From assembly GCF_014644295.1 (NCBI RefSeq), contig NZ_BMKK01000002.1, positions 310,001-374,000 on the forward strand: 64,000 bases of DNA, written 5' to 3'. Below the pieces are notes generated by a model. The model was given only the letters and a program-made list of their open reading frames with translations. It was not told where the DNA came from and did no database searches. Below, piece after piece: positions 1 to 64,000 of the stretch. Source of the stretch: Emticicia aquatilis (lineage in GTDB: Bacteria; Bacteroidota; Bacteroidia; Cytophagales; Spirosomataceae). Each line of letters begins with the position of its first letter. The first letter of the stretch is position 1. The position numbers and the translations under genes are program-made.

Positions 1-914
1 AAAAGCACCCCGATTTTGCCAAGAATTTGATTTGCAACTTCAATTGCGGCTATTTTATTAGGTGTTTCATTGAGTTGAATGAAGTAATCTATTGGTAGAA
101 TATAAACGAAAACGATGTTGAGCAATACGTAAATCAAAATCACGATTCCTGTTCCAAAACCCAAAGCGAAAGGCAAGTTTCGTTGCGGATTTTTGACTTC
201 TTCGCCAATATAACCGATATGATTCCAGCCTTCATAACCCCAAAAAGCCCCAAGACTTGCCAACATCATAGCTTTTGCTAAGCCCCAACCTTCGAGCGAG
301 CCATTATTGAAATGACTACTTTTTTGTGTGAGATTTTCAAAACTTCCGTGTGAAGAACTCAACCCAAAGGTAATTAGTAGTAAAACCGCCCCAAACATCA
401 GATAAGTAAGTACACTACTCAAACTCTCGGCTACCGTAATTCCTCGATAATTGAGCAGACTCAGTAAAATTACCAAGCTCGACGCCAGTATTTTGATAGA
501 AAAATTATCAAGAATATTTACGCCCAAAACGATAAAACTAAGATTAAAATCAGCGAGTGGAACAAGGCTATTGAATGATTGTGCAAAAATATAAGCCAGA
601 GCCGCAATTGAGGCGGTTTTCATAACCGTAAAGTTCCCCCAACCATACAGAAAAGCGAAAAATCTACCATAAATCTTCTGAAAATAGGCATATTCACCAC
701 CAGAATCAGGATACATACTCGCCATTTCAGCAGTTGATAATGCTCCTGCTAAACTGATGATTCCTGCCAAAACCCAACATAAAATCACCAAAATTGGTGA
801 ACCTAATTCGGCCGACATTGGAGCGATTTTTTTGAATACCCCAGAGCCAACAATTACACTCACTACTAAGATAGTAGCGGCTTGTAATCTAATTTTAGGT
901 GTTAGTTTCGACAT
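1..914 (-). CDS. APC-family amino acid permease, C-terminus cut off by the window edge
   Basis: Inner-membrane amino acid/polyamine/organocation transporter. The minus-strand reading frame opens with ATG at 912-914 and stays open to base 1, so about 304 codons are visible and the end is missing. The start reads MSKLTPKIRLQAATILVVSV, followed by the glycine-rich first helix (VGSGVF) and a second helix (GIISLAGALSTAEMAS) typical of APC/LAT-type carriers, then PDSGGEYAYF and several more hydrophobic segments. It is the last visible gene of a run that starts at 5702, 46 bases after the epimerase gene, and a short palindrome lies in that gap. Position suggests uptake of an amino acid or peptide used by the three upstream enzymes; the substrate is inference. 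Confidence 0.88.
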   Translation of the reverse strand, partial: MSKLTPKIRLQAATILVVSVIVGSGVFKKIAPMSAELGSPILVILCWVLAGIISLAGALSTAEMASMYPDSGGEYAYFQKIYGRFFAFLYGWGNFTVMKTASIAALAYIFAQSFNSLVPLADFNLSFIVLGVNILDNFSIKILASSLVILLSLLNYRGITVAESLSSVLTYLMFGAVLLLITFGLSSSHGSFENLTQKSSHFNNGSLEGWGLAKAMMLASLGAFWGYEGWNHIGYIGEEVKNPQRNLPFALGFGTGIVILIYVLLNIVFVYILPIDYFIQLNETPNKIAAIEVANQILGKIGVL

Positions 915-915
915 A

Positions 916-937
916 GTAGAGCAAGTTTCCAACTTGC
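916..937. repeat. Short palindrome GTAGA + 7-bp arms around TCC
   Basis: GCAAGTT-TCC-AACTTGC at 921-937, preceded by GTAGA at 916-920. The same plan, with a different arm word, occurs at 6312-6333, and a looser relative sits at 43150-43172. It lies between two genes of one operon, directly upstream of the permease start. Confidence 0.7.
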
Positions 938-960
938 GAGAGGTTTGTTAAAAATAAAAA

Positions 961-2031
961 TTACGCAATTTTCTCATATCCAAAACCCGCTTTCTGATTT
1001 ATTTTAAGAAAACCATTTTCCAAAGTAAAACCAACAGTAACTAAATCTTCAGCCAAATCGAAACTACCATCAAGGTCGAGGTAGCGAGTGTTTTTGCACG
1101 AATATGCCACATGAAGAGCGGCAGTTATACTGGCAATACTTTCATCATTGCAACCCCAAAATAAATCAATATTGGCTTGTTGGGCTATATTGGCAATTTC
1201 TAATGCTCCCAAAATACCACCACATTTCATTAACTTGATATTAAAGATACCGAAAGGCTGATGAATAGCACTAAATGCCAAAGCAGATTTTGCATTTTTT
1301 AAAGATTCATCGGCAGCAAGTAATCTACACTCGTACGAACTGAGTGCGAATAACTCTGATTCTTTACCAACTTTTAGTGGTTGTTCGATTAATTCTAAGT
1401 TAGTTTTTGTGGTTTCGGTCAGAAATTTTTTTAATTGTTCTAAAGTATAACCCTGATTGGCATCGACTCTAATTTTTAGATTATTTTTATAAATTTCGTG
1501 CAGACGAATAATTCTTTCAATGTCTTCGTCAACGTCAATTCCTGTCTTTACTTTTATTACCTTGAAACCTAATTGAGCATAATTTTTAGCTTCTTCAAGG
1601 GTTTCATTCACACCCATAATGCCGATTGTTACCGAAGTGGGTAGAAACTTTATTTTTTGTCCATAAAAATCAATGATTGGAATATCTAAAAACTTCCCAA
1701 AAGCATCATGCAGTGCCAAGTCGATGGCCGCTTGTGTACCAGCCAGCAATGGAAAATGTTGATGGGTTTCAAAAATAATTTGTCGGAAATATCGAATATC
1801 TCGCCCAACAAAACTTTGTACAAAATCAGATTGCAAGTTTTGTAAGGTTTGCTGAGAATTTTCACCAATTACTTCTTCGGCTGGGCTGGCCGAACCTAAA
1901 CCTACGATGCCATTTTCAAGTTCGATTTCCAGAAAAACTAACTCTACATCATAAAAAGTACTGTATGCAATCGTATAAGGCTTGGTTAAAGCCAGTTTTT
2001 TTAGATAAGGTGTAATTGATTTTATTTTCAT
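961..2031 (-). CDS. Enolase-superfamily dipeptide epimerase / N-acetyl-D-Glu racemase (DgcA-like)
   Basis: 356 residues, full length for the muconate-lactonizing-enzyme branch of the enolase superfamily. All catalytic positions are present: the KxK pair (about K160, K162), metal ligands D190 (RVDANQGY), E216 (LIEQP) and D241-E242 (AADES), and the opposing lysine K266 (NIKLMKCGG). This set is that of L-Ala-D/L-Glu epimerases and of DgcA, the N-acetyl-D-glutamate racemase of the marine DgcN-DgcA D-glutamate pathway. It begins 2 bases after the stop of the DUF1611 gene, a pairing seen both in dgcN-dgcA and in murein-peptide recycling loci. Which substrate is used cannot be read from the sequence. 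Cytoplasmic. Confidence 0.9.
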   Translation of the reverse strand: MKIKSITPYLKKLALTKPYTIAYSTFYDVELVFLEIELENGIVGLGSASPAEEVIGENSQQTLQNLQSDFVQSFVGRDIRYFRQIIFETHQHFPLLAGTQAAIDLALHDAFGKFLDIPIIDFYGQKIKFLPTSVTIGIMGVNETLEEAKNYAQLGFKVIKVKTGIDVDEDIERIIRLHEIYKNNLKIRVDANQGYTLEQLKKFLTETTKTNLELIEQPLKVGKESELFALSSYECRLLAADESLKNAKSALAFSAIHQPFGIFNIKLMKCGGILGALEIANIAQQANIDLFWGCNDESIASITAALHVAYSCKNTRYLDLDGSFDLAEDLVTVGFTLENGFLKINQKAGFGYEKIA

Positions 2032-2033
2032 GG

Positions 2034-3128
2034 TTATAAAGCAATGAGTGTCGGAATCAGTTTTTCTACACCTTCTTGTATAGGTAAAAGCACTGGCAAT
2101 TGGAGCTTTTTCTCATAAAATGCTTGATATTCAAAGGCTTCCTCATCAGTGCATTTTTCGGTGTTAAGTGCTACCGCAATCACTTTTGAACCGAGTTTTT
2201 CGATGATTTCAATCTCCGATTCTACACTCGGAATCTCTCCCCAGTGTGGGTCATCATCAAAGTATTTGCGTTTGGGTGCGTGCAATAAAACTACGTGTTT
2301 AGCATTTCCCGAAATTAAAAACTCAAGTCCGCACGGGCCACTGGGATTGCGTAATGAAGATTGTCCTTCAAGAAATATAAAATCAGCGTGAGTATCTTTC
2401 CAGCAACTTACGATAGCTTTCTCTAATTCGCCCGAAACAAAATCATTGAGGGTAGAATCGAATATAAAACCATATTTTCCGCCCTGTAACCAACCAGTTT
2501 GACCAGTAAAAATCATTTGCCCGTTCAAACCGTTTCGTTCGCAGGATTGGCTAAGCATTCGGGCAGTTGTGCGTTTGCCCATCGCACAATCCATACCAAT
2601 CACGGCAATTATTTTAGCTTTGACATCTCTTACTTCGCCTGTCCAAAAATGTAAATCTTTTCTACTTTTTGGCTTTCTAATATCTATTAATTCTACATTG
2701 TTTGCCTCAGCCAAAGCAAGGATTTCTGGTTTTTCGGATAAATATTCATGCAGACCATTGACAATCGAAATACCATTTTCGATAGCTATTTTAATGATAT
2801 CGAGCATGGTTGGCGGTAAAACGCCACCAATTGTGGCAACGCCTATAATTAGATAATCAATTGATTGTAAATTGTTTATTGCGGAGTCGAGCGAATCAAA
2901 AACTGGAATATTTCTATGTTTTCCGTCAAGCACCTCACCCGCATCTTTTCCTGCTGTTTCTGCCGAATCTATCACACCAATAATCTCGTAGCGTTCTGTG
3001 CCTCTGATTAGTCCGTGGGCAGTTTTGGCATCACTTTTTTGCAATAAACCATTGGTAAGAATAACTGCGGCCCCCAAACCCCCAATGGGGGCAGACTGTG
3101 CATTAGTTGTTTGAATTTGATTTTCCAT
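2034..3128 (-). CDS. DUF1611 family protein (DgcN-like)
   Basis: 364 residues. The N-terminal part (about 20-150) has a Rossmann-like pattern (VILTNG, EIIGVID, YLIIGVATIGG); the C-terminal part opens with a P-loop-like stretch GMDCAMGKRTTA (178-189) and holds EGQSSLRNP. DUF1611 proteins include DgcN, reported as a D-glutamate N-acetyltransferase that works with the epimerase-family DgcA; the immediate downstream epimerase gene makes that role plausible here. Oddity: residues 12-20 (SAPIGGLGA) are encoded by a G/C-rich palindromic repeat at 3070-3091 related to ones at 3163, 21061 and 22631, so the extreme N-terminus may be a captured repeat; the conserved fold begins just after it. Start ATG at 3128. 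Confidence 0.85.
   Translation of the reverse strand: MENQIQTTNAQSAPIGGLGAAVILTNGLLQKSDAKTAHGLIRGTERYEIIGVIDSAETAGKDAGEVLDGKHRNIPVFDSLDSAINNLQSIDYLIIGVATIGGVLPPTMLDIIKIAIENGISIVNGLHEYLSEKPEILALAEANNVELIDIRKPKSRKDLHFWTGEVRDVKAKIIAVIGMDCAMGKRTTARMLSQSCERNGLNGQMIFTGQTGWLQGGKYGFIFDSTLNDFVSGELEKAIVSCWKDTHADFIFLEGQSSLRNPSGPCGLEFLISGNAKHVVLLHAPKRKYFDDDPHWGEIPSVESEIEIIEKLGSKVIAVALNTEKCTDEEAFEYQAFYEKKLQLPVLLPIQEGVEKLIPTLIAL
3070..3091. repeat. G/C-rich palindromic repeat inside the DUF1611 N-terminus
   Basis: On the minus strand it reads GCCCCCATTGGGGG followed by TTTGGGGGC, the same layout as the copy at 3163-3186 but inverted relative to it and about 70 bases away. It encodes the residues around APIGGLGA. 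Confidence 0.7.
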
Positions 3129-3140
3129 GAAATTATTTAA

Positions 3141-5702
3141 TTAATTATCATTTTCAGTATTTAGCCCCCTTCGGGGGTTGGGGGCTATTAAAACTCCCGA
3201 ATATTTACCCGTAGCTTTCTGTGATTGATATACGACTTGTCCATTTACCCAAACTTTTTCAATGCCCGTTGAAAGGGCTTTTCCATCTTGAATATTGGCA
3301 TTGTCAATAACAGTCTCAGGGTTGAAAAGTACCAAGTCAGCATAATTCCCGTTGGTAATTATGCCTCTATCGTTTATACCTAAATTTTCAGCCGATAAAC
3401 CTGTCATTTTATAAATGGCAGTTTCGAGTTGCATGAGTTTTTGTTCACGCACATATCTGCCCAGAATTTTTGTAAAAGTGCCATGTCCCCGTGGATGGCC
3501 ACTTGATGCACCATCTGAGCAAATATTGGTGTGCGACCAAAGTAGGAAATTGGCAACATCGGCCTCATCCATTGATTTTCCCATAATTGCCTCAATTCCC
3601 TCATTAAAATCAGGGTTTTTCTCCTCAAATTCGGCGGCAATGGCTATTAAATTCATCAGGGTTTGTGATGGTTTTTCGTTACGTTCTTTAGCAATTGCCG
3701 AAATTGTTTTTCCTGCATAAGATTTATTTGGGGCAAAACGCACCAAAACTGACCTTTCTGGGTCAAATAATTGATTGACAGCAAATTCAGCACTGGCAGG
3801 ATTGGTGTAATCTCGGTTTGGGAAAAGCACACGAAGGGTTGAATTCCAAAAATCATAAGGATAGCAATCAGCTGTGATATTGATTCCTTCTGCACGAGCC
3901 TTTTGTAACCTTGCCAACAACTGAGGAGACTTGCCCCATTGGTCTTTTTTTGCAATTTTTATGTGCGAAATCTGTACAGGAATTTTGGTTTCTCTGCCAA
4001 TTTCTATGATTTCATCAATGGCATCATCCAAATTTATGTCTTCACTGCGAATATGACTCATGTAGCGACCACCGTTTTCGGCCACTATTTGAGCAAGTTG
4101 CAAAACTTCATCTCGGTTTGAGAAGAAAGCAGATTCATATTCCAAACCCGTAGCCAGACCCAAAGAACCTTTTTCTAATTCTTTTTTTAGTAAAACCTTC
4201 ATTTTGTCTACTTCCGAAGGCTTGGCAGTTCGATACAGACTTTTGGCTCCCATTACTTCACTCCGTAGTGTCGAATGTCCTGTATAGGTGGCAATATTGA
4301 CTGCAACTGGGCGTTTTTTGAAGAAATTTTTCAATGTATCCATCGGGTAGCTACCGCCATCTTGCCCAATTACAATAGTCGTAATTCCTTGACTAACAGC
4401 AGGTATTGCTTCGGGAACTTTATTGAGTCCCCCAAAATGGTGGCTATGGGTATCAATAAATCCAGGTGATAAAACCAATCCTTGTCCATCGGTACTTTCT
4501 TCATTCGGGAAAGTTATTAGATTACCAATTTCCCAAATTCTATCATCTTTCAATCGCACATCTGCTTTGCGGGCTACTGAGCCAGTACCATCAATGAGCT
4601 TAATATTTTTAATGAGTTGAGTAGTAGGGATTTTAGGTTTTTTGCCTGATAGAATAGCATTAACTAAATCTATTGCTATATCGTTTGTACCATTACTGAG
4701 AATGATAACTGTTGTTTTTTTACTCAGATTTCGTTCAATATAATTTTCAAAACCAACCCAACTGCCAGTATGACTGAGTGTTTCATCATCATCGCTGGTT
4801 TCCCAAGCAAAACCATAATTGTAAGTTTCTCCATTTTTCAATTTTACAGGCGTAAATGCCTCTTGTAGGGTTGCTTTACTTACTAATTTATTCGTATATA
4901 GAGCTTGTTCCCAAGTCAATAAATCTTCAACCGAAGAATAAATATTTCCATCGCCTACAACACCATCAAATCTCATAAGGTCATTCAAAGAGTTTTGTCC
5001 ATTTTGACGCTCGAACCCATAAACCCGCTGAGTTTTTAGGCTCAACGGGCTTTTCATGTTTAGATAATAAACAAAGGTGTTTGTTAGAAGAAGTGGTTGG
5101 GTAATATATTTATCGAAAAATGTCTCAACTTTCATTTTTGAGGCTTTTTCAATGATTGATGCCAACAAAACATAGCCCGTATTAGAATATTGCCATTCAC
5201 TACCCGACTCAAACTCAAGTTCTGGGCGAAGGTCTACCAGTAGACTAAGAACCTTTTCATTATTGAGGGTATCGAGTGTATTAGTGAATTTGGTTGCTAA
5301 ATCGAAATACTCGGGCAGGCCTGAGGTGTGCGTCAATAATTGACGAATCGAGATTTTATCGTAGGGGAAATTCGGTAAATGTTTTTTTACTTTATCATCA
5401 AATTGTAGTTTGCCTTGTTCTTTCAAAATCATTGTCATCATAGCCACAAATTGCTTAGAAACCGATGCTAAATTAAATGATGAATTAGTAGCAAGGGCTT
5501 CTTGTGTTTGAATACTCGCAATTCCAAAAGCTTTTTTGTAGAGAGGTTTTCCTTCTTTGGCAATCAAGACAACGCCATTGAACATAGCTTGTTCATGTAG
5601 TTTCGTAAGTGCAGAATTGACACTTTCAATTTGTTGAGGAGTATATTGAGAATAGCTCAGATGCGTACAAAAAAACAAGAATAAAAGTATGAAATTTCGC
5701 AT
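3141..5702 (-). CDS. Fusion: serine beta-lactamase-like hydrolase + N-acyl-D-amino-acid deacylase
   Basis: 853 residues in two enzymes. A signal peptide (1-18, ending SYSQ) is followed by a beta-lactamase/D-aminopeptidase-like domain (about 20-350) with SxxK at S80-K83 (SVSK), YxN at Y172-N174 (YSN) and HTG at 311-313. From about 365 an amidohydrolase domain of the D-aminoacylase type follows: PGFIDTHSHH (metal HxH, 419-421), SHIRSE (H550), ISHIK (H580), ADCYPY (611-616), and NICSDGASSGHPRGHGTF (catalytic-type D730). Usually these are separate proteins of about 350-400 and 480-530 residues. The pair suggests periplasmic release and deacylation of D-amino-acid-containing peptides, feeding the DUF1611/epimerase genes 12 bases downstream. 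The C-terminal tail (APNPRRGLN) is encoded by a G/C-rich repeat (3163-3186). Confidence 0.92.
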   Translation of the reverse strand: MRNFILLFLFFCTHLSYSQYTPQQIESVNSALTKLHEQAMFNGVVLIAKEGKPLYKKAFGIASIQTQEALATNSSFNLASVSKQFVAMMTMILKEQGKLQFDDKVKKHLPNFPYDKISIRQLLTHTSGLPEYFDLATKFTNTLDTLNNEKVLSLLVDLRPELEFESGSEWQYSNTGYVLLASIIEKASKMKVETFFDKYITQPLLLTNTFVYYLNMKSPLSLKTQRVYGFERQNGQNSLNDLMRFDGVVGDGNIYSSVEDLLTWEQALYTNKLVSKATLQEAFTPVKLKNGETYNYGFAWETSDDDETLSHTGSWVGFENYIERNLSKKTTVIILSNGTNDIAIDLVNAILSGKKPKIPTTQLIKNIKLIDGTGSVARKADVRLKDDRIWEIGNLITFPNEESTDGQGLVLSPGFIDTHSHHFGGLNKVPEAIPAVSQGITTIVIGQDGGSYPMDTLKNFFKKRPVAVNIATYTGHSTLRSEVMGAKSLYRTAKPSEVDKMKVLLKKELEKGSLGLATGLEYESAFFSNRDEVLQLAQIVAENGGRYMSHIRSEDINLDDAIDEIIEIGRETKIPVQISHIKIAKKDQWGKSPQLLARLQKARAEGINITADCYPYDFWNSTLRVLFPNRDYTNPASAEFAVNQLFDPERSVLVRFAPNKSYAGKTISAIAKERNEKPSQTLMNLIAIAAEFEEKNPDFNEGIEAIMGKSMDEADVANFLLWSHTNICSDGASSGHPRGHGTFTKILGRYVREQKLMQLETAIYKMTGLSAENLGINDRGIITNGNYADLVLFNPETVIDNANIQDGKALSTGIEKVWVNGQVVYQSQKATGKYSGVLIAPNPRRGLNTENDN
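3163..3186. repeat. G/C-rich palindromic repeat inside the deacylase C-terminus
   Basis: AGCCCCC-TTC-GGGGGTTGGGGGCT. It shares the plan CCCC-T-N3-GGGGTT-N-GGGG with copies at 3070-3091 (opposite strand), 21061-21083 and 22631-22653. In this AT-rich window such C/G runs stand out. Confidence 0.75.
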
Positions 5703-5852
5703 AATGATGATTTGATAAATGCTTTGAAATTTTGATAAAGTTAGTTTTTGTTCTTTTAAATAAGAAATTTTTCTAATATAAATAGAAATATGTGCTAATT
5801 TTAAGCAAAATATTCTTTTGAACTATAAAATGAGATAAACAAAAAGCAAATT

Positions 5853-6308
5853 ATGCTGGATAATGTCGATAAACAAATCTTGGGGCTTTTGCAGAAAAAT
5901 GCCAAGTTGACCATAAAAGAGCTGGCCGAAGAACTGAACCTTACGACTTCACCGATTTTTGAGCGAATTAAACGTTTAGAAAAAGAGGGAGTAATTGAGG
6001 GCTACGTGGCTTTGTTGAATCCTGAAAGAGTAGGGAAGGGGCAAGTAGTTTTTTGTAATGTTTCGATGCCGATTTATACCAAAGAGAATATCGAAAACTT
6101 TGAGAATATTGTTCGTTCAATGCCGCAGGTTTTGGAATGTTATCATTTAGCAGGCTTGGTTGATTATCAGCTAAAAGTTTATGTGAAAGACATTAAGGAA
6201 TATGATGATTTTTTAAAACAACTGGCTGAAATTCAGATAGTTAAGGTGCATAGTAGTGCCGTTGTGTTGCATGATGTGAAGTATTCAACCGTAATTCAGA
6301 TTGACTGA
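5853..6308 (+). CDS. Lrp/AsnC family transcriptional regulator
   Basis: 151 residues: N-terminal AsnC-type winged helix (about 3-60; LDNVDKQILGLLQKNAKLTI, then SPIFERIKRLEKEGVI as recognition helix and wing) and a C-terminal RAM ligand-binding domain (about 65-145; VLECYHLAGLVDYQLKV). Lrp-type proteins form octamers or dimers that sense amino acids. It is divergent from the D-amino-acid cluster, with 150 bases between the starts, so it probably controls that operon in response to an amino acid substrate; the link is inferred from position. Confidence 0.93.
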   Translation: MLDNVDKQILGLLQKNAKLTIKELAEELNLTTSPIFERIKRLEKEGVIEGYVALLNPERVGKGQVVFCNVSMPIYTKENIENFENIVRSMPQVLECYHLAGLVDYQLKVYVKDIKEYDDFLKQLAEIQIVKVHSSAVVLHDVKYSTVIQID

Positions 6309-6311
6309 TTT

Positions 6312-6363
6312 GTAGAGCGAACATCCTGTTCGCTTATTTCTCAATGGCGAACAGGATGTTCGC
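6312..6363. repeat. Nested inverted repeat after the AsnC gene
   Basis: GTAGA (6312-6316) then GCGAACA-TCC-TGTTCGC (6317-6333) and its exact reverse complement GCGAACA-GGA-TGTTCGC (6347-6363). Each 17-mer is itself a 7-bp-arm palindrome, so the element can fold as one 17-bp hairpin or two small ones. It lies between convergent genes and may also act as a terminator. Confidence 0.75.
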
Positions 6364-6370
6364 CCCACAT

Positions 6371-7531
6371 TTAAACTTTTCTACGAATTACATCAAAAAC
6401 GGCCGCTATGAACTTTAGTTTTTTAGTCGAATTCATAATTTTAATTTCTTCCCAAAGATTGGTTTCTCCATCTAAAAATTTGAAGATTTGCGAGGCAGGG
6501 TTTCGTTCGTACAGGCGTGCGAAAACTTCGGCAGCGGGAAGGCGTTTTTGTTCAAGGACATTCAACAAAACACTTGCGTAGAAGAAAAAGCGTTTCTGAA
6601 ACCATGAAGTTTTTATTACTGGCGAACCAGTTTTTTCCAGTTGCTCAACAAGGGCTTTTAAGCGTTTTTGAGTATTCTGAAAAGTATAACCAGTAGCAGG
6701 ATTGGTGTAACCACCAGCAGTGCCAATTCTGACGACATGCTTGCTCGGAAATTCATTAGTAGCCTCATCAGACATCGGAATTATTCCAAATTCATCTTCA
6801 ATTACTTCATAGTCAACTATTTGTAATTTTTCAGAAATATATTTTTTTAACTCATCATCGTATTCCTTTTCTTCCAATAATCTCTCTGTAAAAAGCGTAT
6901 ATTCAACGATAGCGTTGTGTTCATCAAAAGGCAAAACGTACATAAAACGACATTCGTTGTATTGTTCTACGCCAAAATCCATCATTTCGGGTAGGGCAGG
7001 GTCAAATACTGGTTTTTCTGACCTGATTATCAAACCCTTGAAATGTTGCAATAAATTATGGTTTTTCGGAATATTGAGCTTGAGTTTGTAGGTGCTATCA
7101 AATACAAAATCGGCTTTGTAAGTTTCTCCAGTTGCTGTTTTTACAGTAGCATATTCATTATTATCGTCAATGCTTATTGCCGAATCTTTGGTAAATTGAA
7201 TATTAGGTGACTTTCGTAATTCAGTAAGTACAAAATTATAAAAATCTATACCTCGGAGGAGTTTGTATTGATAGTCCCCGATATCGAGTTTCTGAATTTT
7301 GTTGGAAGCATCTCGGAAATTAACGGCATTCCATTTTTTATATAAAATATTTTCAAAAGTGCCTTTTTTCGACTCCCAAAAGGCCCAAGTACGGTCATTT
7401 TTATTTTTTTCTTGAGGTTCGATTACCAAAATGGAAGAATGGCCTAACTGACTATTTTGTAGATAATACGCCAACGAAAGTCCCGCCATTCCACCTCCAC
7501 AGATAATAAAATCCCAGTTGTTAGTTTCCAC
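6371..7531 (-). CDS. crtY: Lycopene beta-cyclase (CrtY family)
   Basis: 386 residues, the length of bacterial CrtY flavoproteins. It has an N-terminal FAD-binding dinucleotide fold (DFIICGGGMAGLSLAYYL, about 7-24), the family motif RTWAFWE (about 47-53), and near the end GTAGGYTNPATGYTF. CrtY cyclises the ends of lycopene to beta-carotene at the membrane without net redox change. The start codon is GTG at 7531; no ATG lies nearby upstream in frame and the dinucleotide fold begins eight residues later. No other carotenoid gene is in the window, so the rest of the crt set must be elsewhere. Confidence 0.9.
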   Translation of the reverse strand: METNNWDFIICGGGMAGLSLAYYLQNSQLGHSSILVIEPQEKNKNDRTWAFWESKKGTFENILYKKWNAVNFRDASNKIQKLDIGDYQYKLLRGIDFYNFVLTELRKSPNIQFTKDSAISIDDNNEYATVKTATGETYKADFVFDSTYKLKLNIPKNHNLLQHFKGLIIRSEKPVFDPALPEMMDFGVEQYNECRFMYVLPFDEHNAIVEYTLFTERLLEEKEYDDELKKYISEKLQIVDYEVIEDEFGIIPMSDEATNEFPSKHVVRIGTAGGYTNPATGYTFQNTQKRLKALVEQLEKTGSPVIKTSWFQKRFFFYASVLLNVLEQKRLPAAEVFARLYERNPASQIFKFLDGETNLWEEIKIMNSTKKLKFIAAVFDVIRRKV

Positions 7532-7546
7532 TTTAATTAGGTTTTG

Positions 7547-7591
7547 CTAAAAATAAAAAATCCATAAGATAAACTGCTGCTTATCTTATGG
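7547..7591 (-). terminator. Rho-independent terminator of lipA
   Basis: CCATAAGATAA (7562-7572) pairs with TTATCTTATGG (7581-7591) around an 8-base loop. On the minus strand the stem is followed by ATTTTTTATTTTT, just after the lipA stop. Confidence 0.8.
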
Positions 7592-7633
7592 AAGAACAAA
7601 TTTATTGAAAATATGTTTGTTGAATATTTTCTT

Positions 7634-8509
7634 TTATACGTGTACGTGTCGTTCGGCGTGATAACTTGAGCGAACCAACGGACCCGACTCAACATATTTC
7701 AATCCACGACGTAAGCCTTCTTCACGATACATTGCAAATGTATCTGGATGAATAAACTCAATTACTTCGTGGTGCATTTTTGTTGGTTGAAGGTATTGTC
7801 CGAGTGTAAGAATATCTAAACCGTTTTCGGCCAAATCATCCATTGCTTTGAAAACCTCATCTTGAGTTTCACCCAAACCAAGCATAATACCCGATTTTGT
7901 GCGTTGTCCGTATTCTTTTGTTCTACGGATTTGCTCTAAACTACGTGCATATTTTGCTTGTGGACGCACATTTCTATACAAACGTTCAACTGTTTCCATA
8001 TTATGTGAAACTACTTCTTGACCTGCCGAAATCATACGGTAGAGAGCTTCCCAATTACTTTTTGTATCAGGAATAAGCGTTTCGATGGTAGTTTTTGGAG
8101 AAACTTCCTTCACGGCTCTTACGGTCTGATACCAAATTTCAGCACCTTTGTCTTTTAATTCATCACGGTTTACTGAAGTCAGTACAGCGTGTTTTACTTG
8201 CATTAACTGAATCGCTTCGGCTACACGGCGTGGCTCATCAGTATCATATTCATTCGGGCGACCAGTTGCTACTGCACAGAATGTACAACTACGTGTACAG
8301 ACATTCCCCAAAATCATAAAAGTGGCAGTTCCTTCTCCCCAACATTCGCCCATATTCGGGCAATTTCCCGACTGGCAAATTGTATGTAATTTATATTCGT
8401 CAACTAAGCTACGTACTTTTTTGAAATTTTCGCCAATAGGAAGTTTCACTCTCAACCAATCTGGGCGACGAGTACGTTGTTCGGTACTTACAACGGGTAA
8501 TTCTATCAT
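7634..8509 (-). CDS. lipA: Lipoyl synthase
   Basis: 291 residues, radical-SAM enzyme that inserts two sulphur atoms into protein-bound octanoyl groups to make the lipoyl cofactor of 2-oxoacid dehydrogenases and glycine cleavage H protein. Both iron-sulphur cluster motifs are intact: the lipoyl-synthase-specific CX4CX5C (C45, C50, C56 in [12 protein letters not shown]) and the radical-SAM CX3CX2C (C71, C75, C78 in CTRSCTFC). The [11 protein letters not shown] stretch near the N-terminus is family-typical. LipB is not in the window. Probably monocistronic, with a terminator before the crtY start and a possible promoter box about 75 bases upstream. Confidence 0.97.
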
Positions 8510-8582
8510 TATTTTACGGAAGTTTTACTGAGCTTGTTTCACTAAATTTATTTTTCAGCCAAACAAGAATAATTTGTTGATG

Positions 8583-8590
8583 CAAAGGTA
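8583..8590 (-). promoter_or_regulatory. Possible Bacteroidota -7 box upstream of lipA
   Basis: TACCTTTG on the minus strand fits the TAnnTTTG consensus of the primary sigma factor of Bacteroidota. I see no clear TTG at the -33 position, so support is partial. Confidence 0.4.
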
Positions 8591-8612
8591 AGGCATTATG
8601 CCTTTCGAGAAG

Positions 8613-9392
8613 CTATTTTTTTTGTTTTCTATTACCAAAATATACCGTCAGAAAGCCTGATGTATAAAATTGTGAGTTTTGCGTTAACTGACTCGACATG
8701 ATTTCAGGCTTTTTGCTGAAAGCCTCGGCGGTTAGACCAATTTCAAAACCTGTTAGGCTATTGCCGAAGGTATTCATATCAATATTAGCAGCAACTTTAA
8801 AATGTACACCAGGATTCAACTGCATATTTTTGAAGAAATCTTGCCAAATACCGGCCGAACCTTGAATACGATTTAATTCTTTATGAATATTTGGGTCGTA
8901 CTGAACAACTTCAATCTGACCACGACCAGTACGGTCGTATTTGATATAATAAGGTTTTTGAATGCCAATCGAAGGGCCACCAGCTACAATCAAGCTGATT
9001 CCTATGCCGTCTTCACCATTTTTCTTGAAATAAACAATTTCTCTACCGTATTGCGGACGAACCGAAAATAGATAATTGGTTTTGCCGTAAATGAATCTAT
9101 TGGCTATACTCGTAGGCTCTGATTTTTCTTTAGGATGTTTGATATTAATAGCTTCGACAGCAATGTAGCGATGAAGTGGGTGTCCTTTCATACTACCAAC
9201 GGCACTTGAGTGGCGAACCACGACTCCTCCCAACAACCCCGAATTGGTGTTGGTTGTGGCACCATAAGCCAGCATTTTATAATCCTCACTTGTTTTCTTA
9301 GGTGCAGGTGTAGTTGCTTTACGTTGAGCAAAAGTACTTATCGAAAAAAGTACAAAAAATATGCTTAGAAATCTGACAATTACGGAAGCCAT
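8613..9392 (-). CDS. Secreted protein of unknown function, possibly an outer-membrane barrel
   Basis: 259 residues from the ATG at 9392; an upstream ATG at 9446 would add 18 residues in front of an already good signal peptide (ASVIVRFLSIFFVLFSISTFAQ), so the inner start is preferred. After the signal comes alternating polar/hydrophobic sequence with aromatic ends (FLTVYFGNRKQKK), which suits a small beta-barrel. The family is common in Bacteroidota as a hypothetical protein; I recognise no catalytic motif. It runs the same way as lipA but 103 bases separate them, so co-transcription is uncertain. Confidence 0.7.
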   Translation of the reverse strand: MASVIVRFLSIFFVLFSISTFAQRKATTPAPKKTSEDYKMLAYGATTNTNSGLLGGVVVRHSSAVGSMKGHPLHRYIAVEAINIKHPKEKSEPTSIANRFIYGKTNYLFSVRPQYGREIVYFKKNGEDGIGISLIVAGGPSIGIQKPYYIKYDRTGRGQIEVVQYDPNIHKELNRIQGSAGIWQDFFKNMQLNPGVHFKVAANIDMNTFGNSLTGFEIGLTAEAFSKKPEIMSSQLTQNSQFYTSGFLTVYFGNRKQKK

Positions 9393-9558
9393 TGTTTTAT
9401 TCGGGATTAACAATATAAATATAAACGGAATTTTTTGAAAAATCATCTTTAATTTAACTAAATAAATTAAATGAATGTTCTTTGCTTTTGAAAAATACTT
9501 GTTTTTGCCTTATTTTGAAGTGTTTATTAATGAAATTAAAATTATTTAATCAAAGAAA

Positions 9559-9978
9559 ATGCCTACTTCAAAAATAGTTTATCTTGGCGATTTGCGTACG
9601 CAAGCCACTCATTTGCAATCAAATGAAACAATTATTACAGATGCACCTGTTGATAATAATGGTAAAGGTGAAGCCTTTTCTCCTACTGATTTAGCTGCAA
9701 CTTCACTCGGAAGCTGTGCAATGACAATCATGGGAATTGTGGCTAAGCGTGAAGGTGTTGATTTTAGTGGCTCAGAAATTGAAGTTACAAAAATAATGTC
9801 GGCCGAAGCACCACGTCGAATTGCTAAAGTTATTGTTGATTTTACAATGAAAACTCCAGAGGCTCTTTCGGAAGAGGTACAAGCAAAATATGTGAGAGCT
9901 GCTCATACTTGCCCAGTTTCGCTAAGTTTACACCCTGATATCGAACAAGTTTTTAATTTTAATTGGACTGTTGCTTAA
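9559..9978 (+). CDS. OsmC/Ohr family peroxiredoxin-like protein
   Basis: 139 residues, the usual length of OsmC-type thiol peroxidases that reduce organic hydroperoxides in the cytoplasm. The two reactive cysteines are in place: C53 (LGSCAMT) and C118 (HTCPVSLSL), with the Arg-rich segment APRRIAKV between. It is convergent with the YtxJ gene and they share a hairpin terminator. Similar proteins are annotated as YhfA-like OsmC; the exact subfamily is uncertain. Confidence 0.92.
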   Translation: MPTSKIVYLGDLRTQATHLQSNETIITDAPVDNNGKGEAFSPTDLAATSLGSCAMTIMGIVAKREGVDFSGSEIEVTKIMSAEAPRRIAKVIVDFTMKTPEALSEEVQAKYVRAAHTCPVSLSLHPDIEQVFNFNWTVA

Positions 9979-9987
9979 TAATATTTT

Positions 9988-10022
9988 GGTAAATGATGAA
10001 TGTCTATCGTTCATCATTTACC
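9988..10022. terminator. Bidirectional terminator between osmC-like gene and ytxJ
   Basis: Perfect 13-bp stem GGTAAATGATGAA / TTCATCATTTACC with a 9-base loop, placed between convergent stop codons. Confidence 0.8.
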
Positions 10023-10031
10023 ATTGATATG

Positions 10032-10367
10032 CTATAATTGACTGACGATTTCATCAAAACGTATATCAAAGTGCGAAGCATCATAAACAGACTTTCCGTT
10101 TTTGATGATTAATACTTGAGGAGATTCGTGTTCAACATCAAACTCTTGAGCAATTTTATTTGAAATCGGTCTGAGTTTCAATAAATCAAGGTAGTAAGGT
10201 TTTAAATCCTTTGCTTCCTCATCTTTCCATGCTCTCTCTAATCTCGCTAATGCAGTTGCACTAATTGAGCAAGTTGTGCTATGTTTCAGAATCATAACTG
10301 GCTGATTATATGACTCTTGCTTGATTTCTTCTAACTGATTCTCTTCTGTAAGTTTATTCCAATTCAT
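10032..10367 (-). CDS. ytxJ: Bacillithiol-system protein YtxJ (BrxC-type bacilliredoxin)
   Basis: 111 residues with a thioredoxin-like fold. The single redox cysteine C33 sits in HSTTCSIS, the signature of the YtxJ/BrxC family, which reduces or de-bacillithiolates proteins. Near the end VEHESPQVLIIKNGK contains the cis-proline-type segment (SPQ). It suggests that this organism makes bacillithiol, as many Bacteroidota do; the biosynthetic genes are not in the window. Convergent with the OsmC gene, another thiol-based defence protein. Confidence 0.9.
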   Translation of the reverse strand: MNWNKLTEENQLEEIKQESYNQPVMILKHSTTCSISATALARLERAWKDEEAKDLKPYYLDLLKLRPISNKIAQEFDVEHESPQVLIIKNGKSVYDASHFDIRFDEIVSQL

Positions 10368-10447
10368 CTAATGAACATTATATGGTTTACAGATAAAACA
10401 CTCCATCGTTGTGAAAAGTTTCGGCTGATAATTGGACATAAATGAAA

Positions 10448-10486
10448 ACGAGGATTCCTAAATTTACTTGCTTTAGGAATCCTCGT
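10448..10486 (-). terminator. Hairpin terminator after the alpha-oxoamine synthase gene
   Basis: Perfect 15-bp stem ACGAGGATTCCTAAA / TTTAGGAATCCTCGT with a 9-base loop; the minus strand continues into GTTTTCATTT. Confidence 0.75.
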
Positions 10487-10506
10487 CAGATATTTAGCTA
10501 ATGATA

Positions 10507-11796
10507 TTAGATAGATGCCAACATTCTTTCTCTTTCTTTGATATTTAATTTGAAACCTTTAAGGGCATCTTCACGATTGAATTGCCCTTTTCGCTCTAAA
10601 TCTTCAATATATTCGGCAATTGTAAATAGTAAATTATCAATACTCTTTGTTGTTTGATATAAACTGAGTGAAATTCTAAAGCCAGAGTGAACTACTGGAA
10701 CAACAGGATATGATGCCATACTCATCAAGAAGCCTGAATCCTTGAAGTATTTGCCAAATTTAAATAGAACATCGACACTTGCTCCAACTGCTAAGTAGAA
10801 AATTGGAGTATGACTAAAGTTTATAATTGGTAAATTTAATTGTTTGGCTCTGCTTTTAAAGTGAGTAATTAATTCATTTAATTGGGCTTGTTTTTCGTAA
10901 ATTTCACTTGATAAATGAATATCTGCAATTTTTGATGCAGCTAAAATTCCTGCATGTGGTGTTGGAGCTGAAAAACGTATAGCGGCATTACAGGTTTCAA
11001 CATAGGTCTTGATTTCTTTATTAGGAAAAATTAAGGCCGAACTCATCGCCCCAAAACCTTTGTTGAGAGCCGTAATTATGTATAACTTTTCGTGTTTATT
11101 TATTTTGTTCAGTACAAATCCTTTCCCGTTTTTGCCTATCCAACTCATGCCGTGAGCATCATCCAAATAGCAGTAAAAGTTGTCGTACGAATTTAGAAGA
11201 GTTTCTATATCTTGAATTGGAGCCGTATCGCCGTGCATTGAGTAAACGCTATCAGCAAGATACCAGATGTTGGTGTACGTTTCTCTAAGTACTTTTATCC
11301 TTTTTTCAAGGATTTCCATATTATTATGTTTTATGACCTCAATATGTCTACCTTCTACTTTCAGCAGATTGGCAGCCATTTTTACACTTTCGTGTGCAAA
11401 TTGGTCCAAAATAATAGCATCATTACTACCAACAATCAATGGAATATATGCTAAATTACCAAGTGCGGTACATGATGCTATGATAGTTGGTAATTCAAAA
11501 ATTTTTTCTAATTTCTCTTCTAATTCATTGAAATGGTCAAATGTTACATAGGTTCTTGATACAGAAGTTTGAAGTCCAAATCGTTGAATTCCTTCAATTG
11601 CAGCTTGCTTAACTCGTTCATCCATTTCAAATGCAAGGTAATTATTGCATATAAAATTTGTCATATCTTGCCCATTTAAATCGAAGGTACTGCCTGAAGA
11701 ATTATCCAATTTTGCTCGAATTCTAATTAATTCAAGGTCATGAGCTTTTGTGAATACCTCTTTGATAAGTGATAGTCGAGAATCAATATTTTTCAT
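10507..11796 (-). CDS. Alpha-oxoamine synthase-like PLP enzyme (KBL/BioF/SPT family)
   Basis: 429 residues from the ATG at 11796; an in-frame ATG at 11853 would add 19 residues not typical of the family. Fold-type I PLP motifs: ADSVYSMHGDTAP (181-193), LDDAHG (D212 for the pyridine nitrogen, H215) and the Schiff-base lysine K246 in TALNKGF. These enzymes condense an amino acid with an acyl-thioester: 8-amino-7-oxononanoate synthase, serine palmitoyltransferase, CqsA and the cysteate acyltransferase of sulfonolipid synthesis. No biotin gene is nearby. A lipid role is attractive because Cytophagales make sulfonolipids, but the sequence alone does not choose. Divergent from a YhhN-like membrane gene. 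Confidence 0.85.
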   Translation of the reverse strand: MKNIDSRLSLIKEVFTKAHDLELIRIRAKLDNSSGSTFDLNGQDMTNFICNNYLAFEMDERVKQAAIEGIQRFGLQTSVSRTYVTFDHFNELEEKLEKIFELPTIIASCTALGNLAYIPLIVGSNDAIILDQFAHESVKMAANLLKVEGRHIEVIKHNNMEILEKRIKVLRETYTNIWYLADSVYSMHGDTAPIQDIETLLNSYDNFYCYLDDAHGMSWIGKNGKGFVLNKINKHEKLYIITALNKGFGAMSSALIFPNKEIKTYVETCNAAIRFSAPTPHAGILAASKIADIHLSSEIYEKQAQLNELITHFKSRAKQLNLPIINFSHTPIFYLAVGASVDVLFKFGKYFKDSGFLMSMASYPVVPVVHSGFRISLSLYQTTKSIDNLLFTIAEYIEDLERKGQFNREDALKGFKLNIKERERMLASI

Positions 11797-11919
11797 ATTT
11801 ATAATGGGGCTAAGTGTATGATAATCCTCAAATATCAAAGATTGTGCCAACACAAATTTTTAATAGCAATATTCATTTTTTTTGTTTTTATTTGTAGAAA
11901 AATCGAACAATACATTTTC

Positions 11920-12735
11920 ATGTTTAGACTTGTTCTTGCTTTTATTTTTTTAATTATTCTCGCTTCGATAAATTCGCTAAGTTTTGGTAATGGAACTGCA
12001 CTTTGGTTTAAAATCATTGGGCACGGCCTTCTTATGCCTCTTTGTGGAGTAATTTACTTCATAAAGCGAGAGTGGCAGTTTAGCCATATAGATAAACTAA
12101 TGATGCTTGTCTCCATAATAGGGTGTATATGTGATGTTGTTCTTTTTTTTGACCTGAATGAAAGGGGAGAGTTCTTACAGATTACAGCAGCTATTTTTTT
12201 GCATTTGATTTTCATTGTTATTTTTAGAAAAGAAAGAGCTTTTGTGTTTAATATTGGTAAAACTAATATTTTGAAAATACTTGTTCCTGTAATGTTTATA
12301 TTCTTCTTTTTTGGCTTTGTTTTATTAAAGATTTTGCCAAATTTGTTGTATTTCATGGTAATTATCTATGCTGTTGAAGTAACAATATTAGCAATACTTG
12401 GATACTTTAGACCCGTGCCAAGAAAAAGTTACTGGTTTGTAGCAATTGGGGTTTCAGTACTCATTCTTAAAGATATTTTGTATAGCTATTATTTCTATGT
12501 TTTTAAAGGTAATCAACATTCTTTATATATACCTTTATACTGGTCTAATGCTATTGGTTATTTTTTGGTTATTTATGGTATTGCCATTAATCAAAATGCT
12601 AATAATGGAAAATATGAGAAAATATCAATTAAAGCAATAGTAGAAGCATCGAAAAATGTATTTAAAACTCTTAGAAATGAAATAGTCAATTTTAGTATTA
12701 CTCGTTCTATATATAGATGTAAAACTCCAATTTGA
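11920..12735 (+). CDS. YhhN-like multi-pass membrane protein
   Basis: 271 residues from the ATG at 11920 (MFRLVLAFIFL); the frame is open from 11818, but that start would overlap the promoter region shared with the divergent gene. About seven or eight hydrophobic helices alternate with short loops, and ILKDILYSYYFY near 200 resembles the final conserved Asp-containing motif of the YhhN/TMEM86 family, some of whose members hydrolyse lysoplasmalogens. The tail after about 235 is polar (NGKYEKISIKAIVEA) and extends beyond the usual family length. Being head-to-head with an acyl-amino-acid condensing enzyme hints at membrane lipid metabolism; this is inference. Confidence 0.65.
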   Translation: MFRLVLAFIFLIILASINSLSFGNGTALWFKIIGHGLLMPLCGVIYFIKREWQFSHIDKLMMLVSIIGCICDVVLFFDLNERGEFLQITAAIFLHLIFIVIFRKERAFVFNIGKTNILKILVPVMFIFFFFGFVLLKILPNLLYFMVIIYAVEVTILAILGYFRPVPRKSYWFVAIGVSVLILKDILYSYYFYVFKGNQHSLYIPLYWSNAIGYFLVIYGIAINQNANNGKYEKISIKAIVEASKNVFKTLRNEIVNFSITRSIYRCKTPI

Positions 12736-12754
12736 TTCAAATAAATATTCGCCT

Positions 12755-12788
12755 AAAGCGTTTGAGAATTTTTCAAACGCTTTTTTTG
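12755..12788 (+). terminator. Terminator after the YhhN-like gene
   Basis: AAAGCGTTTGA / TCAAACGCTTT stem with a 7-base loop, followed by TTTTTG on the plus strand. Confidence 0.85.
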
Positions 12789-12911
12789 TATTTTTTTAAG
12801 AATGTTTCTTGAAATTTGTACATTTTTGTTACCTTTATTGTTGAAAATACAACCAAAGATTTTTTTCTGCCAACAACCCTAAAATAAACCAAAGAAACTC
12901 CAAATTAATTG

Positions 12912-14396
12912 ATGAGCCTTAATACTGATAACATCCGTCTTGTATTTGGACTAAAACTTAAACAACTTCGACTCGACAAAGGAATGTCGCTTACAGAACT
13001 GGCACAAAAGTCAGGTCTTTCGATGTCGTATATTAATGAGATTGAGAAAGGGAAAAAGTACCCTAAATCTGATAAAATTGTGGCTTTAGCCGAAGCAATG
13101 GGGGTAGATTATGACACACTTGTTTCGCTCAAGCTCAATAAAAAGTTAGAACCAATCTCTGAATTACTGCGGTCAAACTTCCTGACAGAACTTCCCTTTG
13201 AAATTTTTGGGATTTCTCCTGCCGATTTACTCGAATTACTTTCTGATGCTCCTACCAAATTGAGTGCTTTTATTAGTACTATCATCGAAATTGGGAGAAG
13301 CTACAATATGTCGGTTGAGCAGTTTTATTTTGCAGTGTTGCGGTCGTACCAAGAAATGCACGATAATTATTTCCCAGAAATAGAAGAGGAGGTTGATAAG
13401 TTTTTAGCCGAACACAAAATTTCGCCCGAACAACAAGTTGATGAATACTTTTTATCGAACTTATTGACTGATAAATACGGCTTCACGATTAAGTATTTCG
13501 ACGAAGAAGATTATCCAGATATTGTTAATATTCGCTCTGTATTTTTACCAAAAAACAATACTTTGCTCATTAATAAACGGATTACTTCTGACCAACGTGC
13601 ATTTACGTTGGGGCGTGAATTGGGCTTTTTATACATGAAAATCAAAGAAAGACCTTATACATCTTCGTGGGTTGAGGTAAAATCATTTGATTCTGTACTG
13701 AATAATTTCAACGCTTCTTATTTTGCAGGGGCCATTCTTATTCGTAAAGAAAAGTTAATTGAGAAATTAGAATATTTGTTCAATCAAGAAACATGGAGTA
13801 ATAAGACATTGATTGATTTAGCAGATTATTTTCAAGCTACACCCGAAACCCTTTATCACCGAATCAGCAATGTATTGCCTAAATACTTTGGAATAGATGG
13901 TATTTTCTTCTTACGTTTTGAATCTCCATCGGGGCAAAAAGATTATCATTTGACGAAGGAAATGCACTTGGCAAAACGCCATAATCCGCACGAAACACAA
14001 AAAGAACATTATTGCCGACGTTGGATTTCGCTCAATATCTTAGATGATATTTCTATTTTGCAGCAAAACGGAAAGTATAAAGAACCCTTAGTGGGCGTTC
14101 AGATTTCAAACTATGTTGATTCAGAAAATCAATATTTTGTAATGTCGATGGCTCGCCCTTTGAACATTATTTCACACTTAAATATTAGTGTGACAATGGG
14201 GTTTGAACTTAACGATAACCTCAGAAGTAAATTTAAGTTCTTATCCGACCCTAATATTGCTGTGAGAGAGGTAAATCAGACCTGCGAACGTTGTAGTTTG
14301 TTTGATTGTAAAGAAAGAGTGGCTGCACCTGCAATTTTACAGAAAAAGCGTCAACTCGAAAATATGAAAGCTGCTCTTAAATCTATGGGAGCATAG
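12912..14396 (+). CDS. XRE regulator with degenerate IrrE-like domain and Cys cluster (PrpR/RamB type)
   Basis: 494 residues from the ATG at 12912. N-terminal HTH_3 domain (about 5-65; LRLDKGMSLTELAQKSGLS, SYINEIEKGKKYP), then a long middle region (about 150-320) like the ImmA/IrrE fold, but the HExxH zinc site is replaced by GRELGFLY, so it is probably not a protease. The C-terminal domain ends with CERCSLFDCKERVAAP, matching the cysteine motif of the short-chain-acyl-CoA-responsive regulators (PrpR, RamB), where cysteines bind an iron-sulphur cluster. It probably senses a metabolite and controls fatty or propionyl metabolism; its targets are not evident from the neighbours. Confidence 0.88.
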   Translation: MSLNTDNIRLVFGLKLKQLRLDKGMSLTELAQKSGLSMSYINEIEKGKKYPKSDKIVALAEAMGVDYDTLVSLKLNKKLEPISELLRSNFLTELPFEIFGISPADLLELLSDAPTKLSAFISTIIEIGRSYNMSVEQFYFAVLRSYQEMHDNYFPEIEEEVDKFLAEHKISPEQQVDEYFLSNLLTDKYGFTIKYFDEEDYPDIVNIRSVFLPKNNTLLINKRITSDQRAFTLGRELGFLYMKIKERPYTSSWVEVKSFDSVLNNFNASYFAGAILIRKEKLIEKLEYLFNQETWSNKTLIDLADYFQATPETLYHRISNVLPKYFGIDGIFFLRFESPSGQKDYHLTKEMHLAKRHNPHETQKEHYCRRWISLNILDDISILQQNGKYKEPLVGVQISNYVDSENQYFVMSMARPLNIISHLNISVTMGFELNDNLRSKFKFLSDPNIAVREVNQTCERCSLFDCKERVAAPAILQKKRQLENMKAALKSMGA

Positions 14397-14489
14397 TTGC
14401 TGATATTTTTCAGAAAAAAATGTCTAATTACATACTAAATTTTGCTATTTTAAAGTTAAATAACCGAACCATACATTTCTCGACCTTAT

Positions 14490-15164
14490 ATGTTACAAAC
14501 TGTTTTGCTTCAAGTTGACTCAACTGCTACCGCAGCTAATGCTCAATCTATCAATTACTTAAGCCTTCTACTTAAAGGAGGTATCGTAGTTTACCCAATC
14601 TTATTATTATTATTTGTGACAATATTTTTTATGATTGAACGCTATCTCTTCATCAAGAGTGCGTCAAACATTGACTTTGGATTTTTGAGGTCGTTGAAAG
14701 ATAATATTTTGAGAGGAGATTTACGCACGGCAACAACTTTGTGTAAAAGCACTAACCTTCCAATCGCAAGAATCTTAGAGAAAGGGATTACTCGTATTGG
14801 CCGCCCAGTGAAAGATATTGAAAGTGCCATGGAGATTCAAGCCAATTTGGAGGTTTCAAAAATGGAGAAAAATATGGGGTATCTTGGTTTGATTGCTGGG
14901 GTGGCTCCAATCTTAGGTTTTGTAGGTACAATTTTGGGTATTATTCGTATTTTCTATGATATTGGTACAACAGGTAACTTTACAATCGAAATCATTGCGA
15001 ATGGTTTGTACGAAAAAATGATTTCTTCGTGTTCGGGTTTGGTTGTTGGTTTGATTGCATATATTGGTTATCATGGCATCAATATGATGATTGATAAATT
15101 TGGTATCCAATTACAAGCAACTGTAATGGATTTTCTTGATACTTTGAATGAGCCAGTGCGATAA
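14490..15164 (+). CDS. exbB: MotA/TolQ/ExbB proton channel family protein
   Basis: 224 residues with three membrane segments: about 27-47 (GGIVVYPILLLLFVTIFFMI), 125-150 (GLIAGVAPILGFVGTILGII) and 165-190 (GLYEKMISSCSGLVVGLIAY). The second and third helices carry the small-residue pattern of the ExbB pore, which with ExbD converts the proton gradient into work for TonB or Tol. The exbD gene lies 123 bases downstream on the same strand. No tonB gene is next to them, so the energised partner is unknown. Confidence 0.93.
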   Translation: MLQTVLLQVDSTATAANAQSINYLSLLLKGGIVVYPILLLLFVTIFFMIERYLFIKSASNIDFGFLRSLKDNILRGDLRTATTLCKSTNLPIARILEKGITRIGRPVKDIESAMEIQANLEVSKMEKNMGYLGLIAGVAPILGFVGTILGIIRIFYDIGTTGNFTIEIIANGLYEKMISSCSGLVVGLIAYIGYHGINMMIDKFGIQLQATVMDFLDTLNEPVR

Positions 15165-15287
15165 TTAGCATTACACTGACAACAGTTGGCCGATTAAACA
15201 TGGATTAGTTTATCTGCTTTATGCTTGTTAAAAATATTTTTGGTATTAAAACTCTTGACAGTCTTTTAGCGATTGTCGGCTAAGTAT

Positions 15288-15692
15288 ATGAAATTAAAAA
15301 GACAAAGAAGATTTGTAGCTGAGGTTTCAACATCATCCTTGAACGACATCATGTTTTTCTTGTTGTTGTTCTTCTTGATTATCTCTACACTCGGAAATCC
15401 GAATGTAATAAAGTTGTTGTTGCCTAAATCGTCAAAATCTACCCATGATGTGAGTAAACAACCTGTTTCGCTGACTATCACAAAGGATAAGGTATATTAC
15501 ATTAACTCAACACCGATTCCGTTTCCACAATTAGAAGAAAAGCTTTTAGGAGCAGTACAAGGTATGGAAGAACCAACTGTTGTATTACGTGCAGAGAGTT
15601 CATTAACAGTACAAGATTTGGTAGATGCGATGTCGCTTGGGGCAAAACTAAAAATCAGAATGGTGCTTGCTACTGAGCTGAATAACAAATAG
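15288..15692 (+). CDS. exbD: ExbD/TolR family biopolymer transporter
   Basis: 134 residues from the ATG at 15288 (MKLKRQRRF); the TTG at 15273 is less likely. A short basic N-terminus, the conserved SSLNDIMFFLLLFFLIIST helix with the essential membrane aspartate (N-D-I-M-F-F), and a periplasmic domain of about 90 residues (VSLTITKDKVYYINSTPIP) are the hallmarks. It forms the proton-conducting complex with the preceding ExbB. The gene ends just before a bidirectional terminator. Confidence 0.93.
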   Translation: MKLKRQRRFVAEVSTSSLNDIMFFLLLFFLIISTLGNPNVIKLLLPKSSKSTHDVSKQPVSLTITKDKVYYINSTPIPFPQLEEKLLGAVQGMEEPTVVLRAESSLTVQDLVDAMSLGAKLKIRMVLATELNNK

Positions 15693-15713
15693 TTGTTGTG
15701 AACTATGATATAA

Positions 15714-15748
15714 AAAACGCTCAAATTGCTGGTCAATTTGAGCGTTTT
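15714..15748. terminator. Bidirectional terminator between exbD and cvfB-like gene
   Basis: Perfect 15-bp stem AAAACGCTCAAATTG / CAATTTGAGCGTTTT with a 5-base loop; A-run on the left and T-run on the right serve both strands. Confidence 0.9.
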
Positions 15749-15767
15749 GCGTTGATACTAATGCCTA

Positions 15768-16598
15768 TTACACCAAATAAATGCCATCATCTTCGATTCT
15801 GATAATTCGCTGACGATATAAAGCTCCAACAGCTTTCTTGAACGTTTTCTTACTCATTTCAAGCTGATACATTACATAATTTGCGTCGCTTTTATCAGTC
15901 ACATCTAAGAAACCATTGTTGGCTTTAAGTTTTTCCAAAATCCTTTCAGCATTTGGTTCAACATTCGCATAGCCTTGTTTTTGGAGACTCAAATCAATGC
16001 GTTTGTCATCTCTGATGTTTTTTACGTATGCTTTCGTACGAGTACCGATTTTGATTCTTTGAAAAATCTCGTTTTCATAAATCAAACCTTTATATCGGTT
16101 ATTAATGACGGCGTTCATGCCTAAATCGGTTTCTTCAAATACTAAAATATCTACTTCTTGGCTGATTGTTAAATCAATATTTTCTTTTTCAAAAAAACGA
16201 TTCACTTTACAAGAAGCAACCAAACGGTCGGTGTCTTCATCTAAATATAAATAAACCGCATACCATTTATCAACCTCCATCTTTTTATTTTGCTCTCTGA
16301 AAGGTACAAATAAGTCCTTTTCAAGACCCCAATCAAGGAAAGCACCAACTTGAGTAACGGCTTTTACTTGCAAATAAGCAAACTCATTGAGTTGAATTTT
16401 GGGTTCGAGCGTTGTTGCAATGATTCTATCTTCCGAATCTCGGTAAATAAATACTTCAATATCATCGCCCACAATTACATCATCTGGAATGTATTTTTTT
16501 GGTAAAAGAACGTCATTTCCTTCGTCATCACCCAAAAACATTCCAACTCCCGTACCTCGTAGGATTCTTAAAGTATTTTTTACACCTAAATCAAGCAT
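15768..16598 (-). CDS. CvfB/YitL-type S1-domain RNA-binding protein
   Basis: 276 residues, matching CvfB of Staphylococcus and Bacillus YitL. It starts with the family-typical LRILRGTGVGMFLGDDEGNDVLLPKKY, contains S1-like beta-barrel stretches (AYLQVKAVTQVGAFLDWG; AYVKNIRDDKRIDLSLQKQG) and ends in a winged-helix domain (ANYVMYQLEMSKKTFKKAVG, then LYRQRIIRIEDDGIYLV). The family binds RNA and affects virulence gene expression in Gram-positives; in Bacteroidota its role is undescribed as far as I know. Single gene; AT-rich hairpin-forming sequence lies upstream at 16630-16680. Confidence 0.92.
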   Translation of the reverse strand: MLDLGVKNTLRILRGTGVGMFLGDDEGNDVLLPKKYIPDDVIVGDDIEVFIYRDSEDRIIATTLEPKIQLNEFAYLQVKAVTQVGAFLDWGLEKDLFVPFREQNKKMEVDKWYAVYLYLDEDTDRLVASCKVNRFFEKENIDLTISQEVDILVFEETDLGMNAVINNRYKGLIYENEIFQRIKIGTRTKAYVKNIRDDKRIDLSLQKQGYANVEPNAERILEKLKANNGFLDVTDKSDANYVMYQLEMSKKTFKKAVGALYRQRIIRIEDDGIYLV

Positions 16599-16680
16599 TT
16601 ATTTTTAAATTGATAATGAATAATGAATAATTGAAAATTGACTTTGAATTTTTATTCTCAATTTTTAATTTTCAATTAGT

Positions 16681-17922
16681 TTAAGCTAATTCTAATTCGT
16701 CAACCCGAGTGCGAGTGTGGTCTAAGAAGTTTCGGATTCGGCCAGTGGCAGTTTCTAATTCTTCAGAAGATGCCAAAAACACAATTCTGAAATGGTCAGG
16801 TTTGATATAATTAAATCCAGTACCCGATACGACTAAAACTTTTTGTTCGCACAGCAAATCATAAGTAAATTGCTCATCATCTTTGAATGAGAATTTTCTT
16901 AAATCTATTTTTGGGAAAAGGTATAAAGCCCCTTTAGGCTTAACACAAGTAACCCCTGGAATATCAGTTATTTTGTAATGAACCAAATCTCGTTGCTTGC
17001 ACAGACGACCAGTTGGAGCAACCAAATCATTTATGCTTTGATAACCACCAAGAGCGGTTTGGATAGCATATTGGGCTGGTACGTTTGCACATAGGCGTAA
17101 ACTTGCCAATAGCGTAAAGCCTTCTACGAATGATTTTGCTCGGTGAGTTGCTCCGCTCAAAATTACCCAACCGCCACGGAAGCCCGTTGCACGGTAGTTT
17201 TTAGATAAGCCACCGTAAGTCATTACGAAAACGTCATCACTCAATGAACCCATTGGAATGTGTTTAGCACCATCGAAAAGGATTTTGTCATAAATTTCAT
17301 CGGCAAAAACCATAAGATTATGTTCGGCCGCTATTTTTATGATTCCCTCTAAAACATCTTTGTCGTAAACTGCTCCAGTTGGGTTATTGGGGTTAATAAC
17401 TACAATACCTTTAGTTTTTCGAGTAATTTTACGGCGAATATCATCTAAATCGGGGTTCCAGTCAGATTCTTCATCGCAGATATAATGCACTGGTTTGCCA
17501 CCAGAAAGTGCCACTGAGGTGGTCCAAAGTGGGTAGTCAGGTGAAGGAATCAAGATTTCATCACCATCATTTAGTAGAGCCTGCATTGTCATTACGATTA
17601 GCTCACTAACACCGTTACCTATAAATATATCATCAATCGTTACGCCATGAATACCAATTTGTTGAGTGTAGTGCATGATAGCCTTTCGGGCGGCAAAAAT
17701 TCCTAAGTGATGCACATAACCTTGTGCATTACGGATGTTCATAATCATATCATGAACAATCTCATCAGGAACATCAAATCCGAATGGGGCGGGATTGCCG
17801 ATATTCAGATTAATGATTTTTTGCCCCATCGCTTCCAATTGTTGAGCTTTCTCGAAAACTGGCCCACGTATAGCATAACTCAAATTATTGAGACGATTAC
17901 TTTTGTTGATATTGTTTAGCAT
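16681..17922 (-). CDS. Class I aminotransferase, AlaA/YfbQ-like
   Basis: 413 residues from the ATG at 17922, which places MLNNINKSNRLNNLSYAIRGP where E. coli AlaA begins; an upstream ATG at 17958 adds 12 residues without family support. Fold-type I PLP enzyme: NPNNPTG (177-183), D208 (FADEIYDK) and the PLP lysine K241 in GGLSKNYRATGFRGGW. AlaA-type enzymes transfer the amino group from glutamate to pyruvate, giving alanine. Cytoplasmic; no operon partner apparent. Confidence 0.9.
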   Translation of the reverse strand: MLNNINKSNRLNNLSYAIRGPVFEKAQQLEAMGQKIINLNIGNPAPFGFDVPDEIVHDMIMNIRNAQGYVHHLGIFAARKAIMHYTQQIGIHGVTIDDIFIGNGVSELIVMTMQALLNDGDEILIPSPDYPLWTTSVALSGGKPVHYICDEESDWNPDLDDIRRKITRKTKGIVVINPNNPTGAVYDKDVLEGIIKIAAEHNLMVFADEIYDKILFDGAKHIPMGSLSDDVFVMTYGGLSKNYRATGFRGGWVILSGATHRAKSFVEGFTLLASLRLCANVPAQYAIQTALGGYQSINDLVAPTGRLCKQRDLVHYKITDIPGVTCVKPKGALYLFPKIDLRKFSFKDDEQFTYDLLCEQKVLVVSGTGFNYIKPDHFRIVFLASSEELETATGRIRNFLDHTRTRVDELELA

Positions 17923-17995
17923 CTTCAATAGAAATAATTTATATGCAAAATTAGTCAAAAATCATGCGTTATTTTGATTTTTACGAATAAAAATA

Positions 17996-18026
17996 AGGAA
18001 GGCTTCGCTCTGAGCGAAGCCTTCCT
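17996..18026 (-). terminator. Terminator of the sigma-factor operon, GGAAGGCTTC hairpin family
   Basis: 14-bp stem AGGAAGGCTTCGCT / AGCGAAGCCTTCCT with a 3-base loop; the minus strand continues with TTATTTTTATT. It is closely similar to the hairpin at 29663-29695. Confidence 0.85.
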
Positions 18027-18046
18027 GTTATTAAAGCTCTAAAATA

Positions 18047-18487
18047 TTAATTATCTGCTTTTTCGTTCAGTTTTTCGAGAAGCATTTTATTGAAATTTGC
18101 TTCGGTGCGTTTGAGTTCCGAAAACTGACGAGGAGTGATTGTTCGGAGGATTTTATTCATATATTCTTCCTCTAAATCAAGTTCTTTTCTCCGCAGCGTT
18201 ATTACTTGTTTCTGAGCAGCGAGTATTTTATCATCGGTAGCAGCCAACGAAACAGCATCTTCCATGGTGCGGCGGATGTTCTTTTTAAGCTCTATTTTTT
18301 TGTTTTCGTACTCATTATAAACAGCCCAAAATTGTGGTGCTTGCTCAGGTGTAAGATTGAGCCGTTCGGTAATCATTCCGATTTTTGCCGAATGGATTTT
18401 TTGCATTCTGCCACCGCCGCCACCTTGTCGGTTTTGGGCAATCGAAAGCATTGGAAGCAACAGCAATATAAAAACTATTTTTTTCAT
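18047..18487 (-). CDS. Spy/CpxP-like periplasmic protein of the sigma-factor operon
   Basis: 146 residues: signal peptide (KKIVFILLLLPMLSIAQ), a Gly-rich linker (RQGGGGGRMQ), then all-helical sequence with LTPEQAPQFWAVYNEYENKK, like the LTxxQ motif of Spy/CpxP proteins, and many Lys/Glu. Such proteins bind unfolded envelope proteins or metal and feed back on stress regulators. It is the third gene of an operon with an ECF sigma factor and a membrane anti-sigma-like protein, an arrangement common in Bacteroidota. A large inverted repeat separates it from the second gene. Confidence 0.75.
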   Translation of the reverse strand: MKKIVFILLLLPMLSIAQNRQGGGGGRMQKIHSAKIGMITERLNLTPEQAPQFWAVYNEYENKKIELKKNIRRTMEDAVSLAATDDKILAAQKQVITLRRKELDLEEEYMNKILRTITPRQFSELKRTEANFNKMLLEKLNEKADN

Positions 18488-18495
18488 TGTATTTG

Positions 18496-18568
18496 AGGTC
18501 TGACGAAACGTCTGACCAGTTTATGGTTTTACTCTATTACTTTTTGGTCAGACGTTTCCGTCAGACCT
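18496..18568. repeat. Inverted repeat between two genes of the sigma operon
   Basis: Arm 18496-18518 (AGGTCTGACG-AAACGTCTGACCA) is complementary to 18545-18568 except for one inserted base; the spacer is 26 bases. Each arm contains GTCTGAC twice as a direct repeat. It may attenuate or stabilise mRNA between the anti-sigma and Spy-like genes. Confidence 0.75.
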
Positions 18569-18571
18569 GTG

Positions 18572-19288
18572 TTAAATATCTTCTTCTAAATCTTGATTTT
18601 CGAGATGCTCCAAAATGTCTTTTTTATCTAAATTTAGCCCATCTAATGCCTTATTATCAGCAGTTTTTGCGGAGTTTTGTACTGTTTCTGCGGCAGTTTC
18701 ATATTCGAGATAGCTCAAGTCTTGAGTTTCTAAATATGATTTTATTTCTTCATTACTTACTTTTTCTAAAGCAAGTTCGGTCTTGTTTTTTGTAAATTGA
18801 GGTATCCCAAACCACAAACCAACCATCAAAACAAGACTTGCTGCTGCTGACCAACGAATTTTTGAAGACTCCCACCAGTTAACTTTGATGATTTTAGGTT
18901 GCTTTGGAGCTGTTTTAGTTAAAATTTCATCAGTTAAGTTATCAAAATAATCTGCTGGAACTTTAAAAATATTATCTTTTCCGAATCTTTCAATGTTTGT
19001 GTTGATTTCGAGTTCTTGAAAATATTCTGCAGGAACTTTGAAAACATTTACTCGTGCTAAACTTTCTAAATCAATATTTTTCTTTTCGATTTGCTCAATT
19101 CTACCCATGATTTTGGCCGAAAGTCCTTCAAAATAACCCTCAGGCATGGCAAAAGGCGTTTGTTTTTTTGAACTAAGGCTTGTGGTAGATTCAGAAGTTT
19201 GTTTTAAAATAGACAAAGTAAGGTCATCAAAGTAATTATTTGGAACTTTGAAAACATTAACTTTTGCTATTTTATCAAGTGAAATCAT
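18572..19288 (-). CDS. Membrane anti-sigma-like protein with four FKVPxxYF repeats
   Basis: 238 residues. The N-terminal cytoplasmic part holds four copies of a short motif: VNVFKVPNNYFDDL (10-23), TPFAMPEGYFEGL (44-56), VNVFKVPAEYFQEL (80-93) and DNIFKVPADYFDNL (105-118). One membrane helix follows at about 147-164 (SAAASLVLMVGLWFGIPQF), then an acidic periplasmic tail (EKVSNEEIKSYLETQDL). Single FKVPxxYF motifs are common at the N-terminus of Bacteroidota proteins encoded after ECF sigma factors; four is unusual. No zinc-binding anti-sigma motif (HxxxCxxC) is present. It is translated 72 bases downstream of the sigma gene and probably binds that sigma factor, which is inference. Confidence 0.8.
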   Translation of the reverse strand: MISLDKIAKVNVFKVPNNYFDDLTLSILKQTSESTTSLSSKKQTPFAMPEGYFEGLSAKIMGRIEQIEKKNIDLESLARVNVFKVPAEYFQELEINTNIERFGKDNIFKVPADYFDNLTDEILTKTAPKQPKIIKVNWWESSKIRWSAAASLVLMVGLWFGIPQFTKNKTELALEKVSNEEIKSYLETQDLSYLEYETAAETVQNSAKTADNKALDGLNLDKKDILEHLENQDLEEDI

Positions 19289-19360
19289 GGTGTTTTTGCT
19301 TCAAAAATTTGTCTGAACGATATTTTGACAAACATATTTTAAAAAGGTTTAATTTTTTTC

Positions 19361-19927
19361 TTAAAAACTTGCCTCTTGACTATTGAGTGTCTCCTCGATT
19401 TTCTTGACTGCTAAATGATACGACGCCTTCAATGCTCCAACCGAAGTGCCTGTAATTTCGGCAATTTCTTCGTACTTCATATCATCGTAATATTTCATGT
19501 TAAATACAAGTCGCTGTTTGTCAGGTAATTGCAAAAGAGCTTTCTGTAGTTTTATTTGAATTTCATCGCCTGAAATATAATCTTGACTTATCGAACTTTC
19601 AAGTGTATTAAGCAAATCAAGGCTATCGTCGTTTTCGAGTGGCACATGATTTTGGCGACGCTTCTTTTGTAAAAAATTTAAACTTTCGTTAGTTGCGATT
19701 CGGTAAATCCACGTATAGAGCTGAGAGTCAGACCTAAAGTTTTGCAAACCTTGCCATACTTTAATAAAAGTTTCTTGCACGACATCATCGGCATCGTCGT
19801 GGTCAATGACCATCTTACGAATATGCCAATAGATTTTCTGCTGATATTTTTTTATCAGTTGACTAAAGGCATCGTGCCGTTTTAACTCGTCTTGAAATTG
19901 TAATAGCAGTTCCGAATCGGATATCAT
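19361..19927 (-). CDS. ECF-type RNA polymerase sigma factor
   Basis: 188 residues. Region 2 is at about 23-90 (YQQKIYWHIRKMVIDHDDADDVVQETFIKVWQGLQNF and YTWIYRIATNESLNFLQKKRR), region 4 at about 130-180 (LPDKQRLVFNMKYYDDMKYEEIAEITG, SVGALKASYHLAVKKIEE). Typical length and motif spacing for sigma-E-like factors. First gene of a three-gene operon with a membrane protein and a Spy-like periplasmic protein, suggesting an envelope-stress regulon. Confidence 0.96.
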   Translation of the reverse strand: MISDSELLLQFQDELKRHDAFSQLIKKYQQKIYWHIRKMVIDHDDADDVVQETFIKVWQGLQNFRSDSQLYTWIYRIATNESLNFLQKKRRQNHVPLENDDSLDLLNTLESSISQDYISGDEIQIKLQKALLQLPDKQRLVFNMKYYDDMKYEEIAEITGTSVGALKASYHLAVKKIEETLNSQEASF

Positions 19928-19999
19928 ACAAAAATATTTTCTGTGATGTTGGTTGGACTGATAAATTTACCCAAAGTTTAATTTTTAGATAAATAAAAT

Positions 20000-20040
20000 A
20001 AAAAAGTGCTAATTACGAAGCATGTAATCAGCACTTTTTT
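20000..20040. terminator. Terminator downstream of the transketolase C-terminal subunit gene
   Basis: AAAAAAGTGCT / AGCACTTTTTT with an inner ATTAC/GTAAT pairing. It lies between the tkt stop (20057) and the sigma-gene start, and suits the minus-strand tkt operon. Confidence 0.8.
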
Positions 20041-20056
20041 AATGAATAATTAATTA

Positions 20057-21013
20057 TTATCCTTTTCTTGCAATCACTTTCAATGCTTTCTCTACGATTG
20101 TTGCAGCATTTAAGCCGTATTTTTCCATCAATTGAGCAGGAGTTCCTGACTCGCCGAATGAATTATCTACCGCTACGTATTCTTGTGGAGCTAAGAAGTT
20201 TTTCGCCAATGTTTGAGCAATTGCATCTCCCAAACCACCATTCATTTGGTGTTCTTCGCACGAAACCACACATTTAGTTTTACGAACCGATTTTAAAATC
20301 GCTTTTTCGTCGAGAGGCTTGATAGTGTGAATATTAACGATTTCAGCACTGATTCCTTTTGCTTCCAAAATCTCACATGCTTGGATAGCTTCCCAAACTA
20401 AGTGGCCTGTTGCGAAAATACTTACATCTTTACCTTCCGAAACCATCCATGCTTTTCCGATTTCAAATTTTTGGTCTGGTGCAGTGAAAACCGGCACAAC
20501 TGGGCGACCAAAACGTAAGTAAACTGGACCTTCGTGTTCGGCAGCGGCGATTGTTGCAGCTTTTGTCTGATTAAAATCGCAAGGATTAATAACTGTCATA
20601 TTTGGCAATGAACGCATCATGGCTAAATCTTCTAAGATTTGGTGAGTTGCACCATCTTCGCCTAATGTAAGACCAGCGTGCGAAACGGCAATCTTAACGT
20701 TTTTGTCAGAATAAGCTACCGACTGACGGATTTGGTCATACACACGGCTCGAACCAAAGTTAGCGAAAGTTGTAGCAAACGGAATTTTTCCGCCGATTGT
20801 CAAACCGGCAGCTACACCTATCATATTTGCCTCAGCAATACCACATTGGATAAAACGCTCAGGGTTTTCTTTGATGAATGTATCAATTTTCAATGAACCC
20901 ACTAAGTCGGCACAGAGTGTCACGACATTAGGATTTGTGCGACCAAGCTCGGTCATGCCCGCTCCGAATCCAGAGCGTGTATCTTTTTTCTCGGTAAATG
21001 GATATTTTGTCAT
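20057..21013 (-). CDS. Transketolase, C-terminal (pyrimidine-binding) subunit
   Basis: 318 residues covering the Pyr and C-terminal domains of transketolase: GFGAGMTELGRTNPNVVTLCADL, GIAEANMIGVAAGL with the catalytic-type glutamate, HAGLTLGEDGATHQ and a transketolase-C domain (VSIFATGHLVWEA; VSCEEHQMNGGLG). The enzyme moves two-carbon units between sugar phosphates with thiamine diphosphate; split two-subunit forms are common in Bacteroidota and archaea. Its partner subunit is encoded at 22652-23518, but 1.6 kb carrying an ATPase and a TOPRIM gene lie between them, whereas the two halves are normally adjacent. Confidence 0.95.
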   Translation of the reverse strand: MTKYPFTEKKDTRSGFGAGMTELGRTNPNVVTLCADLVGSLKIDTFIKENPERFIQCGIAEANMIGVAAGLTIGGKIPFATTFANFGSSRVYDQIRQSVAYSDKNVKIAVSHAGLTLGEDGATHQILEDLAMMRSLPNMTVINPCDFNQTKAATIAAAEHEGPVYLRFGRPVVPVFTAPDQKFEIGKAWMVSEGKDVSIFATGHLVWEAIQACEILEAKGISAEIVNIHTIKPLDEKAILKSVRKTKCVVSCEEHQMNGGLGDAIAQTLAKNFLAPQEYVAVDNSFGESGTPAQLMEKYGLNAATIVEKALKVIARKG

Positions 21014-21056
21014 ATTAAAAATTTCTCCGCTCCCCTGATAGAGAAGATTTTTGATT

Positions 21057-21650
21057 TTATCCCCCTTTAGGGGTTAGGGGTTTTAATGATTCTAATTTTT
21101 TAATAAAATATTTTGCACTTTGGCAATTTGAGTGTTTGGCGGCATTTTCGATTGAAAAACCATTTTTAAGCATTATACCGGCAAAAATGAGTTTATCACT
21201 AATGCCTCTTTTTTTGATTTCAATACTTTGCCGTTTCAAATAATCGAACGGCTTTTCAATACTTTCGGGTAAATCATGATAGTAAGAATCTTGTTCAAAA
21301 TAGGATGAAATAGCTTTTGTATCTGCTAAAAACCAAGACTCGATTGCTTTAACAACAATGATTTTATTCACTTCGTCAGATGCAATTTCGTCTTTGGCGT
21401 CGATAACACAAGTTAAATCTTCTAAATCACGGATAACGAAAATATATTCTGCTCCGTTATCTTTTAAGATTTCAATAAAAGCCTCAATTTTTTCTTTATT
21501 CTTGAAAATATCCTTTCCTCTCTGACCTTTGGTGGGTAAAATACTTGGTAAAATTTCGATATTTCGTGATTGACAATACGCCTTGAAATTATCGGATAAA
21601 ATTATCTTTTTTTCGGTATCACCTTCCACTAAAAATCCAACTTTTACCAC
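21057..21650 (-). CDS. DUF4276-like TOPRIM-fold protein of an ATPase-TOPRIM pair
   Basis: 197 residues from a GTG at 21650, where GTG overlaps the stop of the ATPase gene (GTGGTAA); the ATG at 21683 would give 11 more residues that merely repeat the ATPase's frame-shifted end. It starts with VKVGFLVEGDTEKK, the TOPRIM glutamate motif; later IFVIRDLEDLT (acidic DxxD) and KAIESWFLADTKAI match the DUF4276 pattern. TOPRIM domains cut or join nucleic acids with metal ions. The C-terminal residues LTPKGG are encoded by a G/C-rich repeat. Together with the upstream ATPase it resembles OLD-, AbiL- or PARIS-like defence pairs; function is inferred. Confidence 0.8.
   Translation of the reverse strand: MVKVGFLVEGDTEKKIILSDNFKAYCQSRNIEILPSILPTKGQRGKDIFKNKEKIEAFIEILKDNGAEYIFVIRDLEDLTCVIDAKDEIASDEVNKIIVVKAIESWFLADTKAISSYFEQDSYYHDLPESIEKPFDYLKRQSIEIKKRGISDKLIFAGIMLKNGFSIENAAKHSNCQSAKYFIKKLESLKPLTPKGG
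21061..21083. repeat. Left copy of direct repeat bounding the ATPase-TOPRIM module
   Basis: CCCTTTAGGGGTTAGGGG plus TTT at 21063-21083 is identical to 22633-22653, in the same orientation. It codes for the last residues of the TOPRIM protein. Confidence 0.85.
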
Positions 21651-22621
21651 GGTGTGCCACCTCCCAAAGCCCCCGATAACCAAACCTCAGCCATATCTAA
21701 ACCATGAAGATTCATGCCTTTGATTTGCTTGATTTGGGTTTCACCATTGATTTTATCTACAACAATAACTTCTTCTGGTTGAAGACACTCGACTAATGTT
21801 TGTGAGTGCGTATTCAACCAAATATAATGACCTTTTTCTGCACAAGCATTTCTGAAAAAATCCACCAACTTTCTGATAACGTAAGGATTTAACCCATTTT
21901 CAGGTTCTTCGATACACAAAAACTGAGGCTCATCAGATTGATAAACGGCTGCCAATAAGGCGATTATATTGTAAGTGCCATCAGAAATGAGTTCTTTATT
22001 AAATGGTCTTTCGTAATGTTTCTGATATATTAAAAGGTTCTCATTACTACTAAACTCGCTTTTTTGAACTTCAATTCTATCAAATTCTGGTAAAAATAAC
22101 TCTAACCATTCGCTTATTTCTTCTCGTTTTTCTTTGTTTTCGAGAAGGCGTTTTAGAACTTTTTCGAGGTTATCGCAGGAAAAAGATAGCTTGTTATTGG
22201 ATTGAAAAGATATTCTTTCTTTCAATTTATTCGAGACAAATATTCTTGAAAAACTATCTTTATAAAACTCCTCTATTCTTTTAGGATTACGAGTTTGGTA
22301 AGTTCCACTTGCACCACTTAGCCAGTATCTATCTTCTAATCCACTGAAACTAATTGTAAGATATTTATTCTTATCTTCCCATAAATTTAACTCGAATACT
22401 TTTTCAACTAAATTTTTGTTGAAAATATTATTACCATCATAGATAGAATATAAATACTCAAGTGTAACATTTTGATAAAGAAATGATAATTCCAAAGCCT
22501 CAAAAATATTAGACTTACCACTTCCATTTGGGCCGACAAAAACGGTAAAAGGATTTGGCTCGTTGATAGTTAAATCAACGATAGACTTAAAATTCTTGAT
22601 ATGTAAAGATTTTATCTTCAA
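21644..22621 (-). CDS. AAA ATPase (RecF/OLD-like, AAA_15/21 type)
   Basis: 325 residues. It starts with the family hallmark KIKSLHIKNFKSI, has Walker A GPNGSGKS (30-37), an ABC-type signature ISDGTYN (212-218), Walker B FLCIEEPENGL (234-244) and the H-loop NTHS (270-273). The insert between Walker A and the signature is short, with no long coiled coil, as in defence-type ATPases (AriA of PARIS, AbiL, OLD family). The only start placing KIKSL at the N-terminus is a TTG at 22621; an ATG ten bases upstream is out of frame. Translationally coupled to the TOPRIM gene and lying 30 bases after the transketolase N subunit stop. Confidence 0.9.
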   Translation of the reverse strand: MKIKSLHIKNFKSIVDLTINEPNPFTVFVGPNGSGKSNIFEALELSFLYQNVTLEYLYSIYDGNNIFNKNLVEKVFELNLWEDKNKYLTISFSGLEDRYWLSGASGTYQTRNPKRIEEFYKDSFSRIFVSNKLKERISFQSNNKLSFSCDNLEKVLKRLLENKEKREEISEWLELFLPEFDRIEVQKSEFSSNENLLIYQKHYERPFNKELISDGTYNIIALLAAVYQSDEPQFLCIEEPENGLNPYVIRKLVDFFRNACAEKGHYIWLNTHSQTLVECLQPEEVIVVDKINGETQIKQIKGMNLHGLDMAEVWLSGALGGGTPW

Positions 22622-22630
22622 AATACATGT

Positions 22631-22653
22631 CTCCCTTTAGGGGTTAGGGGTTT
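22631..22653. repeat. Right copy of direct repeat bounding the ATPase-TOPRIM module
   Basis: Bases 22633-22653 match 21063-21083 exactly. The copy overlaps the stop codon of the transketolase N-terminal subunit gene (22652-22654). Relatives with the same CCCC-T-N3-GGGGTT-N-GGGG plan lie at 3070 and 3163. Confidence 0.85.
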
Positions 22654-23518
22654 AATAATCTCCCAAAGTCTCAGGCAATTGAGCCAATGCTGCTGCCAAT
22701 TGCTCGTCGTTTGGAGCTACACCGTGCCATTTGTGGCTTCCCATCATGAAATCAACGCCAGCACCCATTTCAGTTTTTAATAAAATCATTACTGGTTGAC
22801 CTTTGCCCAATAAACGTTTTGCTTTACGCAAACCCGCTACTACTTGTTCCATGTCATTACCATCTTTGATTTCCATTACATTCCAGCCGAATGCTTTGTA
22901 TTTAGCTTTCAAATCACGGTTCGACATTACTTTTTCAGTCGGGCCATCAATTTGTTGTCCGTTTAAGTCGATGATACCAACCAAATTGTCCAATTTGTGG
23001 TGCGGAGCGGCTTGTGCTGCTTCCCAAACTTGTCCTTCTTGTTGCTCGCCATCGCCCATTAAGCAATAAACCGTAGTTTTTTCACCATTCAAACGCTTCG
23101 CTAATGCTGCACCAATTGCTACCGACAAGCCTTGTCCGAGTGAACCAGAGGCAATACGGATACCTGGAAGATGCTCATGCGTAGTTGGGTGACCTTGCAA
23201 ACGTGAGTTTATTTTACGGAAAGTAGCCAATTCTGCTTTATCGAAATAGCCTCTGTGAGCCAAAACACTATAAAAAACAGGCGAAATATGGCCATTCGAA
23301 AGGAAAAATAAATCTTCGTTTGTGGCGTCCATGTTAAAAGTAAGGAACCCGCCTTTACCTTTACGGTTGTTGATTTTCATTTGTTGGAAGTAAAGGCCAA
23401 CAATTACATCAGTACAACCTAATGAACCACCTGGGTGACCTGATTGACAGCCATGAACCATTCTAACGATGTCTCGACGTACCTGCGAAGCGATGTCTTG
23501 TAATTCTTTGGTTTGCAT
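22652..23518 (-). CDS. Transketolase, N-terminal (thiamine diphosphate-binding) subunit
   Basis: 288 residues: VRMVHGCQSGHPGGSLGCTD at the N-terminus, FFLSNGHISPVFYSVLA, ASGSLGQGLSVAIGAAL, and the ThDP/metal motif MGDGEQQEGQVWEAAQ followed by LVGIIDLNGQQIDG. It provides the diphosphate-binding half of transketolase; the other half is encoded at 20057-21013. A TACTTTTG box at 23557-23564, about 40 bases upstream, is a likely promoter element. The final codon lies inside a direct repeat that borders the ATPase-TOPRIM pair. Confidence 0.95.
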   Translation of the reverse strand: MQTKELQDIASQVRRDIVRMVHGCQSGHPGGSLGCTDVIVGLYFQQMKINNRKGKGGFLTFNMDATNEDLFFLSNGHISPVFYSVLAHRGYFDKAELATFRKINSRLQGHPTTHEHLPGIRIASGSLGQGLSVAIGAALAKRLNGEKTTVYCLMGDGEQQEGQVWEAAQAAPHHKLDNLVGIIDLNGQQIDGPTEKVMSNRDLKAKYKAFGWNVMEIKDGNDMEQVVAGLRKAKRLLGKGQPVMILLKTEMGAGVDFMMGSHKWHGVAPNDEQLAAALAQLPETLGDY

Positions 23519-23556
23519 TTACAAATAATTATTAAGTGTCAAATATACAATTAATA

Positions 23557-23564
23557 CAAAAGTA
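23557..23564 (-). promoter_or_regulatory. Likely -7 box of the transketolase operon
   Basis: TACTTTTG on the minus strand, matching TAnnTTTG and the boxes before tRNA-Ser and the micro-gene at 55636; no clear TTG at -33. Confidence 0.45.
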
Positions 23565-23640
23565 ATAAAAAAATATAAAAAAGGAATGTTTTACTTAGTA
23601 TTATGCAAAAGTAAGCAATACATCTTGCTTTAAAAACATA

Positions 23641-23665
23641 AAAACCTCACAGAAGCGAGGTTTTT
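23641..23665 (-). terminator. Terminator of the DUF1295 gene
   Basis: AAAACCTC / GAGGTTTT stem with an 8-base loop; the minus strand runs on into a T-rich stretch. Confidence 0.7.
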
Positions 23666-23697
23666 ATTGAAATCTATATTATTTGTGCAAAAAAGTA

Positions 23698-24519
23698 TCA
23701 AAAAAACTTCGGAAAGAAGGCAGGTACTCTTTTTATGTAATCGGCATATTGTGGCTTGGTTTCTTGTAGTTTTTGCTCTAAAAGTGTTACACCAGAAACT
23801 TTCATCAACAAAAATGTCATTAAAACTGGGCTAAAAATGTAGAGGAATCCACCATTTGAAAATGCAAATAAATAAAAGCCCCACCAAAGAAGGGCATCAC
23901 CAAAATAGTTAGGGTGGCGGGTTAAAGCCCAAAAACCTGTTTGGAGTACCTTTCCTTTATTTGCTGGATTTTTCTTGAATTGAGTTAGTTGCCAATCACC
24001 AATGGCTTCAAAAGTAAATCCTATTAACCAGAGTAAGATTCCTACGTAGTCAGCAATATTTAATGTGGAGGATGTTTTGGCAATAGCACGTACATATACC
24101 GCAGAAATTATCCAAAGTAGCACACCTTGAAGCAAGAAAACTCTAAGAAAAGATACCCACCACCAATTTAGCTGATATTGTTTTCGCCATTCTTGATAAC
24201 GATAATCTTCGCCCTTGCCGATATTGCGGAAAGCTAAATGAATACTTAGTCGAAGTCCCCAAATACTGATAAGTATGCAATAGATAAGCGAACGAGTATC
24301 TGTTAGGTTCAGGTTTGTTCTATAAAACCAAGCTACGATTACAAAGCCTGTTCCCCAAAAAATATCAATAATGCTGGCATCTTTTACCATAAGGCTGATT
24401 ATCCAAAGGATTGATAAACAAGATATTAAAACAACAAAACCTTCCCCAAATGGAAAAGGCTCTGTAATTAAGAATATACTTAAACCAACTATCAATAAGA
24501 GTAATACTATACGAATCAT
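23698..24519 (-). CDS. DUF1295 family membrane protein (steroid 5-alpha-reductase/ICMT fold)
   Basis: 273 residues with about six or seven membrane helices from the first residues (RIVLLLLIVGLSIFLI) onward. The C-terminal third has LTRHPNYFGDALLWWGFYLFAFS, the RHPxYxG motif of isoprenylcysteine methyltransferase and 5-alpha-reductase-like proteins, which bind SAM or NADPH at the membrane face. DUF1295 members are named after this fold; their substrate is mostly unknown. It follows bcp on the same strand after 49 bases, so they may be co-transcribed, and ends at a hairpin. Confidence 0.88.
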   Translation of the reverse strand: MIRIVLLLLIVGLSIFLITEPFPFGEGFVVLISCLSILWIISLMVKDASIIDIFWGTGFVIVAWFYRTNLNLTDTRSLIYCILISIWGLRLSIHLAFRNIGKGEDYRYQEWRKQYQLNWWWVSFLRVFLLQGVLLWIISAVYVRAIAKTSSTLNIADYVGILLWLIGFTFEAIGDWQLTQFKKNPANKGKVLQTGFWALTRHPNYFGDALLWWGFYLFAFSNGGFLYIFSPVLMTFLLMKVSGVTLLEQKLQETKPQYADYIKRVPAFFPKFF

Positions 24520-24568
24520 GTTTTTGATGTTTAGTGTTCAATTCATTGAATTCGTTGGCGGCTTAGAT

Positions 24569-25018
24569 TTATCCTAAAATCTGTTCGGCGTGATTCTTTG
24601 TATCTACTTTCTGAATGATTTCTTCGATGATACCTTTTTCATCAATCACGAAAGTTGTGCGTACGATACCCATGTAAGTACGGCCATACATTGATTTCTC
24701 GGCCCAAACACCATAATCATTCACAATCTTTTGGTCAGTATCGGCCAGTAAATCAAAGGGTAGGTCGTATTTTTTAATGAATTTTTGGTGCGATTTTTCA
24801 TCGTCAACGCTAACACCTAAAACTACATATCCTTTAGCCAAAAGAGCATCATAATTATCTCGGAGGCTACAAGCCTGTGCCGTACAACCAGGTGTGGCAT
24901 CTTTTGGATAAAAGTAAAGAATTACTTTTTTGCCAAGAAAATCTGAAAGATTAACGACGTTTCCGTTTTGATTTTTTGCTTGAATTTTTGGAGCTGGACT
25001 TCCTACTTTTAGAGACAT
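24569..25018 (-). CDS. bcp: Thioredoxin-dependent peroxiredoxin (Bcp/PrxQ)
   Basis: 149 residues, cytoplasmic thiol peroxidase that reduces hydrogen peroxide and organic peroxides. The active site is DATPGCTAQAC, with peroxidatic C45 and resolving C50 at the same positions as E. coli Bcp; LYFYPKD precedes it. The first 68 bases overlap the end of the M23 peptidase gene in another frame, an unusually long overlap for two conserved genes. Translation may be coupled. Confidence 0.96.
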   Translation of the reverse strand: MSLKVGSPAPKIQAKNQNGNVVNLSDFLGKKVILYFYPKDATPGCTAQACSLRDNYDALLAKGYVVLGVSVDDEKSHQKFIKKYDLPFDLLADTDQKIVNDYGVWAEKSMYGRTYMGIVRTTFVIDEKGIIEEIIQKVDTKNHAEQILG

Positions 25019-27017
25019 TTTTCTTGCTTTTGAATTTCTTTTTAGATGATGATTTTTTTGTAACTTTCTTTACGGCTCTTTGGGTAGCTATGTATTCGTC
25101 GATATTGACTTCATAAACAGCCAAATTGCCTACATTATCTGTTACTTCTAACTTCAAATCACCGCTAAATGTTTCAGAATCATTGAGTTTAATTGACCAA
25201 ATCCTATTCGATTTGTATTCATAATCCATTAAAACCCATTGCCCATCGACATAGCAATTGAAGGTTTTTATTCCCGATAGGTTATCAGAAATTGAAAAAC
25301 GAAGTTCGGTTGAGTCAATTCTTACAGGTCTGATAGCAGGTGCTTCGTTATCAGTAATTACCTGAAAATCACCCAGTTCCTTTGTCTTAAATTGTATTTT
25401 GCTACCGAGCCAAGTTCCGCCTAAATATTTTCGTCCATCATTGACATAATAAACCCCTGTTTTTGGTGAAATTACACTGCCAAAAGGCTGCCAAGTGACG
25501 GTCATGAAGTCTTTTAGCGGTATTTTCTCAGAGTTTATCGAAAGACGATTGCCAGTAACGGCCGTTTTTAGATATAAAGTATCATAAAGAGCATCGGCAA
25601 AGTCAATCTCTAAATTTGGTTCGGCATAAAACTGACCTTTTTTAGGTAAAATTTCTTGCTTAATGCTTAATCTTTCGGAGCTATTATCAACCTGCACAAA
25701 GTCGGCAATTCCTTTGTTCAAATCATGTAAATATACCGATTCTGCTCCTCTTCTGTAAGCCAATGGAACTGCCGTCGGGATACCTTTGTATTGTAAGATT
25801 GCCGAAGATGTTTTTGCATTTTTAGCTCTGATTGCCAGCGTATTTTCAGTGATTGAAGTTGAAATATTACCAGAAAAATTACTTTCTTCGGCAAGTTCGT
25901 CCGTGAAACTCTCATTGGGTTGGTCGCCTTGAATTGAGAATGTCATCATTGAAGTATTACCGTAAGTATCTTTTACTTCGATAGAAACTTGGTGCAGTTG
26001 ATTATCACGAATGATAATTTTCCCTTTGTTTTCATCGGTTTCATAGATAGATAAACGATTCCCATCAGAAACGTAACATTTTTGAATTCTTACGCCGTTA
26101 GTTTCGGCAATGTCATAGTCAATATGAACATTAATATCTTTCGAGATGTCAAATGGCATTTTTTCAAGCCCCAGCTTATAAGTTGTCTTACCATCTACTT
26201 TTACTTCAAGGTCGGTTATACCGAGTCTGAAAGGCGATGTTTGGCTGCGGTCATAGGTGTTTAGTTCAAGACCAATTACTCCGTGAGCCTTCACGACGTT
26301 CGGAATTGTATAATTGCCATCGGCAGTTCTTGAAGGTGCTATTGATACTCGGCCAAATTCGCCATTTACACGAGAATAGGCATTGAGAGTTTTTAAGATA
26401 ACTCGCTCAACAACAGGTGCTTGCGAATCTTGAATTTCCCAGAAATCAAATTTTAGAGGATTAATGGCATTTTCGGCTTCATCACGTATCTCAAAGTGGA
26501 GGTGTGGGCCACCCGATGCCCCTGTATTACCACCGATTGCTACAATTTCGCCTTTTCTTACTGGAAGGTCGTTTGGAGAAGGCGATAACTCAATATCCCA
26601 TACTTGTTGATTGTATTCTTTCTGACGTACATACTGCTCGATTCGGTCATTGAAATTCTTTAAGTGACCATAAACCGTTGTGTAGCCGTTGGGGTGTGTA
26701 ATATAAATAACGTTGCCATAGCCACCACGCATTACTCTAATCTTTGAAACGTAGCCATCAGCAGCGGCATATACTTGGTACCCTTCTACACCACCTGTAC
26801 GAATATCGACGCCTGCGTGAAAGTGATTGGTACGCAAATCTCCGAAACCGCCTGACAAAGACGCTTGCTGCCCGGGCTGTATCGGAAACATGAAATAGCC
26901 TTTCGGGTAATCTTGGTTTTGAGTTTTTCTTCGTTGCCCGTAGGCTCTGTTTGAAGAGGTATCAGAAACCAAATATGTTATGAGCAAAAGCGTGCTTAGA
27001 ATACGTGTTAAAATCAT
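24951..27017 (-). CDS. Secreted M23 family peptidase (LytM fold) with long C-terminal region
   Basis: 688 residues. A signal peptide (about 1-27) is followed directly by the LytM zinc domain (about 45-185): H67xxxD71 (HFHAGVDI), YGHL, and HLH at 172-174 (GPHLHFEIRD). All zinc and catalytic residues are present, so it should cleave peptidoglycan cross-bridges or peptides. The remaining 500 residues are beta-rich repeats of unknown role, ending in a very basic Lys/Ser/Arg tail (SKSRKSSSKNSSKKSKRKRR). That tail is the part that overlaps the bcp gene, so its composition may be dictated by the other frame. Common in Bacteroidota in this length. Confidence 0.92.
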   Translation of the reverse strand: MILTRILSTLLLITYLVSDTSSNRAYGQRRKTQNQDYPKGYFMFPIQPGQQASLSGGFGDLRTNHFHAGVDIRTGGVEGYQVYAAADGYVSKIRVMRGGYGNVIYITHPNGYTTVYGHLKNFNDRIEQYVRQKEYNQQVWDIELSPSPNDLPVRKGEIVAIGGNTGASGGPHLHFEIRDEAENAINPLKFDFWEIQDSQAPVVERVILKTLNAYSRVNGEFGRVSIAPSRTADGNYTIPNVVKAHGVIGLELNTYDRSQTSPFRLGITDLEVKVDGKTTYKLGLEKMPFDISKDINVHIDYDIAETNGVRIQKCYVSDGNRLSIYETDENKGKIIIRDNQLHQVSIEVKDTYGNTSMMTFSIQGDQPNESFTDELAEESNFSGNISTSITENTLAIRAKNAKTSSAILQYKGIPTAVPLAYRRGAESVYLHDLNKGIADFVQVDNSSERLSIKQEILPKKGQFYAEPNLEIDFADALYDTLYLKTAVTGNRLSINSEKIPLKDFMTVTWQPFGSVISPKTGVYYVNDGRKYLGGTWLGSKIQFKTKELGDFQVITDNEAPAIRPVRIDSTELRFSISDNLSGIKTFNCYVDGQWVLMDYEYKSNRIWSIKLNDSETFSGDLKLEVTDNVGNLAVYEVNIDEYIATQRAVKKVTKKSSSKKKFKSKKNVSKSRKSSSKNSSKKSKRKRR

Positions 27018-27106
27018 GGGTTTATAAGTGGGTAATTGCCAAATTTGTTTATTTGTTGTGGGGATAATTATTCATCAATCTTAATTAATTTTTGGCCTAT
27101 CTAACA

Positions 27107-27718
27107 TTATTTTACCTCAAATTCTAACATTTTTTCGCCTTCGATAAAGGCTGTTAGCGTATCACCAACTTTTACGGCTGCCACACCCGCTGGTGTTCCA
27201 GTAAAAATTATATCTCCAGTTTTGAGAGTAAAATACTTAGAAATAAATGCAATGATGGTGTCAATCGGATAAAGCATCATTGACGTATTGCCTTCTTGAC
27301 GTAACTGTCCATTTACATCTAAATGAAAATTGAGGTTTTTTAAATCAGCAAATTTTGATTTAGGAACAAAACCTGAAATAGGAGCAGAGCCATTGAATCC
27401 TTTGGCCAAATCCCACGGTAAACCCTTCGCTTTTAATTTGGATTGAATATCACGTGCAGTAAAATCAATCCCGATTCCAATTTCATCGTAGTATTTATGG
27501 GCAAATTTCTCCTCAATATTTTTTCCCATTTTACTAATCTTCACAATTATTTCTACTTCGTGATGAATATCTTGCGAAAAATCAGGGTGATAAAAAGGTT
27601 CACCATCACGCAAAATAGCTGTTTCGGGTTTGGTAAAAATAACTGGTTCGTCAGGACGTTCGTTATTGAGTTCTTTGATATGTTCGGCGTAGTTTCTGCC
27701 AATAGCGATGATTTTCAT
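27107..27718 (-). CDS. Fumarylacetoacetate hydrolase family protein
   Basis: 203 residues from the ATG at 27718; the longer frame to 27775 adds 19 residues absent from the family. It begins KIIAIGRNYAEHIKELNN and keeps the metal site elements HHEVEIIVKI and IGIDFTARDIQ, then LPWDLAKGFNGSAP and FTGTPAGV near the end. The family includes YcgM/FAHD1-type acylpyruvate hydrolases and oxaloacetate decarboxylases; substrate not assignable here. Single gene, opposite in direction to the M48 gene. Confidence 0.93.
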   Translation of the reverse strand: MKIIAIGRNYAEHIKELNNERPDEPVIFTKPETAILRDGEPFYHPDFSQDIHHEVEIIVKISKMGKNIEEKFAHKYYDEIGIGIDFTARDIQSKLKAKGLPWDLAKGFNGSAPISGFVPKSKFADLKNLNFHLDVNGQLRQEGNTSMMLYPIDTIIAFISKYFTLKTGDIIFTGTPAGVAAVKVGDTLTAFIEGEKMLEFEVK

Positions 27719-27934
27719 GAAAAAATATTCTAAAAATTGAAGAAAGACTTTCGGATGAATTGACAATATTTGCACGTTGATTAGTCAATCATGTTTACAA
27801 AAATAGGCAATTAATCGTTTGGAAGTACTCATTTACTGGCATAATTTTTTAAATTACCTTAAAAATAGTCATTCAATTTTGTAATATTTGACGCAAAAAT
27901 TCGTCTAAATGTAAATTTTAATATCTGATAAATA

Positions 27935-28768
27935 ATGAAAACTTTTTTTAAATCTTCGATTGCCGCAGTAGCTTTAGTAATATTTATTTGGGCCTGCCAG
28001 CGTGTGCCACTTACTGGGCGTAAACAATTTGTTGGCTTAGTATCAAACGAACAAATGATGGCCATGAGCTTTACTGAATACAAAGGCTTTATGGATACAT
28101 CTAAAGTTGTGTCTGCCTCAAATAGAGATGCCGAGATGGTAGCCCGTGTGGGAGGAAGAATCAAAACTGCTGTTGAGAATTATTTGATTCAAAATAATTA
28201 CAGCCAAATAATTGACGGTTATCAGTGGGAATTTAAAGTAGTACAAAGCAAAGAATTGAATGCTTGGTGTATGCCAGGTGGAAAAGTTTGTTTTTATACA
28301 GGGATTTTACCTATTTGTAAAGATGAGGCTGGGGTAGCGGTTGTTATGGGACATGAAATTGCTCATGCCATAGCGAGCCACGGACGTGAGCGTGCAAGCG
28401 AAGCAATGGCGGCTCAAGGCATTACGCAAGTAGGAGCGGTGGCTGCGGGTGTTTACACCGGAAATCAACAAGTGATGGATATTGTTGGGCAAGTGTTAGG
28501 CGTTGGTTCACAGATGGGCGTTGTATTACCTAATAGCCGCCGTCAGGAATCTGAAGCTGATAAATTAGGTTTGATTTTTATGTCGATGGCTGGGTATAAT
28601 CCACAAAATGCAGTTGACTTTTGGAAAAGAATGGCAGAAGCAGGAGCTAAATCTCAGAAACCACCGAAATTACTTTCGACTCACCCCGCCGATGAAGTTC
28701 GTATTGCTGATTTGGAGAAACAATTACCACAAGCCATAAAATATTATCAAGCCTATGGTGGTAAATAA
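27935..28768 (+). CDS. M48 family metalloprotease lipoprotein
   Basis: 277 residues. A lipoprotein signal ends at C21 (VIFIWAC), so it is anchored at the periplasmic face of a membrane. The zinc site is HEIAH (H140, E141, H144) in VVMGHEIAHAIASHGRE, with the third ligand in RRQESEADKLG (about 207). No multi-pass membrane part, so it is of the LoiP/YcaL type that degrades misfolded outer-membrane proteins, rather than HtpX. The two genes after it (GNAT, DinB-like) follow within 5 and about 30 bases and may share its transcript. Confidence 0.93.
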   Translation: MKTFFKSSIAAVALVIFIWACQRVPLTGRKQFVGLVSNEQMMAMSFTEYKGFMDTSKVVSASNRDAEMVARVGGRIKTAVENYLIQNNYSQIIDGYQWEFKVVQSKELNAWCMPGGKVCFYTGILPICKDEAGVAVVMGHEIAHAIASHGRERASEAMAAQGITQVGAVAAGVYTGNQQVMDIVGQVLGVGSQMGVVLPNSRRQESEADKLGLIFMSMAGYNPQNAVDFWKRMAEAGAKSQKPPKLLSTHPADEVRIADLEKQLPQAIKYYQAYGGK

Positions 28769-28773
28769 TTGAT

Positions 28774-29184
28774 ATGATAGTAATTAAAGAAATTGAAGCA
28801 TCAGAAACTTGGCCACTTCGACACAAAGTGATGTGGCCAAGTAAGCCTTTAGATTTTGTAGTATTACCAAACGATGATGTTGGTATTCACTATGGTTTAT
28901 TTGAAAAAGATATATTAGTATCAGTCATATCTCTATTTGTTGACGGTAAGAATGGGCAGTTTAGAAAATTTGCCACTGATGATTATTTTCAAGGAAGAGG
29001 ATATGGAACGAAGTTACTTACTCACTTAATCGAAGAAGCAAAAAAACTTAAAATTACGCACTTAAAATGTAGTGCTCGAATGACGGCAATTGAGTTTTAT
29101 GAGCGTTTCGGAATGAAGGTTGCCTCTGATATTATTAGAAAAAATGGCAAAGATTATGTAATCATGGAACTTGCTTTTGAGTAA
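28774..29184 (+). CDS. GNAT family N-acetyltransferase
   Basis: 136 residues. The acetyl-CoA motif A is FRKFATDDYFQGRGYGTKLLTHLIEEAKK (Q/RxxGxG as QGRGYG), followed by LKCSARMTAIEFYERFGMKV, the usual end of the fold. Substrate unknown. It begins 5 bases after the M48 gene and is followed by a DinB-type gene. Confidence 0.9.
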   Translation: MIVIKEIEASETWPLRHKVMWPSKPLDFVVLPNDDVGIHYGLFEKDILVSVISLFVDGKNGQFRKFATDDYFQGRGYGTKLLTHLIEEAKKLKITHLKCSARMTAIEFYERFGMKVASDIIRKNGKDYVIMELAFE

Positions 29185-29214
29185 TAATGTATTTTGGATA
29201 AAACCTCCAAGCTT

Positions 29215-29655
29215 ATGCTCGATTCTCTATCAAAACTTTATGACCGAGATTTACTAAAACTAAAGTCTGAAATTGAAGCCTATAAAAATGAAGCAGATTT
29301 GTGGCTCATAAAAGCTGAAATTAGTAATTCGGCAGGAAATCTATGTCTTCATTTAATAGGTAATCTAAATCACTACATCGGTCATCAACTTGGCGGAACT
29401 GATTATCAAAGAAATAGACCATTGGAGTTTTCGGATAAAAATGTTCCGAGAACAGTTCTAATAGAAAAAATAGAAGCTACACGAGCAATGCTCAAATCAA
29501 TTCTGCCAAATCTCTCAAGTGAAACTTTAGCTCAAAATCATACCGAAGAATTTTATGGGGGTAATGACACCAATGAGTTTTTCTTGATACACCTGCTTTC
29601 ACATCTCAATTATCATCTTGGGCAAATAAATTATCATAGAAGACTGATAAATTAG
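29215..29655 (+). CDS. DinB/DUF1572 family protein
   Basis: 146 residues from the ATG at 29215; a TTG at 29194 would add seven. Four-helix-bundle family with likely metal-ligand histidines: NSAGNLCLHLIGNLNHYIGHQLGG, then LLSHLNYHLGQINYHRR at the end. The motif GNLCLHLIGNL is typical of DUF1572. Many DinB-superfamily proteins are thiol S-transferases using bacillithiol or mycothiol, and YtxJ in this window suggests bacillithiol; a transferase role is only a possibility. It ends at a strong hairpin shared with the convergent cupin gene. Confidence 0.88.
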   Translation: MLDSLSKLYDRDLLKLKSEIEAYKNEADLWLIKAEISNSAGNLCLHLIGNLNHYIGHQLGGTDYQRNRPLEFSDKNVPRTVLIEKIEATRAMLKSILPNLSSETLAQNHTEEFYGGNDTNEFFLIHLLSHLNYHLGQINYHRRLIN

Positions 29656-29662
29656 TATAACT

Positions 29663-29695
29663 AAGGAAGGCTTCCCTTTGAGGGAAGCCTTCCTT
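29663..29695. terminator. Bidirectional terminator, GGAAGGCTTC hairpin family
   Basis: Perfect 15-bp stem AAGGAAGGCTTCCCT / AGGGAAGCCTTCCTT with TTG loop, between convergent DinB and cupin genes. It resembles the hairpin at 17996-18026 except in the inner base pairs. Confidence 0.85.
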
Positions 29696-29698
29696 ATA

Positions 29699-30208
29699 TT
29701 ATCTGCCAAAATCGTCCTGAACTCTCACAATATCATCTTCATCAGAAGGGTTTTCGGGGTCAGTATGTTGCCAAATTTCGGCAATAATTCCCCAGCCGTC
29801 CAGCCCAATCAAACGATGTCTTTCGCCTTGTTTTAAGTTTATAATCGTTCCAAGTGAAAGCGTTTGTAATTCGTTTTCTTCATCAGTTTCGCTGGTTACT
29901 ACGCCTGCAACTCCACCAATTACTTTCCAAATTTCAGCTCTGCGAAAATGGTATTGCCACGAAAGACGCTTGTTTGGAGCAACCACCAAAATTTTTGGAC
30001 TAAGTTTACGACCAACGCCGAAATCATTAACTGATAAGTGCGGAAAATATGTTTCAATAAACTTAGGTGCTTGCGATTCATCAAGTACAAAAAAACCTCC
30101 CCACGGGCGGCTTTGGTCTTGCTTATCAATGTTAAATCCTAAATCTGTTATTACTTTCTCAACTGCTTCAAAGACTGCTGTTTTTTCTGTTTCGGCCGAA
30201 AAATTCAT
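29699..30208 (-). CDS. Cupin protein related to type II mannose-6-phosphate isomerase
   Basis: 169 residues. After a short N-terminal extension, RPWGGFFVLDE opens the domain, LSPKILVVAPNKRLSWQYHFRRAEIWKVIGG carries the cupin-1 metal ligands (Q-Y-H, E) and GERHRLIGLDGWGIIAEIWQHTDPENPSDEDDIVRVQDDFGR the second motif and the family's DDI..DDFGR end. The end matches the C-terminal isomerase domain of ManC-like proteins; the nucleotidyltransferase half is absent. Probably a sugar-phosphate isomerase or sugar-binding cupin. Confidence 0.85.
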   Translation of the reverse strand: MNFSAETEKTAVFEAVEKVITDLGFNIDKQDQSRPWGGFFVLDESQAPKFIETYFPHLSVNDFGVGRKLSPKILVVAPNKRLSWQYHFRRAEIWKVIGGVAGVVTSETDEENELQTLSLGTIINLKQGERHRLIGLDGWGIIAEIWQHTDPENPSDEDDIVRVQDDFGR

Positions 30209-30385
30209 GGGATTGTGTATGAATGAAAATTTAATGAATTAATTTTGTGAGCAAATTTACTGTTTTGTTTGGGTATTTCTTAGTTTTTCATGAATATACT
30301 AAGATTGTGTAATATTATGTTATTTTTATACTAAATCTCAACGTTTATCATGGCAGTTAGCAAAAAATACAAGTAGAAGAAAATT

Positions 30386-31294
30386 ATGATAAAAGTTGAA
30401 AAAATAGATACATTTACCGGCCATCGAGACTGTGTGTATGCTTTGGAAGTTTCTGGAGAAGTAAATCGTTTTTTTTCGGCAGCAGGAGATGGTTTTGTGG
30501 TTAGATGGAATTTACAAAAACCCGATGTTGGTGAGCTAATTGCCAAAGTAGGCCATTCTGTATATTCGATGAAGTTTTTGCCTGAAAGTAATCATCTTTG
30601 GTTAATAGAAAACTTTGAAGGCATTCATGTAATAGATATTGATACTAAGCAGGAAATTCGTACGTTAAAGTTAGCACCGACAAATTATTTTGATATTCAG
30701 TTTTATCAGAATCATGCTTTTATTGCGGGTGGAGATGGCGTCGTTTCGATTATTGACATCGAGAGTTTGAGCTTCGTAAAGCATATCAAAGCTTCTGAAA
30801 TGAGTGTTCGCTGTTTAGCGATTAATCCTGTAGAACGAGAGTTTGCGGCAGGCTTTAGTGACAATACCATCAAGGTTTTTGATTTAAAATCATTTGAACT
30901 AAAAAAAGTAATTGAGGCTCACCAAAACTCTGTTTTTACACTGAAATATTCGCCAGATTTTAAGTATTTGCTTTCGGGTAGCCGTGATGCTCGACTAAAA
31001 ATTTGGGATTCCGAGAATGAATATAGCTTAGAAAAAGAAATCGTCGCCCATACTTTTGCCATTAATCATATTGATTTTAGTCCTGACCATAAGTATTTTG
31101 CAACTTGCAGTATGGATAAATCTGTGAAGATTTGGGATGCCGAAACTTTTAAACTTTTAAAAGTAATTGACCGTGCCAGACACGCTGGTCATGGGACTTC
31201 GGTCAATAAATTACTTTGGACACAATACAACAATCAGATTGTATCTGGTAGTGATGACCGAACTATCTCAGTCTGGAAATTGGAGTTTTTATAA
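30386..31294 (+). CDS. WD40 repeat beta-propeller protein
   Basis: 302 residues made up of about seven WD40 repeats without signal peptide, so a cytoplasmic scaffold. Visible repeat ends include GFVVRWNLQ, NTIKVFDLKS, ARLKIWDSE, KSVKIWDAE and RTISVWKLEFL, with GH dipeptides at the start of several blades. The partner is not deducible; such small WD40 proteins recur in Cytophagales. It precedes the DivIVA-like gene by about 200 bases. Confidence 0.93.
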   Translation: MIKVEKIDTFTGHRDCVYALEVSGEVNRFFSAAGDGFVVRWNLQKPDVGELIAKVGHSVYSMKFLPESNHLWLIENFEGIHVIDIDTKQEIRTLKLAPTNYFDIQFYQNHAFIAGGDGVVSIIDIESLSFVKHIKASEMSVRCLAINPVEREFAAGFSDNTIKVFDLKSFELKKVIEAHQNSVFTLKYSPDFKYLLSGSRDARLKIWDSENEYSLEKEIVAHTFAINHIDFSPDHKYFATCSMDKSVKIWDAETFKLLKVIDRARHAGHGTSVNKLLWTQYNNQIVSGSDDRTISVWKLEFL

Positions 31295-31359
31295 TGATTA
31301 AATGGCATCGTTTTTGAAGAAAACTATTAAAAAATAAATATTAAACATACTTTTTTTGT

Positions 31360-31367
31360 TACTTTTG
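31360..31367 (+). promoter_or_regulatory. Possible -7 box upstream of the DivIVA-like gene
   Basis: TACTTTTG, same box as at tRNA-Ser and 55813-55820, but without a matching TTG at -33. Confidence 0.35.
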
Positions 31368-31500
31368 CTGATTAACTTATATTTAATTAAATTTTTGATT
31401 GAAAATATTATTTTTTAAGTATTTCAGCAATCGAAAAGAGCAAGAACCCATTGCTCCATCATCAGAAAACGTTTCAGAATCCCCTAAAACATTTTTAAAA

Positions 31501-33081
31501 ATGAAGATTACACCCCTCGAAATACGCCAACATGAATTCGAAAAAACTTTTAGAGGCTATAATATCGAAGAAGTAGATAGCTTTTTGGGTAACCTTTCTC
31601 AAGAATGGGAAAGAGTATTAAATGAAAGCAAAATGCTCAGAATGCAACTCGAAATAGCCGAAAAAGAAGCCAACAAGTTGCGTGAAATTGAAATGACGCT
31701 TTTCAAGACCTTGAAAACTGCCGAAGATACCAGTACTATGATTACTGAGCAGGCAAATCAACAAGCAGATAAGCATCTTCAAGAGGCGAAATTACAGGGT
31801 GAGAAAGTTTTGATTGAGGCTCAACAAAAAGCTAACAGTATTGTTAGACAAGCAGAAGAGCGTGCCAGATATATTAAAGAGGAGGTTTTGGGTGATGTAA
31901 AAGTATTGGAAAGAGATTTCCGTGCAATGGACCACTATAAAACTAATCTTTTGGTGCAAATGCGTAGCCTCTCGACGGCTACACTTGAGCATGTACAACG
32001 ATTTGAAGATAAATTTGATAAAGAAGGAGTTGAGGCTAAATTCAAAGAAGCTACTTCGATGCTTACAGATGAACAAGCAACTCCATCAGTTGAAGAAGTA
32101 GTTACACCAGTTGAAGAAACTAAAGTTGCAGAAACAGTAGTTGAAGAGGTTGAGGAGATTGCAGAACCAACGGCCGAAGTTGAAGAGATAATTGCTGATA
32201 TTCCAAGTATTACGCCAGAAACAAGCGAAGAAATAGTAGAAGAAGTTATCGAAGAAACATCTCCGATTGCTGAAGCTATTGCCGAGCCTGTAATTGAAGA
32301 AACTATAATCGAAACTCCTGTTGTTGCCGAAGAGCAAATAGAGGAAGTAGTAGAAGCACCAATTATTGAAGAACCAGTTGTTACGACTACAATTTTATCA
32401 TCTTCGGTGAATAATTATGTCGAACCAACAGTTGAGCGTGAAGTTTCAAGAAATACACCAAAAGCAGATGAGTTAGAAATAATCGAAGGAATTGGCCCTA
32501 AGATAGCGATGTTGCTTTATGACTCGGGTATTTTTACATTTCGTGATTTAGCCATTACCCCTGTTTATAAAATCCAAGAGATTTTAGACCAAGCAGGACC
32601 ACAATTTGCACGCCATGACCCAAGTACATGGACTCAACAAGCAAAACTTGCCGCTGAGGGTCGTTGGAATGATTTAGAGGCTTTGAAGTTTTATTTAGTA
32701 GGCGGAAGAGAACCTAAAAAAGATGAATTAGAAGAAGTTGCTCCAGTTGCTGAAGTTCATACCCCAACCGCACCAGTTGAAGAGGCTGTCATTACACCAG
32801 AGCCTGTTGCAGTGCTTGAAGAAGTTAAAGAACCAGTAGTTGAGGAAGTAAAAGAAACGATTGCGGCAGCTTCTCAAACGCCTACACCAGTTGAAAATAA
32901 TCTTGATTCTATCACTGAAGAAATGCTTGAAAAAGTAAACAAAGTGAAAGCCGCAATCAGAAAAGCAATGGTAGAAAAAAATGATGTACCTGTAAAAGAC
33001 AACACACCATTACCAACATTAAATGATATTATCGCAAAAAATGAAAGTGCTACAGGTAGTTCGTTTTTCGATAATCTATAA
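31501..33081 (+). CDS. DivIVA-domain protein with acidic linker and C-terminal helix-hairpin-helix domain
   Basis: 526 residues from the ATG at 31501, which puts the DivIVA start (KITPLEIRQHEFEKTFRGYN) at the N-terminus; a TTG at 31399 would add 34 unrelated residues. Layout: DivIVA domain and coiled coil (about 1-180), Glu/Val/Ile-rich low-complexity linker (about 190-320), a helix-hairpin-helix domain (about 323-402; EIIEGIGPKIAMLLYDSGI, HDPSTWTQQAKLAAEGRW), a second acidic linker and a short helical end. DivIVA domains sense membrane curvature and organise poles or division sites. The HhH module is found in other Bacteroidota proteins, including L21 extensions. The combination suggests a link between cell pole and nucleic acid, which is inference. 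Confidence 0.88.
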   Translation: MKITPLEIRQHEFEKTFRGYNIEEVDSFLGNLSQEWERVLNESKMLRMQLEIAEKEANKLREIEMTLFKTLKTAEDTSTMITEQANQQADKHLQEAKLQGEKVLIEAQQKANSIVRQAEERARYIKEEVLGDVKVLERDFRAMDHYKTNLLVQMRSLSTATLEHVQRFEDKFDKEGVEAKFKEATSMLTDEQATPSVEEVVTPVEETKVAETVVEEVEEIAEPTAEVEEIIADIPSITPETSEEIVEEVIEETSPIAEAIAEPVIEETIIETPVVAEEQIEEVVEAPIIEEPVVTTTILSSSVNNYVEPTVEREVSRNTPKADELEIIEGIGPKIAMLLYDSGIFTFRDLAITPVYKIQEILDQAGPQFARHDPSTWTQQAKLAAEGRWNDLEALKFYLVGGREPKKDELEEVAPVAEVHTPTAPVEEAVITPEPVAVLEEVKEPVVEEVKETIAAASQTPTPVENNLDSITEEMLEKVNKVKAAIRKAMVEKNDVPVKDNTPLPTLNDIIAKNESATGSSFFDNL

Positions 33082-33100
33082 TTGATAATATTTTTCAAAG

Positions 33101-33131
33101 AGGTTCAGGTTATACGCTTGAACCTTTTTTT
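33101..33131 (+). terminator. Terminator after the DivIVA-like gene
   Basis: AGGTTCA / TGAACCT stem followed by TTTTTT on the plus strand. Confidence 0.75.
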
Positions 33132-33203
33132 GTTCATTTTTTAATCCTAAACGGTTTTCTTACGGAGACTACGGATACAAATCATTTATAATTAAATTGC
33201 TTT

Positions 33204-33557
33204 ATGGGAATTATCTCACTTGAGGGTTTGGAGTTTTTTGCTTATCATGGATATTATGATGAAGAACAAAAAATTGGAAGTAAGTTTTCGATAGATATTG
33301 CAATTACGGCCGATTTGAGCCGTGCAGCACAGGAAGATAAGTTGAAGTTGACGGTCAATTATGAAGAGGTATATAAAATAGTAGCCGATGTCATGAAAGA
33401 AAGACATCGGCTACTTGAACACATCGCTTATAAAATTATTGAAGCTATTAAGACGCAATTTCCTCATATTGAGGCGGTTACTGTCAATGTTTCAAAGTTT
33501 AATCCTCCACTGGGAGGTATTTGCCACCGCTCAAAAGTGACGATTTCGGTTCCTTAA
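33204..33557 (+). CDS. folB: Dihydroneopterin aldolase
   Basis: 117 residues, the normal length. It cleaves 7,8-dihydroneopterin to 6-hydroxymethyl-dihydropterin in folate synthesis, as a cytoplasmic octamer. Signature features: [22 protein letters not shown] with the catalytic-region glutamate, [28 protein letters not shown], and the end [17 protein letters not shown]. Its TAA stop shares TTAA with the stop of the convergent M1 peptidase gene, leaving no room for a separate terminator. Confidence 0.96.
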
Positions 33558-35545
33558 TTGGGCTGTGGAGCAGAAAACTTCGAAGGTTTCCATTGGTTAT
33601 TTCTTGTATTGACATCTGGCAATTTATTGTCAGGGTCAATAACAATGGTTTCAATAGCTGATTTTGAATCATAACGGAAACTCCATGTACTTCCTCTTTG
33701 CCAAATTTCATACGGAAGCTGTACACGTTTTTTTGTTCCATTAGCTTCCTTGATTTCAAGAGTCACGGGCATTGGCATCTTCTCTAAGTTTTCAATAGTA
33801 ATCACCGAGCCTTTAGTTGGGTCTTGCTGCACGTAGGTTACATCCTTTACACCTTGGTCAATTTTCCAATCGTTGATGTACCAGCCTTTCCAGAACCAAC
33901 CCAAGTCTTCTCCAGCGGCATCTTCCATTGTTCTGAAGAAATCAAGCGGTGTTGGGTGCTTAAATGCCCAACGGTTTACGTATTCTTTAAACGCATAGTC
34001 GAAACGTTTTTCTCCTAATACCAATTCACGGAGCATAGTAAGACCATAGCCAGGTTTCATATAAGCTGCAATGCCCAAATTATTATCTTGAATTACATCA
34101 GGAATATTGACAATTGGGTCACGGTCGTAGTAATAAGGAGTCATCTGACGAACATTTTCAGGACTGTAATATTCGCCATTATTAAAGTTTTTTGTAGAAA
34201 GTGAATTGATAAAGGTATTAAATCCCTCATCCATCCAAGCGTATTTACGTTCGTTGCTTCCAACAATCATCGGAAACCAGTTGTGCCCAAATTCGTGGTC
34301 GGTTACTCCCCAAAGGCTTTCGGTTTTATCACGGTAATCACAGAAAACGATTCCTGGATATTCCATTCCACCAACAACGCCAGCAACATTTACCGCACTT
34401 GGATAACTGTATTCATAGACATATTTCGAGTAAAATTCAATACAACCCTTTACGTACTCTGACGAACGCCCCCAAGCGTCATTTCCATTGCTTTCTTTCG
34501 GATAAACTGATTGTGCCAATGAAGTTTTTCCACTTGGTAAATTGATTTTACAGGCATCCCAAATAAATGCTTTTGAAGTTGCCCAAGCTACATCACGGGC
34601 TTGTTTGCATTTAAACTTCCATGTCAAAGTGCCATCTGTGCGTGGGCGAGACTTAGCATCATTTACCTCTTCTGCACTTCTAATCATTACAGTTTTATCG
34701 CTATTTTTCGCTTCATTTAAGCGTTTAATCTGTTCGGCCGTCAGTACTTCATTTGGGTTTATTAATTCGCCCGAACCAACTACAATATGATTATAGGGAA
34801 CAGTGATGTTATACTCAAAATCGCCATATTCTAAATAAAACTCACCTGCACCCAAGTAAGGCAATGTATTCCAGCCTTCAACGTCATCATAAACGGACAT
34901 TCTTGGATACCACTGTGCTACTTCGTAGATTATTCCGTCTTGAGTTTCTTGTTTACCCATACGGTCAGAGCCGTAACGAGGAATTTTGAAAGAGTACGAA
35001 ATTTTGATTTTTACTTCTTCGTTTGGCAACATTGGCTCTGATAAACGAATCTGCATACGAGTATCATCAGTTAAATGTTCAGCATATACAGAGCGAGTGG
35101 AAACTTTTTTCCCATTTGTGGCATTTTTTTCTACACTTACAAACTGCACTGTGTAACCACCATCAAAACCTGTATTGCCGAAACGTCCACCAGCAATTGT
35201 GGTAGTTTTGCCACCTCTCGATTCGTTATTGAATTGATTTTGGTCAAGTTGTAGCCAAAGAAAAGGTAATTTATCTGGGCTATTATTTTTGTAGGTAATC
35301 TCAACATCACCAGCTAAGGTATTGGCGGCTTCGTCGAGTTTGATATTAATTTTATAATCAGCCTTGTTTTGCCAATACATTGGGCCAGGGGCACCAGTTC
35401 CGCTTCGATAAGCCGTGCCAGGCATAAAATTAAATAGTGGATTAAAGGCATCTCGGTGGTCGTATTTTGATGTAACAGGCGTTTGTGCCTCTGCATACTG
35501 ACCAATCGCTAATGCACATACCAATAATATTTTATTGATTTTCAT
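33554..35545 (-). CDS. Secreted M1 family aminopeptidase-like metalloprotease
   Basis: 663 residues: signal peptide (to about 20, AEAQ), N-terminal beta-domain, and the gluzincin catalytic domain with HEFGHNW (H417, E418, H421) and the second glutamate E440 (WMDEGFN). The exopeptidase motif GxMEN appears as GGMEYP (392-397), with Tyr in place of Asn, a variation also seen in other Bacteroidota M1 proteins. It probably trims N-terminal residues from peptides outside the inner membrane. Convergent with folB with a 4-base overlap. Confidence 0.93.
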
Positions 35546-35953
35546 GAATTTTGAATGATGATTTGTGTAAAATGTATTAAAATGACTACTTTATTTTATA
35601 AAATAGGGGTTTGCCCTATCAAAACGGCAAAGTAGTGATTTTCGTTTATAAGAGATAACATTATTTTAGAAAAGTTGCATTCACGAAATATATTTGTTTC
35701 CGAGCAAAATGTGTTTTTTGTAGATTTATGTGGTAACTTTATAGGCGAGATTGAGTCTAATAAATAATAGTTGAATATGCTCATTTTTTTAGATTCAGAA
35801 ACCTCCAACAATAATTTTTATCAGATTTTGTCTTGTCAAAAGGTAATTTTTTTCTAAATTGGCACAAAATTTTAATATATACTATTTCTGTAAACTTAAT
35901 TTAGAACCTGATTGGAGCATTTTTCAAACAGAAATTTTAACAATTAACCAAAA
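35546..35953. other. 408-base AT-rich intergenic region between divergent genes
   Basis: Separates the starts of the M1 peptidase (minus) and the large secreted protein (plus). I find no RNA gene, clear repeat or canonical promoter box; a minus-strand frame at 35596-35811 has no protein-like character. It must hold both promoters. Confidence 0.6.
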
Positions 35954-37459
35954 ATGAAATCTAAACTAATTTCCGTGCTAACTTTAGCAATACTTTTACC
36001 TTTTGTAGGGTTTGCTCAGCAACTTAATTCAAAATGTAATTTACTTCCTTACTCAATTTTTAAAGGAGCATCGGATAAAACACCAGTGGTATTGAATGTG
36101 CTTGGTACAAGTCCACAATTTGGTGAAATTCCAAAGCATACAGGTGTATCTGCTTATAATCACTTAAAGTCTGTTTATAAAAAGAATACTAAAAACAGCA
36201 GAGGTGAAATTGATGACCTTTTGCAAGCTTTGGGTTACACAGGTTTCAATGACCCTGCTTTCACAAGCAAAAGCTTAACTCCTGAGATACTTCCTGCTGG
36301 AACTGTCGGTTGGATGGGTGCTTATTCTCGTGGACACAAATATGCTTGGTCAAGATTAGGAAAAGATTTCCCAACTTTCAAAGTTTATGCTAAAGGCGGT
36401 GATTGTTTCCTTTATATTATGAAAAAATGTGGTAATGCGTTTTATACTCCTGCTCCAAATTGCCCAGTTAGCCCATGTCCATGTCCAGAAGGATATACAT
36501 GTAATAGCCAAGGATGTTGCGAAAAAATCCCAGTTCCACCAGTTTTCTGTAAAACACAAACTATCAATATTACAGGTAGTGGCCAAGTAAGTAGCGGTGA
36601 TGTATTGAATACAAGCAAAACTATGGAAATCGTTGCTGTAAATACAGCTTCGGGTAGCACAAAAGGTTTACTTTTAGGTTCGTATCCAGTTTCGGTTCGT
36701 TCTACTTATGATTTCAATGTAAAAGGCGAAGCTCAATATTCAAAAACGGTTGAGGTTTGTACAGAAGCAAATTCTGCTCCTGCACCAATGAATTTATCAT
36801 TGCCATTAAACTTGAACTACAAAATAACTAAGAATGACGTTTTGGTAGGTGATGGTGAAAAATTATATTTGAATGTTACAGAAGACCAGTTCAAGGCATT
36901 GAGCAAAGCTTATAAAGCAGTAAACGTAACTACTACAGCTACTCCAAATTTAGAAGTTGCTTCTAAGAAAGTATCTTCAAGCACTGCTACCGAAACAATT
37001 TCAAGTGCTTTTGGTGGTGGAGAACCTAAATGTGCTGACCAAAAAATTAATTTCTTAGGTAAAACTGAAATTAAAGATGGTAGTTTAAAAAGTGCAACTA
37101 ACGATGTAACAATCATTGGTGTTTATAAGAAAACTGGTAAATTAGACAAAGGCGAAATGGCTGAGAAATATCTTTGCCTTGGAAGCTTCCAAGTACCAGT
37201 TAAATCAGCTTATGAGTTTACAACATCTGGTGGTAGCGATGTTTCAAAAATCTTGAGAGTGTGTACCAAAGATGGTGTTGCTCCAGCTGACCAAAATATC
37301 AATGTTCCAGTTAAAATGACATATAGTTTCACTAAACAAGATGTAACTCTTGGTGACTACAACAAATTATATGTTTCTCTTACTGAAAAACAATACAAAG
37401 CTTTAAGCAAAAATTACAACCGTTGTTGCACAGAAGGTGGCGAAGGTAAATGTAAATAA
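35954..37459 (+). CDS. Secreted Cys-containing protein with a duplicated C-terminal domain
   Basis: 501 residues with a clear signal peptide (SVLTLAILLPFVGFAQ). Residues about 20-160 form an unknown N-terminal domain; a short Cys/Pro-rich segment (about 170-195; CPVSPCPCPEGYTC, CC) follows, reminiscent of a small disulphide knot. Then two related domains of about 120 residues occur, each starting near a Cys (CKTQTINITG; CADQKINFLG) and ending in KLYLNVTEDQFKALSKAY or KLYVSLTEKQYKALSKNY. I do not recognise the family. The gene is followed by a terminator and by a decayed copy of its own 3' end. Codon use is cleaner and more biased than in many neighbours, which could mean high expression. Confidence 0.8.
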   Translation: MKSKLISVLTLAILLPFVGFAQQLNSKCNLLPYSIFKGASDKTPVVLNVLGTSPQFGEIPKHTGVSAYNHLKSVYKKNTKNSRGEIDDLLQALGYTGFNDPAFTSKSLTPEILPAGTVGWMGAYSRGHKYAWSRLGKDFPTFKVYAKGGDCFLYIMKKCGNAFYTPAPNCPVSPCPCPEGYTCNSQGCCEKIPVPPVFCKTQTINITGSGQVSSGDVLNTSKTMEIVAVNTASGSTKGLLLGSYPVSVRSTYDFNVKGEAQYSKTVEVCTEANSAPAPMNLSLPLNLNYKITKNDVLVGDGEKLYLNVTEDQFKALSKAYKAVNVTTTATPNLEVASKKVSSSTATETISSAFGGGEPKCADQKINFLGKTEIKDGSLKSATNDVTIIGVYKKTGKLDKGEMAEKYLCLGSFQVPVKSAYEFTTSGGSDVSKILRVCTKDGVAPADQNINVPVKMTYSFTKQDVTLGDYNKLYVSLTEKQYKALSKNYNRCCTEGGEGKCK

Positions 37460-37488
37460 TACTAAAGCACAAGTATAAAAATATAGAG

Positions 37489-37522
37489 AAGCCCTATTCA
37501 CATTGTGAGTAGGGCTTTTTTT
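37489..37522 (+). terminator. Terminator of the secreted-protein gene
   Basis: AAGCCCTATTCA / TGAGTAGGGCTT stem with a 5-base loop followed by TTTTT. In the downstream duplicate the stem is destroyed. Confidence 0.85.
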
Positions 37523-37537
37523 GAATATAGACTTTTT

Positions 37538-37570
37538 AACGTCGGCAAGGTTCAAAACCTTGCCGACGTT
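37538..37570. repeat. Perfect hairpin with 15-bp arms and CAA centre
   Basis: AACGTCGGCAAGGTT-CAA-AACCTTGCCGACGTT. The duplicate at 37777-37809 is this hairpin in the opposite orientation with one compensated base pair. Confidence 0.85.
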
Positions 37571-37611
37571 GTTTATGACTAAACACATTTAAAAACGCAC
37601 TTATTATCTCA

Positions 37612-37814
37612 TATTGAAAAACAATACAAAGCTTTAAACAAAAATTACAACCGTCGTTGTATAGGAGCTGGGGAAGATAAATGAAAATAATACTGCGGCA
37701 TAAGTTAATAAATATAGAAAAAAACTGTTCACATTGTGAATTGTGAATATGGATTCTATTTGAATATAGACTTTTTAACGTTGGCAAGGTTTTGAACCTT
37801 GCCAACGTTGTTTT
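37612..37814 (+). pseudogene. Decayed duplicate of the 3' end of the secreted-protein gene and its downstream region
   Basis: Starts in TGAAAAACAATACAAAGC, identical to the gene's end, and continues through AAAATTACAACCG, the former stop region, the former terminator and hairpin. The Cys codons near the end are partly lost and the terminator stem is broken. No start codon or upstream gene part is present, so it is a fragment created by tandem duplication. Confidence 0.8.
37777..37809. repeat. Perfect hairpin with 15-bp arms and TTG centre
   Basis: AACGTTGGCAAGGTT-TTG-AACCTTGCCAACGTT. Compared with 37538-37570 the centre is reversed (CAA to TTG) and a G-C pair has become A-T on both arms, keeping the stem perfect. 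Confidence 0.85.
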
Positions 37815-37838
37815 ATTTTTTACCAACTACATAAAAAA

Positions 37839-37865
37839 GCCCCACTTCAATTACCGAAGCAGGGC
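37839..37865 (-). terminator. Terminator of the 420-residue secreted-protein gene
   Basis: On the minus strand GCCCTGCTTC / GAAGTGGGGC pair with one mismatch around GGTAATT and are followed by TTTTTT. Confidence 0.75.
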
Positions 37866-37889
37866 ATGTACTAATTTATTTTGGAGTTT

Positions 37890-39152
37890 TTAGGTTTTTA
37901 ATTTCTTCTTTTTTGCCGCAGGAAATAGCACATTATTCAATATTAAACGATAACCAGCCGAATTTGGATGAAGATTCAAGTCGGTTGGCTCTTCGCCTAC
38001 ATAGTGTTGATAATCTTCTGGGTCGTGGCCTCCATAGAAAGTCCAGAAACCTTTTCCAGCTGTACCATGAATATATCTTGCTTCGCCAATAGAGCGATTC
38101 TCTGCAAGAGTAATAACATCGGGTCTGATGTACTGCTTTTTAAATGCAGTGGTTTGACCCATGAAACCTTTAATCAAATTTGCGTGGTTTTGCGTAAGCA
38201 TTGTTGGAATTGGGTCCCATTTTGCTGAGAATTGAAACAATGAAAAATAGTCATTATTTTCGGTTACACCACGTTCCTCTTGTTGATTATCAATACTCGA
38301 AAATTCCATTTCATAAGGATTTGTAATCAGTCTGAAATCTTTGAAAGCAAAACAATTATCATATTTTAGTTTACTTTCAGCATTTGGGTCGGCACCATCA
38401 CCATCGTAAGGGGCTTCCACTATATCAACACCATCAGCCGCTAAAGCTATATCGAAGGTATCGGTTGCATTACACATGGCAAACATATAACCACCCCCGA
38501 AGACGAAATCTCTGATTTTTTTTGAAACAGCTAATTTTAAGTCTGGAATCTTTGTATAACCAAATTTCTTAGCAATTGTTTCGGCTTCTTGTTTTTGCTC
38601 TTGATACCATCCTTGCCCACGCATACGTAGGAACTTCCCGAACTGCCCCGTGAAATCTTCATGGTGGAGGTGAAGCCAGTCGTATTCTGGAAGTTTATTT
38701 TCTAAAACTTCCTCATCAAATATTTTATCGTACGGAATCTCAGCATAGGTCAAAACAAGTGTAACCGCATCATCCCACGGTTGGGTAGTTTTGGGTGAAT
38801 AAACCGCAATTTTTGGAGCTTTATTCAACTTAACAGCATCCATATTGGCATCATTTGAGGCAATTATATTCAAAATTGATTGCGATTCTGCTTCTGAAAT
38901 TACCTCATAACTTACACCACGAATAACACATTCGTTAATAAATGTCTGTGATGCCGTAAATAAAAAGCTACCACCTTTATAATTGAGTAGCCATTCAACC
39001 TCAGTTCCATGTGTTTTCAATAGCCAAAAAGCTATTCCGTAGGCTTTCAAGTGGTTTCGTTGAGTTTCGTCCATCGGAATCAAGATGCGGTTAGCAAATA
39101 GATTCGAAGATAACGAAAACGATAACAACACAAGTAGTGTTAGTTTTTTCAT
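37890..39152 (-). CDS. Conserved secreted protein of unknown function (amidotransferase-like label in databases)
   Basis: 420 residues with signal peptide (KKLTLLVLLSFSLSSNLFA). The middle contains KIAVYSPKTTQPWDDAVTLVLTYAEIPYDKIFDEEVL, YDWLHLHHEDFTGQFG and GGGYMFAMCNATDTFDIALAA, which looks like a class-I glutamine-amidotransferase-like Rossmann fold with a Cys after a Gly-rich turn (C at about 228) and later HGTAGKGFWTFYGGHDPEDYQH. From memory, relatives carry the name asparagine synthetase B; the sequence does not support an asparagine synthetase. Possibly a sugar- or peptide-processing periplasmic protein. Flanked by about 290 featureless bases upstream. Confidence 0.75.
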   Translation of the reverse strand: MKKLTLLVLLSFSLSSNLFANRILIPMDETQRNHLKAYGIAFWLLKTHGTEVEWLLNYKGGSFLFTASQTFINECVIRGVSYEVISEAESQSILNIIASNDANMDAVKLNKAPKIAVYSPKTTQPWDDAVTLVLTYAEIPYDKIFDEEVLENKLPEYDWLHLHHEDFTGQFGKFLRMRGQGWYQEQKQEAETIAKKFGYTKIPDLKLAVSKKIRDFVFGGGYMFAMCNATDTFDIALAADGVDIVEAPYDGDGADPNAESKLKYDNCFAFKDFRLITNPYEMEFSSIDNQQEERGVTENNDYFSLFQFSAKWDPIPTMLTQNHANLIKGFMGQTTAFKKQYIRPDVITLAENRSIGEARYIHGTAGKGFWTFYGGHDPEDYQHYVGEEPTDLNLHPNSAGYRLILNNVLFPAAKKKKLKT

Positions 39153-39443
39153 TATTTTCTATTAAAATTATGTATTCAAATGTAGCAATCTTTATACCAA
39201 TTATCAACGAAATAGCTATTTGATTATTAGGTACGCTCTAACTATTTTTGAATTTTCTACTTAAAAATAATACCCATAAGCTGAAAAATAAGCGATATGG
39301 CTTAAAAAAATGATAAACGGTTGATTTGTATATTTTAATCGCTTGTTGATATGGAAACTCTTAGTGAATTTTGTATCAGATAAAAAAGCACTAAAAACTA
39401 AGTTTTTTGCTATAAAATTGCCAAATTTCTACGCCAACATCAG

Positions 39444-40688
39444 ATGAATTTAAAAGAAAATATTAGCGAAGGCCTACGTTCAATCAAGGGTAATATGCTT
39501 CGGACTGTCCTAACTGCCTTGATTATTGCCATTGGTATAACTTCATTGGTTGGTATTCTGACGGCCATTGATGGTATGCAAAGCTCGGTTGATAATAGTT
39601 TTGCAGGTTTGGGGGCAAACTCATTTGATATAAAAGGGCCTCGAATGTTTCGTCGTCGAAGTGCGGGTGTGAACGAAAAAGATTTTCCTCCCATCGAATA
39701 TCGAGAAGCAAAGCAATATAAGGAACTTTTTCAGGCAAAAAACTCTGGTGCAACTGTAAGTATTTTTACGAGTGTGACAGGTGCTGCTCAGTTGAAATAC
39801 AAATCAATAAAGACAAATCCCAACAGCTTAATTCGAGGAATTGATACGGATTATCTCGATATGAAAGGATATAAACTGACCGCAGGACGAAATATCAGCG
39901 AAAATGATATAAACTTTACTAATAATGTAGTGATTCTGGCCAATGAATTGGCTGTATCGCTTTTTCCGAAAGAAAGCCCGATTGATAAAGAAATTAGTTT
40001 GTTGGGACTACGTTTTAAAGTTATTGGTGTTCTTGAGAAAAAAGGAAGCATTACGGGCGGAGGTGATGACCGAGTTGCACTTGTTCCGCTCGAAACTGGC
40101 CGCCAGATTGCTGGTAATAGAAAATTGACCTTTGATATTACGACTTCAGTTAAAAATGTATCCGATATGGACTACATATTAGGTGAGGCAGAGTCGGTAA
40201 TGAGAAGAGTAAGAAAAGATGCAATCGGACAAGCAAAGTCTTTTGAGATAGAACGCTCCGATGCACTTGCCAAAGATTTTGAGGAAGTTACGGGCTATTT
40301 GAGAGTGGGAGGGTTCGGTATCGGAATTATAACACTTTTGGGGGCTGCCATTGCCTTGATGAATATCATGATGGTTTCGGTAACAGAACGCACCCGTGAA
40401 ATTGGTATTAGAAAAGCTATTGGTGCAACGCCTTTCAAGATACGATTACAGTTTCTGATGGAAGCAATCGTGATTTGTATCTTAGGTGGAATTGCAGGAA
40501 TCATTATGGGAATAGGTATTGGTAATGTGATAGCGAAACTGATAAGTGATAAAAGTAGTTTTATAATTCCATGGGCATGGATTATGATGGGTTTTGTTGT
40601 CTGCGTATTCGTAGGAATTTTATCTGGATTCTACCCCGCATACAAAGCCTCTAAGCTTGACCCAATTGAATCTTTACGATACGAATAG
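39444..40688 (+). CDS. ABC transporter permease, MacB/FtsX type
   Basis: 414 residues with the four-helix MacB layout: first membrane helix at about 20-42 (LRTVLTALIIAIGITSLVGILTAI), a periplasmic MacB_PCD domain (about 45-275), and three helices at the C-terminus (GIGIITLLGAAIALMNIMMV; LMEAIVICILGGIAGIIMGIG; IPWAWIMMGFVVCVFVGILSGFYPA). Motifs VTERTREIGIRKAIGA and PAYKASKLDPIESLRYE are typical. The MacB-type mechanotransmission permease works with an ATPase, which is not adjacent here, so the substrate and partner are unknown. Confidence 0.94.
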   Translation: MNLKENISEGLRSIKGNMLRTVLTALIIAIGITSLVGILTAIDGMQSSVDNSFAGLGANSFDIKGPRMFRRRSAGVNEKDFPPIEYREAKQYKELFQAKNSGATVSIFTSVTGAAQLKYKSIKTNPNSLIRGIDTDYLDMKGYKLTAGRNISENDINFTNNVVILANELAVSLFPKESPIDKEISLLGLRFKVIGVLEKKGSITGGGDDRVALVPLETGRQIAGNRKLTFDITTSVKNVSDMDYILGEAESVMRRVRKDAIGQAKSFEIERSDALAKDFEEVTGYLRVGGFGIGIITLLGAAIALMNIMMVSVTERTREIGIRKAIGATPFKIRLQFLMEAIVICILGGIAGIIMGIGIGNVIAKLISDKSSFIIPWAWIMMGFVVCVFVGILSGFYPAYKASKLDPIESLRYE

Positions 40689-40718
40689 TTTTTAAAGAAG
40701 ATAAAATATATGTATAGT

Positions 40719-40753
40719 AAAGTCTCGTAATAAGCACTTTACGGGGCTTTTTT
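40719..40753 (+). terminator. Terminator after the ABC permease gene
   Basis: AAAGTCTCGTAA / TTACGGGGCTTT stem (with G-T pairs) followed by TTT. Confidence 0.75.
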
Positions 40754-40864
40754 ATGTACATATAAAATTGAAAAATTATTAAACGGATACATTTGGCATA
40801 ATGTTTGGAATATTTGGTTTGAAGAATCTAATGATTTCAGAATTGACTATTTCAATATTGTGTG

Positions 40865-42076
40865 ATGAAAATTAATGTATTTATAGGTTTTGTTAGTAGT
40901 TTATTCGTTTTGTGTCTAAACAGCTTTGCTCAAAAAGAACATATCGAAGAACCAGTTGCTCCGAAAAGAGAAAGTATTGGACTTTTCTTTTATGATGGAA
41001 TGGCTAAGGTGAATATTGGTGGTAAATACGGCTTTATTAATCGACAAGGTATTTTGCAAATTCCTTGTCAATATGATATGGTTACTGACTTTAAAGATGG
41101 CTTAGCCATTGTAACCGAAAATAACCGACACAGTTTCATTCGTTTAGATGGTTCGTTGCTCACTCCTTTGATTTTTGATAAATGTGAGCCTTTTTTCAAT
41201 GGTTTTGCGATGGTAAGCTTTCAAAACAAATATGGGTTTATTGATAAAAGTGGTCGAATTGCAGTTTATCCTCGTCATGATTTTGCAATGGGATTTAGTG
41301 AAGGATTAGGTTTGGTAGGCAAAGATGGACATAATGGATACATAGATGTGAAAGGTAAATTGGTTATTGATTATCAGTTTGAGTTTTCGTTGCCTTTTTC
41401 TGAAGAATATGCCGTATTTATGAAAAATGGGAAGTTTGGGTATATCAATAAAAAAGGTAAAGTAGTGATTGAGCCGAAATATGATTTGGCAAGTTCGTTT
41501 CATGAAGGAGTTGCTTCGGTTAAAATAGATAACGTTGCTGGAGTGATTGACAAAAAAGGAAATTTTGTGGTAAAGCCAATCTATCAGACTGTTCGTAGTT
41601 TTAAAGAGGGAGTTTCGGTTGTGATGAAAAATAATAAGTTTGGAGTAATCGACCACAACGGAAAAGAAGTTATATCTCCACGTTATGATTTACTCGATGA
41701 CTTTGATGATGGCATAGCTGTATTCAAAGCCAATAAAAAATATGGATTTGTGAATAAACAAGGCTACGAGTTTATACCAGCCACTTTTGATAAAGCCAGT
41801 GCCTTCGACCAAGGAATGGCTGCCGTAAAATTGAATGGTAATTTCCACTACATAGATTTACAGGGCCAAATAGTTTATACTTCGCCACTTGACCCTAAAT
41901 ATGATGAAGAGAGTAATATCGTAATTGCTAAACTTGATAAGAAAAAAGGCTACATTGATGGTAAAGAAAAAATCTTAGTAAGCCTCGACGATTCTTTTAC
42001 TCCTGCTCGTGTGGTTTTATTGATTAATAGTAATGAATATGTGATTAGTAGTGCAGGTACACTAACATCAAAATAA
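40865..42076 (+). CDS. Secreted WG-repeat protein
   Basis: 403 residues from the ATG at 40865; GTG at 40862 is immediately before it. Signal peptide (KINVFIGFVSSLFVLCLNSFAQ), then WG/beta repeats (about nine) of the form KYGFINRQG, KYGFIDKSG, GYIDVKG, KFGYINKKG, VAGVIDKKG, KFGVIDHNG, KYGFVNKQG, each with an F..G(L/M)A(V/I) strand. WG repeats are thought to mediate binding in the periplasm or on the surface; no enzyme domain is attached. Separate from the neighbouring serine hydrolase gene, which is convergent. Confidence 0.9.
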   Translation: MKINVFIGFVSSLFVLCLNSFAQKEHIEEPVAPKRESIGLFFYDGMAKVNIGGKYGFINRQGILQIPCQYDMVTDFKDGLAIVTENNRHSFIRLDGSLLTPLIFDKCEPFFNGFAMVSFQNKYGFIDKSGRIAVYPRHDFAMGFSEGLGLVGKDGHNGYIDVKGKLVIDYQFEFSLPFSEEYAVFMKNGKFGYINKKGKVVIEPKYDLASSFHEGVASVKIDNVAGVIDKKGNFVVKPIYQTVRSFKEGVSVVMKNNKFGVIDHNGKEVISPRYDLLDDFDDGIAVFKANKKYGFVNKQGYEFIPATFDKASAFDQGMAAVKLNGNFHYIDLQGQIVYTSPLDPKYDEESNIVIAKLDKKKGYIDGKEKILVSLDDSFTPARVVLLINSNEYVISSAGTLTSK

Positions 42077-42100
42077 CTTAGGTGCGGTCTGAAGCCCAAT

Positions 42101-43138
42101 TTATTTAAGAGAATTTCTTAAAAACTTTAGAATTTCGGTATGATACTTAAATGCTTTGTCTAATTCTTCTGGATACCAAACGAAATTATCTAAAATAATA
42201 AGACTTGTTTGAGTTTTTGGAAAATAGAAATTCATTGAGATAAAACCTGGGGTATAACCCGTTTGTCCGAGTTGTAGTAATCCTTCTTTATCATCAACCG
42301 TGATGCCGTAGCCATATTCGGTTCTGCCAAATAAAGGATGCTGACGAATAGCCAATGGTTGTTTGGTTTTCATCATCTCAAAAGTATTGGCTTTAAATAA
42401 CTTTCCAGAGTATAAGCATTCATTCCATTTGATTAAATCATCGACGGTAGAAATAAATCCACCTGCTGCTGGATAATTTTCAAATGTTGCCGTTTCAAAT
42501 ACTAATTTTCCATTTTCTTGCTCCGAATAACCTTTGACTAAGTTTTTGTACTTTTTTAAGTCTGGATGAAAAGTGTTAAGCATCACACATTTCTTAAATA
42601 ATTCATCCGCAAGGACGGAGAATGATTTATTATTAACGCTTTCCAGAATTTGTGCCATTAAGTCGTAACCAATTTGAGAATAGGCATACTGTGTACCTGC
42701 TCTGAACGAAAGAGCTTTGTTTAATGATACAATACCGTGAGTATGTGTCAGAAGTTGATGAATTGTGACTGTATCTGCCCAAGAAAGCTTTAGATTTGGT
42801 AAATATTTTCGGATTGGCGTATGAAGACTAACTTTACCTTCATCATAAGCACGCAATATTAATGCGGCTGTAAATTGCTTGCTAATCGAGCCAATTACAA
42901 ATTGGTCATTTCTTTCGAGAGGTGTTTTCTTTTCTTTATTGGCAAAGCCTTTTATGGTTAAGTATTGTACTTTTCCGTGTTTAGTAATGGAAATAATTCC
43001 ACTAAATGGTTTCTCGGTTTTTGCATTTATCAAAGAATCAATCTGTTTTGATAATGCCTTATTTAGTTGTCCAAAGGAATGGTGGAAAGCCAAAATACAT
43101 AAGAGTATAGAGCAAAGAAGTATTTTTTTTAGTAACAT
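42101..43138 (-). CDS. Secreted serine hydrolase of the beta-lactamase fold with altered motifs
   Basis: 345 residues from the ATG at 43138 (a GTG at 43156 would overlap a palindrome). Signal peptide (LLKKILLCSILLCILAFHHSFG). The SxxK motif is S84-K87 (SISK), but the second motif reads YSQ rather than YxN, and the HxG/KTG box appears as QTG (LGQTGYTPGF). So the nucleophile and base lysine are present while the rest is modified; peptidase or esterase activity is possible. The fused enzyme at 3141 has the canonical set in its own beta-lactamase-like domain. Confidence 0.85.
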   Translation of the reverse strand: MLLKKILLCSILLCILAFHHSFGQLNKALSKQIDSLINAKTEKPFSGIISITKHGKVQYLTIKGFANKEKKTPLERNDQFVIGSISKQFTAALILRAYDEGKVSLHTPIRKYLPNLKLSWADTVTIHQLLTHTHGIVSLNKALSFRAGTQYAYSQIGYDLMAQILESVNNKSFSVLADELFKKCVMLNTFHPDLKKYKNLVKGYSEQENGKLVFETATFENYPAAGGFISTVDDLIKWNECLYSGKLFKANTFEMMKTKQPLAIRQHPLFGRTEYGYGITVDDKEGLLQLGQTGYTPGFISMNFYFPKTQTSLIILDNFVWYPEELDKAFKYHTEILKFLRNSLK

Positions 43139-43149
43139 TTTATACACTT

Positions 43150-43172
43150 GTAGCACAAGTTTTCAACTTGTG
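43150..43172. repeat. Short palindrome CACAAGTT-TTC-AACTTGTG
   Basis: 8-bp arms around TTC, preceded by GTAG, located just upstream of the serine hydrolase start. Same plan as 916-937 and 6312-6333. Confidence 0.65.
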
Positions 43173-43187
43173 AATATTGAAAATAAG

Positions 43188-43523
43188 TTAATCCGCAAAA
43201 GTCAAATCTTCGGGCTTGGGGTAGGTAATCAATTTTGAGAAATCAACTTTCCAAAAATCCAAATCGAGTAACTGATTATTAGCACTTTGTGTTAATGTAA
43301 TTACAACCTCCGTACCATCAGCATCTACATATTTTGCCTGAATGAGGTCATCTTTATAAGGTGAAATATCAGGATTTCCCATGCTTATACTTCCCATTTT
43401 TCCACCCTCATATTCTTCTACGTCCTCATTGATTGGGTATTGTTCTGTATTTAGCCCTAATTTTTTCAATAAAAATATGATTAAATTACGTTCGTTTTCT
43501 CTGATTTTTCTACGGTCTTCCAT
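43188..43523 (-). CDS. Small conserved protein, possibly DUF6984 family
   Basis: 111 residues from ATG 43523 (MEDRRKIRENERNLIIFLL); an upstream TTG would add eight. Helical N-terminus, then beta-rich and acidic (EDVEEYEGGKMGSISMG, ADGTEVVITLTQS, LLDLDFWKVDFSKLITYP). No signal peptide or membrane helix. The pattern resembles DUF6984, small cytoplasmic proteins sometimes found in toxin-immunity loci, but no toxin is next to it. Assignment from memory and weak. Confidence 0.55.
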   Translation of the reverse strand: MEDRRKIRENERNLIIFLLKKLGLNTEQYPINEDVEEYEGGKMGSISMGNPDISPYKDDLIQAKYVDADGTEVVITLTQSANNQLLDLDFWKVDFSKLITYPKPEDLTFAD

Positions 43524-43634
43524 CGAATTTTTAATATTTTTCTCCAAAATTAAAGAAATTATGCTTCATAATTCAAAAAAAGAGCAGATAACCGTAAAAT
43601 TATCTGCCCTGAGAATTGAATATTCGAAATCAAC

Positions 43635-44360
43635 TTACTCCTTAATCACGAAATCAGAATCCTTGAGACCCTTATTTACTTTTACAGATTGCACTTCCGA
43701 AGTAATTTCACCCATTTGTCCTGCACTTCTTTTAGTTTGAGAAGGTAGCATCACATCAACTCCTTTGAATTTTTTATAGTTTAAATAAAAAACATTGTTT
43801 TCAAATTTACCTCTTGGCGTTTCGTTTACTGAATATGTTTTTACTTTCAAACCAGACTCAACATCATAAAAGTCATTCCATTTTTTTCCATCACTTGTAG
43901 TAAGTTCAAGTTTATAAGCATCTTTGTCTCCAACTTTTTCTTTGCCAACAACAGTCCGAGTGATTCCCATTTTATCGTAGAGTGTTTCTGAAAATGGATT
44001 GCTTCTCATTGCTGCCATTTGTGCTTCTTTACCTTCCATCGGTGGGCGACCACCACCGCCTCCGAAGCTACTATTATTTTTTAATTTATTTCCATCATAA
44101 ATTGTACTCATCACTTCGTTGCCATTCGCAAAAACCGACATTGCGTAACGGTCTGGAAATTTGAATTTCATTTCAGTTTCTGATGTACCTCTTTGAGTTT
44201 CGCTTGTGCTACTGATTGTCAAATCTTGAATTTTGGCGATTGCTTCTTTTCCACCGATGGCTGCTAAGTATTTATCGATGATTGCATCGGCACTTGGTGT
44301 ATCTTGTGCAAAAGTTCCGAAAGTGATTAAAGAAAATACGGTTACAATTAGTTTTTTCAT
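43635..44360 (-). CDS. Secreted protein of the LolA/outer-membrane lipoprotein-sorting fold
   Basis: 241 residues with signal peptide (KKLIVTVFSLITFGTFAQ). ADAIIDKYLAAIGGKEAIAKIQDLTISS is the start typical of Bacteroidota LolA-like proteins, followed by beta strands FPDRYAMSV, YDGNKL, KDAYKLELTTSDGKKWNDFYD and LKVKTYS. A Gly-rich loop lies at about 97-105. It likely binds a lipid or acyl chain in the periplasm; whether it serves lipoprotein sorting is unknown. Confidence 0.8.
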   Translation of the reverse strand: MKKLIVTVFSLITFGTFAQDTPSADAIIDKYLAAIGGKEAIAKIQDLTISSTSETQRGTSETEMKFKFPDRYAMSVFANGNEVMSTIYDGNKLKNNSSFGGGGGRPPMEGKEAQMAAMRSNPFSETLYDKMGITRTVVGKEKVGDKDAYKLELTTSDGKKWNDFYDVESGLKVKTYSVNETPRGKFENNVFYLNYKKFKGVDVMLPSQTKRSAGQMGEITSEVQSVKVNKGLKDSDFVIKE

Positions 44361-44476
44361 TGTTTTTTAATTTTGATTGAATTTGATGTTTAGACAAACA
44401 ATTTACCCAAATGTAAAGTTTTTATTTTAATGTGCATACAAAAAAAGGATAGAAGTATATAAAAAGCTGATAAATA

Positions 44477-45790
44477 ATGACAAAAGAAAAAGTTGTAATT
44501 TTTTGGTATCGTCGTGACCTTCGTTTGGAAGATAACGCTGGCCTGTACCATGCTTTGAAGAGTGGATATAAGGTTTTACCAATTTTTATTTTCGATAAAA
44601 ATATCTTAGATAAACTCGAAAACAAAAATGACCAGCGAGTAGAATTTATTCATAAGTCACTCACCGATATACAAGAGCAGCTTATATCTTTTGGTTCATC
44701 ATTATTAGTGAAATATGGAAACCCCATTGAGATTTGGAAAAACTTAATTTCAGATTTTGATATAGCCGAAGTTTATACCAATCATGATTATGAAAAATAT
44801 GCAATCGAACGGGACAAGCAGGTAGGGGAAATATTGAATGCAAATGGAATTGCGTTTTATACTTTTAAAGACCAAACGATTTTTGAGAAAAATGAAGTTT
44901 TAAGTGGGGCAGGTACACCCTATACGGTTTTTACACCCTACAGTAGAAAATGGAAAGAAACACTCAATGAGTTTTATCTGAAATCATATCCGACCGAAAA
45001 ATATTTCCAAAACTTCATAAAATCAAATCCTTATGATTTGCCAACTTTGAATGAAATTGGTTTTATTGAGACAGAAAGTGTTTTTCCGAAAAAAGAATTG
45101 CGTGAAGAGTTAATAAAAAAATACGATGAAGTTCGTGATATTCCATCAATTCTCGGAACGAGCCGACTTAGTGTTCATCTTCGTTTCGGCACTGTTAGTA
45201 TCAGAAAACTCACACAGAAAGCTTTGGCTTTAAATGAGAAATGGTTGAACGAACTTATCTGGCGAGATTTCTATATGAATATTCTTCACCACTTTCCTCA
45301 TATTGGTGAAGGTAAATCATTTAGGAAAGAATACGATAATATTGTTTGGCGAAACAACGAAACCGAATTTAAAAAATGGTGTGAAGGAAAAACGGGTTAT
45401 CCGATTGTAGATGCGGGTATGCGAGAACTCAACGCAACAGGGTTTATGCACAACCGAGTAAGAATGATTACTGCCAGTTTTTTGATAAAGCATTTATTGA
45501 TTGATTGGCGTTGGGGTGAGGCATATTTTGCTGAAAAGTTGATGGACTTTGATTTCTCTGCCAATAATGGTGGCTGGCAGTGGGCATCGAGTAGTGGTTG
45601 TGATGCGGCACCGTATTTCCGAATCTTTAACCCAACATCTCAAACTCAGAAATTTGACCCTGAACTGAAGTATATCAAAAAGTGGATTCCTGAATTAAAT
45701 AGTTTTGAATATCCTCGGCCAATTGTAGAGCATACTTTTGCTCGTGAACGAGTACTGAAAGCCTATAAAGATGCCTTAGATAAAAAGTAG
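44477..45790 (+). CDS. phrB: Cryptochrome/DNA photolyase family protein
   Basis: 437 residues. N-terminal photolyase alpha/beta domain (KVVIFWYRRDLRLEDNAGL, VLPIFIFDKNIL) and C-terminal FAD-binding domain (WLNELIWRDFYMNILHHFPH, GYPIVDAGMRELNATGFMHNRVRMITASFL, LMDFDFSANNGGWQWASSSGCDAAPYFRIFNP). The full set of FAD-contact motifs and the tryptophan-rich ends are present, so a class I CPD photolyase using blue light to split thymine dimers is the best call; some relatives are cryptochromes. It ends at a hairpin that precedes the nuclease gene. Confidence 0.94.
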   Translation: MTKEKVVIFWYRRDLRLEDNAGLYHALKSGYKVLPIFIFDKNILDKLENKNDQRVEFIHKSLTDIQEQLISFGSSLLVKYGNPIEIWKNLISDFDIAEVYTNHDYEKYAIERDKQVGEILNANGIAFYTFKDQTIFEKNEVLSGAGTPYTVFTPYSRKWKETLNEFYLKSYPTEKYFQNFIKSNPYDLPTLNEIGFIETESVFPKKELREELIKKYDEVRDIPSILGTSRLSVHLRFGTVSIRKLTQKALALNEKWLNELIWRDFYMNILHHFPHIGEGKSFRKEYDNIVWRNNETEFKKWCEGKTGYPIVDAGMRELNATGFMHNRVRMITASFLIKHLLIDWRWGEAYFAEKLMDFDFSANNGGWQWASSSGCDAAPYFRIFNPTSQTQKFDPELKYIKKWIPELNSFEYPRPIVEHTFARERVLKAYKDALDKK

Positions 45791-45822
45791 AATGATTTGC
45801 TACTTCAATCCGAAGTGTGTAT

Positions 45823-45854
45823 TTTTGATTTAGGGTTTTGGCCCTAAATCAAAA
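45823..45854. terminator. Hairpin between photolyase and AddB-like genes
   Basis: TTTTGATTTAGGG / CCCTAAATCAAAA stem with 6-base loop, ending 14 bases before the next start codon. It may end phrB transcription or act in the leader of the next gene. Confidence 0.65.
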
Positions 45855-45868
45855 GTAATCCCATAAAA

Positions 45869-48802
45869 ATGACATTTCTAAATCAATCGGCTCAATATAT
45901 TTTTGAGAAACACCCACTCGCACAACTGAAAAATATTTGTGTGGTGTTGCCGAGCCGTAGAGCTGTTTATTATTTCAAACAATCTCTGGCCAAACTTTCT
46001 AATGTTCCGTTCATTGCTCCAGAGATTCTTGCCATTGATGATTTCGTAATGCAAATGTCAGGTGTCAATCAGATTGATGCCGTGAGTTTACTGTTTGAAC
46101 TTTACGAGATTTTTAAAAAATATGACCCCGAAGTAAAATTTGAAAGATTTATTTCTTGGGCTCCAACTTTACTTCGAGATTTTGATACCATTGACTTATA
46201 TTTAGTAGATAATCCAAAATCTATTTTTGAGTATATGAGCGAGGCGAAGGTTTTGGAAAGATGGAATCCCGCTCAGCTAAAAAGTGGAAAGCCAGAATTT
46301 GAGATAACTCCTATACTTGATAAGTATTTCAAACTCTTTGAGAATATATATAATGTATATACCGATTTGCAAAAATCTTTAACAGATAAAGGTTTAGCTT
46401 ATCGAGGTATGGCCTATCGTATTTTAGCAGAATCTGTTAAACAACTTCTCATTGAGAAAAATGAAAATTCTATAATCTTTGAAAAATACTATTTTGTTGG
46501 TTTTAATGCCCTGAGTGCTTCCGAAGAAAAAATTATAGAAACCCTCGTTAAAACCAACCGAGCCGAAACTCTCTGGGATGCCGATACTTATTTCATGAGT
46601 CCAGAGTATAACCATAAAGCTGGGATGTTGCTGAGGTCTTATAAAAATAGTGGAAGGTTTGGAAAGTGGAATTGGCAAACTGATGAATTACTCAAAGGCG
46701 AAAAGCAAATGAGAATCATCGGGGTTGAAAATGCAACACTTCAAGCAAAAATCGCAGGACATATTTATGCGGAAGCTGTTGTCGAAAATCCAGAAGTGCC
46801 GACCGTAATTGTTTTGGCAGATGAAAATTTATTGCATCCAGTAATTTATTCACTCAACGAACGAATTGCTGATTTCAATATTACGATGGGACTTTCATTG
46901 CGTGGTTCAATGTTATTTACATTGATTGACGCAATTTTTGAACTTCAACAGAATATTGCCGAGTTCAAAACAAAAGATGGTGGAACTGTAAAAATGCCTA
47001 AGTTTAGCCATCGACATATTTTTAAAGTTTTGAATCACCCTTTCATAAGGCGATACGAACAAATTAAATATGCTCCCGAAATCAAGGCAAAGTCTCAGGA
47101 AAGAACGGTTTTTCGGAAAACACTTTCAGAAATTCTGAGAACCAATAAAGTTTATCTAAGTCAAGATGAAATGTTGGACTTAGGAGAAAACGAACCAATA
47201 TTCAAAATTCTGTTTTCGAGATGGAGTGATAATCCTCAAAAAGCTCTTTTTGCATTTTATGATTTGATTGACGAACTTAGGAATGTTTATCGAGATTCAA
47301 ATGATGCCATCGAAACCGAGTATCTTTATTTGTTCCTTACGATATTACACCGTCTTGAAAAAATACTATTTCAAAACCGCGAGTTGAGCCTGAAAAGTTT
47401 CAAGCATTTTCTATACGAACTCATTAAGCAAGAGAAAATTCCGTTTAGTGGTGAGCCAATCTCTAATCTTCAAATTATGGGTATGCTCGAAACCCGTTGT
47501 TTGGATTTTGAACGAGTTATAATTTTATCAGTGAATGAAGGGACGATTCCATCGGCAAAACATATCAATTCACTCATTCCATTTGATGCCTGTATCGAAT
47601 ATCATCTGCCAGTTCATTCTGACCAAGATGCTGTAATGGCTTATCATTTTTTTAGGCTACTACAAAGAGCAAAAGAAGTAGATATTTTATATGTGATTCC
47701 AAACGGTGAAGGCCTCGGAGGTGGGGGCAGTGAAAAGAGTCGTTTTATATTGCAGATAGAAAATGAATTAGTCAAGGCAAATAAAAATATTAAACTGTCT
47801 TATCCGAAAATCAATTTTGGAAAAGATACAGAAATCGAAGTAATTAATAAAATTGATATTTTCAAAAATGAAGAGATATTACAGAGTATCAGTAAGTTGA
47901 TTGCCGAAAAAGGAATTTATCCAACCTCACTCAGTAATTATCTGAAATGCTCGCTTCAATTTTACTTTGATAAAATTGCCAATATTTCGAAGCGAGAAGA
48001 AGTTGATGAAAATTTTGGGGCAGATGTTTTTGGTACTTGGATACACAACACTCTTGAGAAAATTGATAAAGATTTCGGGCCTAAAATTTCAGAAGAAAAC
48101 ATCGAAACGATTATCGGTGAATTAGAGAAAAGACTCGATGATGCTTATCAAGAAAAATTTGGTGGTTTTGTTGTTGAGTCTGGGATGAATTACTTGCTAA
48201 AACAAGTAGCTGAGCAATTACTGAATGACTTCTTTGAAAATCAGAAAATCTCACAACGCTTCCCGTTAGAGGTTGTCCAAGCTGAACAACTCATTGAGGT
48301 GATTTTTGAAAAGATAATTCATGGGAAATTACAAAAAATAAAAATTGCTGGACGAATTGACCGAATCGAAAGAGAAGGAAAAGTGCTGAAAGTAATAGAT
48401 TATAAAACGGGTAAAGTTGTAGCTAAAGAACTCGAACCGCCAAAAGATTTAACTTTGGAAGAAACCTTAGTCGAATCGGATAAAGAGAAATTAAGGCAGC
48501 TTTGGCTCTATCAATATTTAGTGACCAAATCAATGCTTGATGGAAAGTTAGTGTTAGCAGGGGAAAAGTTTGAAAATTATGTAGTAACTGCTAAAATTTA
48601 TTCATTCCGTAATTTGAAAGAAAAATTAGAGGTAAATTTGAGTTTTGAAACAGACCCAACAATCTTTGGCTTTATCGAAAAATCAGAAGAAATTCTTACC
48701 CAAATTATTACAGAATTATTAAATCCAGCTATTAACTTTACACAAGCTACTGATACAAAAATTTGTGAAAGGTGTGATTTTAGAGGTATTTGCGGACGTT
48801 AA
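45869..48802 (+). CDS. PD-(D/E)XK nuclease family protein, AddB/RecB-like
   Basis: 977 residues. N-terminal two thirds resemble a degenerate SF1 helicase: the Walker-like first segment ([21 protein letters not shown]) lacks a proper GKT loop. The C-terminal third carries the nuclease: [23 protein letters not shown] (about 829-851) with the D and K catalytic residues, and a probable iron-sulphur cluster formed by a Cys in [10 protein letters not shown] (about 693) and C...C...C in [10 protein letters not shown] near the end, as in AddB. AddAB processes double-strand ends for recombination. addA is not in the window. The aminotransferase gene follows after 14 bases. Confidence 0.9.
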
Positions 48803-48815
48803 AACTTTTGCCACA

Positions 48816-49940
48816 TTGAAACCAACTGATAAACCATCAACTAAAGGAATAAAAAATATTCCGTTTCTTGACCTAAAGTTGATAAACCGACCTTACGAAA
48901 AAGACATAAACGCTGCATTAAAAAATGCGGTTGCTTCTGGCTGGTTTGTATTGGGAGAAGAGGTGAAGAAATTTGAAAAAACTTTCGCAGAATATTGTGG
49001 AGTGAAGCACTGTATTGGAGTTGCCAACGGACTCGATGCCTTAGTACTTTTGTTGAAGGCTTCGCAATTTCCACCTGATTCCGAAGTGATAGTCCCTTCA
49101 AATACCTACATTGCTTCAATCTTGGCAATCACGTTGGCAGGTTTCAAACCAATTTTGGTTGAGCCAGATATTGATACTTACTTGATTGACCCCGCAAAAA
49201 TTGAAGAAAAAATTACTCGAAATACAAAAGCTATTTTGGTTGTTCATCTTTACGGGAAATGCTGTGACATGGAGGCCGTGATGAGAGTTGCTCATAGATA
49301 TGATTTGAAAGTTTTTGAAGATGCTGCTCAATCTCATGGGGCAACGTATCAAGGAAAGAAAGCAGGTAATCTGGCCGATGGTGCTGGATTTAGTTTTTAT
49401 CCAACAAAGAATTTAGGTGCAATGGGTGATGCTGGTGCAATTACCACAAATGACGATGCTTTGGCCGAACGACTAAGAGCAAAACGGAATTATGGTTCTG
49501 GGAAAAAATATGTTTTTGATTATCAAGGGCTCAATAGTCGCTTAGATGAATTGCAAGCCGCAATTCTTAATGTTAAATTTTTGAACCTTGATTCTGATAA
49601 TTTTATTCGCCAAAAAATTGCAAATAGATATTTATCCGAAATAAATAATCCGAATATTATTTTACCACCTGCCAATACAGTAAACCAAGATGCTTGGCAT
49701 TTATTTGTAATAAGAGTTGAGAATCGAGAAAAGTTTAGAAAATATCTTACCGAAAATGGAATTGGTTCGGACATACATTATCCGATTGCACCCCATAAAC
49801 AACTGGCCTACAGAGAGTGGAACAATCGTACTTTTGCCATTGCAGAAAAAATCCATGAAGAGGTAGTGAGTATTCCGCTCAACGTAACTCTAACCGAAAA
49901 GGAGATTACCTACATTATTGAAAAAATAAATAAGTACTAA
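48816..49940 (+). CDS. DegT/DnrJ/EryC1/StrS family sugar aminotransferase
   Basis: About 374 residues from a TTG at 48816 ([19 protein letters not shown]); the only other in-frame option is a GTG at 48765, inside the nuclease gene, and no ATG precedes the fold. Motifs: [45 protein letters not shown] (Asp and Gln for PLP), [15 protein letters not shown] with the PLP lysine, and RNYGSGKKY. These enzymes convert keto-sugar nucleotides to amino sugars for surface polysaccharide. The glycosyltransferase and methyltransferase genes 29 and 36 bases further on support glycan modification. Confidence 0.92.
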
Positions 49941-49969
49941 AATTATAGTTAGTTATCAATTATATATTA

Positions 49970-50866
49970 ATGATACCAAATAAATCAAAATTACTTTCTG
50001 TCGTAATACCTGTGTATAAAGGAGCAAAGACAATCGCTCATCTTGTAGAGACTTTGCAAGCCGAACTGAAGCAATACGATTTTGAAATAATTTTGGTAAA
50101 TGACGGTAGCCCTGATGATTCCGAAAAAGTTTGTAAAACTTTAGCTGCTGAAAATTCAAATCTCAAATTTTACTCTCTCCGAAAAAACTTTGGTGAGTTC
50201 AATGCTGTAATGTGTGGTTTGAATCATGTTGAAGGTAAATACGCAGTTATCATTGATGATGATTTTCAAAATCCTCCGTCCGAAATTATAAAATTAGTTG
50301 AGAAAGCGGAGACTGAAAATTTTGATGTCGTATATAGTTTTTATGCTGAAAAGAAACATCACTTTTTTAGAAACTTTGGGAGTTGGTTAGTCAATCGATT
50401 GACTACTTCACTTTTACAAAAACCAGCCGATTTATATCTGTCAAGTTTTAAGCTTATCAATTTTGAAGTTGTCCAAGAAATTATCAAATATCGAGGGCCA
50501 TATCCATATATTGATGCACTCATATTTCGAGTAACAAATAATGTAGGCAAAATTCAAGTTCAGCACAATGCTCGAATGGAAGGTGAGTCGAACTATACTA
50601 TCAAAAAATTAATCACACTTTTTATGACTATCCTTTTTGGGTATTCAATTCTGCCAGTTCGTATAATTCTTTCCTTGGGTATTTTTTCGTTAGTACTTTC
50701 AATCCTGCTTATACTTCTCTATATATGTAGAGTAATACCAGATTGGGGAATTGCAATTTTTATTTTCTTCGGCGGAGTACAGTTAACCTCACTTGGTATT
50801 ATTGGTGAATATGTGTCGAAGGCATTTTTATCACAAAATCAAACCCCGCAATACATTGAAAAGTAA
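49970..50866 (+). CDS. Membrane glycosyltransferase family 2 (DPM1/ArnC-like)
   Basis: 298 residues: GT-A domain (about 8-220) with SVVIPVYKGAKTIAHLVETL, EIILVNDGSPDD and IIDDDFQNPP (DxD), followed by two membrane helices (about 225-250 and 258-285; ILPVRIILSLGIFSLVLSILLILLYIC, GIAIFIFFGGVQLTSLGIIGEY). This layout is that of GtrB/ArnC enzymes that load a sugar onto undecaprenyl phosphate. It sits between an aminotransferase and a methyltransferase gene and probably attaches their product. Confidence 0.92.
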   Translation: MIPNKSKLLSVVIPVYKGAKTIAHLVETLQAELKQYDFEIILVNDGSPDDSEKVCKTLAAENSNLKFYSLRKNFGEFNAVMCGLNHVEGKYAVIIDDDFQNPPSEIIKLVEKAETENFDVVYSFYAEKKHHFFRNFGSWLVNRLTTSLLQKPADLYLSSFKLINFEVVQEIIKYRGPYPYIDALIFRVTNNVGKIQVQHNARMEGESNYTIKKLITLFMTILFGYSILPVRIILSLGIFSLVLSILLILLYICRVIPDWGIAIFIFFGGVQLTSLGIIGEYVSKAFLSQNQTPQYIEK

Positions 50867-50902
50867 TTCCAGTTGAAATCCTATCCAAACCATTAGATAA
50901 AA

Positions 50903-51670
50903 ATGCTTATTAATTATGACGAGTACAGGATGATGTATGATGCCGAAGAAAAACTTTGGTGGTACAGGATTCTGCATGAAAAAGTTTTAAGGGAAATTCA
51001 GAGTAGATTTCAAGAAAATAAGCAAATCAAAATTCTCGATGCTGGTTGTGGGACGGGCGGACTGATGAGTTTTTTGATAAAGCATGGCTACGAAAATATT
51101 CAAGGTTTCGATTATTCACTCGACGCTGTAAGTTTTTGTAAAGAACGAAATCTCGATGTTCAACAAACTGATATAACCAATTTTGGAAATGTATTCGGGC
51201 AAGAAAGTTTTGATGTAATTGTAAATGATGATGTCGTATATCAATTTGATAACTCAATTATTGCGAAAATTTTTCATACTTTTCAAACAATTTTAAAATC
51301 AGACGGAATCATCATTACTAATAATAATGCGTTCAATATTTTCTACGGGACACATGATATTGCAGTAGGAGGAAAGCAGCGTTTTACACTATCTGATTTT
51401 GAGAATACTTTAGAAAATCTGCCACTAAAAATTGTTCACCATACTTATTGGAGTTTGCTGTTATCTCCACTTATTTTGGTAGTAAGGCTCACTCAGCAAA
51501 TCCAATTAAAACTAAATTTAATCGACCTAAAAAATATTAAATCAGATGTAACTGTACCTTCTGATTTTGTAAATAACTTTTTTTATCAAGTTGTAAAGCT
51601 TGAAGAAAAGCTGTTTAAGAAAGGTTTTTTCGGTAGTTCGTTGTTTTTAGTGCTTAGAAAAAAACTTTAA
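50903..51670 (+). CDS. SAM-dependent methyltransferase, class I
   Basis: 255 residues. Starts DEYRMMYDAEEKLWWYRILHEKVL, then SAM motif I ILDAGCGTGGLMSFL, and ENIQGFDYSLDAVSFCKERNL, DVIVNDDVVYQF as motifs II-III. The N-terminal EEKLWWY box is typical of methyltransferases in lipid- or glycan-modification clusters. Last gene of a set with a sugar aminotransferase and a GT2. The end is followed by 150 bases leading to the tRNA promoter. Confidence 0.9.
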   Translation: MLINYDEYRMMYDAEEKLWWYRILHEKVLREIQSRFQENKQIKILDAGCGTGGLMSFLIKHGYENIQGFDYSLDAVSFCKERNLDVQQTDITNFGNVFGQESFDVIVNDDVVYQFDNSIIAKIFHTFQTILKSDGIIITNNNAFNIFYGTHDIAVGGKQRFTLSDFENTLENLPLKIVHHTYWSLLLSPLILVVRLTQQIQLKLNLIDLKNIKSDVTVPSDFVNNFFYQVVKLEEKLFKKGFFGSSLFLVLRKKL

Positions 51671-51763
51671 AAAAAAGTTAATTTATAAAATATTGATAGT
51701 CAATTAGATATACTTTTAGTAGGAAAAAAAGTTGAAAAATATTGTATTTTTTTTGTTTCGCTA

Positions 51764-51794
51764 TTGACATTTAGAAAAAAACGCCGTACTTTTG
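51764..51794 (+). promoter_or_regulatory. Promoter of tRNA-Ser
   Basis: TTG at 51764-51766, 20 bases, TACTTTTG at 51787-51794; fits the Bacteroidota primary sigma consensus (TTG-N17..23-TAnnTTTG). The tRNA starts 30 bases further on. Confidence 0.8.
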
Positions 51795-51823
51795 TATCAC
51801 AATAAGGCAATGACCAACGACAT

Positions 51824-51908
51824 AGAGAGATGGCAGAGTGGTCGAATGCGGCGGTCTTGAAAACCGTTGACTCGCAAGGGTCCGGGGGTTCGAATCCCTC
51901 TCTCTCTG
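51824..51908 (+). tRNA. tRNA-Ser(TGA)
   Basis: 85 bases. Acceptor stem AGAGAGA / TCTCTCT, D arm with AGTGGTCGAA, anticodon loop CTTGAAA with TGA at 51858-51860, long variable arm (class II, as required for Ser), T arm GGGGGTTCGAATCCCTC and discriminator G. CCA is not encoded. Two codon positions are read (TCA and related). Confidence 0.97.
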
Positions 51909-51985
51909 CTTCAAAGGCCGAATCGCAAGATTCGGCTTTTTTTTGTATCTTTACTTCCGTATAAATTTACTTCATATCAAACTTT

Positions 51986-52219
51986 ATGTGGCAGGAACAA
52001 GATAATCGCCTTACCCGTACTTTCATCTTTAAAAACTTCTCCGAAGCATTTTCATTCATGACAAGAGTAGCCATGTTGGCCGAACAACATGAGCATCACC
52101 CGAACTGGTCGAATGTGTGGAATACTGTCAAAATCGAATTGACAACACACGATGCAGGGAATACAATTACTCAAAAAGACCGAGATTTAGCTGCCTCCAT
52201 TGATAAATTATTTGATTAA
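51986..52219 (+). CDS. Pterin-4a-carbinolamine dehydratase
   Basis: 77 residues, shorter than the usual 95-100 because the N-terminal strand is missing, but the core is intact: [56 protein letters not shown] with the E-H-H-P-N-W active-site motif and late D. It dehydrates 4a-hydroxytetrahydrobiopterin to recycle the pterin cofactor of phenylalanine hydroxylase. No hydroxylase gene is adjacent. It follows the tRNA gene by 77 bases. Confidence 0.93.
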
Positions 52220-52519
52220 GTGGTAGCAAAAAAAGTTCTCCACCTATGTTTGTAACTTGTTGATAATCAAGTGTTTATGGTTTTTTAGTAGATTTTCACA
52301 GTTGCTAAAAAACTTAATTTTAGGATTTTTTTATACGAAAATCGCCAAAATTGAGTGAAAATTAAGATTCAAAACGGCTGAGAATTGAATATTTTTTGGT
52401 TGTCTTATACTTTGTGCGATATATTTAATTCTCATTAGTTTTAAAATGCTGGTTTTCGTATAAAAAAATCCTAAAACCTATCATTCTGATATACTTTTCA
52501 CCCTAATAAAACTATAAAA
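52220..52519. other. Intergenic region with a 24-bp terminal-inverted-repeat element
   Basis: A perfect inverted repeat occupies 52318-52341 and 52453-52476 with a 111-base spacer; the flanks hold nothing else that I can name apart from the leader of the permease gene. Confidence 0.7.
52318..52476. repeat. 159-bp element with perfect 24-bp terminal inverted repeats
   Basis: The right arm reads TTTTCGTATAAAAAAATCCT plus AAAA and is exactly complementary to the left arm (TTTTAGGATTTTTTTATACG plus AAAA). No clear target-site duplication. The size and structure suit a MITE or a large regulatory hairpin before the permease gene. Confidence 0.75.
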
Positions 52520-53818
52520 ATGTCAACTTCGCTAAAAAAGCAAATTAGCCTATTCAGTCTGACAATGATAGCTATTGGTTCCAGTATTGGTTCTGGAATT
52601 TTTCGCACACCATCAGAAATTGCACGATACCTTCCAAGCGAAGGCCTAATGCTTTTAGTTTGGATTTTTGGTGGAATCATCGCTATCTGTGGAGCATTGA
52701 CTTTTGCCAAAATTGCTGAAAATTTTTCAAGAGTTGGTGGCTTTTATGTTTATCTGAAAGAAGCATACGGTGAGCTACCTGCTTTTCTATACGGTTGGTC
52801 GATGTTGATTGTCATTAACACGGGTTCATTGGCTGCGTTAAGTTTAGTATTTACATCATACCTAAAAGTTTTCATTCCGATTTCCGAAAGTATGGAATTG
52901 GTCATTGCAGTTGTATCAATTACATTGCTGACATTGATGAATATTTTGGGAGTAAAATTTGGAAGCCTTTTTGCAAGTATTTTTACTTCAGCCAAATTGC
53001 TTGGTATTATTTCAGTGGTTTTTATTGGAATTTTATTCGGTACCAATATTGATGTTAATTTTATAAGTACTCATTTTCAACAAAATACGAATAATCTATC
53101 ATTAATTTCAGCATTTGGTCTTGCTTTGATTGGGGTTAGCTTCTCTTATGGAGGCTACCAACATGCAACTTTTATCGCTGCAGAAGTGAAAGATGCCAGT
53201 AAAATTGTACCAAAAGCTATGATTTTGGGAATTATTGCAGTTTGTGCAGCTTATCTTTTTATAAATTTTGCTTATCTCAAACTTATACCTATCACCCAAA
53301 TAGCAGATTCAGGAAGTGTTGCATCTGATGCAATTAGCACAGTTTGGATTTTAGGCGGTAAGTTTATTTCATTTCTCATTATTTTATCGGTGTTAGGAAC
53401 TATCGGCATATACATACTCACAGCTCCTCGTATTTATTTTGCCATGGCTGACGACGGATTGTTTTTTAAGAAATTTGCTGAGATACATCCAAAATATCAT
53501 ACACCATTTTGGGCTATTATTTTTCAATCAGTCTGGACAATTTTATTACTTATTTTCTGGAAAACCTTCTCCAACTTAATTACCTATGTAGTTTTTGTGG
53601 ATACTGCTTTTTTCTTACTTACTGCCGCAACTTATTTTACCCTTATCAAAAATAAAACGTTGCTCGGTAAACTAACTGCCATTATATTTATTGCTATGTG
53701 TAGTTTTATCGTGCTAAACACTCTAATCGAGAAGCCACAACAAGCCATTGCAGGTATTATTTTCTTAGCTATTGGTTCGGTTGTTTTTCTGTATTTCAAG
53801 AAGAGAAATATTAAATAA
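52520..53818 (+). CDS. APC-family amino acid permease
   Basis: 432 residues with about twelve membrane helices. First helix has IAIGSSIGSGIFRTP, the APC substrate-binding Gly motif; helix 2 GGIIAICGALTFAKIAE; then RVGGFYVYLKEAYG, and helix 6 FSYGGYQHATFIAAEVKDA with the sequence EVKD typical of LAT-type and cationic-amino-acid transporters. It transports an amino acid by proton symport or exchange; substrate unknown. A separate family member lies at the start of the window. Confidence 0.94.
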   Translation: MSTSLKKQISLFSLTMIAIGSSIGSGIFRTPSEIARYLPSEGLMLLVWIFGGIIAICGALTFAKIAENFSRVGGFYVYLKEAYGELPAFLYGWSMLIVINTGSLAALSLVFTSYLKVFIPISESMELVIAVVSITLLTLMNILGVKFGSLFASIFTSAKLLGIISVVFIGILFGTNIDVNFISTHFQQNTNNLSLISAFGLALIGVSFSYGGYQHATFIAAEVKDASKIVPKAMILGIIAVCAAYLFINFAYLKLIPITQIADSGSVASDAISTVWILGGKFISFLIILSVLGTIGIYILTAPRIYFAMADDGLFFKKFAEIHPKYHTPFWAIIFQSVWTILLLIFWKTFSNLITYVVFVDTAFFLLTAATYFTLIKNKTLLGKLTAIIFIAMCSFIVLNTLIEKPQQAIAGIIFLAIGSVVFLYFKKRNIK

Positions 53819-54052
53819 AAATATCCTAAGTAGAGGATTAAAAATAGATGACATTATTGTTTTGTGTAAAACATAAATAGCGAATGCTTTGTACTACTGT
53901 GGACTGTCGACCATTGACTACTTTACTAATGAGATAGATATAATTGACAAATATTTTTGACTGAGTATTCAATTAAATTTGTGTTGCCATATATAATTTA
54001 CATACTCATAAATGCCTTATAATTAGACTTTTAAATCCAATTGTTATATAAA

Positions 54053-55198
54053 ATGAACCAATCGTTTATCCTAAATCAATTAGCCGAAGACCGAGAAAAT
54101 TATTTTCATGCTGTTGCTCCGCCAATTATTCAAACCAGCAATTTTGCTTATCCTACCGTTGACGAGTTTAAGTTTGCCATTGAAAATGAAAAAGATGAAC
54201 ATATTTATACTCGCGGGAATAACCCAACCGTGAAAATGTTGTGTCAGAAAATGGCAGCCCTCGAAGGAAGTGAAGATTGCTTGATGGTAGGAAGTGGGGC
54301 TGCAGCTATAAGTAATGCTGTAATTTCGCAGGTAAATGCTGGCGAACATATTGTAAGTGTAAAGAATCCGTACACTTGGGCCAATCATTTGATGACAAAG
54401 ATTTTACCAAGATTTAATGTACAAGCTACATTTGTAGATGGCACTGATGTTGAGAATTTTATAAAAGCCTGCAAGCCAGAGACAAAACTAATTTATTTGG
54501 AGTCGCCTAATTCTTGGACTTTTGAATTACAAGATTTGGGGCAAATTGCGGCATTCGCCAAAAGTAGAGGTATAACAACTGTTATTGATAATAGTTATTG
54601 CACCGCATTATGCCAACGACCAATAGATTTTGGTATTGATTTAGTGATTTATTCGGCGACAAAATACTATAATGGGCATAGCGATGTAGTAGCTGGTGCA
54701 ATTTGTGGCTCGAAGGAGAAAATTACACAAATATTCCACAATGAATTTATGACTTTTGGTAATATTTTGGCTCCGCAAAATGCTTGGTTAATGTTACGTA
54801 GTTTACGCACATTGCCGATTAGACTAAAACAATCGTCTGAAACAACCCTAAAAGTATTAGATTATTTGAGGAATTCTGATAAAATTGAGCGTATTTGGTA
54901 TCCATTTAGTGAGGAAAACCCACAAATAGAACTTGCCAAACGACAAATGAAAATGCCAATGGGAATGTTTACTATTGCATTAAAGAATAGAAATATATCT
55001 ACAATCAAGAAATTTTGTGAATCATTACAAAATTTTCTCATTGCGGTTTCTTGGGGAGGACACGAGTCTCTAATAATGCCTAAATGTGCATTTGTAGAAG
55101 CGAATGACCCACAAGTAAGTATGCTCCGATTTTACATCGGATTAGAAGAAGCCAGCACGATTTTAGAAGATTTAGACAAAAACTTAGCTATCTTATAG
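54053..55198 (+). CDS. Cys/Met-metabolism PLP-dependent enzyme (transsulfuration family)
   Basis: 381 residues from the ATG at 54053; the TTG at 54041 is less likely. Family features: SNFAYPTVDEF, YTRGNNPTVKMLCQKMAALEG (the Y-R of the neighbouring subunit), SGAAAISNAV, ID(N)SYCT for PLP and the Schiff-base lysine K204 in YSATKYYNGHSD. The family includes cystathionine gamma-synthase and lyase, methionine gamma-lyase and O-acetylhomoserine sulfhydrylase. The usual cystathionine enzyme reads DNT in the place of DNS, so the substrate may differ. The preceding gene is a permease, not obviously linked. Confidence 0.9.
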   Translation: MNQSFILNQLAEDRENYFHAVAPPIIQTSNFAYPTVDEFKFAIENEKDEHIYTRGNNPTVKMLCQKMAALEGSEDCLMVGSGAAAISNAVISQVNAGEHIVSVKNPYTWANHLMTKILPRFNVQATFVDGTDVENFIKACKPETKLIYLESPNSWTFELQDLGQIAAFAKSRGITTVIDNSYCTALCQRPIDFGIDLVIYSATKYYNGHSDVVAGAICGSKEKITQIFHNEFMTFGNILAPQNAWLMLRSLRTLPIRLKQSSETTLKVLDYLRNSDKIERIWYPFSEENPQIELAKRQMKMPMGMFTIALKNRNISTIKKFCESLQNFLIAVSWGGHESLIMPKCAFVEANDPQVSMLRFYIGLEEASTILEDLDKNLAIL

Positions 55199-55293
55199 CT
55201 AAATAGCCATAAATCTAATTTAAAAATAAGCAAAAACATTCACCGATACATATTTTGATATGTACTGTTGTAATTAAGATGCAAAAATAAATC

Positions 55294-55434
55294 TTAATAC
55301 CATGAATAAACATTACGAGGACGTGACTGTAAGCTTACCAAATAACCTTTTGGAGCATACAACTCTTTTTCTTCGTTCATGCGGGTCATTAAAAGACCAC
55401 CGATAGCAAGTGAGGCAATTGTGAGTAATAACAT
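55294..55434 (-). CDS. Micro-protein A, 46 residues, paralogue of the one at 55636
   Basis: Short frame not listed in standard gene calls. It begins MLLLTIASLAIGGLLMTRM (one hydrophobic segment), then a charged stretch (NEEKEL) and YAPKGYLVSLQSRPRNVYSWY. It aligns end to end with the gene at 55636-55770: in the 20-codon block from the Glu-Leu of EELYAPKG to NVY, eight codon differences are synonymous and one changes the residue (S/N). I know no family for it. Probably a small single-pass or membrane-anchored peptide with a conserved cytoplasmic or extracellular tail. Confidence 0.8.
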   Translation of the reverse strand: MLLLTIASLAIGGLLMTRMNEEKELYAPKGYLVSLQSRPRNVYSWY

Positions 55435-55635
55435 AGTTTTGCACGTTTTATGGTGTAATATTTGTTATTTACTTTATTAAAAACAATGCCAATTAAAAAT
55501 CAAGTGTTGATTGTTAGATTTTTTTATCGTAAAACCCGAAAAAATACGCTTGATGATTAGAAAAATAATTTAAAATATTTTTTAAAAGACAAGATTTTAA
55601 TGGAATCTTTCTATAAAAACTATTTAAAGTACATT

Positions 55636-55770
55636 CTAATAGTAGTAAACATTACGAGGGCGTGACTGTAAATTTACTAAGTAGCCTTTTGGAGCGTAAA
55701 GTTCTTCAGTTTCACGAACTTTAGTCATCATGATTCCGCCGATTGCGAGTGCTAATGCTGCTAATAACAT
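55636..55770 (-). CDS. Micro-protein B, 44 residues, paralogue of the one at 55294
   Basis: MLLAALALAIGGIMMTKVRE, then TEELYAPKGYLVNLQSRPRN and VYYY. Hydrophobic N-terminus of about 16 residues, charged linker and strongly conserved tail ELYAPKGYLV-x-LQSRPRNVY. A clear promoter (TTG-N20-TACTTTTG, 55813-55843) lies 43 bases upstream of the ATG, showing it is transcribed alone or as a unit with the gene 201 bases further on. Function unknown. Confidence 0.82.
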   Translation of the reverse strand: MLLAALALAIGGIMMTKVRETEELYAPKGYLVNLQSRPRNVYYY

Positions 55771-55812
55771 GGCTTTATGGGATTTATTAGGATTAAAGGG
55801 AAATAATTTATT

Positions 55813-55843
55813 CAAAAGTAGGTATTAAATATTTATTTGTCAA
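55813..55843 (-). promoter_or_regulatory. Promoter of micro-gene B
   Basis: On the minus strand TTGAC (from 55843), 20 bases after the TTG, then TACTTTTG (55820-55813); identical spacing and box to the tRNA-Ser promoter in this window. Confidence 0.8.
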
Positions 55844-55972
55844 GTATTTTCAGAAAATTTTGAAAATTATATAACTTTTGAATACATAATTTTATTGAAC
55901 GGTACTATCGTATGTGATTCGGGAGAAAAACGTCTTGTTTTTAAGTGATTAACTTTTGATATTTTAACTTGT

Positions 55973-56007
55973 TTTGGTGTTAGTAGGTATAAAAATTTGT
56001 ACTTTTG
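55973..56007 (+). promoter_or_regulatory. Likely promoter of rsmI
   Basis: TTTG at 55973-55976, 23 bases, TACTTTTG at 56000-56007; the GTG start lies 14 bases on, giving a very short leader. The box sits inside the first codons of the longer TTG-initiated frame, which argues for the GTG start. Confidence 0.65.
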
Positions 56008-56020
56008 TCGAAAAAAATCT

Positions 56021-56686
56021 GTGAAACTTGTATTAGTACCCACGCCAATTGGCAATTTAGAGGATATAACCTTACGAGCAATCAATGTTTTAAAATCAGC
56101 TGATTTGATTTTAGCAGAAGATACTCGTAATACGGGATTCTTATTGAAACACCTCGAAATCTCGAAACCACTTCAGAGTCATCATGCCTTTAATGAGCAT
56201 CAAACACTCAATAAAGTGATTGATAGAATAAAAAAAGGTGATAAAATCGTATTAGTGTCTGATGCAGGTACACCAGCTATTTCTGACCCTGGTTTTTTAT
56301 TAGTTCGTGAGTGTTTACGTAATGAGATTGAAGTTGAGTGCTTACCGGGCCCGACGGCTTTTGTTCCTGCCTTAGTAAATTCGGGTTTACCTTGTGATAG
56401 ATTTACATTTGAAGGGTTTTTACCAGTAAAAAAAGGACGTCAAACTCGTATGAAAGCGTTGGCTGAAGAAGAAAGAACTATGATTTTCTATGAATCTCCT
56501 TTTAGATTGGTAAAAACATTGGAACAATTTACTGAATATTTTGGTCCAGAACGTCAAGCTTGTGTATCGAGAGAAATCACAAAAATGTTTGAAGAAAATG
56601 TGCGTGGTACATTGACCGAAGTCATTGCAAGCTTTGCCAATCGTACTGTGAAAGGAGAAATTGTCATAGTTGTAGCGGGAAAATAG
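56021..56686 (+). CDS. rsmI: 16S rRNA 2'-O-methyltransferase RsmI
   Basis: 221 residues from GTG 56021 (VKLVLVPTPIGNLEDITLRA, the usual family start). It 2'-O-methylates C1402 in the ribosomal decoding site with SAM. Key motifs: LAEDTRNTGFLL, VSDAGTPAISDPGFLLV, CLPGPTAFVPALVNSGLP, and YESPFRLVKTLEQF. The tetrapyrrole-methylase-type fold is complete. A TTG at 55997 would give eight extra residues but overlaps the promoter box. Confidence 0.95.
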   Translation: MKLVLVPTPIGNLEDITLRAINVLKSADLILAEDTRNTGFLLKHLEISKPLQSHHAFNEHQTLNKVIDRIKKGDKIVLVSDAGTPAISDPGFLLVRECLRNEIEVECLPGPTAFVPALVNSGLPCDRFTFEGFLPVKKGRQTRMKALAEEERTMIFYESPFRLVKTLEQFTEYFGPERQACVSREITKMFEENVRGTLTEVIASFANRTVKGEIVIVVAGK

Positions 56687-56719
56687 TAGCCTATTATAAC
56701 CTATAATTGAGTAATTAGT

Positions 56720-57643
56720 ATGTTTGAAACTATCAAAAATCTTACTTTAGAGCAGTTAGTAATCATTACAACTACGCCACTTTATACAATTTTAATTGTT
56801 GGCGAGATTCTTTTGAGCAATTATCAGCATCGCCATTATTATACATTTAAAGATACCATTACGAACCTTTATCTAATGATTTTGAATGGTGGGCTGGATT
56901 TGATTTCAAGGGGTGTCACTTGGGGGATTTTAGCATGGGTCTATCAATTTCATTTTGCTGAGATTCAAAACCCAATTTTATATTGGTTCTTGCTTTTTGT
57001 AGCCGAAGATTTTGTGTATTACCTGCTTCACGTAGTTGACCATTACACCCGTTTTTTCTGGGCTTCACACGTTACACATCATTCGTCAGAGCAATTCAAT
57101 TTAACCGTAGGTTTTAGGTCTTCTGTGTTCCAGCCGCTTTATCGTTTTATTTATTTTATTCCGCTTTCATTGCTTGGTTTCAAGGTTGTAGATATGGCAG
57201 TGATGTATTCGATTACTCAAATTTATGGAATTTTAGTTCATACAAGTTATGTTCCAAAATTTCGTAAAATGCCCTATAAGCTCTTAGAATACGTATTTGT
57301 GACTCCTTCTCAGCACCGAGTTCATCACGCCTCTAATACCGAGTATTTAGACAAGAATATGGGTATGTGTTTATCAATTTGGGATAGAATGTTTGGTACT
57401 TTTCAAGAAGAAATTGATGATTTACCAATCAAGTATGGTCTGACATATCCACTCGAAAATCGCGGGCCAGCCAATATTGTTTTTCATGCTTGGATAGATT
57501 TGTGGAATGACCTCAAAAAGCCTTCAAGTTTTATTATAAAAATCAAATTGCTTTTAATGCCACCAGGCTGGTCGCCTGATGGTAGTACCAAAACAAGTAA
57601 AGAATTGCGAGAGGAATTGGTTAGAGAACGAGTAGAGGCTTAA
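56720..57643 (+). CDS. Sterol desaturase/fatty acid hydroxylase superfamily protein
   Basis: 307 residues, membrane protein with about four helices in the first half and the histidine boxes of di-iron hydroxylases: HVVDH (HxxxH), HVTHH (HxxHH) and HRVHH (HxxHH). These coordinate iron for hydroxylation or desaturation of lipids, carotenoids or hopanoid-like molecules. The substrate is unknown; a carotenoid hydroxylase (CrtZ-like) role is possible since a lycopene cyclase lies in the window, but the length points to the larger sterol-desaturase type. Its stop overlaps that of the convergent gene by 4 bases. Confidence 0.9.
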   Translation: MFETIKNLTLEQLVIITTTPLYTILIVGEILLSNYQHRHYYTFKDTITNLYLMILNGGLDLISRGVTWGILAWVYQFHFAEIQNPILYWFLLFVAEDFVYYLLHVVDHYTRFFWASHVTHHSSEQFNLTVGFRSSVFQPLYRFIYFIPLSLLGFKVVDMAVMYSITQIYGILVHTSYVPKFRKMPYKLLEYVFVTPSQHRVHHASNTEYLDKNMGMCLSIWDRMFGTFQEEIDDLPIKYGLTYPLENRGPANIVFHAWIDLWNDLKKPSSFIIKIKLLLMPPGWSPDGSTKTSKELREELVRERVEA

Positions 57644-58407
57644 TCGCCACCACCACATCCGCCACAACCTGAGCAACCACTGTCTCCACCACAACCACTA
57701 TCACCTCCGTCTGAATCATACGAGGCACCACAAGAAGAACAACCACTACTACTTGAGTCATTACTTGTATTTGATTGATTTTGAGATGCTTTGACAAGTA
57801 GATACATGATGAATGCGAAAGCTCCCCAAAAAAGTATAGTTATTAGGGCAGTTTTTGTAGGATTGGCCTGTAAGATAATAAAGGGGATAGTAGAAAATAG
57901 TAAGGTTTTGGAGAGTATTTCAACGTTTGGCTTCGGGATGACCCAGTTTCTATGAAGGTTTACACGTTGAAATTTAATTTCTGAAAAACGTTTTTGTGAA
58001 TGATGCCAAATATCGTCGGGTGGGAAAATACCAAATTTTTCTTTGTAGAGGCTCTCGGATGTCTCATAAAAGTTTTTAAACTTTTCTCTTTCGTTATCTC
58101 CTCCTTTGGTTGGATTGTGGTGAATTTGCTGACCGAGCGTATTCTGACAAAAATCTATCCAGTAAGACTTGGTGAAGGTGAGATGCAAATGCCAAACTTG
58201 GTCAACGGGGTCGGATGGAGTCACGCCTGAATCGGAAATGCAGCAGAGGAAAATAAACCTTTTGTACTCGTCAATTACTCTTTGGGTGTAAATTTTGCTC
58301 CACCCATTTTCTCTTGCGAGTCGTTCGGAGAATTTGAAACTAGCGGAATCATCGTCTAATTCAAAGGCTTGAATTTTCTCAAATAATTCCATTTCTTTGT
58401 CTGTCAT
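57640..58407 (-). CDS. Glycine-rich domain protein (GRDP/DUF1399-like) with Cys-Gly-Ser tail
   Basis: 255 residues from ATG 58407 (MTDKEMELFEKIQAFEL); a TTG at 58461 would add 18 unrelated residues. Core: YKRFIFLCCISDSGVTPSDPVDQVWHLHLTFTKSYWIDFC, the DxVWHxHL motif of GRDP proteins, and two membrane helices (about 170-215). The last 35 residues are almost only Ser, Gly, Cys and Asp (SGCSSCGAS, GGDSGCGGDSGCSGCGGCGG), with about eight cysteines, reminiscent of metal-binding or insoluble tails. Related Bacteroidota proteins share the GGG-C tail. Function unknown. Confidence 0.8.
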   Translation of the reverse strand: MTDKEMELFEKIQAFELDDDSASFKFSERLARENGWSKIYTQRVIDEYKRFIFLCCISDSGVTPSDPVDQVWHLHLTFTKSYWIDFCQNTLGQQIHHNPTKGGDNEREKFKNFYETSESLYKEKFGIFPPDDIWHHSQKRFSEIKFQRVNLHRNWVIPKPNVEILSKTLLFSTIPFIILQANPTKTALITILFWGAFAFIMYLLVKASQNQSNTSNDSSSSGCSSCGASYDSDGGDSGCGGDSGCSGCGGCGGGD

Positions 58408-58473
58408 AGGCTGTGTTTTTTGATTTCTATGAAAATTTACAAAGTTTTTCTGTAAACTCAAACGATTAAGCCG

Positions 58474-58481
58474 TAATTTTG
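58474..58481 (+). promoter_or_regulatory. Possible -7 box of fabG
   Basis: TAATTTTG fits TAnnTTTG, 35 bases before the ATG; -33 element not clear. Confidence 0.4.
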
Positions 58482-58515
58482 AGGCGTAATCATGTAATTT
58501 AATATTCCCTTAATA

Positions 58516-59262
58516 ATGACTTTATTACAGAACAAAGTTGCCTTAGTTACAGGTGCATCACGTGGTATCGGACGTGAAATTGCTAAGAAATTTGCCGAAC
58601 AAGGAGCAAACGTAGCTTTTACATATTTATCAAGCATTGAAAAAGGTCAAGCTCTCGAAGCTGAATTGGCCGCCTATGGAATCAAAGCTAAAGGTTATCG
58701 TTCGGATGCCTCTGATTTTGCTGCTGCTGAGCAGTTGGTAACAGATGTTGTATCTGACTTCGGAACACTCGATATATTGGTAAATAATGCGGGTATTACT
58801 CGTGATACTCTCTTAATGCGAATGTCTGAAGAGCAATGGGACGAAGTATTAAGGGTGAATTTAAAATCAGTATTTAATCTTACAAAGGCAGCCACAAAGC
58901 CAATGATGAGAGCCAAAAGTGGTTCAATCATCAATATGACATCGGTGGTTGGTTTAATGGGAAATGCTGGCCAAGCCAACTACTCAGCTTCAAAAGCAGG
59001 TATCATTGGCTTCACAAAGTCAGTAGCTAAAGAATTAGGTTCAAGAAATATTCGCTCAAATGCTATCGCTCCAGGTTTTATCGAAACAGAAATGACTGGC
59101 GAGTTAAATGAGAAAGCTTTGGAAGACTGGTTGAAAAATATTCCACTTAAACGTGCAGGACAAGGAGAAGATGTAGCCAATGCGTGCGTTTTCTTGGCTT
59201 CTGATATGTCGAAATATATTACAGGTCAAACCCTCCAAGTAGATGGTGGAATGTTGATGTAA
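58516..59262 (+). CDS. fabG: 3-oxoacyl-[acyl-carrier-protein] reductase
   Basis: 248 residues, full-length classical SDR: cofactor motif VTGASRGIGREIA (10-22), NNAG (about 87), catalytic serine and YSASKAG (Y about 155, K159), and the FabG-typical end ITGQTLQVDGGM. It reduces beta-ketoacyl-ACP with NADPH in fatty-acid elongation. No other fab genes adjoin it. A stem-loop after the stop (59292-59335) looks like its terminator. Confidence 0.96.
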   Translation: MTLLQNKVALVTGASRGIGREIAKKFAEQGANVAFTYLSSIEKGQALEAELAAYGIKAKGYRSDASDFAAAEQLVTDVVSDFGTLDILVNNAGITRDTLLMRMSEEQWDEVLRVNLKSVFNLTKAATKPMMRAKSGSIINMTSVVGLMGNAGQANYSASKAGIIGFTKSVAKELGSRNIRSNAIAPGFIETEMTGELNEKALEDWLKNIPLKRAGQGEDVANACVFLASDMSKYITGQTLQVDGGMLM

Positions 59263-59291
59263 GAAAAGAATCGACAAAAAGCTCATATTAA

Positions 59292-59335
59292 GTGTCGTCA
59301 GGTAGAAGTTTTCTTCTGCTTGACGACATTTTTTT
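59292..59335 (+). terminator. Terminator of fabG
   Basis: GTCGTCA ... TGACGAC with an inner AGAAG/CTTCT pairing, followed by a run of T. Confidence 0.7.
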
Positions 59336-59456
59336 GTATCTTGGCAGAATATTTGAACAGCTATTCTTGTTATAATTGAGTGCTTTATTGCAATTTTGAA
59401 ATATTCTTCGACTTGGAATAGATTAGCACCTAATAGACCATCGACCTTATATATTA

Positions 59457-61544
59457 ATGAAATCAGAATTTATTTTTCAATCTTCACCTTGGTTTATTTT
59501 ACTATGCTTGTTGGCTGGTGGGATTTACGCTTTCATACTTTATCAAAACAAAAAAACTTTCAGTCCTCTACAAAATCGAGTTTTGGCCATTATTCGTGGG
59601 CTTTTGGTAAGTTTATTGGCTTTTTTGTTGATAAATCCACTCTTACGCAATAATAAATCTACGATTGAAAAACCAACAGTTGTACTGGCCGTTGATAATT
59701 CTTCTTCAATGACTCATGGCGGACAGGCCAAATTAGAAGCTTTGAAGAAAAATCTACAACAATTAAAAGAGTCTATCGAAGCAAAAGGAGCAAGTGTTGA
59801 GATTCAAAGCCTCGATGAAGAGACTGATAATCAGAATATTAGCGATATTAAATTCACAAAAAAGAGGTCAGATTTATCGCAAATGTTGGCAAACATCAAG
59901 TCGAGTTATGAAGGAAGAAACCTGACCGATGTGATTTTGGTATCTGATGGTATTGCTAATGAAGGTATTTCTCCAACTTACGGTAAATATAACTTTAATA
60001 TTCATGCAGTCGGATTAGGTGACACAACTCAGAAACGTGATGTAAAATTGAATGCTATTTATGCCAACAGAATTGCCTATTTGAGTAATAAATTCCCAAT
60101 TCAAGCCGAGGTGTCGAGTTATGGTTTTCAAGGGAAATCAACAACGGTTTTATTAAAACAAGCAGGAAATGTCGTTGATAAACAAGTAGTTAGCTTTGAG
60201 AAGCAAGATGATTTGAAACAAGTGACGTTCTACGTTACCGCACAACAAAAAGGAATGCAACGCTTTACAGTCGAAGTTGTACCGCTAAATGCCGAGTTTT
60301 CGACTAAAAATAACGCAAAAGATGCGTATATTGATATTGTAGATGGCAAAGAGAAAGTGTTGCTTGTGGCACTTGCACCGCACCCTGATGTAAAGGCATT
60401 AAAAAGTATCATTGAAAAGAATGATTTATATGAATTAACCATCAAAATTGTTCAAAGTGATGATTTGAATCAGATTGGCTCACAACCGTTCGATGTTTTG
60501 ATTTTACATCAATTGCCTGATATTTACGGAATGGGCGGAAATGTAGTCAGTCGTTTACTGGCACAAGGAAAACCAACTTTATTTGTATTAGGTAATCAAA
60601 CTAATATCACCAGCTTTAACGGAATGCAGCAAACACTTTCGATTGCTGCTCAAGCAGGAAAGGCCGATAAAGTAACTGCAAAGTTTAATAATAACTTCAA
60701 TTTATTTAATCTTGATGGTGATAAACTAAGTCTTTTAGAACGACTTCCGCCTATTTTAGCCCCTTTTGGCGATTATAAACCAACAGCAGGAAGCGAAATA
60801 ATCCTTTATCAAAGAGTGGGCTCGCTCACAACTCCTAAGCCATTGTTGATTGCTAATACAACTTCAGCTCGTAAATCGGCAGTTTTAGCAGGCGAAGGGC
60901 TTTGGTTGTGGCGTTTAGAAGAGTTTTCGTTGACCGATAAACAAGAAATTATCGATGAGGTTTTAATGAAAACTCTGCAATTGATTTCGGTTAAAGACGA
61001 TAAACGCAAATTGAGGGTATATCCAATATCACCAGATTTTTCTATTGATGAAAAAGTAATCTTTGAAAATGAAGCTTACAATGATATTTATGAGCGAATC
61101 TACAACCAAGATATTAAATTAGACATCACCGATGAAAAAGGTAAAGTAAGAAGCTTTAGCTACACCACAACGAAAGATAATAGCCGATTTGAGATAACAG
61201 GCTTGCCTGAAGGTGTGTATCGCTATAAGGCTTCTACGCAAGTTTTAGGCAAAGGCGAAATAGTAGATGGGCAGTTTATCGTAAGAAACACTGACCTGGA
61301 AAATCTTAATACCACTGCCGATTTTAATATGTTGCGTACGCTCGCAACCCAAAACAATGGCAAGTTTTTCGTAGCAAATCAACTTGAAAAATTGAAAGAC
61401 TTTTTATCATCCAACAAAGCCCCTGATAAAGTGACAAGCGTTGAGGAAATGAATGAGTTTATCAATATGAAATGGGTTTTCTTTGTATTATTATTGCTCG
61501 CCACCGTAGAATGGGGCGTAAGAAAATATCTCGGAAGTTATTAA
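59457..61544 (+). CDS. Membrane protein with von Willebrand factor A domain (BatA-like)
   Basis: 695 residues: two membrane helices at about 11-30 and 42-62, then a VWA domain with the MIDAS motif DNSSS (80-84; DxSxS) in VVLAVDNSSSMTHGG, LVSDGIANEGISP as the second loop, and a single helix at the very C-terminus (about 672-690; WVFFVLLLLATVEWGV). The mid-part is beta-rich (FNINIHAVGLG then KLNAIYANRIAY). The layout is that of Bacteroidota exported VWA proteins near moxR/DUF58 genes; here those are not adjacent. Likely binds ligands in the periplasm. Confidence 0.88.
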   Translation: MKSEFIFQSSPWFILLCLLAGGIYAFILYQNKKTFSPLQNRVLAIIRGLLVSLLAFLLINPLLRNNKSTIEKPTVVLAVDNSSSMTHGGQAKLEALKKNLQQLKESIEAKGASVEIQSLDEETDNQNISDIKFTKKRSDLSQMLANIKSSYEGRNLTDVILVSDGIANEGISPTYGKYNFNIHAVGLGDTTQKRDVKLNAIYANRIAYLSNKFPIQAEVSSYGFQGKSTTVLLKQAGNVVDKQVVSFEKQDDLKQVTFYVTAQQKGMQRFTVEVVPLNAEFSTKNNAKDAYIDIVDGKEKVLLVALAPHPDVKALKSIIEKNDLYELTIKIVQSDDLNQIGSQPFDVLILHQLPDIYGMGGNVVSRLLAQGKPTLFVLGNQTNITSFNGMQQTLSIAAQAGKADKVTAKFNNNFNLFNLDGDKLSLLERLPPILAPFGDYKPTAGSEIILYQRVGSLTTPKPLLIANTTSARKSAVLAGEGLWLWRLEEFSLTDKQEIIDEVLMKTLQLISVKDDKRKLRVYPISPDFSIDEKVIFENEAYNDIYERIYNQDIKLDITDEKGKVRSFSYTTTKDNSRFEITGLPEGVYRYKASTQVLGKGEIVDGQFIVRNTDLENLNTTADFNMLRTLATQNNGKFFVANQLEKLKDFLSSNKAPDKVTSVEEMNEFINMKWVFFVLLLLATVEWGVRKYLGSY

Positions 61545-61570
61545 ATTATCAATGACTTTAATTTATAATC

Positions 61571-61616
61571 AAATTCGCTATATGATTCAATAAGAATTGT
61601 ATAGCGAATTTTTTAT
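61571..61616 (+). terminator. Terminator after the VWA gene
   Basis: AAATTCGCTATA / TATAGCGAATTT stem followed by TTT. Confidence 0.85.
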
Positions 61617-61717
61617 GTCTATTTCTACAAATTCTTTATTTATCTTCTATACTGCTTTATTTTCAACTAATTTTGCATAATACTTTATAATTAACAAAAT
61701 AAAAGAACAACCAACTA

Positions 61718-62698
61718 ATGAATATAGGCGATAAAGTAAGGCTCATACATTCAAAAGAAGAGGGTATCGTAACTCGATTTTTGAAGAATGATGTTGTAGA
61801 GGTAGAGATTGAAGAGGGCTTTAAATTACCCGTATTGCGAAAAGAATTGGCTGTGGTTTCAAAGGCTGAAGACAAAGCTTTTAAACCCCAAGCACGTGTA
61901 CAAGAAACGATTGCTCCTCAAAGGTCATCATCTGAAAGAAGTAGTTCCCATGTTAAAGCCGACAAAGGTATTTACTTGGCATTTTTACCTATTAATGATA
62001 AATTAGTTTCGCTACATATCATTAATAATAGTGACTGGGATTTACCATATTCGCTCACTTGTGGCTCTGAAAAAACTCACCGTGGGCTAATGGGGGGCTT
62101 TCTGAATGCTCGTAGTTTTCAGAAATATCCAATTGATTTAGACCTAAAAGACTTCGACGATTGGGGTAATCTCTCTTTTCAAGCCTTTTATTATAATTTT
62201 GGTTATTTCACCGAGCGACCAACTTTTGTAAAAAGAATGCGTTTGCGGGCCAATACTTTCTTCAATCATAAAAAATCAGCACCGATTTTGGCCAAAGATT
62301 GTTTTTTATTTCAGTTAGATGCCGAAGATTTACCATTGGTAATCAATCCAGCCGAATTGAAAGAGAAAATGATGCAGCCAAAAACGGAAGAAATTCCGCT
62401 CAAAACTGTTGAAAAACCTGCTCCAACTATTGATTTGCACATTGAGCAACTGACTACTAACTTTTTAAGTATGAACAATGCTCAAATGCTTGACCTGCAA
62501 TTACGTACGTTTGAAACTAAATTCGAAAACGCCATTGCTACTGGTATGGACGAAATCGTTTTTATTCATGGTGTAGGCAATGGGATTTTAAAACAAGAAA
62601 TTCAGAAGAAATTGGCTGGGCATAAAAATGTGGCTTGGTTTCAAGATGCACAAAAAGAAAAATTTGGCTACGGAGCCACACGCATTAAAATAAAGTGA
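61718..62698 (+). CDS. DUF2027 + Smr domain protein
   Basis: 326 residues. N-terminal DUF2027 (NIGDKVRLIHSKEEGIVTRFL, beta-barrel with hydrophobic core) and C-terminal Smr (about 238-326): IDLHIEQLTTNFL, then EIVFIHGVGNGILKQEIQKKL with the HGxG nuclease loop and YGATRIKI. Smr domains nick branched DNA or cut RNA. Bacteroidota have this two-part protein in place of a lone Smr; its role is undefined. It is followed by the DUF4403 gene after 53 bases. Confidence 0.92.
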   Translation: MNIGDKVRLIHSKEEGIVTRFLKNDVVEVEIEEGFKLPVLRKELAVVSKAEDKAFKPQARVQETIAPQRSSSERSSSHVKADKGIYLAFLPINDKLVSLHIINNSDWDLPYSLTCGSEKTHRGLMGGFLNARSFQKYPIDLDLKDFDDWGNLSFQAFYYNFGYFTERPTFVKRMRLRANTFFNHKKSAPILAKDCFLFQLDAEDLPLVINPAELKEKMMQPKTEEIPLKTVEKPAPTIDLHIEQLTTNFLSMNNAQMLDLQLRTFETKFENAIATGMDEIVFIHGVGNGILKQEIQKKLAGHKNVAWFQDAQKEKFGYGATRIKIK

Positions 62699-62751
62699 TG
62701 CTTTTTGAAGTTATTTGTCAAACTAAAAATAATCTATTATTAAATTAATCA

Positions 62752-64000
62752 ATGAAAAGTAATTTAGCGAGTCCCAAATTTATTGCTATTGCCTTTTTTA
62801 CAACATTCTTTACGTCTTTTTATGCCATCGGGCAGAAATCAAACCCCGAAGCCCCAGTCGAAAATTATTTACAAGATACCGTACTCGTGCAGAAGATTCC
62901 TTCAAATATTAGTATTCCATTCGATATTGCCATGAGCGACATCGAAAAACAAATCAATGCAACTGTTACGGGCCTAATCTATGAGGATAATAGTTATACC
63001 GATGATAACAATGATAATTTTAAGTGTAAGGTTTGGAAAAAGTCGAATATCCTAATCACGGCCGCCACAAACGACGTCTTTGATTTTACGGTTCCGATTA
63101 AAGTTTGGGCCGAAAAGGGTATCGGAGCGTTTGGTATCATGAAGTATATTCCATTAGAATTTGAGATGAATCTAAAATTCTCAACCCGATTCACTATCAA
63201 ACCCGACTGGTCTGTGCAAACCTTTACCACGCCCAATGGCTACGAATGGATAACAAAACCTAAGGTAAATGTAGGTTTTGATGTTCCACTCGATTTCATC
63301 GTCGGAAAAATCATAGATAATAACCACACTAAATTTGCCAAATCGCTTGATGATGCCGTAGCCAAAAACATGACTATAAAGCCTTACGTGATTCAAGCTT
63401 GGAATGCTGCCATGCAACCATATTTGGTGTCAGAAGAATATCATACGTGGGTGAAAATCACCCCTTTAGAGATTTCAATGGTACCATTAAGAACTGTCGG
63501 ACGGAATATCAAATCTGTAATTGGTATTAAAGCCTATACTGAAACCCTTACGGGAGACCGACCGTTTACGCCTTTTTCGGTTAGTTCTGTTCCCAATCTT
63601 AAAATTGTGACTGGAATCCCAAATGATTTTCAAGTTGGTTTAATGAGCGATGTGTTATTTACTGAAGCAGCTGCTCAGGCGAAAAAAATGTTTGTTGGCC
63701 AAACCTATGATTTTCAAGAGGGAAAATATAAAATAGAAATCACCGATATTGATATTTATGGTAGCAATGAGTTTTTGGTTATAAAGGCAGATATCAAAGG
63801 AAGCCTAAAAGGGGCGGTTTATATCAAAGGAATTCCTGTTTATGACCCAGTGAAGAAGAAAATCGTATTATCAAATTCGCAATTTGATATAAAAACTAAA
63901 AATATCTTAGCCAAAGCTGCCGCTTGGTTATTGGAAGGTAAATTGGTGAAAATGATTGAAGACGAGTATGGTTTACCAGTAGATGAGTTAATAACTTACG
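62752..64000 (+). CDS. DUF4403 family secreted protein, C-terminus cut by the window edge
   Basis: 416 residues visible from ATG 62752; the frame runs off the end. A signal peptide-like start (FIAIAFFTTFFTSFYAIGQ), then PSNISIPFDIAMSDIEKQINATVTGLIYEDN and beta-rich sequence with FTVPIKVWAEKG, KPDWSVQTFTTPNGYEWITKP, VGFDVPLDFIVGKI, and long DUF4403-like blocks (LAKAAAWLLEGKLV). DUF4403 has two similar BPI-like lipid-binding halves; this protein appears to have both at least partly. Role in the periplasm unknown. Confidence 0.88.
   Translation, partial: MKSNLASPKFIAIAFFTTFFTSFYAIGQKSNPEAPVENYLQDTVLVQKIPSNISIPFDIAMSDIEKQINATVTGLIYEDNSYTDDNNDNFKCKVWKKSNILITAATNDVFDFTVPIKVWAEKGIGAFGIMKYIPLEFEMNLKFSTRFTIKPDWSVQTFTTPNGYEWITKPKVNVGFDVPLDFIVGKIIDNNHTKFAKSLDDAVAKNMTIKPYVIQAWNAAMQPYLVSEEYHTWVKITPLEISMVPLRTVGRNIKSVIGIKAYTETLTGDRPFTPFSVSSVPNLKIVTGIPNDFQVGLMSDVLFTEAAAQAKKMFVGQTYDFQEGKYKIEITDIDIYGSNEFLVIKADIKGSLKGAVYIKGIPVYDPVKKKIVLSNSQFDIKTKNILAKAAAWLLEGKLVKMIEDEYGLPVDELITY

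What the first reader, a model, noticed from the sequence alone, without database searches (positions are those of the whole stretch)
55294..55770. Two unannotated paralogous micro-genes with strong purifying selection
Frames of 46 and 44 codons share a hydrophobic N-terminus and the tail ELYAPKGYLV-x-LQSRPRNVY. In a 20-codon block eight codons differ synonymously and only one by replacement. One has a textbook promoter. They fill the otherwise empty 800 bases between two genes and are too short for ordinary gene callers.
Basis: partly seen in the sequence, partly recalled or inferred. Interest (0 to 1): 0.75.

Follow-up and report, generated by a model that had tools for sequence, protein, structure and literature searches.

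The report
Paired small membrane-protein genes in Emticicia
Two tiny neighbouring bacterial genes, each for a protein of about 45 amino acids that probably sits in the cell membrane, are real and well conserved within one group of related bacteria, but what they do is not yet known.

Summary
Two minus-strand genes, A (55294-55434, 46 aa) and B (55636-55770, 44 aa), lie in an 822-base gap beside rsmI. The pair is in 10 of 11 genomes of the genus (Emticicia); the eleventh shows no rsmI either. They are coding: pN/pS 0.144 and 0.151 over 10 genomes, rsmI 0.100. Profiles find 43-46 aa relatives in 29 of 222 genomes of the family, five of them (genus g54) less certain. In the 24 others the gene is divergent to rsmI. 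No convincing relative turned up in the scanned genomes outside the family, nor in phages or plasmids. An rsmI tree fits one origin (17 carriers of 44 rows, support 68/82). All 16 representatives have an uncharged run of 16-20 aa from Met1, then a net basic tail, consensus APKxYLxxLRxRPRS. Best reading: an undescribed, lineage-restricted family of single-pass inner-membrane proteins, N-out/C-in, whose tail binds an unidentified partner. Location and partner are not shown. Solid, but one of many such families.

The parts
55294..55434 (-). micro-gene A, 46 aa, MLLLTIASLAIGGLLMTRMNEEKELYAPKGYLVSLQSRPRNVYSWY
   Evidence: frame kept in the 10 Emticicia genomes that hold the locus; pN/pS 0.144
55636..55770 (-). 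micro-gene B, 44 aa, MLLAALALAIGGIMMTKVRETEELYAPKGYLVNLQSRPRNVYYY
   Evidence: frame kept in the same 10 genomes; pN/pS 0.151
55813..55820 (-). -7 promoter element of B, TACTTTTG (TAnnTTTG)
   Evidence: TAnnTTTG with TTG-N20 before it in 10 of 10 genomes; consensus recalled
55838..55866 (-). conserved block TTTTCAAAATTTTCTGAAAATACTTGACA with the -33 TTGAC and an inverted repeat TTTTCA-N8-TGAAAA (55847-55866)
   Evidence: 27 of its last 28 bases identical in 10 of 10 genomes; only site in the own genome at up to 3 mismatches; the front half is also before the first copy of G035
55441..55448 (-). conserved leader AAACGTGC just before the A start
   Evidence: in 9 of 10 genomes (AAACGTAA in G009); TACGTGC before both copies of G035
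56021..56686 (+). rsmI-like gene (tetrapyrrole methylase fold), divergent neighbour
   Evidence: Pfam PF00590 E 6.9e-32; the name RsmI is recalled, from the VPTPIGNL start; divergent neighbour in 24 of 24 carriers outside g54
54041..55198 (+). Cys/Met metabolism PLP-dependent enzyme, convergent neighbour
   Evidence: Pfam PF01053 E 3.5e-99; coordinates (true start not settled)

Best explanation
A and B encode two paralogous members of an undescribed, lineage-restricted family of small single-pass inner-membrane proteins. Shown: they are protein-coding, conserved, constrained in length and share one tail motif; their spread fits vertical descent from one origin. Predicted: the uncharged hydrophobic run of 16-20 residues from Met1 spans the membrane with the N-terminus outside, and the basic tail of 23-29 residues (end of the helix, APK turn, short helix, RPR-aromatic end) lies in the cytoplasm. 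Inferred: B is made from its own promoter, the proteins are not secreted, and tail and membrane helix together bind and tune a larger membrane or membrane-near partner, in the manner of CydX, KdpF or AcrZ. A and B would be two versions tuned to related partners or states. The partner is unknown.
For: Coding: pN/pS 0.144 and 0.151 over 10 genomes, rsmI 0.100; variable sites by codon position 13/6/32 of 45 and 15/8/35 of 44; the true frame has the lowest pN/pS of six. Family: 29 of 222 family genomes with E below 1e-10 (many of these are rows of the profile, but 10 genomes of g20, g23 and g56 were reached with the earlier profile A2, which holds none of their sequences except one g20 row from G029, at E 6e-12 to 4e-4). 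Descent: 17 carriers are one side of one branch in 44 rows. Architecture: in 16 of 16 representatives the first charged residue is at position 17 or later and the tail is net positive, +2 to +9. Motif: K and Y invariant, P and R-P nearly so in 20 diverse members. Model: helix 2-25, turn, helix 29-35.
Against: No partner was identified. Only rsmI is kept as a neighbour, and RsmI is a soluble rRNA methylase by common knowledge. The structural model is weak: mean pLDDT 66, under 60 past residue 20, pTM 0.28. Topology rests on hydropathy and charge alone. Within Emticicia the tail of A is less constrained than its membrane half (pN/pS 0.175 against 0.059; B 0.156 against 0.138). With g54 included only P and Y stay invariant. 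188 of 222 genomes of the family show no match, so it does not serve a universal complex.
Confidence: 0.55

Rival explanations
1. Type I toxin: a small hydrophobic peptide that damages the membrane, held in check by an antisense RNA; such toxins are often in tandem copies in gene gaps.
For: Size, one hydrophobic stretch, basic tail, tandem copies in Emticicia, G035 and G240.
Against: The tail motif is kept over genera; one syntenic place in 24 of 24 carriers outside g54; spread fits one origin; no relative in the viral, plasmid and phage collections at the limits used; no Rfam match there; no consensus structure 3' of either gene, though single genomes fold hairpins after A. An antisense promoter was not searched for systematically.
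Confidence: 0.1
2. The basic RPR tail binds acidic lipids or RNA/ribosomes at the inner face of the membrane; the protein is a membrane tether linked in function to its divergent neighbour rsmI.
For: Net positive tail in 16 of 16; divergent rsmI in 24 of 24 carriers outside g54, in spite of changed genes on the other side.
Against: g54 copies and the third copy of E. aquatica lie elsewhere; 28 rsmI loci from genomes without a convincing match show no such gene; synteny may be inertia.
Confidence: 0.15
3. A secreted or processed peptide (signal, pheromone or precursor) whose hydrophobic start is a signal peptide.
For: Hydrophobic N-terminus; a short tail of about 27 residues; two variants per Emticicia genome; tail pN/pS 0.156 and 0.175, above rsmI's 0.100.
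Against: No positive residue before the hydrophobic run in 16 of 16, and positive residues soon after it, the opposite of a signal peptide; no obvious exporter or modifying enzyme in the about 1.5 kb seen on either side (names by eye).
Confidence: 0.07
4. The conserved unit is an RNA (small or antisense RNA), the frames being by-products.
For: B's promoter block and leader are the best conserved non-coding DNA.
Against: Third-codon-position variation and low pN/pS in the frame; no consensus structure 3' of either gene and only a weak one over the B frame (-4.8 kcal/mol); no Rfam match.
Confidence: 0.03

Closest known systems
Small bitopic accessory proteins of membrane complexes (CydX, KdpF, AcrZ)
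   Same: 30-50 aa, one membrane helix, short tail, easily overlooked (recalled; CydX and AcrZ also from abstract starts)
   Different: No sequence relation found (no Pfam hit for 13 members); not beside the genes of a complex; partner unknown
Type I toxins of the Ldr/Fst/TisB kind (recalled)
   Same: Size, hydrophobic stretch, tandem copies
   Different: Tail motif kept across genera, spread fits vertical descent, no mobile relatives found
TatA/TatE (recalled)
   Same: Short N-out helix, then a turn with a PK motif and a further helix
   Different: The motif lies about 8 residues further from the membrane; no Pfam match at E 0.1 for any of 13 members

Membership tests
Protein-coding gene under purifying selection | pN/pS well below 1 in one frame, third-position variation | tested here: met
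Small single-pass membrane protein | under about 50 aa with one hydrophobic stretch | tested here: met
   16 of 16 representatives
Small single-pass membrane protein | found in the membrane | not testable with these tools
   no localisation data
Accessory subunit of a membrane complex (CydX, KdpF, AcrZ-like) | encoded beside the genes of its complex | tested here: not met
   neighbours are rsmI and varying other genes; AcrZ too is not required to sit beside its partner (recalled), so this does not exclude the mode of action
Accessory subunit of a membrane complex (CydX, KdpF, AcrZ-like) | bound to a larger membrane protein | not testable with these tools
   no interaction data
CydX, KdpF or another described family | match to a curated model | tested here: not met
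   Pfam and PHROGs: none at E 0.1 for 13 members; single proteins at E up to 10 gave only matches far under the curated cut-offs
Type I toxin | antisense RNA partner and toxicity | not testable with these tools
   no expression data; antisense promoters not searched systematically
Type I toxin | copies on mobile elements or patchy spread (common, not strictly defining) | tested here: not met
   g54 and the third E. aquatica copy do show that the gene can sit elsewhere
Sec signal peptide precursor | positive n-region before the hydrophobic run | tested here: not met
   0 of 16

The most novel reading that the evidence does not exclude
A gene that entered or arose in the phhB-rsmI gap in one lineage of Spirosomataceae has become a fixed membrane protein that ties ribosomes or rRNA modification to the inner membrane through its basic RPR tail, explaining its lasting divergent pairing with rsmI.
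Probability: 0.07. Interest if true: 0.65.

Novelty: new member of a known kind. Interest (0 to 1): 0.35.

Why it matters
It is a clean, well-bounded example of a lineage-restricted small membrane protein family, with the place without the gene visible in relatives and a well conserved promoter before one copy. That makes two open questions testable in a cultured genus: how such genes arise, and what they bind.

Tried and rejected
Regulon search with B's promoter block: only its own site at up to 3 mismatches in the own genome. The core inverted repeat followed by CTTG gave its own site plus two one-mismatch sites (control pattern 0), not followed up.

Structure at the 3' ends: RNAalifold gives none after A or B. 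Hairpins in single genomes after A (for example -16.8 and -18.1 kcal/mol over 80 nt) differ in place and sequence, so a terminator is possible but not shown.

Relatives in solved structures: only chance matches, E 0.51 with profile A4 and 1.6 with B. Fold search was not run because the model is too weak.

Order and phylum scans: outside the own family there are 12 and 6 genomes with matches at E up to 0.01. By the tables these lie in long frames, hold stops or sit in frames of 37 aa or fewer, apart from one (G652, frame 62 aa, E 0.0047, 27 profile positions). Only one of them (L074) was looked at in sequence. The scans score at most 18 candidates per genome, so divergent relatives may be missed. 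The plasmid and phage searches used B alone, at E up to 1.

The look before rsmI in 28 loci listed only frames from ATG of 30 aa or more within 900 nt and was judged by eye. phhB was recognised by a motif of my own, not by Pfam, so absences may be misses.

Papers: I saw search listings only, and no title or abstract start in them names this family. One search listed 20 of 5,691 papers, so it excludes little; one search found none. PMC10903887 was searched for six terms (Bacteroid, Cytophag, Emticicia, Runella, tandem, conserved intergenic) with 0 passages; no paper was read. The promoter consensus, the positive-inside rule, TatA, KdpF and type I toxins are recalled; that CydX and AcrZ belong to the cytochrome bd oxidase and to AcrB also stands in abstract starts.

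Full report
The frames. Gene A is 55434..55294 and gene B 55770..55636, both on the minus strand, in the 822-base gap between a Cys/Met-metabolism enzyme gene (ends 55198) and an rsmI-like gene (GTG at 56021). They are 66% identical over the aligned columns. The genome search finds 2 copies. No tRNA or Rfam family lies there, and no curated protein family matches at its cut-off.

The genus. The pair is in 10 of 11 genomes of the genus, the own genome included. The other one, G005 (90% complete), shows no rsmI match either, so its locus is probably missing from the assembly. Contig lengths shared between name the genus Emticicia (for example, G007 is Emticicia aquatica); the species of the window itself was not named. 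Pooled over all pairs of the 10 genomes, pN/pS is 0.144 for A, 0.151 for B and 0.100 for rsmI of the same genomes. These are uncorrected proportions and pS is high. Split into membrane half and tail, A gives 0.059 and 0.175, B 0.138 and 0.156: within the genus the tail is not the more constrained part. Variable sites by codon position are 13/6/32 of 45 each (A) and 15/8/35 of 44 each (B). In the other five frames pN/pS is 0.25 to 4.9. In-frame stops upstream in relatives support the ATG starts.

The family. Profiles were grown in rounds: A2 (13 sequences), A3 (20) and A4 (19). With A4, 34 of 222 genomes of the taxonomic family match at E up to 0.01. Five of these (G060, G088, G162, G191, G193) have weak matches only and are dropped; G193's is a rhodanese-like protein by its look. 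The 29 kept are 10 Emticicia, 14 genomes of six other genera, and five of genus g54. Many are rows of the profile and so match by construction. The test free of that is the growth itself: A2 reached G165, G240 and eight g23 genomes, none of them in it, at E 6e-12 to 4e-4 per genome. The g54 set is the least certain. It was first reached with A2 at E 0.002 (G197, G198), then with A3 at 1.5e-5 (G198), 0.003 (G186) and 0.01 (G192). Profile against profile gives probability 96.8 over 22 columns. A search with g54 sequences alone returns, beyond g54, eight genomes at E 5e-4 to 0.01, seven of which are known carriers. In the order (390 genomes) and the phylum (395) no convincing relative lies outside the family, and none was found in viral contigs, plasmids or phages.

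Place and origin. In 24 of 24 carriers outside g54 an rsmI motif lies divergently within 1.5 kb before the gene. The gene on its other side changes between genera. Of 30 chosen genomes without a convincing match, 28 gave an rsmI locus, and none shows such a gene before rsmI. An rsmI tree of 44 rows (17 of the 24 carriers, by my choice, and 27 of 28 others; G041 was dropped because its motif was not recognised) needs one change, with support 68/82 and one change in 68% of bootstrap trees. G035 stands in an open fork apart from the other 16 carriers, and g54 is not in the tree. So one origin fits but is not proven. In 13 of 27 non-carriers phhB (by motif) lies upstream on the strand of rsmI, in 12 of them 11-174 nt away and in G025 724. 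In 4 of 13 carriers tested phhB is still there, 396-456 nt away, with the micro-gene in between on the other strand. The simplest reading is that the gene entered or arose in the phhB-rsmI gap. Against a single fixed place, g54 copies and a third copy in E. aquatica beside an mnmG-like gene (named by eye) lie elsewhere.

Promoter. B has TTG-N20-TAnnTTTG in 10 of 10 genomes, 22-44 nt before the ATG; nothing of that form lies between B and A in 10 of 10. At B's promoter lies a block with 27 of 28 bases identical in 10 of 10, holding most of an inverted repeat. It is the only such site in the genome at up to 3 mismatches. Its front half recurs before the first copy of G035, outside the genus. No TAnnTTTG lies within 150 nt of the start in 13 loci of other genera, so this promoter is not a family trait.

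Protein. In 16 of 16 representatives the first charged residue comes at position 17 or later (run of 16-20, mean hydropathy 1.7 to 3.4), and the tail of 23-29 residues has net charge +2 to +9. By the positive-inside rule (recalled) the tail is cytoplasmic. In 20 diverse members K and Y of the motif are invariant and P and R-P nearly so; with g54, P and Y remain invariant. The AlphaFold2 model of B, from 15 sequences of the window and of related-loci loci, has helix 2-25 and a weak helix 29-35, mean pLDDT 66, pTM 0.28.

Reading. Real gene family: very likely (about 0.97). Inner-membrane, C-in: likely (about 0.85). Accessory protein of an unknown partner: best single mechanism, not shown.

Noticed in passing
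window 55838-55866 (-): Inverted repeat TTTTCA-N8-TGAAAA fused to the -33 element of B, nearly unchanged in 10 genomes and single in the own genome; possible operator with no known protein.
   Followed up: partly
L049, L050, L053, L055 against L097-L123: phhB (by motif) and rsmI are near neighbours on one strand in several families of the order; the micro-gene lies between them in four carriers.
   Followed up: yes
L033 about 5372-5506 (-): A third, more distant copy in Emticicia aquatica, convergent with an mnmG-like gene.
   Followed up: partly
L062, L078, L087, L138: In genus g54 the probable relatives follow a secreted-looking protein of about 155 aa; the one tested resembles TonB_C, just under its cut-off (24.1 of 24.6 bits).
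   Followed up: partly
L149 1720-1857 and 1971-2108: Tandem copies in G035 differ at 7 of 138 nt, none changing the protein: recent duplication or gene conversion.
   Followed up: partly
window 57640-58461 (-): Frame of 273 aa whose C-terminus is rich in glycine and cysteine (GGDSGCGGDSGCSGCGGCGGGD).
   Followed up: no
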